Below the pieces are notes generated by a model that was given only the letters and a program-made list of their open reading frames with translations, did not search any database and was not told the DNA's origin. A stretch of 64,000 nucleotides of DNA from Neelides folsomi (taxonomy: Eukaryota; Arthropoda; Collembola; Neelipleona; Neelidae). Positions 1 through 64,000 of this stretch are shown in pieces (positions within the stretch are counted from its first letter, which is position 1; each line of letters starts with the position of its first letter). The stretch lies in NCBI GenBank assembly GCA_034687125.1, contig JAQGBZ010000017.1, positions 186,001-250,000 on the forward strand, read 5' to 3'. A program made the position numbers and the translations under genes.

Positions 1-3000
1 AGATCAAAGGGGTGAATAATAGCATGGGCAATGAACCAATTTCTTTTCCTCTTCCTCTCCCGTTTAATCTAATCAGGGTCGGTTGGGTGGACTCGTGAGC
101 GAAACCTTGCACCTTCAATTCCAATACAGGGCCTATTTTCGCTAGCATCAAGTTTCAAATTCCCACGTCCGGCCTTAATGGCGTCCCTCCCTCAAGTCAC
201 TTGAATAGAAAAGTTCTCTTATCAACTCGACCCTTCCTCGTTTCCTTTTATTTAAGGCTGATTAGAACAGGAGGCTGAATTCCCCAAAACCCATAAGCAT
301 AAATAAGTACGTCGTAAGAGAGAACCCATTACGATTAAAACCCTCAAACCCTTAAATGAGGAGCGCGGAGAGAATCGGCAAATGAAGATGGCTAAGGAGA
401 TGTTATATGACTCACTCAACCATGAAGGATCTTGTGTACACTCAATCCTTCGTTCACACAAAGGGGAAAGGGCTAAAAAGAGAACTGAACTTTATATGGA
501 GAAAATGAATGGGAAAAAACTCAGCTTGGGCCTGTGTTTATCCTGAGAATTGAAATTAAATTGAGGAGAAGTTACGGCTGATGAGGAGAAAATGAGTGAG
601 GGTAGTTCGGGGCTCAACCCGAGCGTAAATATTTAAATTAGGGATGAATTGTGCAATGAAACCGGATGTTGAAGTCGATTTAAGAGTTCAGGGGACCATT
701 AAAGGGAGAAAGTCCACATAAGATGCGAGGAGTGAATATCATCTTAATGGTAGACTTACATTTATTAAGACTTTGCGAGGCTTTGCCCTCACTTCTACAG
801 CACCATTACAATATTATGGATTCTCTATTACTTACGCAGCGATCATCAAAAGACCTTCCTGATGAAGTTAATATTCCTTCGAAACCTTTCATATTCAAAT
901 TACAGGGAGAAGAAACTTTTTGAAAAAGTAAATGAAACTTCAAGCTCCTTATTTACTTGGAGTAGCTACATTCAACTTGTGTTATTAAAGAAAATTTATA
1001 ATAAATACAATTTCTTTAAATCCTCATTACTCATTCTACACAATTTCCAAACTTCGTTTGAACTCGAATGTATGCTTTGAAAACAAAGTTTTTATATTTC
1101 CATCCTATAGGTAAATAAAACTTGTATCCTTTTCTCAACTGTCTAACTATGCATATAATAATTAAGTTGAAATATAAAGTACATATACTTAAACTGACTT
1201 CAATACATTGATTTTAATTGAATAGTTGAAGGTGAAATAGATAAAAGTATTTAATATATTGGGTTAAGATCCTTAAAAGAGAATCTCTTTAAGAGATATG
1301 CGTGGTCGGGTCGATATGATACCATACACATTTTACACAAGGCATTTAAGTATTTTCAATTAAAATGGAAGAGTGGCAGGCATGGAATTGGCTCCTGAAT
1401 AATCTCTTTCTCCCATTTATTTATGACGGCAGTTTCCCGTTCCTTTATTCAGTCGTCGGTGGGAGAGGACCGTCATTGTGTGAGTTGTGAGGAAGATGAA
1501 TGTTACGATTAAAGATCCACCTGGAGGTTGAGTGAACCGCGTTGAGAGCTCTACCAAAGCTCAGCCTTAATTCCTCATATTATTCCCAAGACTTTTAATA
1601 TGACGTTTACCCTTTACCTGTCATTCCATTGAATCATATAACTTACCTATTCATGAGATTTTGGACGTTTCAATTTTTCAAGAAGAAAAGACTCGGTATT
1701 TCACTTTTGTTTGCACTCGAAACAAAATGGTGTTAAATTAAATTTCATCGCATCATATTTCCGAGAAACATGGGAGCCAAGGATGAAATGGTCTCTCGCG
1801 CCTGGGTCTTTCATTACGGAGTAATTGGAAATTCCTCTTCGGGGGTCAACCCCACCACTTTCCGATAAACCTAAGTAATTGAATTCCATTGAGAGGAGAA
1901 AAGACCCAAAACCTTCGTCTCAACTTTCCTTCCATTTTTTCCGCCTAGAGTATTCATAACATGAAGTAGTTTTATTAAAAATGGCTGCTTCGAACATTTA
2001 AAACCCCCTATTGAAAGGATTTTCCTCCGGAAAAACGCGAAAGTTGAGGGGAAAGAAGGAGTTGAGTGCCAATTGGCTGGAATAAACAATAAAGTTGGAT
2101 GAAAAAGGCGTTGGTTGTTGGAAAGCCTTAAGCTACTCCATACAACCTCCACAAATGTTTATTTTCCTCTTCCAGCCCTCCATTTCTTCATATTCGAATG
2201 ATACTTTCTTAGATTTTCACTAGTGATTCGAATAATGGAAAACGTCGGCCCAGCTTCTGTTCAGCCCACTCGTCGGGGACATAAAGGGCCAAAGAGTTCC
2301 TCATGTGAGAAATTGTTTCCCGAGGGAGTCTTAGCCTTCCTTCCCCCTCCACGATGGGAACTTGGTTAGCCCTGGCCATACACAAACACTCTTCGCAGCA
2401 CATAAAGCATAATTTCCTTGGGTTTAGTACACAAATGCCTCCTCGAGGCTCCACAAGTCTTGACCCAACTACAGGAGGAGGATGAAGAGTTAGTGGAACG
2501 AGAGGAGGATAAATATGGTCCCATACATTATGTACTCATGTTTGGGAAAAGAGTTGACTTAACTTTCCTTTTGATGTAACAAGCGGAAAGCATAGGTGGG
2601 CCATATCAGCTTGTATCAGTCGAAACCAGTTGGCATTACATGTGCTTAAACAGTTTGCAGGAGAAGGAGATAAGCGGATATGGGGCTCATATTCAAATAT
2701 CATAAGCATGTTAAATTCTTTCCTCTTATCGAAGATCTTCCAAACAGTCTCAGCGAGCATTAAATAAAAAAGGATTTCGATTTTCCTCAAAATAAGAAAA
2801 TAATGCTGAATTTGTAACTACACGGCACGTTGGGTTCTATAAAATTGAAAATTGATATGGGCCTACATAATATTAACTTACTTTCTCCAAAGTGGTATAG
2901 AGTTCAGTATAAAGTACACAATAAATATTTTATGTAAAGTATAAGTATGTAATACAGTTAAACATGGTTTATTGATTTCAAAGCATAGACGTCGTAAACG

Positions 3001-4250
3001 ACTCGGTATTATAAGATCATATTTCCTCTAATAAATAGTTGAGCCATATAACAGCGGAATCAAAACTGAATTCAACCATTGTCAAATTTGTATAGGTATA
3101 CTTATTCGAATGGGAATTTATAAAGGATATATTGTATGAAATACGATAATATTATGAAAAGGCCTTATCTAAAAGATTTGTTATACCTATAATATATTTA
3201 TTAAACTTCAAAAAACAGCAGACAAACTCTCGCATCTTTGCAATTTGTTCAATAAATATTTATATAAGTGAAACTAATTTGGTGAACTTTATTAAAACAT
3301 GCTTTTAAAAGCGAAGTTGAAAAATGTAAATAATTACAGTTTAAACAATCTATAATATATTTGTTAAACTTCAAAAAACAGCAGACAAACTCTCGTATTG
3401 TTGCAATTTATTCAATAAATATTTATATAAGTGAAACTAATTTGGTGAACTTTATTAAAAAATGCTTTTAAAAGCGAAGTTGAAAAATGTAAATAATTAC
3501 AGTTTAAACAATCTTAAATTGTTAAATGAAAAGTAGCTGCGCTGTTGATGGGTTAAAATAATAAAGTGCAACGTCCATGGTTTGCTTCGCTTCATTTCCT
3601 TTAACTTTCACTGGAGATCCGAGAAAGACTTAAGTAAGACTTACAATTTTGAAGGGCTTAAGATAAGGAGCCCAAAGGTTCCGTCCCATCGGGACCAATC
3701 GAAGATCGCGTGTCTCATTTCAGCTCTGGAAAGTCGGCGTATAAATGCCATTGGTAAAATATTGTACCTCTGATCAAGTCTGAAGCGAGGAGTCGTGAAA
3801 TTGGAAAGACTCCCTTTCCCATCCGAATCAAATCCAAATCCTGGTAGGAATTGAACGGGCCTCGAGGGTCTCGGGAATTGTCGAGATAAATTGATTACTC
3901 TCATTCTTCCCAACTTTAAACTCCTTATTAAAAATCCGGTGAGGGTCGGGGAGGGTCGGAGCGGGCGGATTTATGAGGCGGAGCGAAGTACGTTGATGAG
4001 CTCGTCTTGGAAAGGCCGCTTCTCTCCGTCTGGCCTTCACCTCCTTGGAGCAATATATGGGCAGGAATAAATTTCACCCTCGGATCCAATTTGACAATTC
4101 CCAATTTTAAATCAAGAATTTCGCCCGGGAAAGAATGTCTCCCATGAATCTTCCCAGGGCGGAAATAGATGGATTATAGAAGGAGTCTTAAGGGCTAGAA
4201 TTTATTAGGCGATGAATTGATGATAAACGAGGTTCTCTTTCTTGTTGCAG
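1..4250. other. Non-coding flank or long intron upstream of neuroligin
   Basis: I see no exon here that I can support. Short open frames occur on both strands, but none has family similarity or plausible splice partners. The first recognisable neuroligin exon at 4251 starts with an acceptor site in phase 1, so an upstream exon must exist. This stretch is therefore most likely part of a long 5' intron. It holds one tandem duplication (3188-3513), listed separately. Some segments (about 2200-2450 and 3640-4060) are richer in GC than the rest, but I cannot assign them a role. Confidence 0.5.
3188..3513. repeat. Tandem duplication, two copies of a 163-bp unit
   Basis: Two head-to-tail copies of a 163-bp AT-rich unit occupy 3188-3350 and 3351-3513. 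They differ at only a handful of positions (for example ttatta against ttgtta near the start and gcatctt against gtattgt in the middle). The unit has no open reading frame of note and no terminal inverted repeats. The high identity suggests a recent local duplication. Confidence 0.9.
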
Positions 4251-7200
4251 ATGAAAGGGGCCGGGCGGCGGGTGGCGACGACCGGAGGAATTTCCCCATT
4301 GTTGTCCTTCTCCACGGCGACTCCTGGGAGTGGGGCTCGGGGAATTTAATTGAGGGCTCGGCGTTCGCGAGTCAAGGAAATGTCATGGTCATTACGCTTA
4401 ACTACCGTCTCGGAATCTTCGGTATGTCCAACTCCCACGTCCCGCCCCATTTCTCATCTCGCCCTTTTGGGCGGCCGAGAAATACAAAACTTAATAGCCG
4501 TCTTTTAATTCACTTTATGAGGAATTATTCTCATCTCAACCCTCCGCCTTCAGCTTTTTATGCCTCTCGACCCGCTTAGCGGCTCGGATTCAATCTGCCC
4601 ACTTTCTCTAGAAATCATCCTTAAACTACGTAGGGCGAGCGAATCCAATTAGAGGAAGCTGGGAGCAAGTTTGCCCAATGTGGCGAAAGTAAATGGGATT
4701 GTTGAAAAATGTCTTTGATTTCCTCCTCACTCTCCGTGCCCTACTTTATTTCCTTAAACGGTGGGCTGTAATGAGAAGTATCTTAAAACATCCCATTCCC
4801 TCTCAAATCACTCCTTCGAGCTCCCATTTCCGCTCATTCCAACCCTCATTATTAAAAGGAATTGGATTTCGCCAGCCCATCACGTTCAGAAGGGACTTGC
4901 AATTATAATGAACGTTGGGTAATTCAATATCCGAAGAGGGATAATAAACCGAGGACGTTAAAATAAAAGGATATGACTCTTTAACCCGTCCACGTCATTC
5001 CGCCCTTAACAACCTCCCATGTAAAGTTGCCATTTATAGAGAAAGGAACAAAATCATAAAGGCATAAGAAGAAGGCGCGAGGAGCGGAAATGAAAACCGC
5101 GGGAATTCCTTGGAACAATCTCAACTTAAATTAGGAACTCTTTTGCCAACGGATGGGAAATGCAATTAGTCATTGTTCAAAAACTCTCAACTTTAAGCTC
5201 CTCATTTGAGTACATTAAGTTGAAGCTTGAAATTATTTATATTAAATCCATAGAGTGAAGGGAGAATTTGAACAGACTTCTTCGTTAACTAATTGGGAAA
5301 GTTTGAAATCTCCTCTCCTTATTTTCATATCAATTTCTCTATTTCAAATCTCTGTTTCGGTTTTGGATTAAAGCGAAGTAGCGGCTTTTCCGCTTCTAAT
5401 CTTTCAAGTCCTCAAAGTCTTAAGTGCCTTTCCAGCTCCGCAATAACAAGACTTATATCCCATAGCTCTTATATTTGCACTAACCTCTGAACGCTCACAT
5501 CTAATGAACTCGTTCCGGTTTCTTCTCACGTTTTCCAGCTTAGGGATAATTAGCAAGTGGTTAATATCCCCCATAATTAATTACCCTTAAATTGCTCTCA
5601 TGAAAATTCCGGGATATTAATCATATGTGAAGGAAGCAGTTAGACCATTGGTTGCCCCTGCGCTCAAATAAGGACTCCCTGGACAAACAGTGATCGACTG
5701 ACTGAGAGGTTTTTTCTCGGAATTTCCCCGGAATCCGTGGACCTTTCAATCCACTTCTGTAACGAAGTTGAAAAAATAAATGGAGGGGAAGTTGTGTTCT
5801 GAAATTTAAGGGGGACGGTGGCTGTTGAACGAAGGAGCCGTGTCAGTCCGCGGAGTGTTTGTATTGTGAGCTTGTCTGAATCTCCGAGTGTGGATGTTCC
5901 AACGATCCTGGCAGCCCCACAAATCAATTTCTGACGTTTATAAATGATGCAGAAGTTGACAATATGAGTTGGGCAGAGGAGACAAGTGAAACCTCTGGAG
6001 AAATTCCGCTGAGCTCCGACGATAATGGACCTAGTAGTAGTTTAAACAATAAATAAAAGCTGCGCGTAACTCCATTCACTCTGTCTTAACTCCAGTCGGA
6101 AGTTATTGGGGGGATCTTTGTGTAGGGTTTCTCCAGACGTCGAACCAGCAGGGGAATTTCGCGATAATGGACGTCGTCGCGGCACTGAACTGGGTGCGGG
6201 AGAACGCGGAGGCTTTTGGCGGAGACGTAAGTCGGGTAACTCTCATGGGCCATCGCACCGGGGCCGTCCTCGCCAACTTCCTCATGCTCGCACCTGTAGC
6301 CAAAGGCAAGGAATTTACCAACGCCTTATAAATTATTTACATTTATCTCTACCCTTCAACTTACAAACTTGAGTAGAAGTATGCACAAACTTCTTTGAAA
6401 ACGATATGGCGTGATAATGACATCTTAATGCCCTGTTTGCAAACCTTATGCGAACGCATAATGCTTTGGATAAACTTAGAAACTCGTCCATGATCTCCTA
6501 AAACTTAATTCCAAAACCTTGTATAATTTTCAATTTGAAACAAAGTCACCTTTAAACTTTTTAGATTTATTCTTTAGAATACATTAAACTTTACATAATT
6601 TTAATTTAAATAAAAATTTTATTTTAAAAGCTTTCAATTTCCTTTTCCCGTATTTCATTTCAATTGTTTATTATTCATTTTCATTGATTTTGATTATAAT
6701 AATTGTGTACTTTATTTGGTCTTTTTAACAGATCTCTTTCATCGTGTGATTCTTCTCAGTGGATCCGCTCTAAGCCCTTGGTCTTTCCAAAGACAAGCCA
6801 AAATGAATGTGAGGAAGTTGTCTCAAGTCCTCGGGTGTCCCCAAGGGGAAAACAAAGGCCCTGTTCACCCCCGACCCGGGAGCCCAAAACCCGAAGAGAG
6901 AGATTACGGTTCCTGCTTCCGGGGTTTAGCCGTCGAGGAGTTATTGGGTTCAATGGGGAATCTCCTCCACCCGAGGTTCATATCTCGCTTTGGCCCACTT
7001 GTCGACAACGCCGTGTTGAAGGACAATTTCGTGAGCGAGATGCGGGGAGATGGGACGTTTAGGAAAATGCCCCTCCTGCTCGGGACCGCCTCCATCGAGT
7101 CCTTCGGAGAATTAAACAGCGAGGATATTGAGGACGGGATGGTTGAGGGGAAAAGGGACCGAATACTTCGAACCTTCGTTCGCAACGTTTTCGTCTATCA

Positions 7201-10200
7201 CCTCAATGAGATTTACTCCACAATCAAGAACGAGTACACGGACTGGGAGAAGCCGCGAAGGGACCTCATTGACGTTCGAGATTCGATCCTCCACATTCTC
7301 AGCGACGGCCTCACGATCGCTCCACTTGTCCAAGTCGCCTCTCTCCACGCCGGTCGGAACAGTCGAGACGCGAAGACATTTTTCTTCCACTTTCAACACG
7401 AGCCCGACCATTCGGTCTATCCCCATGTAAGGAAATAGCTAAAATACCTTCACCTTCCAAAATGATGAGACGAACGTGTGGGAAGGAATGGGAATCACTG
7501 ACGACGTTTTCTCCATTCTTCCCCTCATCTCATCATTTTTCTTTTTTTAGAGAAATGGATCGAATTTGAAATTGATCGGATTTAGGTTCCTATCTTCCCC
7601 CAACATCTTCCCGCAAAGAGAAAGAACTCAATCTATAATTGACTATCAATATCCATCTCAGGAGGACGGACAATAAACCGGAGATTCGACGTTCTCATTT
7701 CAATCTCTTTTCATCTCTCGGAGATCTACACCACTAAGATGAAAGTTTCCTCCAGGCTTCCCATTTCCAATCTCATAAAAGTATCTCATTGGTCCTTAAT
7801 AGCAACTAGATCCTTTCATCCTTTCCTTTTTACATCTCCCCTTGTGGTTTCAAAATACACCCTTATCGCTCACTTTCCCAACCACTTCCACTTGCCCCTC
7901 ATTGAAAGAAGACACCCGGAAGAATTGAGCAGACATTGTTATGCCCCTTTAGTTTAATTGTATTTATGACACGCTTCACCAGTTGACTGGAAATTAGTTA
8001 TAAAGGAATTTAGTCATTGGATTAGGAAGGATAAAAGAGCTCAATCTGCTTACAAAGGCCGCAATGGTTAACATATAAGAGATTGTTCTAAAGCACAAAC
8101 ATATTAGGACCAAGATGGAGAATATTATATTTATTGTGTAAGTGTCTTGGACTTCGTACGTGGTTTTCTTGTCAGTTGGAAAGTCGGTCGAGGGGGGCTG
8201 GCTAATTTTATATGTTAATTCCCCAGAGGATCGGGAGCATAAGCGAAGATTTATTGGAATTCTCCGTCGGGCAGAGCTTGGGGGATCGCGGGCCCGGACT
8301 CGACAGTCTTTCCGCGAAGGACGCCAGGGTCTCAAAAGGACTCCTCCACTATCTAACAAACTTCATCTTCTCTGGGTAAACATTGCTATCCTTCATATGT
8401 TCTCCTATAATATGATACATAACTTGTGCATTTTGTATCATTTTGTATCGTATGGAGAATGGGTTCTCTCTGAGAGGTTTTCTCATTATAATATTTCGAT
8501 GTATATTATCTCCATATTACGTATTTCCTCTATTGTAGTGGAAAGAGAATTTCTTGCCTAATCAAATTCTCCTATTCCATTCGAATTTCCTTCATTGGCG
8601 GAATAATTAATTAATTAATTTCTCCGAGCCAGAAATTTAAATCCATTCCTCGCCGAATGAATTCCTCTTTAATTATAATTAGGAATGAACAACATACCTA
8701 GTACAGGTTTCTAGTATAGTATTCACTGCCGGAAGTTCCCTTGAAAATGTTCCCCAAATGAGGCCCTAGCTTGTAAATGAACTTGATACTTCGGAAGAGT
8801 TAGAGTTTATTAACTACGCAAAGTGAGCGAACTACGCCAACTCCCAATTTAAATCCCCAACTTTTGGACTTTCATATTTATTTTCCCAGGTTTAATGCAA
8901 TGAAGGAACATTATGAAAGAGGTTTATGAAACCCGGAGATCTTTTACTCAAATTGGAATCTTATTTCTAGTTTGAGCTCCGTGTTCTCAATAGTCGATAA
9001 ATTTGGTTCCTTAAATCAAATTTGGAGAGCTCTCGGGAAATATTGGGATCGTACAGGAGGGAAATGAGAGAGAAAGTTAGGTTGAATTAGGAATTCTTGA
9101 GCTGGAATCCTTATTATTATTTCTTATCTCACCCGCCTCTCAATTTGAGCCTCTCGTTTCTTACCAGGGACCCGAACAACGGTTATGATGGATCCTCAGT
9201 CGAAGCTCAGCTCCCATTCTGGGACTCTTACGACCCAATTAATCAACTTTATATGGAAATTGGTAACTTACACTTATGTCTCAATTCTTATCTGCTTGCC
9301 ATTTAATATTCTTCCCCGCATAGTCCTCAGAACCCCATTTGGTGGAATATGGTTAATGGGTCTCTTGATGACACATTGAGATTCTTCTCGTCCTTTCAGG
9401 TGGAGAGGAGTTCCGGATGCGGAGCCATTTCCGAGGCCATAAAATGGCCTTGTGGCTCAACCTGATTCCTCAGTTACAGCAATCAGGCGGTCCGGATGTC
9501 ACGATGCTCCATCACAACTTTCGAGAGGAGAAGCCCGACTTCTACGAAGGTACCTTAATCACTTATAAAATCTCATCCATCTTCCTTCCTGATTGATTGA
9601 CTAATCAATGTAAAAGCTCATTCTCGTCACCTTCCCTCAAACGCCAGTTCGGAAGTGCTCGAGGAATAATGAGTGTAGAAATAAGAGAAATCGGGGCTTA
9701 ATGCACTACGACGGCTTGAATAACAAAAAAGTTGATCCTGATGTTTATGGATGATTTTTCATCTCCTTTCCAATTTTGATCCCCTGTCCTATCAAGGAGA
9801 TTTGGAAGTGACTGGCTGTGCCACTCCGACCCTTATTTATATCCTACTTCCATACATATATGATTTGAGGTATATTACCCGATTTCGTATTCACTAGGAA
9901 TTGTTCGAGAGCAGCAGAGCATCCTGGATGTGAAAGAAGAGTCAATCCCTTCAGCCTATCCCTTTCAGAATGGGAATTTCGACGGGTCTTCCTCATCTTC
10001 TTCTGAGAACGGCACATCTGAGGAGTACGACCGGGAACCGCACAGCCTCCGTCCCACAAAAAACGAACGGCCGACCTCGGCTCCCGGAACCATCACAACT
10101 TCCGAATGCCCACCCAACTCCACCATTTCGCCCAAAGGAGGGGACAAAGTGGGGGAGGTGGAGGCGACAACGGACCTCGCACGCCACTTGGCCGCCTCTC

Positions 10201-12220
10201 ATTACCACTCGTACGGGACGGCACTTGGGGTGACGATTGGTGTGGGCTGCTGCCTCCTTCTCCTCAACCTCCTCATCTTCTTGGCCATTTACCACCAGAA
10301 GAGCGCCACGTGAGTTTCCCAATAAATCATTCGGTCACCGGCAGGCCGCCGCCCTTTGTCTTCATCCATCTTCATCCGACCTACCTCCGATGAAGGGGGG
10401 TTAGGAGTAATAGCTCCTGTGTAATTCCCCCATACATAACTGCTGACAGTGTCGTTTCCGCCCACGAATGATAGAACATTAGGACGAGACACTCACATTA
10501 TTATCAACTCATGTTTTATTTGGGCATAAACAACCCGCGGGTGAATTATTTCCTTAACTAACCAGCCCAGGTAATTTTATGCATTTCATTTATATTCCCA
10601 GAAGAAAAAAGGAATATAATCCCACTCAATGACTCCTCTGCGGCAGGGATTATTCTAAAAGGGATTAACCCGCCCGCCTCCTCATATTATACCCGCTTTT
10701 GTGGCCCTTGGGAAAGTGGATGAGATATTAGAGAAAGTGTCTACTGGCCCATAGACTGTATATAAACAGCCTCAGATCCGAGAGAGACACATTATTGTGT
10801 ATGCAAATCCTGAGGGTGAATGGAAAAACGTCGCGAGCTTTGCTCTCCCCGACATTTGGATAAAGTACTTGGGTCCTCTGAAGCTCCTCCAGTCGAATTA
10901 TCTTTCAAATAAATGTGAACCACACTGCTAATGCTCCCAATGTTCATGTTATCCAAGGGCTTCTAATACACCTACACGAGTATTTTTGATATAAACTATC
11001 TATATTATATCCGATACAATGTGAATCCGGAGAGCGGATCAATATTTTTCTCCAACAGGCTATGAACTAAATCAAATAAACAGACCCTCATTCACTCCAC
11101 AATTTCAAGAATGAGTGGAGTTAAAGTAAACAAGCAAGTATGTATGGATGATAAGCCGGTGTAATTAGAGTAGATAAATATTCAAAGTTTACCAAATGCC
11201 CCAAGGTCTTATTAACACTAATAAAAGGAAAAAGAACAAACTTTTAAAACTCGAATCCGGTCATGCATATAAATATTATTTGCTCTCACAACTCGATCCG
11301 CTAATATTCGCCCTATTCAAACTGCGCTAGAAAAAGGCGAGAGAAAGTTTTGACAAACATAAAAACAATTGTAAGTTGCTATTTGTTTCGCACATTGCTC
11401 TCGGCGCATTGAGATAAAAATCAAAAATGATTAACTGTAATTGCTCACTTGCTGCACCAGAGTTTGCGACAAAGTTTGGAAATCATTTTAAGCACTTTTG
11501 AAAGTGAAATTATTGTGAAAGGTCGAAAGGATAAAGATGGGCTCATCTTTTATTTATAATTTACAACTCACTACTTATTATTACTTCCAAGCATGGAAAA
11601 AGGATATTATTTACATTTAAGTATATGTTCATAATTTCACATCCATAGATCAAAATTCTCAGTTGAGATGAATAATTCAAGAAGATTAGACGCATTTATC
11701 TTTCATAATTTCATCTTTCCCTCGTTTTATTATTTACTACAAGGACCCGAGCGAATTCCGACTATGAAACCATTTCCTCCGCTATTTTTATTTACTTATT
11801 ATTTATTTTAATGGGACTTTCCTATATAGGACATCCGTCCGCTTGGCCGACAACTTCCCCAAGAGGAATGAAGGAGAAGAGTCCTCGACCCTCTGCCGGC
11901 TCCACGATGCAGACCACGACGGCCGGCTCATTTCCTTCGAAGAATTCGACGAGGACGTCATCGAGGGCGTGCGAGAGTGCAAACTCCTCCAACGCTCATA
12001 CTTACCAAAAGAGTTCTCATCTTCCAGCGGGTTTTCAAGTCCCCCGATCCCCGAACCGCCGCCTCCACCACGAAGTATTCCCCCTTCTCTCCTCGGCTCA
12101 ATGGCGAGCATCGCGTCTTCCAACTCCGCCGGACCAGGTGGGATTCTCCGAAGGCCCCTCGAAAGAGCCGACTCTTACGGAAGTAAAAAGAGCGTCCAGA
12201 TCCAAGAGATCTCTGTATGA
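4251..12220 (+). CDS. Neuroligin (cholinesterase-like adhesion protein), 5'-partial
   Basis: Postsynaptic adhesion protein of the neuroligin family; known members bind neurexins across the synapse. Exons: 4251-4421, 6126-6305, 6732-7426, 8227-8375, 9168-9262, 9400-9549, 9898-10309, 11830-12220, all phase-consistent. The extracellular part is an alpha/beta-hydrolase fold (PIVVLLHGDSWEWGSG, VITLNYRLGIFGFLQTSNQQ, SGSALSPWSFQ). The nucleophile elbow, GESAG in active esterases, reads GHRTG, so the domain should be catalytically dead, as in neuroligins. A Ser/Thr-rich stalk precedes one membrane span (GVTIGVGCCLLLLNLLIFLA, exon 7). The last exon encodes a cytoplasmic tail with an EF-hand-like loop and a polyproline run, ending QIQEISV. 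Intron 2 has a GC donor at 6306. The introns of 1.7 kb (4422-6125), 0.8 kb (7427-8226 and 8376-9167) and 1.5 kb (10310-11829) show nothing further. The signal peptide and N-terminus are missing from the window. Other carboxylesterase-like adhesion proteins are the main alternative. Confidence 0.85.
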
Positions 12221-13059
12221 GATTTCCGGCTCCGTGATAATCCACTTCCTTCTTTATACCATTAAACATACCATCGCCCCGTTGTTTCAAAACATTTCCA
12301 GAACTTCAAGGTAAATAAATAAATTATTTATAAGAAAGTATTAGTGCGAGATTCATTAGTGCCAGACCTCGGCTGCTGGGAAATTCAATGTGATACAGAT
12401 GAAGTATTGTATTCATTAATTGTGTGTGCGTTTGTGTATAATGATAAGTACGATTGTTATTGTTAAAAAAACAAACATATGTTAAACGATGTTACGAAAA
12501 ATTATGATCTATGACAAATATTATAATGTGAAAAAGTAAGTAATATGTAGCAGAATAAAATCTTTTTATTGCCCACGTTTAAATCCTCCTTTTTACAATT
12601 TGATTTTTCCATCATACTTTTATGGCTCCTTTCCACACTCTCAAGAATTAAATAAAACTTCGTGATTGCCTTTCCCATCAACTTCGACCGACAAGTGTGA
12701 GGTTCGTGGAGAGGGAAAAGTAAAAGGGAATTGAATAGTAATGAAAACTTTCTCCACGTCTCACCATCAAAGATCTCCCCCTCATCTCATGAAAAATTAA
12801 GAGAGAATTTCGACTGTAGGGGAAACTCACACGTCAACTCCACACTAATATTTACACAAGTGAATAGCGAGGAGATCCTCCCCATGTGAATAGCCAGCTA
12901 AATTAAAATGTTCGCTCGGATCCTACAAAGTTAACAACGGCCTATAATAATGTTGACTGGTTCGATCTGATGAGGTAAAAGAAAAAATAATAGTAGAAGA
13001 GAGAGACAGTTGACAAATTTTCTCAAAGGGAATAAATGCATTTCATAGACTTTCCTTCT
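12221..13059. other. Convergent intergenic region, neuroligin / angiomotin 3' ends
   Basis: The stop codons of two convergent genes flank this stretch. It contains AT-rich 3' UTR-like sequence, including AATAAA-type motifs near 12312-12320 and 12555, which fit polyadenylation signals for the + strand gene. No open frame or structured element stands out. Confidence 0.6.
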
Positions 13060-16000
13060 TCACGGCTTCTCTTGATTCCCTAACGTGTACCGAAGCCCAA
13101 AAGGCGTCTTCACAATTTTCCCCCACTTCTGGCCCTTTTCCTCCACTTTGGGAGAGAAGGAAACTTTTTTGAGGTCGTCAGCCATCCGGAAGCCTGTGGA
13201 GTTTCTTCGGTGGGGCAACGGCGTCCCTCCCCGCCCCTCCCACTCCTTGCCTGTCTCTTCAAGGACCGCCAACTGGGGCCTCAAGTTCCGACTCCGTTGG
13301 GACGATCTTCCCGCATTGTCAAGTAGAGTCGCCGTGGCACGATCAACTTCCTCTTCCGTGTTACTAGCAACAGGCGGCGAAGGGGGCAATAAAGTATACT
13401 TTTCCCCGCTTCCATGATCTCTATTCCCCTTAGCAGGGCTTGGAGATCTTCGCAAGAGACCGCCAAAGAACGCCGCTTTTGACACAACCCCGCTCTTCTT
13501 CTCTGCTGACTTCTTCTCTTTGAGGAATTCTCTCCGGTCCAATGACTTGCACCGCCCAGCATCATATGTTTTACCACTTGGGTATGAAAATGGATCCTTC
13601 AAATTATCCTTCCGCTCCAGTGACCGCACATTCCCTGTTTGATCCGAAGACCCTGGGCTTTTCGGCGGAAGCCCCTTTGGATGAAGAGGAGAAAAGGGAA
13701 CAAAACGCGGGCCGGCCAAGTTCTTTACCATCATGTTGTCCACCGAAGAAGAGAGCGCAAAGGGACGACGACAGATGATGTCAGCTGAAGAGAACGGAGG
13801 GCCAGATGAAGTTCGGTCCGATGCTCCGGTCCCGAGAGCGTACACTAAATTTCCCTTCTTCCCCCCACCCCCGCCGCTCAGACCTTCCAATAATGGGTGG
13901 GGTATTTTTCCCTTTCTCGCTGAAGCGCCTGGATGAGAGAGTCCTGGAATACAACATAGAGCCGATCCAGAACCCGCATGGATCTTCAGACCTCCGACCG
14001 ATCCCGCAACACCAGCTTCCTAAACACAGACAAACCAACGCTTGCCAACTCTCATAAAACGAGGTTCGTTAATTTGTTTAAAAACAATCAAAGTTAATTG
14101 AACACGAGAGGCAAACGTTAATTTGGTATATTTAATTGGCTAGTGGTGCGGCATGCAGGAAGGTCCGTTTTAAAACAAATACTCTAAACACACAATTCTG
14201 GACAATTCAAACCGTCGTGGAAAAGAGAGTGGATTGAGGAAAAGTAGTTTTACCATGTTTTAAAATAGGATTGGGGATCATCACATTAGTCAAATTACGG
14301 AAGTACTCAACGAGGGACAGTTAAACATTTCCATTACATCTCTTTATAACCTCCATTAAAAAGCGGACTTAAACTTAACTTTCACTCAAATTATCAGGGT
14401 ATTAAAATGGGGCCAATTGAGCTCGACAATGAAGGGGATAAATGAAAGGCGTGGGAGAGGATAATGAGAAAGGATGATAAAAGAGAAAAGAATAAATTAT
14501 TGTGAGTCAGCATATGGAGACGATGAGATTATAGGGAAGATCCTCAGATTTATTGTCATTATCTCCCTTTACCCTTTGTTTTGGATGCGGGGGAAGGGTG
14601 TGAGTTATAAATATACTTTTTATAACTTTCATATCGTACCAAACATCATCCTACTCAAGGGAAAGACCAAAGTCTCCTTAAGAATCCAGTAAAGGACCGT
14701 ATTAAAGTTTAAGAGGATAAAGACACACGTATTCTATTTCCTCTGCTCAACTTTCTCCATAAAACATGCAAATTAAAAAGTTTGGGAAAGAAAAGAGGAC
14801 CTAATTCTCTCCTTTTTTTATTTCCTCAAGGGGTGTGCTGGAGAAGAAATCTTCTAAAGAATTCTCCCGATCAATGACTCTCTTCCTTGAGAACGAAAAT
14901 GGGGAATTTCTCAACTTCACTATAATTAATAGGAGAGAGAGAGAGAGAGAATCCGGGTAGGGAGTGTACCTTTGATAAGAGCTGGTGATCCAAGTCCTTA
15001 AGCTGCTCATCGATGCTTCGCCCGTTCCCTGTGCTGCTCGTACTTGAGACAGATCCTGGCCCGGAATTCCCATGCCCTCGACTTCCCCCGTTGGCAGAAA
15101 TAAGGCTTTCGTTCGAATTCTTAACAAGGCTCGATCCACTCCCGCCCAATCGAAGCTTCAGAGGAAGATTCGCATAGTTCGGTGGGGGTTCGGATTCACA
15201 CTTGGCCTTGGCATATAAGAGATCCTCCCCAGACTTCCCGGTATCTTTATACGACGGGGATTCCCTGTAGGATGGGGGATAGAATGGAGAAGCCCTGGCG
15301 CTGCTTCGAGAATTCAACACTTGTATCATGGCATCTTTTTCAACGAGCCGACTTTCCAAATCTTTAATCTTCCACTCGAGGTCATTCGTTCGGGTTGACA
15401 TGCTCGGCTCTTCCCCGCTAAAAAAATGCTGAGGGGTTTCCCCTCTCGATGACCATGAGTTTGGTGTATTAGGAGAAGAAGTCGATTGTTTCGCTTCAGC
15501 ACCAAACCATTGTTCCCATCGCCCGACCGTCCTATCCAAACAGGTAATCTTTTCTTCGGATAATCGGAGCTTTGCTTGAAGATTCTTCATTTCAGACGAA
15601 GTCGGCTCTTCCTCGTTTTTTTGACTTGAACTTTGACCAGGGTAGGGAGGTGGTTGAAGTTTTGGGTAAGAACCGCTTCGTCCACTGGTAGCTTTTGCAA
15701 TTTGCACCTTCAGATCCCGAATTTCTGATTCTAACTCGGCTCTTATTTTACCTTCGGATGCTTCTCTCTTCTCGTTATTCATTTGGAGGGACGTGAGAGT
15801 CCTTTGAAGTTGAGATACTTTTTCTCCATAAGCTTGTCGCTTCATTGCCTATTAAAATTTAATAATTTATTATTTTATATATCACAATATTTTTGGGTTT
15901 GTAATATTTATTATTAAATATTAAATACAGTCAATATTTAAATGAGATGATTTAATTTGATAGAATTTGAAATTCTATTATATTAATATATGTATATTAT

Positions 16001-17894
16001 TATGATGTTTTGTTTAAGTTTGTCATTGTACCTCATCTTCTAGTTTCATAACATTATTTTGGGCATTTGTGAGGGCTGTATCGAGAATTTCAATGTGAGT
16101 TCTTTGTTCAGCCAACGTTGCTCTTTGTGCTGCGAGCTCAATCTCTTGTCGTTCTTTCGTGGACATAAGCTCCTTGTCTATTTCAATTTAAAATTCAAGA
16201 TTTGTTCAGGCCCAAATGAATTATTATACTAAAGAGAAAGGCTTAATGGAATTAACTTACTTTGTGAAAGCAGTTGTGCATGAACAATATCTCTTTTGCT
16301 TAACTCCTTTTTGAGATACTCGACGTCTGAGTTGGCCGCAAAGGGCGAGAGGTTTTGCAGAGAATTGGATGTGCAGAGAAGCTCGCGATTGACTGCCGTT
16401 AGTCGCTTCACTTCCGTGCTCAACTTGACCCTCGCTGTTCGTTCCAAACTTTCGCGTCGCTCGGATGACTCAAAAAGAGCAACGTGGGAAGCTTGAAGTT
16501 TTGACAGCTCCGACTCAAGCTAAAAGAATTAAGTTCCATTAAAAGAATTGTTATCAATTAAAGAATTGGATATTATAGGCTTAAGATGATGTTGACATTT
16601 ATTCTAATAGGCTTTTTGACAAGTTTCATATTTCAGTAATTCAGAGAATTTAAAATTCAAATGACTTCATTGAGGAGTCAATGTTGAAGAAATTTAACCT
16701 CAGCCTCCGGTCTATTTACTTTAATTGGAAAACTTTAGAAAGAGGGAAGAGAAGTAAAGTTTTTTCTAATAAAAGTATCGATTTTGCATTTAAATTCCTC
16801 AAAGATACCTTGTGAATTGTGTGGATTCTTCGACGAGCATTTGCGAGCTCCACTTTCAAATTAGAATTTTCTCGCATGAGGATCTCAAGGATTTGGACGG
16901 AAGGGAGAACTTCTTCCGCTTCAGTATACCTTCCCACTTCTCTCCTTCGTCCGTAAGGGTCGCTCGAAGAACCCATGGCCCCTCCGTCCCCAAACCCCGC
17001 CGACAGGTCGGGCTGAGACTTGGAGAAGCTTGATGAGTGAAGAAGAGGATTCATTCCAGGACTTCCACTCATAGGATCATTCTGAAACATAAATCAACAA
17101 CTCAAACTGAGAAGTTCTAAACTTTCCCAAGCCCTCCAGGAGAGATAAGAAGTGATGATAATACCTGAACTTCTTTGGCAAGATGTTTGAGGACGGTGAG
17201 TTGGTCAAGATAATCTTTGGGGATGACAGAAAGTTCACTAGAGGTGACGGCAGTATTATTTGGTTCTAACGAGTAAGACAAATGACTTTGATGATGATGA
17301 GGTTGACTATTTTGTCTTTCAACTTCTGGGGAAGCCCCCATTCCGAAAGACGCAAATTCATGGCTAGCTGGTCTGCTCAAAAATATAAATTAATTATGAC
17401 AAACAATTACAAATATCTTTTGTAATTATCTCTAATACAAATAAGATTATTAGATTATCAAATCGTTATAAGATTATTCGTTATATAAGATTATTAAATC
17501 GATTGGAATTAAAAGTTTGAATCATACATCCAAGTGTCAGCAAGAAGGCTTGAATTATTTTGGTGGATGATAAGAGTATTATAGGCAGAGTGATTTGAAT
17601 CTAAGCTCATGTTATTCCCCCGGGGGTTGTAAGATCCAGAGGATGGAAAGTGGCTCTTGTGAGGACCATCATCCATCTCAAAATCTCCAAACACTGAAGA
17701 TGTGGAGGAAGAGGGCGAAGATGAGGAGTCCTTAAGAGTCCGTTTCTCACCACCATTCTTTACATCATGCTCTTCCCCTTGAGGTTCCTGTCGCTTGCTT
17801 GAGCTGAGCATGAGCCTTTCTTCTTGGCTTAGCTCCTCGATCGAAGAGTTGACATCCATGGCATTGACATGACCCCCTCGCTCTTTATTTGACC
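13060..17894 (-). CDS. AMOT: Angiomotin family scaffold protein
   Basis: Junction and actin-linked scaffold of the Hippo pathway; known members bind YAP/Yorkie and NEDD4-type ligases through PPxY motifs. Exons in coding order: 17894-17528, 17372-17165, 17081-16809, 16519-16261, 16177-16032, 15848-14970, 14019-13060. From the ATG at 17859 this gives about 1018 residues, near vertebrate AMOT size. The coiled-coil core carries family signatures: the RRHIEIRDQ-like EQRTHIEILDTALTNAQNNV, KRQAYGEKVSQLQ, then EEKITCLDRTVGRWEQWF and VEKDAMIQVLNSRS. Three PPxY motifs (PPPY, PPSY, PPNY) lie at about residues 472-632, in or after the coil rather than at the N-terminus. The C-terminus (GNQEKP) lacks the PDZ ligand of vertebrate AMOT. 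The first exon opens with an acceptor-like site and stays open upstream of the ATG, so an additional 5' exon is possible. Confidence 0.88.
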
Positions 17895-19663
17895 CTGCAA
17901 AGAAAAGATTAATAAGTCGCTACTCAAATATTACTTCCTTTATAACCAATATTAAAATTGAACTTTAGCAAATATTTGTTGACTCCCTCAGGCTTTGACT
18001 ATGAAAAATACTTTTGTTTTTATAGGGAGTTTAACAAAAATTGAAAGGATAGTTTTGCTTAGTCAGGCCTGAATTTGAAAGATATAAGTTTAACAAACAG
18101 TATTGATGAGTAATCAAGAAGAGTAAATTCAATCGAGCCATGAAGGTGCCAGAGACGTAATTAAATTGAAATGTTTTCTCTCTCAACAGGAAACAAAATT
18201 CGATTATTATTTTGAACTTTGAATGAAAATAAAAGTTGGCTATTACATATAAGGTACTTCAACCTGAGCATAATAATATCTAATGCCCGAGAGGATCAAA
18301 TCAGTGGAATTAAATAAATATATAATCTAAAGTATGTATGTAATTTTAAAGGCTTACACAAATCAAATTCCTGTCGATAAGATAAAAAAAGTTATGCCAT
18401 ATAATCATATTTACTGAATATTCATTCGTTTTGTCAGAAATATTTTACCACCATTGTATGGACTTATTTAACTGTTAAATTATGTCACTATCAATTCGAA
18501 TGATAAACATATTATAGAAGTTGATAATGGTCGAACTAATACAGGTACACGTCAGTTATATCTTAAACTAAAAAGAATATAAATATCCTCCTCAAATCGC
18601 ATCAATAAATTCTTGCCTAATCTCCCAGGTCCATTGATTTGTTTAAACTCTTTAAGCCTCGAGTACACATCACACACATCGAGTCTATTCACCCAAAAAA
18701 TTAAAAATTGATTAAAAGTTAAATATTGGATGAAGAAATTACCTCCCGATTGATTATTCTTGCTGATGAATCCTCAATTCCTCAATGGAGCCCATCAACT
18801 GCCACTAGTTGAACGTGGAGTAAAATCTCTAAACGAATAATTACGAGGTCTAATCACCTCCAAAATATAGTTGAAGAATCCGCAAAAGTGAGGCTTAAAA
18901 CCAGATGAAAGAAACAGAAAAGGGAAATAAATGTAAATTAAAATGAAAAGGGATTTAAAAGAATGTCTGATCTCTGTAGGCCAAGCAGAGGTGACTCACT
19001 TCATATGAATGTGGCTGATGGAGGGAGTAAGGAATTTGGCAAGGCCAAGTGACATGTTTCTCCGGTCCCCATCCCTTCCCTTTAAAATCCCAAAGCATAT
19101 CATTTGAAAGAGATATTTCCAAAGCTCTCTCACGTTGCACTTTGCGAATAACTTCTTTCCAATGCATGCCTGCATGTGGAAAGAGCATGATGATGGGACT
19201 GAGGGGGATTGTGGGATGAGACATTTGAGGGGAGATTCGCATTCCATTGCATTTGCAACACCAACACGGTTGAACATGCTTCCAATATATATTCATATGA
19301 TATATACGAAATAAATACAGGATTGATGCAGTTACTGTCCATCGCGCATCATGAACAAATTGCTCCAACATGGAATTTACAATAAAGGCCAGGTTGGCGG
19401 GAAGGAATTTTCCGCGCTTTCTTTGTCTGCCTTCTCTGCTATTTCGCGACACTTCATTTTCCTTGTTCTACTCAAAAAGGCGGTTGGTGTTGGACCATCC
19501 ACTTCTTTCTTTTTCTTTCAATAAATAAATCAAATAATCTAATAAGTTCTCATTTCATCTCACTTTAAAACTTTCAGATCATTAGTTTTACTCATTTGAC
19601 ATCTTCGTTAACCTTTAATTTATTCATCGACATCATTTTTTAATTAATTTATTAAATAACAAA
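17895..19663. other. Intergenic region between angiomotin and RRM1 (divergent promoters)
   Basis: The region separates the 5' ends of two divergent genes and probably holds both promoters plus untranslated 5' exons of angiomotin. A 165-codon minus-strand open frame at 18955-19452 is the longest here. It resembles no family I know, overlaps other open frames and lies in a slightly GC-richer patch, so I do not call it a gene. The rest is AT-rich and featureless. Confidence 0.5.
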
Positions 19664-22600
19664 ATGGTGAACGAGGGCAAAGGTAGCCGAACAAAAATGT
19701 TCGTTATCAAGAGGAATGGTCGTCCGAATGAAGAAGTCCATTTCGATAAGATCACATCGAGGATTGAGAAGTTGTGCTATGGGCTCAACATGGACTTCAT
19801 TGATCCGACCGCAATTACCATCAAGGTCATCAACGGAATTTACTCTGGGGTCACGACGGTCGAGCTTGATAATTTGGCGGCTGAGACGGCTGCAACAATG
19901 ACAACAAAGCATCCGGACTATGCTATTCTTGCTGCGAGAATCGCTATATCCAATCTTCATAAAGAAACGAAGAAATGCTTTTCTGGTTTGCTATATCACT
20001 ATATCCGATACCAATTTAATAAAATTAATAACTACATTGATCATATTTTTAAATGTTAATTAAAATTACTTTAGATGTGATGACTGACCTGTACAACATG
20101 GTCGATAATAGCAGTGGTCTCAGAGTGCCCATGATATCCGAAAAACATTACAAGATTATAATGACCCATTACGACAAGCTTAATTCTGTCATTGTTTACG
20201 ATAGAGATTTCTCGTACAACTACTTTGGGTTTAAGGTGACGTTTTTTATAATTAACTTTAAGTATTTGGTTATTGTTTAATTTAATCAATGCATAATGTT
20301 ATTAAACAAAATTAATTCAATTAGACTCTGGAGAGATCATACCTATTGAAGATCAATGGGAAAGTTGCTGAACGTCCTCAACACTTGCTGATGCGAGTAT
20401 CTGTCGGCATTCATGAAAATGACATTGAATCGGTGATTGAGACCTACAACCTTTTGTCAGAGCGATGGTTTACTCATGCTTCTCCGACTCTTTTCAATGC
20501 AGCCACGAATCGTCCTCAACTTTCATCATGCTTTCTTTTAACGATGAACGAGGACAGCATCGAGGGAATTTACGATACTCTCAAGCAAACGGCTTTGATT
20601 TCCAAAGCCGCTGGGGGGATTGGTCTGAATGTTCATTGCATTCGTGCCACTGGATCGTATATTGGAGGAACGAACGGAACTTCTAATGGACTTGTTCCAA
20701 TGTTGAGAGTCTTTAATAACACTGCTCGATATGTTGACCAAGGAGGAAATAAGGTGATTAATTAAATCTACAATATTGCCAGTTAATTCGTTGATTGTGT
20801 GATTGTGTAAATATTGATTAATTCTTAATCTTATAGCGCCCTGGAGCTTTTGCCATTTACCTTGAACCATGGCACGCTGACGTATTTGATTTCTTGGACT
20901 TGAAGAAAAATACCGGATCGGATGAGAACCGTGCAAGAGATCTCTTTTATGCCCTTTGGATTCCTGACCTCTTTATGCGTAGAGTTGAAGAGAACGGAAC
21001 TTGGTCACTTATGTGCCCTAATGATTCCCCAGGTCTCTTCGAAGTATGGGGAGAGGAATTCGAGGAGCTTTATCTCAAGTAAGATATTAAACGAAATGTT
21101 GAAATATGTAACTAAAAGAGGATAAAAATGATCAATTGCACTTTTTTTATATAAAATTCTAGATATGAAAAGGAAGGCCGATTCCGTAGACAGGTCCCGG
21201 CCCAAAAACTCTGGTATCACATTATTGAGGCTCAAATCGAAACTGGAACTCCTTATATGTTATACAAAGACGCTTGCAACCGGAAATCTAATCAACAAAA
21301 TCTTGGAACAATTAAATGCTCTAATTTGTGCACCGAGATTATTGAATATTCTTCAAAGGATGAAGTACAATAAATATAAAAATTTATTTACTCAATTAAT
21401 TTTCCTCCTAATAATTTTAGAAATCAAATATTATTAAATATTTAGAAATTAAACAATTGATTTTTCTCATAGATTGCCGTTTGCAATTTGGCTTCAATTG
21501 CTCTTAACATGTATGTGAAACCGGATAAGACATATGACTTTAAGAAATTAAAAGAAGTGGCAAAGGTCGCCACAATCAACCTCAATAAAATCATTGATGT
21601 GAACTATTACCCAGTGCCAGAGGTATATAAAATTGATCTATTATTTTTGTTGAATTATAATTTTCTTATTAATTATTTATTTATTTAAGACTGAACGATC
21701 CAACAAGCGACACAGGCCTATTGGAATTGGTGTTCAAGGACTTGCCGATGCTTTCATTCTTATGAGATTTCCATTTGATAGCGAGAATGCAAAGAAGCTC
21801 AACATTCAGATATTCGAAACGATTTATTACGGAGCACTTGAAGCGAGTATGGAAATTGCAAAGAGAGATGGACCATACGAAACCTATGAAGGTTCCCCTG
21901 TCAGCAAAGGGGTAATATTTCTAATTTAAAGAATGATTTTCATAGTTATGAGGGTGATTTTAATGAATCGATGTCATTAATATTTTATCTTTTATACATA
22001 GATTTTGCAGTACGACATGTGGGATGTTGTTCCAACCGATTTGTGGGATTGGAAGGTTTTGAAAGAGAAAATCGCTCTTCATGGAGTCAGAAATTCTCTT
22101 CTCGTCGCTCCAATGCCAACGGCCTCCACAGCTCAGATTCTCGGAAACAATGAATCCATTGAGGCATACACTTCAAATATTTACACTCGTCGTGTACTTT
22201 CTGGCGAATTTCAAGTATATAAAAACATGTTTAATTTTGTTATGATTCTTATGATCAATTAGCAAATGAGTTATGATCCTAATTAATTTAATTACATTCA
22301 GGTGGTCAATCCTCATCTTTTGAAAGATCTCACCGAACGAAACTTGTGGAATCCTGATATGAAGAATAAAATGATATCCGAGAACGGTTCCATTCAGAAT
22401 ATTGATGAGATCCCCCAAGAAATTAAAGAACTTTACAAAACAGTTTGGGAAATTAAGCAGAAAGCGATCATCGACATGGCTGCTGACCGAGGAGCTTTCA
22501 TTGATCAAAGCCAATCCCTCAACATTCACATTGCTGAACCCAATTTCGGAAAGATGAGCTCGATGCATTTCTACGCTTGGAAATTGGTAATAAGTTATTT

Positions 22601-22874
22601 TAAAAGTTAAAGTCACCTAATGATAAAAATTTTATGAATATTATTGAATAAATTGTAATAGAATAAATGTAGATTAATTGAAATATTATCTTTTGAATAT
22701 CAGGGTCTCAAAACTGGAATGTATTATTTGCGTACGAAGCCTGCTGTTAACGCTATTCAGTTCACAGTGGATAAAACCAAGCTTCTGGAAGCTTCAAGAA
22801 TTAAAGAAAAGAATCAAGCTGATATGGTCTGCTCGATTCAAAACAAAGATGAGTGTTTAAGCTGTGGTTCTTGA
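19664..22874 (+). CDS. RRM1: Ribonucleoside-diphosphate reductase large subunit
   Basis: Class Ia ribonucleotide reductase alpha subunit, which reduces NDPs to dNDPs with the small subunit in the cytosol. Ten exons: 19664-19985, 20075-20235, 20325-20753, 20837-21078, 21163-21364, 21473-21622, 21690-21911, 22002-22214, 22302-22586, 22704-22874. They join without frame breaks to 798 residues, against about 790 in other animals. Visible are the N-terminal ATP-cone ([19 protein letters not shown]), the active-site segment [10 protein letters not shown], the radical-site strand [15 protein letters not shown] and the allosteric loop segment [19 protein letters not shown]. Also present are [16 protein letters not shown] and a C-terminal redox pair CLSCGS that reloads the active site. 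The start is the ATG followed by [18 protein letters not shown], next to an AT-rich leader. All key cysteines are present, so the gene looks functional. No small-subunit gene is nearby. Confidence 0.97.
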
Positions 22875-24093
22875 ATGATTCTTGTCATTCACTTATCACA
22901 TACAAGTCTACGATTAGCTACTATCTTTCTTTTATATTCAGGTTCAAGTATTGTTTACGAACAAACATTATTTATAATTGAATTATTTCGCAAAACTATA
23001 TTAATTTATCTACATTATAGGGAAACTCCAACTCATGAGTTTACTTTCATAAAAATACTTAAAATTTACTTAAACTCTTGCATAAAATGCTTATTCTTAT
23101 AAAATAAATATTACAGTTCCTTAAATATCACAAAAATTAACTAACTGTAAATATAAGTATTACTGTTCTTGATTATCTCCAGTCTTTACATTATTTAATT
23201 ACAGGTTCATCATTTTATAAAGTTACATAAATATTTATTGTTGCTCATTAATAATAAATAGATTTTTCAAAAACATAACCTCATGAACTACCAAAACAAA
23301 TGATCAAAACTAGACTTATCTTCTAAAACATGTTAACAAAGGTAAGATTTCTATTTGGATGTTTATTAACAATTTAATATCACTAATAAAACTTTAATGT
23401 TACAACTCAAGTGCCTGTTAATTTATTTATACATTTATAAGTATTTATTTCAATCTTATCATATTGATTAATTGACATATCACAAACATAATGGCTTAAA
23501 GGTGATAAGTACAGATAGGTAAACGATTTCGATTGGCAATTTGGTATATCTTAATAATTATATTTAATTAACCAGATACGTAAGTACTTTCACATTCATG
23601 TTAACCTGAACCTAGCCTAACATAATCCAATATGTAATTCATGAAAACATTTATGTTCATTATTGGCATACAATTTGTGTATAAGACATATAAAGTATAC
23701 AAGACACCTAATCTTAATTAATTACTTAGCGTTAATCAGGAACGAAATTGTTCAAAATGTGAGTGAAAGCCAAGAGAAAGCTTTTCTTAGCTGTAAGCTA
23801 TAAGTAGGTTGGACTGCCGGGAGGTTTGTATTCTCAATATTAGAAGAAATCTATTCGACTGATCGTGAGACTTTTCCTCTTCTCTTGTCTGTGTTGTCAG
23901 CGCTCAAATTGACAAGCAGCTAATTTTTTAACGATTAAATCTGACGTGTAAGTGTTCAATTCATTGTTTTAACTACCATTATATTTAAATATGTTGTTTT
24001 TAACAATATGTAATTCAATACTCCTTCGTTTGTGATTTCTAAATAGGCATTCATTTTTACACAATTTTTTTAAGTTTTTGAGCTTCATTTGAC
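22875..24093. other. Intergenic region RRM1 - ACER3
   Basis: AT-rich spacer between two genes on the same strand. The first part should be the RRM1 3' UTR and contains several AATAAA-like motifs (for example near 23100). A short GC-richer patch at about 23800-23930, rich in pyrimidines, may belong to the promoter or 5' UTR of the ceramidase gene. No supported ORF or repeat. Confidence 0.5.
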
Positions 24094-25758
24094 ATGCCTC
24101 CCGTTCGTGAACCTTACTGGGGCCCTCCGACCTCAACTCTTGACTGGTGTGAACTGAATTATGAAGTTAGCCCCTTCATCGCCGAGTTCTGTAAGTTGAA
24201 TTTAATAAAAGCTATCGAATTAATTGTGAAAATATTCATTCTTGTTTTGTATAATATAGGGAACACAATCAGCAACCTTGGATTGATCATTCCCCCACTA
24301 TTTGGAATTTACGAAATCTGTCGCCAAAAGATTGAAAAAATGTTCATTCTGACTTACTTGTTCCTCGTCGGTATTTATACTTTTCGTTTACTTAATTCAT
24401 AAAAATTTAATGCTATATCTCACATAATTCACCGCAATTTTTAAATCAATAAAGTAATTTCGTTTGGTTAAAGTTAAAATGCATGCGAGAATGGTAAAGG
24501 TTTTTTTAATTTTTTTTTCTTCAATTAACTTTTAAACTGTGATTGGAATTAACAGTAGTTGGTTTGGGGTCTTGGGCGTTCCACGCGACGCTCTTGTATG
24601 CTTTGCAACTCTGCGATGAGCTTCCCATGGTTTGGGGAAACTCCATTCTCATTTACCAGCTGTGGGAGATCAAGAAAACGAAGAACAAGTCGATCAATTG
24701 GGTCGTGTTGCTCTTTTGCTTTGTTTACTGTTTCTTTTTCACGGCTATTTATCTCATCTTCAAAGATCCGCTCATTCATCAAGTAGGTTGAATTACTAAT
24801 ATTTTATATCCATCTCAATTTCACCTACAGCACTTAAAAATAATCTTTTTAATTCATAATTTAATGGAATAGTTTGAATTATATTTAAAGGTATTGGAAA
24901 TAAACAGGTAAAATAAGCAATTAATTAACACTTTAAAATTTTAGACAATGTATGGTATATTGGTGGCAGCAATCATGTTCCTTGATCTCCGACTTGTGAA
25001 TCACAATCAATGTAGGACTTGCACTCAACTTCTCTCGGCTGGATTCTTTATGTACACTTTTGCGTTTGGCCTCTGGAACATTGATAATCAGCTTTGTTCT
25101 CAGATCACGTATGAATTTATAAAATTTTGACAAATATTATTATTTCTTAAAAGTAATTAATTTGTTAAAGAATAATTATTATAATGACATTGATATAACT
25201 TTTAGTGATCTCCGGGTAAAAATTCCTGCATATATTCGACCCTTTACACAACTCCATGCTTGGTGGCACATCCTTACCGGTTACGCAACATATCTGCACA
25301 TTCTATTCGCGTAAATATTCAAATTTAATTTCAATTATTTTGGTAATATTTTAAATAACTTAAGAGTTAATTCAGCAATCTTAATTGTTAGAATCCATGC
25401 AAGGAGTCACTTCATGAAGCCAAAGACGAAAATCGTCCTTCGACTCTTCGGAATTTCATTTGCCAAAGATGAAGGTAAGTCGGAGTGAAAAGAACTTTTG
25501 ATGTTCATCAATTCTCTAATTAAGCTTTAAACTAAACGAAGCCATTGTTTACAAAAATTTCTACTTGATCTTTTATCCATTACAAATCCACCTACTTAAA
25601 CCTATTCACTTATACTTAAGAATTCCTATAAATGAATTTCTTATTTTTTACAAAATAGTAAAATGTTCATGTATTGTTTATGATTTTATTAATTATTTAA
25701 TCTTTATGTTGTAGAATGTGATAGAAAATGTGATGAGTTAGAAGTCAAAAATATTTAA
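24094..25758 (+). CDS. ACER3: Alkaline ceramidase, ACER3 type
   Basis: Integral membrane hydrolase that cleaves ceramides to sphingosine and fatty acid in the ER/Golgi. Exons: 24094-24190, 24260-24370, 24556-24782, 24945-25108, 25206-25310, 25392-25474, 25715-25758, summing to 276 residues (human ACER3 is 267). The N-terminus REPYWGPPTSTLDWCELNY and WNTISNLGLIIPPLFG match the family. The metal and catalytic residues are visible: Glu/Asp in the first loop, Ser and His in VVGLGSWAFHATLLYALQ, and the paired His in TQLHAWWHILTGYATYLH. About seven hydrophobic segments are seen. The end is the least certain part. A strong donor (GTAAGT) at 25475 leads to a short last exon adding ECDRKCDELEVKNI; without splicing the frame would stop a few codons later. 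Confidence 0.92.
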
Positions 25759-27804
25759 GGTTCCTTCACAAACTATAATAAAAGTATTAAATTAATCTAA
25801 TAATAAGGTAAAATAAGAATTAATTACAAATACGAACAACTACTTGGGCATTTATTAAATATTTATAATTATTAACTCTTGTACAATAAGCCTGTATTTA
25901 CCCAACAGTTCTCTAAATAATTTTTGACTTTAACCACTTTCAAATATTATGAACACAAAAATATAATATTTGTTTGGGATTTTAGCTTTATTTTTTAATT
26001 TAGAAGCTAAAGAATCATTTGATATTTAACGTAATACTTATTTTGCCATTACCTAATTTAATTCTCTATCTAGTGCCAGCTAATCGTAAGGTGATAATAT
26101 CATACCACTCGTATGGCATTATATTGGAACCATTTTGAAATATTTTCATTATATGGTAATTTATGGTAACATACTATAAAAGGTATTGTACAGCCTGGTT
26201 ATTTAATCGGTCTATTCCAGGCACTTATAATATATGTGGAGTGACGAGCAACAAAAATGAACCGATTAAATAACCAAGCTGTGCTTTTATTTGACCTTCG
26301 ACAATTCAAAGTATATTATTGTATTAAAACATTCAAAATACGAGTTTATAAACTATAGTCATTTTTTCGTTAATAAGAACTATTGTATTCACTTAAATAA
26401 TAAAAATATCCTATAGGGTACTTAATATTTACACATTACGATATAACAAATACCAAAAAATCTTGTAAAAGTCAGTCATGTAGTCTTTTTCAATTCAGAA
26501 TATAAAAAGTAATATAATTCATAATGGTTATTTGTTTATGAATTTAAATAATTACTGCTAAATATTGTATTTACATATTTAGATTCACACATGATATCTT
26601 GTAATGCTTGAGAAGAGACTCGTGGTTGTATGACTTGTAAAATGTGTGTCGGAATCGGTATTTTCAGTATCGAATAGGATAGAAATCTTGAGCGTACGTG
26701 ATTTTTCATAAATAGATTAAAATTTTATTTTACATAGATAGACACTATATCATATTTCTACTGTAGATTTCTGGGTTAATTAACAAGGTATATTTCGGTA
26801 TGGTATACCACAAAATGTATATTTATACTCCTAAATAGTCATTGTCATTGTTAGTGAGTATTAAGTAAGTAATAAGTAGATAGAAGATAGAACGAAATGT
26901 GAACTAAATATATGTAAATAACATACAAATTAATTTAAGACAAGATTAAAAAAAAGTAAATTAAATACAATTAATTCAGTTCGAATAAATGGACTTTCAT
27001 GAAAGTTATTTCTTGAATAAAATTTTTGTGATTAAAAGATTAAAACACATCATTTTTCTCATGAATTCAATCATAAGCATAAGCTACAATTTTATTTGAT
27101 TTACTTTTTAATATTTCGCATTGTAAATATTTATTTCTGTGTTTTTTATATCTGATTGAGATGAAATTATTGATAAGGTTATCCTTAAAACTGTCTTGTA
27201 CAAATCTACAGAAATATTTAAAAGAAATGAAAGCATTATACGTACAATTGTGTGCTAACTTTAAGTATTGATATTGTATGTGTACTGTGTACTATGATAT
27301 GAAGATATGAATGATAATGATGCATAAATGCAGATACGGAATTGGATGTAAGTATACACAATCATATGTCGTGTCATGAATTATTAAAATATTTTAATTA
27401 CTTCACAAGGGTTAAATGATAAAGAACCAGTATAGAATTTACTGTACGTAGAAGGATACAATTGAACTGTATGATGTGAGAGTGGATTTATTAAAATTAA
27501 ATGTATAGGTACCTACCTAATCAACTTCTACTTTGTATTGAACTGCATATATATTATATTAATGTATTCTAAGTATGGTAGGAGACTTGATATTGTTGAT
27601 ATTGAAGTTTTTATTTTCTTATTATTGTGAATGAAGATGAGAGAACACGAAGGTACACATTTCGATAGTCTGTTCAATACCTAACTACATAATTGAATGT
27701 AATGAATTATTTGGAATTTAACGATTAAAGAGTAATTAGAATATTAATAAGCTCGTGTGTATGATTAATGAATAATTAAGATCTAATGTTAGGCAATGAT
27801 ATGA
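25759..27804. other. Convergent intergenic region ACER3 / ODF2
   Basis: Two kilobases of AT-rich DNA between the 3' ends of two convergent genes. I find no coding exon on either strand. The only structured element is the inverted-repeat element at 26191-26281, listed separately. TA- and AT-rich low-complexity stretches are common. Confidence 0.55.
26191..26281. mobile_element. 91-bp inverted-repeat (MITE-like) element
   Basis: The ends form near-perfect inverted repeats of about 21 bp. The left end is CAGCCTGGTTATTTAATCGG and the right end is its reverse complement with one mismatch (CAGCTTGG...). The CAG...CTG ends recall hAT-type elements, but I could not see a matching 8-bp target duplication. 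The interior is too short to code. It could also be a simple foldback hairpin. Confidence 0.6.
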
Positions 27805-30322
27805 TCAATTCTCCTTTTGGATCTCTTCTGTTGAGCCTTTTTTCCCCTTGTTGGGATTGGGAGATTGGAGCTTGTCATGAGGACGTCTTCCGGAAGTCGG
27901 GCTGAAAATCTCCACAGGGAAGAGATTATGGTAAGAACTGCGGATAAATGTAATTTGACTTTGATAGAGACGATTTCTATGTCGCGAGTCCTCGAGACTT
28001 CCTCTCAATTCTTCAAGCCGCTTTTCTGTTTGATCCTCCAACTTAAATAGATAACATTAAAAGCTAAGCATTATTCTGAATATTTAACTACATAAGTATT
28101 TATATTTACATGATTTTATAATATCTTATTTAACAATCAACTTACCTTATCTTTGGTTTCTTTAAAGAAATGAGCTTCTCGCTTAGCTGAAACAAGATCT
28201 CTCTCCAGTTCTTTAATTTTATCATTGAGGAGCAGTGAACTATGTGTTGGATGATATTCTGCTGCTGGAGCACATTGACTGGTATGAGTTATGTGGTCTT
28301 TCCGAGAAACTAGCATTTTCAGTTCAGTTCTGAAATGATCGTTCAATCAATAAGAGAAATATAAGTTATAAAAGTTTTAATTTATTACAAACCTCAAACT
28401 GGCATTGTAAGTTTTGAGTTTGTGGATATTCTGGTTTAAATTCTTCATTTCCAATTCAGCAGCATTCATTTTATCGCGCATTTCTCTCATTTCCACTTCG
28501 AATTTGACTAACTGGAAATTATAAAGAAATCGAACATCAACGTATAAAAAATTAAAATAATTCGAGTAATTATTTGGAAAGTGCACTAAAGGTCAAGATA
28601 GTATTTAGGTAGAATTTACACTTACTTGAGACGTAACTTGTGAGAATTTTTCGTCCTTCTGTTTGATCTGTTCTTCAAGTTTAACCCTTGCTTGCAACTA
28701 AAAATAAAACAAGGATTTACAAGTATTGTCAGTTATTTATGTCTCTTCAAGCGAAGATAGACTATAGAAAGATTTGATGATTCGGCAAATTATGAATTCA
28801 ATTAAAAAATAAAAGAGGGTAAAATATTACACTTTCTCCGAGACGTTGCTCTGTAAGGAATAAAAGTTCTGGAAGTGGTTCGAGCTGCTCAAACTTATCC
28901 TTTAAGTCAGCTTTAAGAGTGCTGAGGTCGTAGGAAGAATGAGATTGAAGTTCGTAAATGTTCTTTCTAAATTCACCGAGTCGTTCATCCTGTTCGAGTA
29001 TTTTCTCTTCGAGTGATTTAATCTAGAAACAAGAAGTAACAAATAAGCATTGTATTATAATGTATTATTTTAATTAAATAAAACATGAAACAATGTTTTC
29101 AGAGTGCATACCTTATTGACGTAATATGTGGCCAAGAAAGCTTGATTTTTATCTTCTGATACTGTTTCAGATTTCTTAGGAAGAGCTTGAGGGCAGGTTG
29201 ACTCCAGTGATGTCTTGGGACTCAAATTTCCATATTCTTCGTCCAATTTACTAAGGTCGGGCTGAGACATGGAGGATGGCAATCCTCCGAAACCTTCTTC
29301 ATCCGAGGAGTTTGAGAGAGCAAGGTCAGGTTCAGAAATGGAACAGTCGATTTCGGAAATTTCGCTTCTTCCCTTGAGAGATCTTTTTAAATTTTCGACT
29401 CGTGTGTTGCTGCTCTCAAAAGCGTCCAATTTCAACATAACTTCATTCCTCATTATGTCTAATCTCGCATTATCTTCATCTGTCAAGTCGGCTTTCTATA
29501 AGTTTTCCCATTTTACAAATCACTTACTTATGTGCATCCTATCTGATTTTAATTATCTAATTTGATTGTTAAAATGATTAAAATCAAAAGTTTTTAATAC
29601 CTTTTGCATATCTCTGATAGTTTTTTGAAGCCCGTCAAGTTCTTTCGAAGCCTCCAATGCCAAAACGTTGGCCTTTTCCAGTTCAATAAGAAGGAGACTG
29701 TTATTCATTGGGAGATTCTCCTTCCAGAGTCCTACGAGTTTCTCTCGTTTATCGTTTAGAGCAGCCGACTAAAATAAAAATGCATTATAAAATGGACTAT
29801 TTCAATAATTTAAAAATTGAACAATTTCATGTGATGAAAATTAGTTATTAAGCGCAATTCATTACGACGTCAATAAGAGATCCTTTGGTCCGAAGTTTGA
29901 AGTCTGTGAAGTTTCGTTGTTCTTTTGGCTTTGCTTTCTTTAGCTTATATGGCAGATCCGTAGTACGCGAAACGCTGGTGGTTTTGCTAGCATGCCTCCG
30001 AACACGTTCATAACTTCGCCCTCGTCTTTGAGACCCCAACCCCTAATTATGAGTCAAATAAATTTTATAAAAATAAAGTTATGCAAAAGAACAACCCTTT
30101 ATTATTTGTGAAGAACAATACTTTAATTCGTACCTTTGATGAATTTCGATGCCGTTCTTTAGGAGCAGCCGGCAGTGTTGTTTTTGCCGGAGCAGGAACC
30201 CATGGTGTTTTGAGGGGCTCGAGGTCAAATTCCACTTTTTCCAATTTGGAGTCTCCTTCTCCTTTACCGAATTCCTCAACTTCGCCGGATCTGCTTGGAT
30301 CAGAACAAAAATCCGACTCCAT
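27805..30322 (-). CDS. ODF2: Outer dense fibre protein 2 / cenexin homologue
   Basis: Coiled-coil protein of sperm outer dense fibres and of mother-centriole appendages in known members. Nine exons in coding order: 30322-30134, 30042-29866, 29768-29601, 29495-29112, 29022-28831, 28697-28626, 28511-28393, 28329-28146, 28041-27805. All are phase-consistent, for 573 residues (vertebrate ODF2 is about 800). Family marks run along the protein: KTPWVPAPAKTT near residue 40 (KVPWMPPGK in vertebrates), KLDAFESSNTRVENLKRSL, FEQLEPLPELLFLTEQRL, and the C-terminal block RHRNRLYQSQITFIRSSYHN followed by LFP (QNYVQFLKSSYANVF in vertebrates). A Ser/acidic linker (SISEPDLALSNSSDEE) interrupts the coil in exon 4. 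It is shorter than vertebrate forms, mainly through loss of coil. With CFAP70 and the CFAP43/44-type gene it supports a ciliated or flagellate animal. Confidence 0.85.
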
Positions 30323-30878
30323 TTGATAGCAACAACTAAAAAATGACTTCTAAAACTTTTCGATTTTTGTATTGTTTGACGTTTCCTCAACTTTCACTCT
30401 GTACATGATAGTTGGATATTCCCCTTAGACATGGTCAATGGATTAATGGATTACTTAAACGTTATGAATGTGCATTTAATGATAATTAAATATTGTTAAA
30501 CAGTGATAGTGATCACTGCAAGAGTCGCAGGAAAATGTCCTCGTGTCGTGGAGGTCCAAACAAACCATCTCTATAGAGACATTCGCAGTGTGCTGAGGAA
30601 TTCTTTCCTTCATTCCTCCACTTTCCCGAAGAAGGCACGAGTGAAACTTTGAACAAAGTGTTAATAAATAACATGTGAATTCTAATCAAATATAATGAGT
30701 GTGTATGCACAACCCTAATTATGACATTAAGTATGATTAAATGTAATTGTATGTATTGTGCCAATAAATAAAGCAGGGTATCAGATTATATAATTTATTT
30801 TATAAATTCATTGAAATTATAAAAATGTCACTGAAACATTGAATGAACGGATTCATTAAAAACGAATAATTTTTAATG
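30323..30878. other. Intergenic region ODF2 5' end / GTSF1 3' end
   Basis: Short spacer with the ODF2 promoter next to the 3' end of the GTSF1-like gene; both are on the minus strand. A minus-strand open frame at 30513-30764 (83 codons, ending EDIFLRLLQ) sits on a GC-richer patch at 30510-30650. It could be an orphan exon or a short gene, but I recognise no family and see no clear splice partner. Confidence 0.4.
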
Positions 30879-31552
30879 TTATTTTGAGTCGTTGTCAAAA
30901 TCTTTACACCCAAGAACCTCTTCGAGAGGCGCCACACACTGGTTACGGACTCGTACTGAATAAATGAATGAAAAATTAATTAATTAATAATATATTAAAA
31001 ATCTTGTAATTTTGAATATTATGTTATATAAGAGAATTTTAAATTATAAAATATGAAATATATTATAAAAAATGAATAATATTCTTACAAAGCTCAAGAT
31101 GCTGCTCAATACTCATATTGGGATGAGGCTTTTCCCGGTCGCTGCAGAACTCCTCGTGGAATTTCTTCTCGACTCCGATAATTTTATGTTTCCAATTGTG
31201 TCGGCATCGGGCCATCTTAATTTCCTTTCCTGCTTCTCTCATGGTAGCCTCGTACCGGACCCGACATTTCATCACATGGATGAACATTCGGTCCTTGCTA
31301 TAAAAAAGAATTATGAAACCGATCAGATTTTATTTTAGCGAATTTTTTATACTCAAAAGATTATTCCAAGAAAGATTTGAGAGAAATAAGTGAGAATGAT
31401 ACTTACAGAACGACGTGACACTTGTCGTAGGGACACTTGATGATCTCGTCTCCGTGGGCAAGTTGGAAATTCATGTTGAAGGCAGGAAGAAATTTGGAAG
31501 CGTCGTTCCCCTCGGAAGTCTGCTCGTCGAATGACGAATCAGGATTTGGGAA
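30879..31552 (-). CDS. GTSF1-like protein with two CHHC zinc fingers
   Basis: U11-48K/GTSF1 (Asterix) family; animal GTSF1 proteins act with Piwi in piRNA-guided silencing of transposons. Exons: 31552-31407, 31297-31089, 30955-30879, joined in phase 0, 2 and 1. Both fingers fit C-x5-H-x9-H-x3-C exactly: CPYDKCHVVLKDRMFIHVMK followed by C, and CRHNWKHKIIGVEKKFHEEF followed by C. The second finger is followed by a short acidic tail ending in DFDNDSK. The start is not settled. The exon is open upstream to the acceptor at 31553, so a small 5' exon may exist, but the ATG at 31474 (MNFQLAHGDEIIKCPYDKC) gives a normal short N-terminus for this family. The intron upstream, if real, contains the MITE at 31582-31681. 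The spliceosomal U11-48K paralogue is an alternative, but that protein has one CHHC finger. Confidence 0.8.
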
Positions 31553-31581
31553 CTATTTATACAAAATACTCATTTTATAAT

Positions 31582-31681
31582 TACCGTAAATGTTCGATTA
31601 GACGCCTAGGCATTTATTTAAAAAGGCCCTTCGCTGACCGGCGTCTATTCGAACAAGGCGTCTAATCGAACATTTACGGTA
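31582..31681. mobile_element. 100-bp pogo/Tc1-type MITE
   Basis: A TA dinucleotide flanks each end and the 23-bp ends (31584-31606 and 31657-31679) are perfect inverted repeats starting CCGTAAATGTTCGATTAG. The 7-bp start CCGTAAA is shared with the larger element at 43914-44458. A partial third copy of the end motif (ggcgtctattcgaac) lies just inside the right end. There is no coding capacity. Confidence 0.85.
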
Positions 31682-32150
31682 AAATCACAGATGCGCGTCA
31701 CATAATACACAATACACAGAATATAAAACTATACCATGCAAAATGAATGACAAAGAGGCACACTCATATTATTAATTTTTTTATAAAATTTTAATTACAA
31801 AAGTACATTTTAAGTTAATAGAGGTCATTATTGAGATGAATCATTTTCCAAAATATAAGAATTCATGAAACATTTTAAACAATGTATTTGCTATAATTAT
31901 ATAAGCTTCATATGAAATTCTATAATGCAAATAATAACGTTACTCTCATTGCTCCCCATATAGGCAATAATATTCATCTTATGGGTATGAAAAATAATTA
32001 AATAAAGTATAAAAGTAAATGCATTAAAGATTTAATTGATCATTACGAACTTTAGCATTTGACACTTTATTTAAATACAACACTCTCGAGATTACTTTTC
32101 CTACTGTAATTCCTATGAGCATGAGATCTGTGAGGATTGTGGACCGTTTC

Positions 32151-34321
32151 CTATGCCGGCATATGAATGATGTTGCTTCTCTTCTTCAGATCTCTCTCCT
32201 TTCTCTTTTCCCTCTTCCATTTCATCTTGGAAGTGACTACTTCGATTTTATTGAGCTCTTCATGGGCTTCCTCATTCTTGGCCATTCCGCGGAGTTGGGA
32301 TACAAAGAAACTCGTTCTTCCGCCCAATTTAATAAGGTCCATGTCAACGTCGGTCAATTTGTAAGCTTTAGAGAGATATCCGACTCGCTTCTCCTCGTCG
32401 AGGTTCAAATTGTCTTCTATCCGATCATCATGATGAGCAGTTAGGGCGTATTTGGCACTCCGCTCATTTTCATAAGCCATCTTCCCAAGCATTTTAATTT
32501 GGAAGAATATGGTAAGTAGTGCACCCAAGAACAATACGGTATGAACCCCTTTGTATTACAAAATTCAAAAATTTATTAAGGTGTTGATACTTTGATACAA
32601 TGGAATTTGTATTTTATTGTATTGTAATTGCAATAATGGAATTTTCTCTAAAATTGTTCTACATTGAAATTTTTAGATTTCTTACCGACCATAAGTAAAA
32701 TTCCGCTTCCCATGAAACGAAGTACTCGGTGGCACAAATGCATTAATTTCCCTTTACACCCCTTTAATTTAATTATTGTTAAAATTATAATTTTTATTTA
32801 ATAGTTAAATAATTATAATTTTCTTATTTAATATTTACTCTAATATACAAATATTTAATTTACTCATGGATGTAAGTTTTTTGTAAATATTGTATCATAT
32901 TACAAATAGGTTAATACGAGCTTCATTTATTTCTTCATCTTTCTCATCAGGAATGTTCTCAGAGCAATAGACATTCCTCATCCAATCAGGAGTACAACAA
33001 CTATGTGGAACACCATGGGTAGTATTGAGATAATCTTCAAAACTATCCGAACCGCAACAACCCAACTAAATAAAAAAAACACGTTCTAAAATAAACATTT
33101 GTAGTTATTTTAAATGAAGGGTTGTTGTTTTAAATTAGCTATTGAGTGAAACTCACTCCTATTTGCATTGCATCAATGGCTTTACTTGCTCTGAAATTTC
33201 TGAGAAAAGCGAGCGTATGGTTAGGAGTTTCACCATTGTCAGTTTCATTCTCACTTAAAGTTGTAGTTTCTACTTCAACTTCATTTGAGTTCACTTGTAA
33301 GCGTGTATTGGCCGTCACTGGATCATTGTCAAGACTCATATCCATATCAGCCTTGTGGGAATATTTTGCTGTCAATGTTTGCTCTTCGAAATCATAACGT
33401 CTCCACTCATGTTGGTAATAAGAATTGATGAGATCATTTAAAACTTGTGACAATTCGTTCTTCATATTGAAGCAATTTCCTTCATGTGGATACACAGTGA
33501 ATCCAATTATCAATTCAGCGATAATGATGAGAAACATGAATACTGCATACTGTGAAAATGAAAACAAAAGATTAATGAACTGATTAATTGATATATTAAT
33601 ATTGATCTCATACCCAGATTAAAATTTTTTTCGCTCCTCTGTATGCCGCAACTGATCTGATGATTAATTTAGCTGTTTTTAAAAGGGATTTTATCTAGGT
33701 TTAAAATAAATTAATAATTGTATAATTAATTGAAAATATAACTTGCCCAATGACAGTCAGCATAAAAAGAGAAAATCCAATAATTACGAGAGCAATTCCA
33801 CAAAATGGGATTGAGATCAAAATCTTTTTAGAAACCATTGAAAAATCTCCATGAAGCGAGTTCATGCTTGAATCCCATCCAACACTCGTAATTCCAACCA
33901 AGATCATGTATGAAGCCATGCCCTAAAGTTTAAAATTCTTGTTTACATGAATTTGCTAATGAAAGATGAAGGATCGTAAAAATTGCACAATAATTTAACC
34001 ATTATTAAATGTATTTAAAACTGTATATTATATATGTATAAATACCACAAATAAAAAATTAATAGCGAAAAAGGTGAGTTCTGGGTAAATGCTGATTGGA
34101 ACCATAAACTTTCTCTTGACGCTCGTTGGTTTTTCACTCGACTCATTCTTTTGGTTTTCTTTGCTGAAATAAATAACGTTAATTAGTTCATATGTAGCTT
34201 AACAAATCACATTAAGTTAAATCCCATAAAATTAATGATAATTAAATAATTACTCATCAGCATCCAAAGACTCCAATGGCAAATTCCTATCCAACTTTTC
34301 AGGACCAACTTTCACTCCCAT
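32151..34321 (-). CDS. Tetraspanin with enlarged second extracellular loop
   Basis: Four-span membrane organiser of the tetraspanin family. Exons in coding order: 34321-34254, 34163-34046, 33922-33743, 33694-33614, 33549-33157, 33065-32904, 32761-32686, 32548-32151, for 491 residues. Spans: about FFAINFLFVGMASYMILVGI, FCGIALVIIGFSLFMLTVIG, YAVFMFLIIIAELIIGFTVY, and the last across exons 7-8 (GSGILLMVGVHTVLFLGALL). The second extracellular loop has the hallmark CCG (LGCCGSDSFEDY), the SCC of PHSCC, and GC before the last span. It is unusually long, with an acidic insert of about 100 residues before the CCG motif (exon 5). The C-terminal cytoplasmic tail is also long and highly charged. The last two exons were tempting as a separate small gene, but phase and the GC motif join them here. 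Not assigned to a named subfamily. Confidence 0.82.
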
Positions 34322-34578
34322 GTTCAATTACAATTCATGAACATGTCTCTTAATCCTAACATTTGAAATTCTTTCTTCGAATTTTCCACTTGGTTGATAT
34401 GGATTTAAACGCCACTGAACAAAGTATTTTTTTAATTTGATAATAACTTGATTTCTTAATAAATTGTGTTACAAGATTAAAGTTATTTATTGAGACTCTC
34501 CATTGAATCTTTATTTATTCAATGTTGTAAATAGTGCATTTAAAATGATATTGCCGTTAGTCGTTCGAAATATTTAAA
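34322..34578. promoter_or_regulatory. Putative bidirectional promoter between two tetraspanin genes
   Basis: Only 257 bp separate the start codons of two divergent tetraspanin genes. The stretch is AT-rich and must contain both 5' UTRs and core promoters if the chosen starts are right. I see no convincing TATA box or initiator that would assign direction. Confidence 0.5.
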
Positions 34579-36472
34579 ATGTCCAATGAGAGTATTAGTG
34601 AAAAACGGAAGAAACGTAACAGTCGACTCGGGGAAGACGTCGAAGAGGACGAGGTTCAAGGTTTAAAAAAGAGTTCACAAAATGAAGGCAAAAGAAGAGG
34701 AAGTAATGAAGAGAAGCGCAAATCCAGCCTTGAGAACAAAAACAAAGAGCGAAGGGGAAGCGCAGAAAAAGAGCGAAGAGGAAGTGTAGAAAAGGAACGA
34801 AGAGGAAGCGGAGAAAAATCCCGTAGAAGTAATGAGAAGCGTAAAGAAAGTCTCGAAAGTGAACGTAAAGGAAGTGTCGAAAGGGAACGTAAGGGAAGTA
34901 ATGAAAGAAAAAGAAGTCTTGAAAAAGAGCGTAAAAGCAGTAAAGATGAAGAGCCAGCTAAGACAAAGAGAATCAGTTTTGATGAACAAAACATTCGACC
35001 GATTATTCCAGTAAATATCAAGAATGACGAAGATACACAAGCAGAAGGATGGCTCAGCAATGAAGAAAGACAAAAGTTGAAAAGAGATGAAAAACATTGG
35101 AAAAGAACATGGAAGAAAGCTGGAATTGCTGTTCAAATAATTCTATTTTGTTGTAACGCTGTTGTTTATGTAAGTAAAATGTCAAAATAAAACTAATTTT
35201 TATTCAATTAAATTTAATTAATTTGATTTAATTTTTATGATTTAAAAGGTTTTTAGCGTTCTGGCCATCTTTGGAGGTTTCGTTATTGGGCTGAGCAGCA
35301 AAACAATCGAATTGGACCTCAACCGTCTCGATTACTTTGTCACCACTCCTGCAACCATTTTTCTCTTTTACGGCATTCCTATATCAATAGTGGCCATGAG
35401 CGGATGCTTCACAACGACGAGTGGGAACAAGTGGATGTGCCTTTTTGTGAGTGAGTAGACAATCAAATTGTCAATTTATTGATTAAATACAATTTTGTAA
35501 TTTTTATTTTCATTTTAGTACATCTTTTCCATTTGTATCCTCTTCTTCCTTGATAACGTTGTCGGTGTCCATGTTTTCTTCTCAATCAACTCCTTACCTG
35601 ATTTCATTCAACATTTGAAAGTAACGATGGAAGGTTTTGACTTAGATGACCCCAAATACGTTGGGATTATCCCACTTCATCCTGCAACTTATTGGACTCA
35701 TTTGCAAACACGGGTTCATAGATTATGATTATAATAAAATTAAAAATACCCAAATAAGCATTTTTGTTTATACTTATTATGATTTTGTATTTTTATGATA
35801 ATTATCTTATGTTATTTTACACAGGGTCAATGTTGTGGTCTTAATAGCTGGAAAGATTGGGAAAATACGTCTATAGGAAGACCACCCAAATTCGCTTTAC
35901 CAGATTCTTGTTGCAATGAGCAATATTCGCACAGATTCTGTGGAAGCCTTATCCTCAAACATCCTGACAAAGAGCATCACACAATTGAAGATCTAATTCA
36001 TATGAAAGTAATTATCTTAATTCTAAATTCCAATTCATATTTTCTCAATTTTCTTTAATAAAAGTACTGCTTCTAAAGGTGGATAGATGTAGATTTGCTA
36101 ATAATGTGAATTGTACAATAGCCATGTTTAAAGATTTTTCCTGATCGACTCATCAATAGTTTTACTGAACAAAGTATTTGGGGAGTTTTCATCGGTGCTT
36201 GTCTCATCTTCTGCTTTCTCCTCGCCATTGTCTTCTTTGTGATGTTAATAACAAAAAAATACAAGCCAGGACCAGAGGCTGTCGATGAAGTATTTCCACT
36301 CAAAGAAGAAATGAGACAATCGAGAGATACAAGAGCTTCAAGGAGAGTTGGATTCACAGATGAGCCAAACATAATTCCAGATGGTAATGATAAAATCACG
36401 TCGTTTTCAAAGGGTCCCAATGGGAAATTTATGATCATGAGATCGAGATCTGAATCTGATCTAAGAAAATGA
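34579..36472 (+). CDS. Tetraspanin with Arg/Ser-repeat N-terminal extension
   Basis: Five exons: 34579-35169, 35249-35446, 35519-35713, 35825-36007, 36122-36472, giving 505 residues. Residues 1-170 form a very basic cytoplasmic extension built on an octapeptide of the type ERRGSxEK (ERRGSAEK, ERRGSVEK, ERRGSGEK, ERKGSVER, ERKGSNER), which is rich in RRxS kinase-type sites. Then follow span 1 (IAVQIILFCCNAVVYVFSVL), span 2 (TIFLFYGIPISIVAMSGC) and span 3 (YIFSICILFFLDNVVGVHVF). The second loop has GQCCGLNSWKDW, DSCC, FCG and PCLKIF, and span 4 is GVFIGACLIFCFLLAIVFFV. The CCG motif and paired cysteines place it in the tetraspanin superfamily. The long N-terminal extension is unusual for the family, where the N-terminus is normally about 10-20 residues. 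The start is the first ATG in an open exon, close to the divergent neighbour. Confidence 0.8.
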
Positions 36473-37129
36473 ATTTATTAATGTTATTCAATTTTATAGA
36501 CTTGTCAGTCGAGATATTTTTCATATTTAGCATTTTTTAGAATTAATTTATATTTGATATTTTATTTAATTAATCGGTTTTAAAATTTTGTAAAACAAAA
36601 GATGTTTACTCTTTTTAAATATAATTGTGAAAATAATTTTGGAAACGTTTCTTTTTCTTAATTCTCAAGGTTATAATTCATAATTGTTTATTAGAAAGAA
36701 ATTAAATTCCATGTCTTTTACACTGTTCAGGATCAAATGTAATGTATTATACATAAGAAGTATTGATCATATTATGTAATGTAATGATATTGAACTTAAA
36801 GGTCACTTCTAACAAATATGATAAACACAGCAATTCAGATTAGATGTTCTAAACGAGACATAAAAGGGAAGACGTAATATTTACATGGTTTATTCAACAC
36901 ATTGGAGAGGAGCTTATCCCTTCTTGATCAATTCCAGATTGGCCACAGTCATTCACTTGCATTCGAGATCCGCTCCTCTTATCACCTAACCAAATTAAGC
37001 CATGTTCATTTAAATACAGCCCGTAATAATTAATAATTCAATTAGGTAATTCTTTAATCATAAGATATCCCATGTATAACTTCCGTTCAAGATAATGAGT
37101 AATTTATAGAGTTTTTCCCTACCTTCAAA
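36473..37129. other. Convergent 3' region, tetraspanin / EMRE
   Basis: AT-rich 3' sequence of the tetraspanin gene followed by what looks like the spliced 3' UTR of EMRE. A minus-strand donor (GTAGGG) lies about 10 nt after the EMRE stop. A GC-richer patch at about 36890-36985, bounded by an AG acceptor, could be a non-coding terminal exon. No ORF is supported. Confidence 0.4.
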
Positions 37130-37366
37130 TTAATCATCATCGTCGTCGTCACTTGGAACGAAAAGTTCATTTTCCTCCAAGAAACTTGCAATGTTTTTAC
37201 TGATCCCAGCCCCAACGAGGAGTCCAGCCGTGACCGTCCCTCCGACTCCCATCAGCCCAAAAGGCACCTTTGAAGGTTCGGGCATGAACGACCCACTGGC
37301 CGTCGTCGTCACCTTCCTAACTTGGTTCAAGGTTTTAACGGCGGTGATGACCCTCGACGACGACAT
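37130..37366 (-). CDS. SMDT1: EMRE, essential subunit of the mitochondrial calcium uniporter
   Basis: Single-pass inner-membrane protein that couples MCU to its MICU gatekeepers. A single coding exon encodes 78 residues. It has a basic, hydroxylated N-terminus suited to mitochondrial import (MSSSRVITAVKTLNQVRKV) and the conserved matrix motif PEPSKVPFGLMGV. One membrane span follows, with a GxxxS helix-packing motif (GAGIS). The C-terminus ELFVPSDDDDDD has the polyaspartate tail that contacts MICU1. The length and every diagnostic segment fit EMRE of other animals. The open frame begins at the first ATG, 328 bp from the divergent ZNF830 start. EMRE is a metazoan-restricted family, so it also supports an animal source. 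Confidence 0.93.
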   Translation of the reverse strand: MSSSRVITAVKTLNQVRKVTTTASGSFMPEPSKVPFGLMGVGGTVTAGLLVGAGISKNIASFLEENELFVPSDDDDDD

Positions 37367-37694
37367 TCTGCCGAACTCTCCACAATAATGGATCGATAAA
37401 CCTGGTCGAAGTTATATAAAGGCCCGACTATCAGATGATTTTAACCAGGGCAAAATATCTCTTTGCTATACTCTATAGCCCGAAATGGTGCATTATGGGC
37501 TGTGTGGAATTGGGGAATCCACTCGGGGCAAAGAGATTCCCAAATGCGCGAATTTATCTCGGTTTCTCTACCGGCAAAGTTGAAGATTCACTCTGAATCT
37601 GAAATTTGACTTAAAATTGACAATATTTCCACTTCGGAGCTTTATTAATTGTGTTTGATAATTATTTTGTTCGGTTAATTAAAGTTGGTTTAAA
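37367..37694. promoter_or_regulatory. Shared upstream region of EMRE and ZNF830
   Basis: 328 bp between the divergent start codons. The EMRE-proximal half is GC-richer (about 37380-37580) and the ZNF830-proximal half AT-rich. Direction-specific elements cannot be assigned by eye. Confidence 0.45.
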
Positions 37695-38584
37695 ATGAAG
37701 AAGATTGATTTGAGTAAGACGGCCAAAAAGATTGAATCTCCGTTAGCTAAATACTCTAATGGGAATCTTTACTGTATCTTGTGCAATAGTCAAGTTAAGA
37801 GCGAGTTGTTTTGGACAAGTCATGTAAATGGGAAAGCACATCGGGACAATTTAACCAATTTAAAGAGGAAGAAGGCCGGTGAGTCCAATGAAGAACCGCC
37901 AAGCAAGAAAAGAATTTCCGATGCCAATCTCATGCCGCCGCCAAACATCACAAATAAAGCGTTGAAGTCGGAGAAACAAGTTGTGTTCCAAGCGATCGAG
38001 TCGACCAAGAATCAAATGATATTGGAGGCTGAAGGAGAACATGAATTTAACAGAGGATCTCCAGATAGGAATTCAATGGAAGTTGAAGAAGATGAACCAA
38101 TGCCTTCGACCAAGGCTGATCTCCCGGAAGGTTTTTTCGATGATCCCAAAGAAGACGCAAAGGCCAGAGGGAAGGAGTTCAAAGATCCAGAGCAAGTGGA
38201 ATGGGACAAGTTTATGAAGGAAATTGCAGCGGAAGACCTCAAGAGTTCCGAGTTGAGAATTAACGATGAAGAAGAATCAACAAAAAATCGAGAGCTGGAC
38301 GAAATTGAAGAACAAATGAGTCATTGGCAAAGGTATATCATCAAACGAATAATAAATATTTCACTTGCAAAAAGTCTTCACATTTTGCACATAATATTAG
38401 TGGTGTTATAAGCAATATAGAAATTATTAATTTGCGGTTTTAATTTTCTAGGTTAATTCAACTGGAGAAAGTTGCCACTCAAGTTAAATTAAGAGAAAAG
38501 AAAGAAGTCATCGAAGAAGAGGACGATGATCTCGTTGAAGAAGAATTTGATTGGAGATCAAAAAAGAGCGTCACGAAACAATAA
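37695..38584 (+). CDS. ZNF830: Zinc finger protein 830 (CCDC16) homologue
   Basis: Nuclear C2H2 zinc-finger protein linked to pre-mRNA splicing and genome maintenance in known members. Two exons, 37695-38332 and 38452-38584, join in phase 2 for 256 residues (vertebrates about 370). The N-terminus carries the U1-type C2H2 finger LYCILCNSQVKSELFWTSHV with the second histidine in GKAHRDN, preceded by SPLAKYSNGN as in vertebrate ZNF830. The middle is acidic with PSTKADLPEGFFDDP and KDPEQVEWDKFMKEI, both typical of the family. The C-terminal exon is a coil ending EEFDWRSKKSVTKQ, where FDWRSK is conserved. It is shorter than vertebrate proteins mainly in the low-complexity middle. Confidence 0.92.
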
Positions 38585-38853
38585 ATTAAAATAAGGATTA
38601 ATTAAATAATTGTTTTATATAAATATTTTATTTGCCTTGTTAAAATTTGTGTATAAAATACATTTTAAGATTGACTGATAGTGTGACAATGTAACAATTT
38701 AAACTTTTAAATATAATTTGACATAATATGAAGTCAATAAAAATGATTTTTATTCTTATTAAAAAATTAATTTTACACAATGACCTATTAATTCATTATG
38801 TCGTAACATATTTATATGAATCTCGTTAAATTGACTAACATATTTAAAATAAA

Positions 38854-40327
<1,474 letters not shown>

Positions 40328-43300
40328 ATGTGGACAAGAAAATTAGTTTTCACTTGGAGAACAATTGAGCCGGTGAAAGCAAGAATCAAGAAACAATATG
40401 AAATAGGGCGCTATTGCATGAGCGCTAAATCAAATCCATGCAATTCATTTATTCGTCTTTATTTCATCATGATAGGATTTCTAAAAATTTTACTTCGGAC
40501 CCAATATCAAAATTTAAAAAGTGTTAATTCACTTCGTAATTACGGACATCAATTGTCATTAATACGACCCATCGCCACATCTCCTCAATTAAAAGCTGGT
40601 CCTGAAATGTAAGATTCTCATATCCAAAATAATATCACAAAATCTCATTCATTTTCATTATCGTAAATATTTTCGACTTATCAACTTGTACTTTGGAACT
40701 TTTGTTCAATGATGATTTTAAATTAAGAAAATGATTATATTCATTTATTTTAATTTTAGGATCGGTTTTAGCTTCATAAGACAAAATGGAGAAGTTGTAA
40801 AAACCAAAGGGAAAATAGGAGACAATATTCTCGACGTGGTGGTAAATAATAACATAGACATCGACGGTTTTGGTGAGATTTTAATTTTAAATACAATTTA
40901 ATATATAATAATTTTAAAGTCAGTTAAAAAGATAAAGATTCGTACATTTATAAATTATATCACAATTTCAGAACATGGGTAATTTCAAGGATGGTAATTT
41001 TATAAAATGTGTAATCTCTATTTAGGTGCTTGTGAAGGAACTCTTTCCTGCTCGACTTGCCACCTCATATTCAAAAAAGACGTTTATGACCAAATCGAAG
41101 AGAAAGTGACCGAAGAAGAACTTGACATGCTTGATTTAGCTTATGGACTCTGTGATACGTGAGTTTAAAAACCAATTAATTAACTAAATACATTTACATT
41201 AACCAATTGTGATTTATTTATCAATGTAATTATTTTATAGAAATACAACATTTATTATCAGAATTACACTTAATTCTTGTGTTTTAACACTGTTTAAGAG
41301 GAATTTTTACATTTTATTGTTGAGTATCGGGTCAAGTTTTCGAAAAGTCATGAGTGTATTTCTAAACCATCCCAAAGCTACATTTTTCCTTAATTGTGTT
41401 GAGCTAGCTTCATCGTAAGTGTAATTAAGCGCTTTCATTTTTTGAATTACATAGTCGTTGTTCCGATTATTTACATGTCCACTTCCACTTTGACCAACCG
41501 TGGCCCAACTTATAACAGCTCCTTTCCTATTCAATCGATCAATGTTTTGAAGATAAGTTGATTCAAATTTAACTGGGAGATGTTCTCCGACCTCGAGTGA
41601 TAGAACCCAATCAAACGGGAGAAAATTGATTTCTTTCGTAAAATCCAACACGGCACATTGTCCTTTAGAAAGTTCTTGACTGTCCGGATTCCCATCATAA
41701 CATCTCGAAATAAGCCCGTTTGAGCAAAAGTATTTCGTATATAATCCCATTCCTCCTCCCAAGTCAATTATATCATTTGCTCTTTCCAGTTTAAAAAAAT
41801 TCGTCAAGCCCTTGGCTAAAGGTTCATCGAATAAATGCCATTTCCCAGATCCATTTCCTGACCAATATCCACGATCTTTGTCGATAGCAAAATCTAAAAA
41901 TTCTCACATTTACAAATGAGAACTATTATTGTAGTTTAAATTGAAGGGTTTTTTCATTATTAAAAATTACCAGTTTTATTTTGCACTTTCACCTTTGCCT
42001 TTTCTTCAGCAGATTTCTTTTCGAATTTACCATATTCTTCTATGAGCTTATCCACTGATTCTAACCATTTGATTAATGTTTCATTTACCAATATTTTATT
42101 CTTGAATTTGATTCGAGTAAGATCATTATTCATCAATTTAAGAAGGGAAGCTTTCCGGCTTTCTGTGTTTCTTCAATCAAGATAAATTGTATGAATAAAT
42201 GAATATTAAAACAATCTTATAAATAATAATACTTTTAAAGTTAGATTCAATATTATATTTCAATTGACAATTTTTATAATTTTTATTTTACTCTTTCAAA
42301 GCTTGCGTCAGATTCGATTGAATGGTCCGAAATTCCTGTTTTATATAAATAGTCCATATCCCCATACAAAAAAATAATCCAAATATGAAAAATATATAAC
42401 CCGGAACTTTTCGTGAAATAGCCATAGGGTTTATCATTTTCAATTCCCTCACCATAAATGTATTTAACAGTTTATTCAAATTTAGATTGTATTAAATAAA
42501 AATTATCAGGGATTGAATGAAACGATGTACATGAAAGTTTTTTGTAAAAATTTAGTCTATAACACTAATAAAATTTACTCGTGTATTATATGACATGACT
42601 GCCAGAGAGCATGATTAAATAGCGCATCAATTCTTACTATTATTGAGAATTGTATTTAAATATTTTTTGAAGCTAACAATAATTCTACTTGTATCAGTAG
42701 TGAGTACGAGTAGTGTAATAAATAATTGAATACATGGATAAGATATTTTAATATTGACACTGTTCATACTTAAATTGTCTGGTTTTGTGCTCACACAAGA
42801 GTAAATAATGGTAATAAAATGGATTATAGTACACAGGTAGTAATGGTGCGTACACAAATTCTTGTTTCTAGACTAATATTTAATCATACTTACATGTCTT
42901 TAATCTTGATTTATTACTCTTTAAAAAACATTATTCTTGCTTATAGGAATAATTCTTATTCTTGATACCTACATTATATAAATGGTACTTATTTCTATCA
43001 TTAGATTTAATTAGTTTTGCACAAAGAATCCCATTGTAGATGCCTCATTATAAATTATGAAAGTGAAATTATGTCCTTTGTCAAAATTAAGTAAGAGTTT
43101 CAGATCTCAGATCTCACTCTCATGTGTGAATGCCTATTACCGACAAATTATTATATTGTAGGAATATTATGTTTCTTTTATTCTACAATATCTTTGTTAA
43201 ATTTTGACACAATCTTTCGAAAAACCATGATTGTATTTTTAAACCAACTCCAAAAAGCATAATCTCTTAATTCTTGTGAACTAACTTCATCATACGTGTA

Positions 43301-46073
43301 ATTGAGTTCCTTCATTTTTTGAATTACATAACTATTGTTTCGATTATTTACGTGTCCACTTCCGCCTTGACCCTCAACAGCCCAACTTATCACAGCCCCT
43401 TTCTTATTCAATCTATCAATGTTCTTCAAATACATTGACTCGTACATTTTAGGCAAATGCTCTCCGACCTCAAGTGAAAGAACCCAGTCATAGGGAAAGA
43501 ATTGAATTTCCTTTGTTAAATCCAAAACAGCACAGCGTCCTTCAGATATATCTTGTGAGTCTGGGTTCCCATCATAGCAGCGAGTGCTGAGGTCTCTTGT
43601 GACAAAGTACTCGGTGTATTTCCCCATTCCTCCTCCAAGGTCTATTACATCTGTCGCTCTTTCAGATTTAAAGAATTTTAAAAGTTCTTTTGCCAAAGGT
43701 TCATCGAATATGTGATAATTCACCGAATCATTCCCAGACCAGAATCCACGATCTTTGTTGATGATAAAATCTAATAAATTAAAATAAATTACTTTTCATC
43801 TTATCATCTTCTGTAATACTTTAACTTTTAAGTAATACCAATTGGTACTTTTAAATAGTTCGTTAGTTGAAATAAGAATTTGATTTTGTAAGAATTATCG
43901 GTGTATATGGTAGTACCGTAAAGTTCCGATATCTGTCCGGGGTTCAATATGTGTCCGGGGGGTAATCATGAGATTTTAAAAGGTGTCTGGGTCTCAAAAG
44001 GTGTCCGGGTCAATACATTTCATGTGCAACATTCAAATATGAATAGCACTTAAACCTTAAATCGATCCTTAAATATCGCTATTTCTTTGTTTGTGCTTTA
44101 AAATTCTTTAAATACAATGCCAAAACGACAATTTAATGTAGAATTTAAACTGAAAGTTATACAATATTCGGAGAGTCATAGGGGAGAAGTCACGGCACAA
44201 CATTTTAAAGTTGAGACAAAAAGTATTCGACTATGTAAAAAACATAAGATGGAGCTTGGTAGGTTAATTTACCCGCTATTTAAATTATTTATCATATTTA
44301 ACACATTGCAATTTCTAAAATAATATACTTATAATTTGATTCAGAAAAATTGAAAAGATTAATTTTATATATTTGTGTCCGGGACTCGATATGTGTCCGG
44401 GGGTCATATGCATAATTTTAAAAGGTGTCCGGGGGACAGATATCGGAACTTTACGGTAATTAGGTATTTTACTATCTGATTCCAATTTCAGTCTTTCTTG
44501 TTCTGATTCTTTATACTCTAATAGGATTTGATCCACCGATTTAACCCAATCAGCTAACGCATCTTCTGAAGTTTCATTCTTAATTTGAACTTCGAACGAG
44601 TCTGGTTTAATAACATCTACATTGTCAAATTCCTTCTCCGTGATTCTGAAAAAAAATATTTATGACTTGAAGTTATTTTGTAATAATTTAATGTTAAATG
44701 GTACTTACAGTATTATCTATAATTGTACATACCAAGGTATACCTATAAAATATTCTAAACAATAAAATTTATTTATTTTCTTACTCATTCAATGTCAGGT
44801 TATTTTGGATATTTGGAAATTCTTGAGTGAAATGAAAACTCCATATCCATAAGCAAAATACAGTGCCAAAGATTGTGATCAATATGCTTCGAAAAAGACG
44901 AGTAAACTTTTTTGAAATTGGCATTGTCAATTATGCACAACTTTTTGAATAAGTCAAGGATTAAATTAAAAAATTAAATTACCACTTCTTGGAAATAACC
45001 TCACTATTCCCAATTATATATTCGTGTATCACATTTTAATTAAGATTTTAAAGTCTTATTGAAGTCATAATATAATAATTTAAATGCTCTTTATTGGTTA
45101 ATATTGAGCTAAAATTGTCACAATGTTAAAAAATGAATAAATGAACAAAACACAATAAATCACTAAAAACTATTAAAGGGCTTAGAGCACATGATGTAAT
45201 TGATTTTAATAGTATTAAAGTTTCTAATCGACTTTAGATTAATTTAATTAAAGTAAAATTTAATCCCTCTCCTTGTAAGAGAAGTTGAGGAGTAAAAGGA
45301 AAAAAGAGGAAAGAGGAAAAAAGTATCAAAACCGTTCATCGAATTCATTCAAAAGGCGGATATATTTGAATGTGATGCCTCCTCCAACAGTTCTCTATTC
45401 TAAACCTACACCAACCAAGGAACGATATAACTAAACTTATAAATGGAAGCTTTGGAGCATTTAATCATGGGAAAATGTGAACTATACAAAAATATACTCA
45501 CCGTTTCTCAATTTCTTTCTTTGTGCTCAATTGTAGTGCATTGGACTTTGGGAATACATTGTACTCCATAATAGTACATCTACCTAGTTTGTACTATACG
45601 TACTGATATATAAGATAGGTAGTAAGAATACATTATTTAAGGTAAGGTACCTTACATACTTTAGGAGTAAAACACCTCCTTTTGACACATGTTCTAACAG
45701 GACATTGTGTTAATCTGAGCATTCAACCATGAAGTTCTAACCCTACTATAGTGGAGAATAGCCCAAAGAAAGAATCACCCAAGCATAGGCCAATTCTATT
45801 TAACTTCATTCTGACATTGACATTCGCTTCTTTTTGCAAATCTCCACGCAGCAATTACATATAAGAAAATAAATGAAAATAATATAAAATATGTTATGAG
45901 ATATATGCAATAAAGTTCAAATCTTTTCTGTGCCAATTTGATATACTTTTTAACATGAAAAATTGACTTTGTCCCATTTCAGATCGCGACTAGGATGTCA
46001 AGTTTGCTTGACAAAGAAACTTGAAGGGATGGAAGTTCAAATACCTGCCGGCGTTAATGACCAAAGAAGTTGA
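40328..46073 (+). CDS. FDX1: Mitochondrial [2Fe-2S] ferredoxin, adrenodoxin (FDX1) type
   Basis: Electron carrier between ferredoxin reductase and mitochondrial P450s, also implicated in lipoylation. Exons: 40328-40608, 40760-40872, 41026-41158, 45983-46073, giving 205 residues from 40328, or 158 from the ATG at 40469 ([20 protein letters not shown]). The second start is more like a normal targeting peptide. Cluster ligands are [16 protein letters not shown] (C-x5-C-x2-C) in exon 3 and LGC in exon 4. [17 protein letters not shown] and [16 protein letters not shown] are the FDX1 rather than FDX2 pattern. The last exon, with the fourth cysteine, lies 4.8 kb away across an intron containing two opposite-strand methyltransferase genes. 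It fits exactly in phase (GATAC joined to A-TCG) and ends GVNDQRS. Without that splice the protein would lack its fourth ligand. Confidence 0.92.
41307..42479 (-). CDS. Membrane-anchored SAM-dependent methyltransferase-like protein, copy 1
   Basis: Unnamed methyltransferase-like family. Exons in coding order 42479-42292, 42170-41971, 41893-41307 give 324 residues. An N-terminal anchor ([20 protein letters not shown]) follows a short basic segment, so a type II topology with the domain in the secretory lumen is likely. A coil-like linker leads to [20 protein letters not shown] and the SAM-binding core: motif [50 protein letters not shown] and [20 protein letters not shown]. The substrate is unknown. 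The gene lies wholly inside FDX1 intron 3, antisense, and is a tandem duplicate of the gene at 43178-44924 with the same intron phases (2, then 1). Start choice between the first ATG and the internal ones upstream of the anchor is open. Confidence 0.8.
43178..44924 (-). CDS. Membrane-anchored SAM-dependent methyltransferase-like protein, copy 2
   Basis: Paralogue of the preceding gene. Exons in coding order 44924-44785, 44645-44473, 43770-43178 give 301 residues. Start [20 protein letters not shown] is followed by a hydrophobic stretch ([19 protein letters not shown]) that should act as signal anchor. The catalytic part repeats the family blocks: [72 protein letters not shown], and [20 protein letters not shown]. 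The intron phases equal those of copy 1. Intron 2 is inflated by the pogo-like element at 43914-44458, which the splice sites at 43771 and 44472 remove. No frame damage is seen. It is nested antisense in FDX1 intron 3. Confidence 0.8.
43914..44458. mobile_element. Pogo-like Tc1/mariner element, non-autonomous, 545 bp with TA duplication
   Basis: TA flanks both sides. The ends are perfect 23-bp inverted repeats (43916-43938 and 44434-44456) starting CCGTAAAGTTCCGATATC. Inside each end are several copies of a tgtccggg motif: about four on the left and three on the right, all in the same orientation and often preceded by gatatc, atatg or aaaagg. This fits subterminal transposase-binding sites. 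It sits in intron 2 of the nested methyltransferase gene and keeps a short helix-turn-helix reading frame at 44117-44323, but no DDE domain. Confidence 0.85.
44117..44323 (+). pseudogene. Remnant transposase N-terminus (pogo/CENP-B-type helix-turn-helix)
   Basis: The frame starts [20 protein letters not shown] and continues with [20 protein letters not shown]. This is the pattern of the first DNA-binding helix-turn-helix of pogo-like transposases and related domesticated proteins (a basic start, FKLKVI, a recognition helix around TKSIRLxKK). After about 48 residues the sequence loses similarity and the frame ends. The DDE catalytic domain is missing, so it cannot mobilise itself. The rest of the frame is AT-rich. 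Confidence 0.65.
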
Positions 46074-46950
46074 TAAATTGATGTATCTACATAATACCAA
46101 TCTACATTAGAAAGATTCCTATATTATACAAGACACTACCAATAAAATTATGATGCCATTATGACTGAAAAGTGTAAATTATTTTTATCAAAGGTAATTT
46201 AATTAGGAAATTTTAATTTAAATAAATTATTCACGGGTTTTATTTATAATATTATACGAAAAAATATATATGGGAGCTTTTAATCAAAAACCATTTATGG
46301 TAAAAATGAAATTTTGAGTTTCCAGAGATTTCCATATTTTTATTTAATTCACATTTAATAAAAATTACTTGATACAGGAAGTAAATCAACAAAAATCTTT
46401 ATCGTTATTATATTAAAACACATTCAATCTTGTTCATTGTCAAAAACAATACAATTACCGGAAAATAAAATTTAAGAAATCGAACTTCTTGTTTGAACGA
46501 TTGTAAAGCAAAGTATATCATAGTTTATCATTTAAAAGCTATTTATTTTTTTAACATGCCCCAAGTTTGTTAATTCACCCTCCATAACAAAAAAAATTAA
46601 TGAGACGCGAATTAAATATAATTTCGGAAATCTCTGGAAACTTAAAATTCAAAATTTCATTTTTACCATAAATTGTTTTTGATTAAAAGCTCCCATATAT
46701 ACCTACTTACTTGTAATATTCATAATTAAGCATGTTGACCATACTATGTATATAAAATATGTAAATATTCTCTATCATGACATGACTATCACTAATGCAA
46801 ATTGCACTAATTTAATAGATAAATTTATTATCAAATGATATTTAATATTTGTTAAAGATTTGAAATATAATCATGATTTTACTTAATTCACATTAATTCT
46901 TTTCATTTAATTGGCAAAAATGATTATAATATCTCAATAAAATTAATTCA
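46074..46950. other. Convergent intergenic region FDX1 / CFAP70
   Basis: AT-rich sequence between the FDX1 stop and the CFAP70 stop. About half is taken by the long inverted-repeat element at 46265-46701. The rest holds AATAAA-like signals for both genes and no ORF. Confidence 0.6.
46265..46701. mobile_element. 437-bp long-inverted-repeat (foldback/MITE) element
   Basis: Arms of about 70 bp (46265-46333 and 46626-46701) are inverted copies that start TATATATGGGAGCTTTTAAT and include tttatggtaaaaatgaaatt and tttccagagatttcc. They carry one mismatch and a small insertion in the right arm (extra gaatttt...aa). The interior is AT-rich and non-coding. The TATA ends would fit a TA-targeting element, but the family is not recognised and the ends differ from the pogo-like elements in this window. 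Confidence 0.8.
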
Positions 46951-49900
46951 TTAAATTATTCTTTTATTCATTTTCAAATTGATTTCATTTTTAACTTCAA
47001 TGGAGTTAGGTTCTAATGAGGAACAGTCTCGATTCAGGGCATTATGTGCCTCTAATAGATTTGGATGCTCAACATTCAAATAGATTTCTTCAAAATCTTC
47101 GTCTTGTTTATTGTGAATGAAATCTTGTTCTATCATTCCGTGTTGATGAGGATCATGAGGATCACGAGGGTCTTGAAATTCATCTTCGTTGTTGGCCATT
47201 TCATGTTCCCCGTATTTTTCCGCACAATTCTTTTCATTTGAATGGTCCTTCATTTTATTTGCTTCAGTCTTAACGAGGGCGAGAATTTTAGCTCGGAGTG
47301 TTTCCTTATGGGCATTTGAAAGAACTTTCTTCAGATCCACTTCTCTCATTGTGTCATAAAAGAGTATTCCTGTTGGCTGAGGTTCATAATTAAGAATTTC
47401 TTTGTACGCGTCGAGTGGCCCCAATTTTCCAAGTCTTCTCAAGTAAAACTCATGTGTAAGGCAGTTAGGGACTTTGGGAAAGCTCGGATCTCCGAAACCT
47501 TTTTCTCTCTGCATTCGACGAATTTCTTCCATGAGTTTTCCAACTTGAAGACCGAACTAAAAATCATTTTTGCCAATGATTAATTATTTACGATAACTTT
47601 ATAACAATCCATTGTTTAATTAAAATGCCTGTTATTAGGATTACTCTTATAGCCCATTTGTAGGATTGTTCGGCTAATGTTTTTGACCCTAATGCCAAGT
47701 TTATAAGAGTTAAATGACCCCATATTGTTGGATCACTATTGTCAATCCTATTTGCCTCTGAAAATGCGACTTCTGCTTGGCTCAGTTCTTGTAACTATCA
47801 TAAATCAATCTTAATGACCAAACTAAAACATATTAGGTATTTAATTATTATTTTAATTTTTTTAATCATTTAGTCAGTAGGTAAATAAATATTTTACATA
47901 GTAAGCAGCATTTCCGACAGAAAGCCACATGTAAGGACTTTTATAAAAGTGTACTCCTTTTAGAAAAACTCTCTTCGCTATTTCTAGTTCACCCTTGTCC
48001 ATGAAGAGAGTTCCAAGACGGAGGAAAACGAGCCTGTTATCATCTTCTTTCCTCGGAAGATTTACACTCTTCTTATATGAATCAATGGCGTTTCCCTCGT
48101 CTTCCAACTTATAGTGACAATGGCCTTTGAGCGCCCATAATATGGAATTCTTGAAAGTAAGAAGAAAGTAAGTAAATTAACCAAGTCTTCAATTACAATT
48201 ATAAAATCGAATGATTATTTATTCAATATGAACATCTAACTCTTGGATCATTTTCGATTCCTTCGTTTACGAAATCAAGTGAATTCTTTTCCTTCCCTCT
48301 CATATAAAGAGATAGACCGTAAAGGTATAGGAAATCTGGTGTCCGAGACTTTTCCTTTCGAAGCTCAATGGCGAGAATGCCGTCCAGAAACTATAAGAAT
48401 TATTTTAAATGACTAACATTAAGTAATTAAAGATAACTCGGTATTGGTTATTATTGTTAACCTCTTCGTTTGCTATTCATAAATAAAGTTATTTATGTTA
48501 ATTTGCATCAAAATTACATCAAAAAGATGAAGATTGAGGAGAAATTGGGCTGCCCAAATGTATTGTGAACCAAACCGATCTGAGAAGATTTTAGCGAAAG
48601 AGGAATTCTTTAAAGAGTTCAAGTCCTCCTCGCGTACTTCATCTCCTTCTGCTATTTGCATTTCTTTTGCGTTGTCTTTACTCAATTCGTCCATAGCCGT
48701 GTCAAATTCGGATTTTAAATGAACATCAGTGTCCTAATTAAATATTATGCATCAATTATTAATTACTCATTTAAGTCATATTAATGTGTATGCCAAATGC
48801 ATAACTTCTAAACCACGAATACTTTTGAGTTCAATTTTCCATTATTGATAACTTGATAAGCCAACATTTTGTACTTTTTAATTACTTCAATGCAGTAATA
48901 TACTGCCCAATAAGTCCGTTCATTTGAGTGTTTGTTCCTCTTAATCCTTCTAATGATAAAAACTTTATTACTGCTCTTTGTTCAATTAAATCAAAATCAT
49001 AATTACCCATTTTAACATTGTTAAATGCGTCTTAAAGATAAACTAATTATAAAGTTAGCGTATCTCATCAATTAGCATTTTCATATACAATATACATAGA
49101 TGAATGGACTTTTTGGACGGTATATTATATTAAAAATCTCAAAAAATACCAATGAAAATGGCGTCTTCACAGGTCTCAATGGGCTTTTCTTTATTCTATC
49201 TGCTGGCTTCGTCACATCTCGACCAATTAAAATTGATGGAATGATCATTTCAGGTAGTTGAGAATCCAAAACATTGCATTCGTCCTAACAAACATTATCG
49301 AATTAAATTTAATAGTGCATAGTTGAGAATTGTAGAAATAAATTTTTAAACGGTTTAAAAGTAATTAATTACCAATCCAATATTGTCCCAAGGATAATGT
49401 GTCTTCTGTTCATTTATACAAGCTGATTGCAGTGGGAAATAACTCCCATCAACTGAAAAGGCTGTAAAAGGCCGTTCGTTGGTTGACACTGGACGCACAT
49501 TATTTCCGGACAAGGGTTCTTTCACATTAACAGAAATATCCGATTTAACTTCACGGAGGGTTCGTGCCGACACGATTTCCTTCAAGTCACCATTTTCAGT
49601 GGTTTTAGTCAAATCATCAAGATTTGCTGTCTGCACTCTGCTTTCTTTTTCTCCTCCGCTGTCAGTGAGAACTTCAATGCCTCCCATTTGCATGTTGTAA
49701 AGTTCTCTCAGTTTTTTCATTTCATCAGCGACGAGGGCGGGATCGAGGCCTTTGAGCATTTCATGAATGAGCTTCCCTTTTTTGTAAAAGAAATCCGCCG
49801 CAACTTCATTTTCAAACAGAGAGTAGGCGAAACCGAGGATGACCAAAAGTTCAGGTGAGAGCGGCTTTTCATTCAAAGCTCCGTGAAGGAATTTCAATCC

Positions 49901-51605
49901 TAATTTCTCTTTGCGAACACACAAGATAACTCCGACAATTACAAGTGCATTGATATTGTGTCGGTTCAATCGAAGTGCTTCTTGAGCACAGATCTCTGCA
50001 ATTCGATCTTCACCTTTTAAAAGCCACATTTTGGCAAATTCTACCCAATATTCATCGTTTCCTTCACCCTCACTCATACTAATTATCTAAAAAATGTAAA
50101 TAGTGTCAAAAGTTAATTATATTTTAAACTAAATGTTTTATTAATTTACTTGTGATTATGAAATTTTTATAGATTAGTAGGTATTGGTACTTCTCTGTAG
50201 CATTTCTTTAAAATAAATATAACGGTAATTGTGGTGGAAAGATTGGAAAAATAATACCTTTAGATAAATTCTTCTTGCGTTTTCAAAATCATCTTGTGCT
50301 AGGGCTTCTTGTGCGTATAAATTTAAGTCAAAGAGTCTTTTCTCATGTTCGCATCTGGCTTCATCAATCTCATCTGCAGTAGATTTGACTTTATCGCAAA
50401 TTGGGCTAATTTCTGAATCATTTGCCTCGCTTAGAACTTGATGGATTTGATTCGAAAGGTTGATGAACATGTCATTCAAGAAACACTGAAAATACCAGCA
50501 AATAAGGAATTACAGGTATATCTTTGTATTTGTTTTATTATTTTAATTACTTGAAAGTCGGTATGAGAAGCGAATCCTGTTCGTCGCATTTCCATACTTT
50601 TTTGCTGAATGAGACTTGACACACTGTGTCTCAAATGTTCTCTTAAAATGAGATATCTCCCTGATGAATTCAAGTAAAAGAGAAATCCTTTTTTGATTCC
50701 TTCAAATGAAGATTCTGGGTTTTGTGGATCGATGATATTCTTCATATCTTTATTGCAAACAATTTTCTCTAAAAATCGCATCTGTCCATTCAATTTATAT
50801 TTAAGTCAATTGAATCCTTGTAAGTAAAATTAGCTATAAATTCATACATATTTCTGTATATAGATTTAATACTAAATAATTAATTTATTACGTGAAAGTC
50901 ATTAGAAAGTTCATCAGCAGCTTCAAGAACAGATCTTTGAAATCTTTTCTCTGCTATTCGTGAGTTCACTAATTTTCTCTTCGGGATTCGTCGTCGTGGG
51001 AGGTAATCGCGAACGCTACGTTAATCTCCGCAATTTTAGTATTGTAATTTGTCAAATTAATTGTCATTAATAATCAAATTAATAATCATTTAATCATACA
51101 ATTCCGAGATCTCATCTTCATCATAAAATGGAATGATGGGCCAATCGGAAATTTCAACAGGAGACATCGTCTCTTTGACTGTTTCCTCCTCTTCCTCAAT
51201 CTTCTCTTTTGACATCTTTGACTTGATTTTCTTGTTGGACGTGTTGCTGTCAGTTTTCTTCTTTGACCTCGATTTGGATTTTGACATTTTTGATTTTTTT
51301 GATTTTGACTTCCGCTCATTGTCAGTCTCTTTTTCACTTTGTTCTTCCTCTTTGTCTTTTATTAGCTCACGGCTTTCTCTTTTCTCCTTCTTTATGCTTT
51401 CCTTTCTCTCGACTTCGTTCTTTTCACTCAGCTTTCTTTCAAGGAGAAAGTCCTCATCGTCTGCCGAACCGATTGAAGTGTTTGGCTTCACCGATGACCT
51501 CTTAGTTCTGATCTTCTCCTTGCTCTTGTAATTTGTGACCTCTATTGTGATCTTTTTACCCTTTCGTTTGTTTTTGCTCTTTACTTTCACCTTTCCGGAA
51601 TCCAT
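46951..51605 (-). CDS. CFAP70: CFAP70 (TTC18)-like axonemal TPR protein
   Basis: Cilia and flagella protein associated with outer dynein arms in known members. Exons in coding order: 51605-51100, 51015-50892, 50781-50551, 50485-50258, 50086-49373, 49284-49150, 48975-48853, 48733-48518, 48390-48241, 48149-47898, 47794-47645, 47556-46951. All junctions are in phase; 1144 residues (human CFAP70 is about 1120). Exon 1 is an extremely Lys/Glu/Ser-rich tail. Exon 2 has VRDYLPRRRIPKRKL, exon 3 LREHLRHSVSSLIQQK. Tetratricopeptide-like helices run through exon 5 (ICAQEALRLNRHNINALVIV), exon 10 (WALKGHCHYKLEDEGNAIDS, YKKSVNLP) and exon 11 (AEVAFSEANRIDNSDPTIWG). The junction into exon 7 uses a weak acceptor (ACAAAG) but is the only one I found that keeps phase on both sides. 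Another TPR ciliary protein is possible. Confidence 0.7.
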
Positions 51606-52069
51606 TAAACTTTATTTTAATCGGGAGAAAAGGTCACGTATCTTTAAAATATTTTTCTATAAAGTTTATTTGTTCACTGTTTTTAAAAATATTTAACGAC
51701 ATAAGAGCAGTAAACTTGAAAGGAGATTCATCGTGAGAAATCTCCTTGAGAATGCAAGAACATAGACAAAAATTGATTTTAATTTCAACTCCTTACTAAA
51801 AAGACGTTTGAAGTTTGATCAATATTATATCTTTTGCTTAAATAATTCCTGCCGTATTATTCTTCAAATCAAATAGCAAGCAGTAAGTATTGTCATCATT
51901 AGTAAGCATTCACAACTTGTTTTAAATTATTTAATCACAATTAAGAAAAATATCCCAAATAAAATTAAAGTTGAGAAGGAACGTTAAAAGTCTATATTTA
52001 TGTTACGTTGAGTCATAAGTCATATGCTTATTATTTAAAAATTTGGACTGAAATAAAAAAAAGTCGAAT
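51606..52069. promoter_or_regulatory. Divergent promoter region of two axonemal genes
   Basis: 464 bp between the start codons of CFAP70 and the CFAP43/44-type gene. It contains a small hairpin near 51720-51750 (aaggagatt ... aatctcctt) and is otherwise AT-rich. I looked for an RFX X-box (GTNRCC-N-RGYAAC type) that would fit a ciliary programme and saw no clear match by eye. Confidence 0.45.
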
Positions 52070-55000
52070 ATGACTGAACCTGCTGAAGCGGTGCCGGAAG
52101 TCAATCCAGAAAACGAAGAGGTTCTAGCGTTTAAAATCTCCGAACTCAAGTTAGAAGAAATCAAATACGTAAACTTCATTGAGCCAGAAGCGAAACTCAT
52201 TGCTGCTCTTACAGAGTCAGGATTCATCTTCATTCTCAACACCGATGGAATTGTGGTAAAATTACTTATGCATTGCATACTCAAGCTCACATCTTTTCAT
52301 TCTTATTGTTTCTGAATTTATTGGATTTGTTTAGGTAGAGAGGCTGAACTTGAAGTTTAAAGTCGAATCTTTCCGAGCTCATCCGCTCCTTCCACTCTTG
52401 GCCATTGGAACTGACCAAGGATGTGTTGTGTTTGTTGACATAAAGAGCATTCACAAACCAAGAGTAGTCTCAAGAACTTATTTGTCAACTGTCCCAGATT
52501 CTGGTTTTAACATAATTTAAACCTTTATTTTTAATTTTTAATCGAACTATGCTATTCTATAAAAATTTATATTCAGTTTTAAAATAAATCTCGATTTTTA
52601 CGTAGCTATAACCCATCTGGAATTCGTTGGAAGAGGGAAACTTTTAGTCTCAGGAGATCAAAAGAACAAACGTTTATTTCTTCAATATGGAGCTCCAACA
52701 ATGAATTTTGAATATTTAGATTATGACAATTTGCCATGTAATATAATCAATAGCAATTTCTTATCAGTAGCTTTTGCTTTTTTGGCAGTTTGATTGACTA
52801 TCTATTAATATACAAGTACTTAATTGAGCTAGTGAAAATTATATGATTTTGGATAATTTAGCTAAAATATGGCGAATCAATTCACCTGTGCATCACAAGG
52901 ACTATCGTGTTCAAGTTTTGTTCAAAGGAGATGAAGACATCGTTCCTTTTCTCCTTAACAATTACAACTTAGGGGGTGAGCGGTTAGATCTCGTATCTTC
53001 TCAAGCCTTTGAAATTCCAGTGACAGCCTTCGACTATTCTTCACACAAGAAATTGTTTTATGGGTTTTCAATGGAAACTGCCAAGATCGGATGTTACCAT
53101 TACATTGAAGATGTTCAAGCGGCCGGAGTAAGAGACGCGGACTTGTTATTCAACGCAGAGTTTCAACTCGACGTTAATAAGATTATTACCATTGGGGATC
53201 GTTCTTTGATCACTTTAGGGGAAGACGGACTCATTATCGGTTTCGACCTCCCTGTAAAAAATGAAGGAGAAGAGGGGAAAATACTCAAGAAAACATTTGA
53301 AATAAATACCCATGAAGCGAACGAAGGCGGAATTTCGGATGGAGTCATTTGCAGCAATGGAACTCAAATTATCACTTTTGGGGAAAATAAAACTTTTATT
53401 TACGTCCTTATTAAGTAATTGTTCAATTGAATCATGTTATACCTATTTATGTATTGTATTACGTAAATAACATTTACCGAAGAAGTCTAACGATTCTTTA
53501 CAAATCATTTAGCCCTGTCAAAGAATCCATCCTTGATTGGGGAACACTCGGAATGGGAAAAGACAAAATGGATGTTACAGTTTCTCAAAAGGAAATCTTA
53601 CATAAAATGGAATTCACTGGAAAAATCTGTATATTAAAAATTAATCCTTACATTGCTACATTGTATATTTCATACTTCATTGACAATAAATTAATTGTAA
53701 TTAATTACAGCGGTTCAGAAAAATGAAAAAACAGTCTGCGAGGTTGAAGATGAGTTTATTGAAGAATTTCGAGTGAGCAAGTACAAAAAGGAATCGTTTT
53801 TGGTTCAAGCTGGATTCGCCCAGCTCCAGAAAGAGGTTGATTAGCGGACTTTATAAATCTAGACTCATTTGTGGGCAAAATTTTAATATTAATCTAATAT
53901 ATAGATGAAAGATCTGCTCAAGTTCAATTTCAGTCGACGAAAAGCAGATCAAATTGAGATGGATGAGTTTGAGCTTGATTCAGAAGATGAAGAGGCCGAG
54001 GAAACGGCTGCTCAGAATGAAATCCTTCGTATGCAAATTGAACTAAAAGCAATCAACGAAGAGCGAGAGGCCTGGTGTAGCAAAATGAAAGAATTGACCT
54101 ATGATCGCTATGATATTAAAGGAGAACTCATCAAAAGTTTCAACACCAATCTTGATGTCTCTAACTATCCTCTTATCAAAATGACAGAGGAAAGCTTGAG
54201 GGAGATTCAAGACACGAGGCAAGAAAGGAGATTCATTATGAAAGTGGAACTCAATGAGGAGAATTTCCGGAAACTTGGAAAGGAGCTTACAACAAACGCA
54301 ATTGCCGAAATGAAAAAAGCAGAAACATTAACTTCGTAATTAATAAATATATATTATGTTAAATAAAGGACTATATTACAATATAATCGATATTACTGAA
54401 ATTACAGTAAATTATTATTTACCGTTTTATTGTCCGCGAGTCATAGCATAAGCTGACCTTTTTAATAATTCACTTTTTACCATGTTTTCTCCTTTATAAA
54501 TCTATTAGAAAAACATTTTGATTTCTAATGATTTCTATAGATCCAATTGTTAATTACAATTTTCATCTTCGAGGAAACATGGTAAATTTGGGAAATAAAA
54601 AAGGTCAGCTAATGGTATGGCGCGCCGACATTATCTTAAATGTTTTATTTTGAAAATTTAGACTACTCAGCTTTGATCAGCAACAAGATATTCGGGAGAA
54701 GTTGGATATCTTAGCAGGAGATAAAGCAGACGTAATGCAAGATTTTTATGGAGATGATGAAGAAGACGATTATTATGAAGGCGGTTGCTCACCATCGTTA
54801 GAGGGAGAAGATGAGGAAGAAGAAGATGGCGAACTCGATTTATACATTGATAAGAATGGGGAGAAAATAGAGCTAGGAGAAACAAACAAGAAAGCCAAAG
54901 AATCCATTCCTGTCGATCAAGGTTGGGACGACGGAGATGAAGAAGCAGATGACTACGAAGACACGTCTAATTCTGAGGATGAGGATGGAGAAACAGGAGA

Positions 55001-58000
55001 AAGACGCTCAAAGAAAAGAACGGCTAAAAAGGATGAGTTGGACTCGGAAGAGGAAGACGATGAGGAAATGGATGCTGAAGATGACAATAACATTGCGGCC
55101 TTAAATCGATTATATGTTTCTAGTTTTGCAAATGACGTTAAAAAGAAACTTATTTATACCAAAAATCTCTTTCATGGGAGCAAATCTTATGATTTGATTG
55201 AGACAGATCGATTCCTTATTGATCAGATGGATGTAAGCACAAGACAGCAAGTGAACATGCAGATTGTTTTGTTAAAGGTACGAATTTGCTTAACTTCCCA
55301 TTGCATCTTAAAACTTCTTAGAATTTCAATGAATGAAAATCGATAAAATGAAAGTTTTTACTTTAGGATGAAATTCGAAGACTTAAAGTCAAATTCAATG
55401 AAGAATTTTATTCAGTTAAAAGGACCAAGCTTGAAGAGATCAAACTTTCCCTTGATAGAAATGTGAGAATGAGGGATATTATCAGCTATTTAGAAGTTTT
55501 CCTTGACATTCAAGATACAAAAATTGACCCAGATGAAGATCCAGAATTCCCATTTAAAGTTTCAGACGAGGAGGTTAATTAATAATCTATTAATTATACA
55601 TTAAATACCTGTACATAATTTATTATGTTACCTATTTTCAGTGCGTATTAATTTAATTTTATAAATGAAACACAATTTTAATGTATACACTTTTATTGAA
55701 TTAGATTGGGATCGAAAAATACTTAACAGAAAAGGAAAAAGCAGAGCGAGAAGCTGCACGTCTCCTCGAAGAGCAACGAAGGAGAGAAAAAGCACTCAAA
55801 GATGATTTTCGAGAACGAGCTCTCGTTCGAATGATGGACGGAGTTATTGAGAGACGAACGGAAGACATTCTCAAAGTCGACATTCCCATGCCAGAATTCA
55901 TGAAATATCGTAGAGAATGGGATTGGACACATGAAGAAGCCAAACTAGCGGAAGTTTATTATGCCAAAGTCAAAGAACTCGCGATCAAAAGAGAAAATTT
56001 TCAAAAAGAATTTGAAACTGAGCTTAAACATCTTTGGGCAATTAACAGGGTACATTTTGTTTTTCATATAATGCAATTTGTCAAGTTTAAAAGAACTTGA
56101 ATGTTCTCTTTCTGAATACTGAATAACAATAACTTGCACAATTCTTTCATATAATCACAACGTTTTTAGGCAATAAGAAGCAAAATTGATTCAAAAATAT
56201 ATAATCTTTACGACCTCAAGATGAAAACTGAAATGAGCGTGAGACAAGAAGAATTAAAAATCCTGAGATTCATCAAATGTCTAATAAGCCGACAAATTCT
56301 GGACGACGGAGAAAAAATACTCACGTAATGATTATGATTTAATTTATGTAAATCTTGCATAAACAATGTATTTATCATAAATACATTGATTTAATTTATG
56401 TAAATCTTGAATAAACAATGTAAAATGTAAATTACGTATTTATTTAGAGATGGGCTTGAAAGTCTCCAAAAGAATCTTAAAGATGCACAAAATGCTTCAT
56501 CGGATCTTCATGCACGTGTGGACGTTTGTGCCAAGAGATACGATAGAGTAATTACCATTGAAAAGTCAATGGAACGAGGGTTCAAAAAATATCTTGGTGA
56601 AGTTGGCCATGCCTTCGAATCTTATCTTAAGCTTTACAAGTAAGAACTTGTCTATAAATATTAGATAAATAAAATATGACGCTTACTTATGATCATGGTC
56701 AAAGTTGTTTAGAGCTAATCAAGATTATCTATGACCAAGATTTATAAATCTAATGACTAATTAGATGTTTTTAAAACAGGAAGCGACCAAAGATTGATTT
56801 AAAATCTGAAAGGTCGCCAGAAGTAAATCGAATGCTCATTCAAGCAATGAGAAGTAATAATCTCAAAGGCTTTGCAAATTCAAATGGTGAAGAGGAACGA
56901 AATACTGCAATGTCAATCATGGAATTAGAAGATCCCATGCAGATCCCAGTTGGTTCTTCAAGAACCGTTTGGCAAAAGTTTTGCAATTTGCGAAGAGAGA
57001 AGATGATTTGCGAGCTTGAAGCCAAAACCATCGGAGTAGAATTAGTTCATTTGAAGAGAGATTTTACAGATGCAAAGGCACATGAGGATTCAGTTGAAAA
57101 AGATCACAATGCACTCCTACAACTAATTTCAACCCAAAGAGATACCAAGATGCTTGCGGTGAAGAACTTTGAACTTCAAATGGTTGTTCCACAGGAAATC
57201 ATTGAGATTCCTGACAAGGAAATTGCTTCTGATTTTGTTGATGCAATCCTCATAAAGAAAAGTTTGATCGAAGCTTGCAATGCCCAAATAAGAGTAAAAT
57301 ACAATTCGACATTTTCTTCCTTCGATAAAATGTTACTAATATTAATTAATTACCTATTTGTTAATTGATTTTACAGGGATATGGAGCTGACAAAGTGATT
57401 GCTCTCACTGAGAGTAAACATCAACACACTCAAATTCTTAAAATTGAATGGCTTTACAAAGTTGCTCTTCAGAACCTAGCAGATGCGAAGGAAAAAATCT
57501 GTGACATTGCGTCTCAAAAGGTTCGTGAGTCATTGTCATTTATATATGTAGTTCTCTTATACTTTCTAATATAGAGTAAATCTTATGCTACTTATTGGGG
57601 GCTTGAATAGGTGACAAAGGAGGTTCTTGAATTCCTTAAATATGATGCCAACTTCAAAAATATGCAGCAAAATAGACTTTCCAAAATCAATGCTCTTCAT
57701 GAGTTAACTGAAAAGGTTTGCAAAAAGCTAAATAAAAACAATTTACTTAATTGTCAAAAATATTTTTTATCGATTGAGATTTGATTTTTATATGTATTTT
57801 AAAGTTCCATGAAAAATATATGACGGATCAAGTGCAAATCTTGAAATTCGTCAAAGCTCTCGTTTGGAAGAGCAATAAAAGGAACAAGAAAATGGAAGAT
57901 ATAATTAAGGATTCAAATGTTCAAATGAACGTCCACAGGCTCAAGTGTAAAGTGGAAGACTTTGAAATCGGGGAAAAGGAAGCAATGAGGTAATAAAATG

Positions 58001-58181
58001 CTAAATTATAAGAGGAAGTAATAATGGGAAATTTTAACTGATATGTCTTTGTTTCACCAGGATTGAGCTCATCATGGAATCGAGTAATTTGATGCGAAGG
58101 ATTGCACAATCAGCAGAAGAAGTCTATATGCTCGAGAACGAATTAGACCGACTCTACAGAAAAACTTATCCAGTGCTTTAA
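52070..58181 (+). CDS. CFAP43/CFAP44-type axonemal WD-repeat and coiled-coil protein (closest to CFAP44)
   Basis: Part of the tether linking the inner-arm dynein f head to the axoneme in known members. Seventeen exons: 52070-52255, 52335-52503, 52606-52737, 52829-53414, 53513-53628, 53711-53835, 53905-54335, 54662-55277, 55367-55573, 55705-56049, 56170-56324, 56448-56639, 56780-57293, 57377-57520, 57611-57715, 57805-57989, 58061-58181; 1442 residues in one frame. The first about 430 residues are beta-propeller-like (LIAALTESGFIFILNTDGIV, LLPLLAIGTDQGCVVFVDI, TFGENKTFIYVL). The remainder is coil with an acidic insert (DDEEDDYYEGG...). Signature stretches include ERALVRMMDGVIERRTEDIL, MSVRQEELKILRF, TVWQKFCNLRREKM, DFVDAILIKKSLIE, QILKIEWLYK and the end RKTYPVL. 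The acceptor of exon 4 (TTGAG at 52828) is weak. The propeller half is much shorter than in vertebrates, and CFAP70 lies just upstream, leaving little room for more exons. Confidence 0.8.
54451..54610. mobile_element. 160-bp inverted-repeat element in a CFAP43/44-type intron
   Basis: Arms at 54451-54491 and 54569-54610 are imperfect inverted copies that begin AGCTGACCTTTTT and share TTTACCATGTTTCTCC-type sequence. The element sits inside the intron 54336-54661, which is larger than most introns of this gene. It is non-coding and the family is unknown. Confidence 0.65.
56336..56422. repeat. 35-bp direct repeat flanking a perfect 23-bp palindrome
   Basis: Two copies of a 35-bp unit (gatttaatttatgtaaatct...) occupy 56336-56370 and 56388-56422, with one mismatch (gcataaac against gaataaac). 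Between them the sequence 56365-56387 is an uninterrupted palindrome with 11-bp arms around one central base (aatgtatttat c ataaatacatt). All lie in intron 56325-56447 of the CFAP43/44-type gene. Confidence 0.85.
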
Positions 58182-59097
58182 GCTAATTTAAGAAGTCTAA
58201 ACCAATGGTAGAAATAATGTTTAACTTGTCTATAAAATGCTTGGCATTTGGCATACTGATTATGTGAATGTGAATGTGAATCAATGTTGTATTAATGTAA
58301 AAATAAAAGACTTGAACTTTTTAAACATTATTTCATACTTATCATAATAAGTAATTATAAATTTTTTTTCTAATTATATTACATACACATACACACGAGT
58401 ACTTTAAATATGGTTCATGTAAATCCAATTCATAGCTTATACTCGTATTAATATTACTGTGTAATTATATTTTTTACTGGGACGTTTATTATATTATGTT
58501 TGGGCAAACTGTGCGCAGGCATTAAAAGAGTAATATGAAGTTATGTATGCGGTAAAAGGGGAGAATGCCACGATCCGAAATCGGGCCATGGAGAAAGCGG
58601 GAGTCCCGAAAATAGTCACGAGTAATCGATTCCTCACATTTATAATTCAACTTTGTGAAAGTTGAACTTCAAGTTATCGTTAGCCAAATGAGTACAATCG
58701 TCATTTTCTTATCTCTGTCTCTGTACACATTGGAGTGATTTCATAATCTAATTGTGATTCCTATCCTATCCCTTCCATTGAGTCCTATGATAACATAAGT
58801 AAAAGATCCTTATGACTGAAATATTTATTAAATAATGTTCTCATTAAGCCGGATAGAGAGTCATTTCTTCAATGCTGTGAGAAAGAATAGGAATAGGCCA
58901 AAGCTTAAAATCAAATAAAAGTTGTAATCTTGTAATTTGTTACGTTTCATAAATTCAAATCTGGCGAGTCGGCAAAAAATCAATTCTACAAGACAATTTA
59001 TTAAAATGTGTATTTAGTTCAAACTACGCTTAAAATCTTGTTCAATTCATATTGTGCCATATTTGTAATCCTATAACAAAATTTGAGTTTAAATAAG
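58182..59097. other. Intergenic region between the CFAP43/44-type gene and polyamine oxidase
   Basis: The first part is 3' UTR with an AATAAA-like signal at about 58300 and a short gtgaat tandem (58265-58280). From about 58500 to 59000 the sequence is richer in GC and should include the promoter and 5' UTR of the oxidase gene. No ORF or repeat element is supported. Confidence 0.55.
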
Positions 59098-61281
59098 ATG
59101 TACAAAGTAATTATCATTGGAGCTGGAATTTCCGGCCTTAGTGCTGGAAAAACTTTACAAAACTCTGGAATAGAAAACTTTCTTATACTCGAAGGTTAAT
59201 AATTTACCTGTATAACATTTTAATATAATCTATAATTATAAAAAAATTGAATAATTTTAGCGAGCAATAAAGTTGGGGGCAGGATCCATACGTCTCATTT
59301 TGGAAGTGGAGAAAATTGTGATGGGATTATTGAATTGGGAGCTCAATGGATTCATGGAGAAGCCAATGATTTCTATAAACTAATTAAAGATTCTTATCAT
59401 TTACACAAACGAAGCTCTTGGGAAGGCCAAGGTAAGATATTTAAACAATACAAATATTTTTACGTATAGCCTACCTACATATTTATGTACATACATAATA
59501 AATGATAATATATAGTAATTATGTTTTTAATTATGATACTGTTTAGGAATTTAATTTTGATTGTTTATTCGCTAAAGGTGAATTTATTTCAAATGAGGGA
59601 GAAGTCGCAGAAGGGAAATTGGTTAAGAGCATATTGGAATGGATTGAACAAGAATTAGAAAACATTGATGAAAACATCGAAAGTGAAAATCAAGATTCGT
59701 CAGTTGGAGAATATTTAAGAGCGAATTTTGAAAATTGGCTTTTCGAGCAAAAAGATATTGATGCCGACATGGCAGGTGCAATATTTCAATGGGGAATGAG
59801 GTGATAAAACGAAGCAAAGTAACTTTTATTAAACACCACATATTACAAATATCCACTTATTCATTAATCTTAATATCTTCTTACTTTTAGCTTTCAAAGA
59901 ATAGACAATGCCTGTAATACGATGGATGAGTTAAGCCTTAAACAATGGTCCGATTTTAAAATTAATGATGGAGAAAATTATAACAATTTTGCAAATGGTG
60001 TTCAATCGTAAGAATAAATTTGAAACATATATCTGTAAAACATATTTGTTTGAATGATAAAATTAGCAAAAAATCCTTATTTGGCAATGATCTCTAGTTT
60101 TGTAGATGAAATCTTTCTTTCTCCCATGAAGGAGAGAATCAAGTTAAAATACCCTGTAATAGAAATTGACTGGAGTGAAAAATGTGTAAAAGTAAAAACA
60201 AAAGGTAATCACAAAATTACAAGATAATAAACCTTTAACTATAACTTACCTATAATTTTAGTATTAAACAACTTGACATTAATGACAATGAAACATGTGT
60301 AATGTGGTATTACATAAGCGATATTTTATAGAGAGAGAATATGACTCTGAAATTGTTCTCATCACACCTTCGATCGGAGTTCTCCAGTCCCATACTATAA
60401 AATTTGTTCCTCCACTTCCATCAGATGTGACTAAAGCAATTGAGACGACAGGGTTTGGTCCATTAACAAAAATCTTCCTTGAATGGGAAAAACCTTGGTG
60501 GCCAAAAGAAACCAAAGGATTTCAACTTCTATGGCCAAAACACTTCATAGACTGCACCACAAAATACACAACGAATGAAGAGGAGTTAAAAGAATCCTGG
60601 TCAAAGGCCATCACTGGCTTCGACCCCGTTCTCGATAATCCAAATGTTCTTCTTGCATGGCTCGGGGGGCCTGAAGCTGTTTATACCGAAAAATTATCTC
60701 ATGAGGAAATAATGAAGACATGCACTCGGATTTTGTCTAACGTTTCCAAAATCCAAGTGCCTGAGCCAAAACAAGTTGCTGTGTGAGTTTAAATCAATCC
60801 CTAAATACATTTATATTTAATGTTAATAACTTAACTGGAATTAAACTTTTAATTGGAATTTATGAAGGTCTCGATGGAATTGTGATCCTTATGTTAGAGG
60901 AGCGTATTGTTTCAGATCAAAAACTAGCGACTCAATTGACTCTACTTCAATTCTCTCAAACCCAATTTGCAAGGCAAATAATGTAAAGTTTCTGTAATTT
61001 ATCTGATACTGCTACATTTATGAATTTGGTTGAACATTTTTTACATAAAAGCATTAATGTAATTGGGATACCTCCTTTTAATACAGATCCCTGTTATTTT
61101 ATTTGCTGGGGAAGCTTTATCAAAAGAACAGTACTCGACACTTCATGGAGCTTATGACTCAGGCCAATGTCAAGCCAAGAAGATTCTTCAGTATTTCCAA
61201 TCACAATGTAACTCGTTGATCACGACCAATTTGCCAAAATACTCCTTGGAACAAAATGTCCTTTTATCAATTCAAACTTAA
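59098..61281 (+). CDS. Spermine/polyamine oxidase (flavin amine oxidase family)
   Basis: FAD-dependent oxidase of spermine or N1-acetylpolyamines. Exons: 59098-59194, 59261-59431, 59578-59800, 59891-60007, 60098-60204, 60332-60782, 60868-60982, 61087-61281; 491 residues in one frame. The dinucleotide-binding motif GAGISG lies at the N-terminus (MYKVIIIGAGISGLSAGKTL), then NKVGGRIHTSHFGSG and ELGAQWIHGEANDFY, a family signature. Later come IVLITPSIGVLQ, FLEWEKPWWP, the conserved RWNCDPYVRGAYCFRS and the FAD-contacting FAGEALSKEQYSTLHGAYDS. The start is the first ATG, directly before the Rossmann strand, so there is no targeting peptide and the protein is probably cytosolic or peroxisomal. The C-terminus (LLSIQT) is not a standard peroxisomal signal. 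Spermine oxidase and acetylpolyamine oxidase cannot be separated by eye. Confidence 0.92.
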
Positions 61282-61988
61282 TCATTCGCTCAATGCTACG
61301 GCCAAATTTCCTAAAGTCTTCAAATAAAGATTTGGACGAGCAGATTCGCCTCAAAACTTTTCATCACAACTTCATTTTTGTCATTTAATAAAAATCTCTT
61401 TATCCATGTTTGAAAACTTTATTTCAGAATTGAAGATTCAAGGCGCATAAAGCATGCGTATAATTCATAATAAGTATTTATAGTTATAATTAGCATTCAT
61501 TAACAATAAAACAATAAATAAGATGCAACATACAAGTTCATATTTTACCTAAATAAATTCTACTTTATAAAACTAAAGATAAAGATAAACAGGAAATGAG
61601 AAAAAAGCTTATTACTAATATTAAACATCCAATTTCACTTTAACATTGCACATGTAAAAGCAAAGATGTCGAACTCCATAATTAATACATATAAATATGT
61701 ATAACAAGATTTAACATTCAAATTCAATCACTTCAAATTTGATTTTCACAGCATATTTTGGTACAATTCCAAGTCTTAAGATTAAAATCTACGACTGCAC
61801 TACAACAACTACAACACGAATACAATTCATGTAATATAAGTTTGTAAAATTAGAATATGCAAAGGCACGGTTGAGTAAATTGGTTGGTAGCTTTCATAAT
61901 TAACAAGATAACAAGTGTTTAAAGATGAGAATACACAGGGCTCAGACTTCATATCAACAATGTCTTTCTCAGAATTAGGCAATCTGGT
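61282..61988. other. Convergent intergenic region polyamine oxidase / exportin-4
   Basis: AT-rich 3' sequence of two convergent genes with several AATAAA-type motifs (for example around 61325, 61390 and 61505). No ORF, repeat or RNA gene is supported. Confidence 0.6.
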
Positions 61989-64000
61989 TCAGTTAAGGCA
62001 CCCTTTTGCGTAAAAAATGAAGATTTCCAAGCGGTCACGGAAAAGCGCACGACTCACTCGGTCACCTCCATCAACCATGTTCAAGTTTTCTGTGAGCTTT
62101 GTGAAAGCCTCTCTCATACCCTCCTGACTCTCGCTATCTCTTCGGGACGCAATCAATTGACTGGCTAACTCTTGAAAAGTTTCCTACATAAATAACATTT
62201 TAATTTAATTTCAGTACCCTGATAGATAAGAGAGTAAAATATAAGTTTAAATTGAATTTGGGTTTAATTAACTTACGCTGAATGCAGAGATACATGCAAA
62301 AAGTACGGCAGAAATCTGAGCCATTGAATCTTTACTGACTTTCTGTGATAAAATCATTTCCAAGAAGGTCTAAAAATTAAACAATTAGAATTAATGTAAA
62401 TACATTATATAATATTTAGCTCTATTTGACATGTAAAACTTAAAAATAATAATCACTTAATATCACCTTAAGGAACGGTTTGCATAATTGAGCAGGATGA
62501 CTTTCTTGTTGATGATGTTTTGCAACGTATTGTCCAACAGACTATAAATTACACAAATGAGTTAATTTCTGTTATATTGTAAAAGGCTGATAGAGCTATC
62601 ACAGCACAAATCAAAGTAAGATACTAAATAAATTAATGTAGGATAGCTTACAGTAATGAAATCACAACAACTTGAAAAAGATTCAGAAACAGTCCCTTGA
62701 AGTCCAGCTTGAATTTGTGAGAAAAGAGTTTGAATAATATCCGGAGGCAAAAGCATAATTTTGTCAGGATGAAGCTCGCTGAGGAATGCGATCTAAAAAT
62801 TTAAAAAAAAAACAAATTCAATCATATCGAAAATCCTCCACATAACTATAATTAAAATAAACAATACAATTCTAATAATAATAAACAATTATTCAACTTA
62901 CAAGTCTAAAGTATTTCGAGCTGAGATTCGGGTACTTGAGCATTTGAGAATTGAGAAGAGGAAGGACGATGCCAAGGCCAAGGAGCGAAACATCACAAGC
63001 AGAAAGTGGACGCACACCGTCACCCCCATCTGAAAACAATTCAATTACGACTGAAAATTTCATAGACAACTCTCATTGTCTCAAACTCACCCGGACTCAG
63101 GTCAAGGAAATCTTTGGTGAGAAGACAGGTCAACATGTCTATGAGTATAATGAGATCGTTGTAGGTATCTTCTTCATCTGTTTTCTCAGAAGTTCTTCGC
63201 CCACTAGCATGGACGGCATAGGATTTAACAACCGACATTGCAGACTCATATAAATTATTCGACTCTGGCTGAAATCCATAACAAATCTTTGTAATTCTTT
63301 GAAACAATTTATTTTTATAGATTAGCCATGAGGTTAAAATAATGTGAACTTACGATAGCAAGATAAGAAAGAGATCGACGTGCAAGCTCAGTAAGGAATT
63401 CCAGGCAAAGCTCAACAACGTCGATATAATTGTGATACATTTCTAAAACTCCACCGGTTTGAGTTACCACCGTCGCAATCTTTCGGTACAAAGAATTGGC
63501 TGTCCTAGAATTGAGACTCATCGCAGTTCCAATAAAACCGCTAATGACACAAGAGATTTCATGACGAACATCGTCCCGATGCCTTTCGGCCGGATTCACT
63601 CGAACGCAATTATTCCATCGATTAACCATTTGTCCAAATATCTATAATATTTATTAAAGTTTCATAGATAAAATAATAGCATATGGTATAAGGTATAATG
63701 AAGCAAAATTCAAGTATTATAAAAACATAAAACTCACTTGATCCCAGTATTGTTCTCGTTTCTCTTCAATTTCACAAAAACTTCCGATGCTCACAACTGC
63801 TCTTACGAACTTTCTGTACATAGCATTTGGCATTTGATACAGCCCCGGGCCTACTTGGTTTGTTAGTTGTACTAAAAGTCCCAACTCGGGGCAATTAATG
63901 GCAGTTTCTGACCTTAAGATTAAAAAAACCATTTAGTAAGAACTCAATTAAATAAATACAATTATTTACTTTTTAACAGAGTCAACTAGCGCTAGAAGTA
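61989..64000 (-). CDS. XPO4: Exportin-4, C-terminal part (gene runs past the right edge)
   Basis: Importin-beta superfamily nuclear export receptor; known cargo includes hypusinated eIF5A and Smad3. Exons in coding order within the window: from the right edge to 63970, then 63912-63738, 63641-63354, 63268-63091, 63029-62902, 62792-62652, 62541-62467, 62369-62277, 62183-61989. All junctions are in phase. The segment is a helical HEAT-type array. Diagnostic similarity to vertebrate XPO4: EEDTYNDLIILIDMLTCLLT followed by KDFLDLS, then LSACDVSLLGLGIVLPLLNS followed by QMLKYP, and the end REAFTKLTENLN ... RALFRDRLEIF ... CLN. Some 460 C-terminal residues are present; the N-terminal two thirds, with the Ran-binding region, lie outside the window. 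XPO7 is the closest alternative, but its C-terminus differs. Confidence 0.88.

Follow-up and report, generated by a model that had tools for sequence, protein, structure and literature searches.

Two methyltransferase-like genes in the long last intron of a springtail FDX1 gene: a probable case of antisense nesting

Does the last exon of a small ferredoxin gene of the springtail Neelides folsomi really lie 4.8 kb downstream of its neighbor, beyond two genes of the opposite strand, and if so, how did this intron come to hold them? The locus is part of a 64,000-nucleotide stretch of DNA, here called the window. Our analysis indicates that the arrangement is very probably a genuine one of host and nested genes, in which splicing of FDX1 bridges a last intron of 4.8 kb that holds two antisense, tandem, methyltransferase-like paralogues, MT1 and MT2 (Table 1).

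Table 1. Features of the FDX1 locus, in window positions.
Feature	Position	Strand	Remarks
FDX1 exon 1	40328..40608	+	leader; translation could in fact start at a later ATG
FDX1 exon 2	40760..40872	+	splice model and adrenodoxin alignment
FDX1 exon 3	41026..41158	+	carries three of the four cluster cysteines
FDX1 last intron	41159..45982	+	4,824 bp, GT-AG
Poly(A)-like signals for MT1	41213..41256	-	two AATAAA within the FDX1 intron, with first letters at 41256 and 41218
MT1	41307..42455	-	exons 42455-42292, 42170-41971, 41893-41307; 316 aa, methyltransferase-like
MT2	43178..44924	-	exons 44924-44785, 44645-44473, 43770-43178; 301 aa, methyltransferase-like
Transposon-like element	43914..44458		545 bp, in MT2 intron 2; its terminal inverted repeats are perfect over 25 nt
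FDX1 exon 4	45983..46073	+	fourth cluster cysteine and stop TGA

The FDX1 gene and its last exon

The FDX1 model is one of 16 open-frame splice combinations printed and was picked for its gap-free alignment with adrenodoxin at the junctions. Its three introns of 151, 153, and 4,824 bp are all of the GT-AG type, with the donors GTAAGA, GTGAGA, and GTGAGT and the acceptor ends TTTTAG, ATTTAG, and TTTCAG, and the spliced product, to which exon 4 is joined in phase, consists of 205 amino acids. Residues 93 to 204 align to bovine adrenodoxin (E about 1e-44) across the junction at the long intron, and an N-terminal extension precedes this adrenodoxin-like region. In the PDB, adrenodoxins match best, with 155.9 bits, Ferredoxin-2 reaching half of this value (78.5 bits), and by these bit scores FDX1 is closer to adrenodoxin than to FDX2; the Pfam family Fer2 is matched at 22.8 bits, slightly above its cut-off of 21. 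Four cluster cysteines with the spacing CX5CX2C...C are present, a ten-residue stretch of exon 3 and SRLGCQVC of exon 4 being aligned to their counterparts in adrenodoxin, and we take these cysteines to be the ligands of the cluster. In sequence, therefore, the protein resembles known adrenodoxins (FDX1), and what is unusual here is only the structure of the gene, with its 4.8-kb last intron.

The preliminary description of this DNA had stated that exons 1 to 3 end at 41158 without the fourth iron-sulfur ligand, that a remote last exon beginning at 45983 joins them in phase, and that the other introns measure about 150 bp. All three statements hold, as the intron lengths given above and the alignment crossing the junction attest. 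Exon 3 read straight into the intron meets a stop codon immediately, which leaves a product of 176 amino acids lacking the fourth ligand. In order to judge exon 4 against chance, all AG sites between 41159 and 64000 were read in the required phase (n = 1,203) and scored against the C-terminus of adrenodoxin. The acceptor at 45983 scores 94 and the runner-up among these sites 17, while 100 dinucleotide shuffles yield a top score of 28 (mean 18.6). Best scores of the AG sites in the other two phases are 20 and 15, and in none of the three phases does an acceptor of this range offer an alternative last exon with a score near that of exon 4. A motif scan of the three forward frames between 41159 and 50000 likewise has exon 4 as its sole match.

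When the assembly is searched in six frames with the FDX1 protein, six rows are returned, namely the four exons described here and two weaker ones on contig C335, and a second FDX1 exon 4 was not found in this search of the 75-Mb assembly. The rows on C335 belong to a separate FDX2-like gene (L019, C335:8773-9550), in which an intron of 251 bp also separates the last ligand, near the position seen in FDX1. An old intron common to both genes was considered and rejected, as the last intron of the C335 gene lies 11 nt further on (hand count) and differs in phase. Another match to Fer2 (L001, C55:24862-25023) is located within an open frame of 1,325 codons, unlike the intron-rich genes found elsewhere in the assembly.

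The nested pair and its relatives

The coding sequences of MT1 and MT2 are situated entirely inside the FDX1 intron, and each gene possesses an ATG, two GT-AG introns, a stop codon, and a fully open frame, the intron phases (2 and 1) being identical in both. Their last exons share 68.6% protein identity over 194 residues (dS 1.36), their first exons are 56% identical over 27 residues, and their second exons are hardly similar (27% over 56 residues, E 0.04). The dN/dS ratio of 0.164 for the last exons shows, at the level of sequence, that MT1 and MT2 are under purifying selection, and they look like old, functional duplicates. In both proteins an N-terminal hydrophobic stretch is present, with best 19-residue Kyte-Doolittle means of 2.09 and 1.89. 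An MT1 transcript would reach both AATAAA signals before FDX1 exon 3 and could end at either of them, which hints at a separate transcript.

Two complete antisense methyltransferase genes had been described in this intron; the two complete minus-strand genes stand, and their name rests on weak profile matches. MT2 matches the Pfam family Methyltransf_23 at 20.8 bits, under the cut-off of 27, and the last exon of MT1 has no Pfam match at an E-value of 0.001. Among NCBIfam profiles, MT2 obtains one row far under the cut-off and MT1 none. For MT2, a tRNA-methyltransferase family of PHROG also gives 5.5e-7 and a further methyltransferase 4.4e-4, and a comparison of MT2 with PDB sequences gives no match up to an E-value of 1. 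A stretch IDLGGGMG is presumably the cofactor-binding motif of SAM-dependent methyltransferases. As MT2 remains below the curated cut-off and the last exon of MT1 is without a match, the family is named methyltransferase-like only, and tentatively so. MT2 thus resembles SAM-dependent methyltransferases of the Methyltransf_23 type by weak profile matches, whereas both MT1 and MT2 differ from them by their N-terminal hydrophobic stretch.

With the last exon of MT1 as query, six places are found in the assembly, consisting of the two described here, three further copies on C472 (72%), C671 (59%), and C334 (56%), and a short, weak match on C343. As far as last exons are concerned, the copies on C472, C671, and C334 are open, and a possible exon 2 is seen at C472. 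The piece on C343 (L014, C343:46402-46551) is short and degenerate and, judged by eye, looks like a relic of the family. Among the ten pairs formed by the five copies, silent divergence is lowest between MT1 and MT2; five of the ten pairs are saturated and the others exceed 2. At the protein level, MT2 is closer to the C472 copy (74.6%) than to MT1 (68.6%), and for this reason a recent local duplication is a poor simple fit. Local duplication followed by later exchange, or a faster change of MT1, could account for the closeness of MT2 to the C472 copy.

Length and growth of the intron

For comparison, introns were sampled by matching three conserved families exon by exon, retaining 41 introns with well-joined flanking pieces and leaving out gaps in which profile residues were missing between the pieces. 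For the chaperonin, 27 of 29 rows were used, giving 22 gaps of which 19 were kept; for actin, 36 of 41 rows entered, giving 27 gaps with 21 kept; ribonucleotide reductase contributed three rows and one gap. The sampled introns have a median of 105 bp and a maximum of 1,173 bp, one exceeding 1 kb and none reaching 4 kb, in a sample drawn from conserved genes that may not be typical and in which short introns inside stop-containing pieces are missed. Against these 41 introns the last intron of FDX1 is an outlier, and its length fits the earlier proposal of an enlargement by insertion of the nested genes, which we consider plausible. About 1.9 kb of the intron, however, lies outside both MT gene spans and is single copy, so that insertion of the genes alone does not explain the whole length.

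As the MT genes have kept their introns, arrival as a copy of a spliced RNA is unlikely. The intron segments 44931-45982 and 42460-43177 match only themselves in the assembly in a search that passes over simple repeats and highly frequent words, and thus no mobile element carrying the pair is seen. Neither was a larger duplicated block found in the 9.9-kb stretches around the C472, C671, and C334 copies, where the sole long similarity to the FDX1 intron is the methyltransferase-like exon.

Intron 2 of MT2, which would measure 157 bp without it, contains the transposon-like element of Table 1. Its terminal inverted repeats start and finish in TA, a pattern that would agree with a TA target site. 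With 39 matching pieces in the assembly, obtained from 27 scored candidates and counting the element itself, it combines terminal inverted repeats with multiple genome copies and is classed as a TIR DNA transposon. An intact transposase is absent from the element, which contains one short open frame only, with no Pfam match, and it therefore appears to be a non-autonomous relic. By eye, the end of the element provides another GT donor, which is in phase with the original and lies 18 nt beyond it.

Reading of the locus and comparison with known nested genes

In the reading that we favor, the pre-mRNA of FDX1, an adrenodoxin-type [2Fe-2S] ferredoxin, would extend over the nested pair and be spliced from 41158 to 45983, while MT1 and MT2 would most likely be transcribed the opposite way from their own promoters and end inside the intron, an overlap that seems to be tolerated. 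The intron would once have been short and have grown through the arrival, as a DNA copy, of an ancestor of the nested genes; this ancestor may then have been duplicated in place, and MT2 may later have acquired its transposon.

Exon 4 might owe its place behind the nested genes to a misassembly, or FDX1 might have been broken by a rearrangement, and a draft of 840 contigs (75.1 Mb) leaves some room for such errors. Exon 4 is found, however, on the same 459-kb contig as exons 1 to 3, on the right strand, in phase, and with matching splice sites; it shares conserved sequence with adrenodoxin, and a search of the assembly found no other copy, all of which makes an artefact of this kind extremely unlikely. 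A decay of the nested copies into duplicates without function would be in line with the transposon in MT2 and with the short relic on C343, and yet both reading frames are fully open at a low dN/dS, and the transposon is intronic, with both splice sites of that intron still there; we regard decay as improbable, although less so than the other alternatives.

It is also conceivable that FDX1 mainly yields an intron-retained or early-polyadenylated transcript and that exon 4 is rarely used, given the stop codon directly 3' of exon 3, the 13 sense-strand AATAAA motifs in the intron, and the connection of nested units in human genes with intron retention and cryptic polyadenylation that one study describes (PMC3192792). 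The product of 176 amino acids would be without the fourth ligand, the conservation of exon 4 is good, and AATAAA is common by chance at the G+C content of the window (35%), so this is very unlikely to be the main fate of the transcript. No more credible than an assembly error is the idea that antisense transcription of the MT pair controls whether the FDX1 pre-mRNA reaches or includes exon 4. If true, this would act as a switch that decides whether a functional ferredoxin or a shortened protein unable to hold its cluster is made, and expression of the nested genes would lower mitochondrial ferredoxin. Transcriptional interference at the locus is possible in principle, and as the exon cut off by the intron is precisely the one that carries the last Fe-S ligand, any such interference would be biochemically readable.

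Returning to genuine nesting, FDX1 with its MT pair is a clear but ordinary case, opposite-strand nesting being widespread in animals. Nested genes make up about 6% of the genes of Drosophila melanogaster, 2.1% in Caenorhabditis elegans, and 0.5% in human according to PMC3786989; PMC10282587 gives 12.4% for a glass sponge whose 80-Mb genome has short introns, 5 to 10% as typical values, and almost none in several genomes, a spread that is blamed partly on the annotation method. PMC8467205 describes nested genes as lying mostly on opposite strands, with an expression divergence linked to interference in Drosophila, not in mammals, and the typical internal gene as short and without introns, in long hosts with many large introns. 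Against this last description the FDX1 locus is slightly unusual, since its host gene is small, the other introns of the host are short, and the two genes within it lie in tandem and consist of several exons each. According to PMC3786989, 2mit in an intron of Drosophila timeless2 is likewise a complete coding gene on the opposite strand within the intron of an unrelated host. Unlike it, FDX1 holds two tandem, intron-bearing paralogues and is a small host whose other introns measure about 150 bp. Our literature search for nested FDX1 or adrenodoxin genes found no report. The locus alters no general idea; it offers a clean case in a genome in which most of the introns sampled are tiny, and automatic annotation could truncate FDX1 or lose the nested genes here.

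Some features flank the gene. Just 3' of FDX1, a second inverted-repeat element (46265-46701) is found, with arms of 57 nt that are 96% complementary and a spacer of 323 nt. Further upstream, the window contains a gene for the large subunit of ribonucleotide reductase (20523-22586) with closely spaced pieces of the Pfam family Ribonuc_red_lgC. Head to head with FDX1, on the minus strand at 38854-40328, a tRNA synthetase of class I, W/Y type (Pfam) is encoded, which we take to be the mitochondrial WARS2. The first ATGs of this gene and of FDX1 are just 46 bp apart, and a shared promoter, or a later start of FDX1, is therefore likely.
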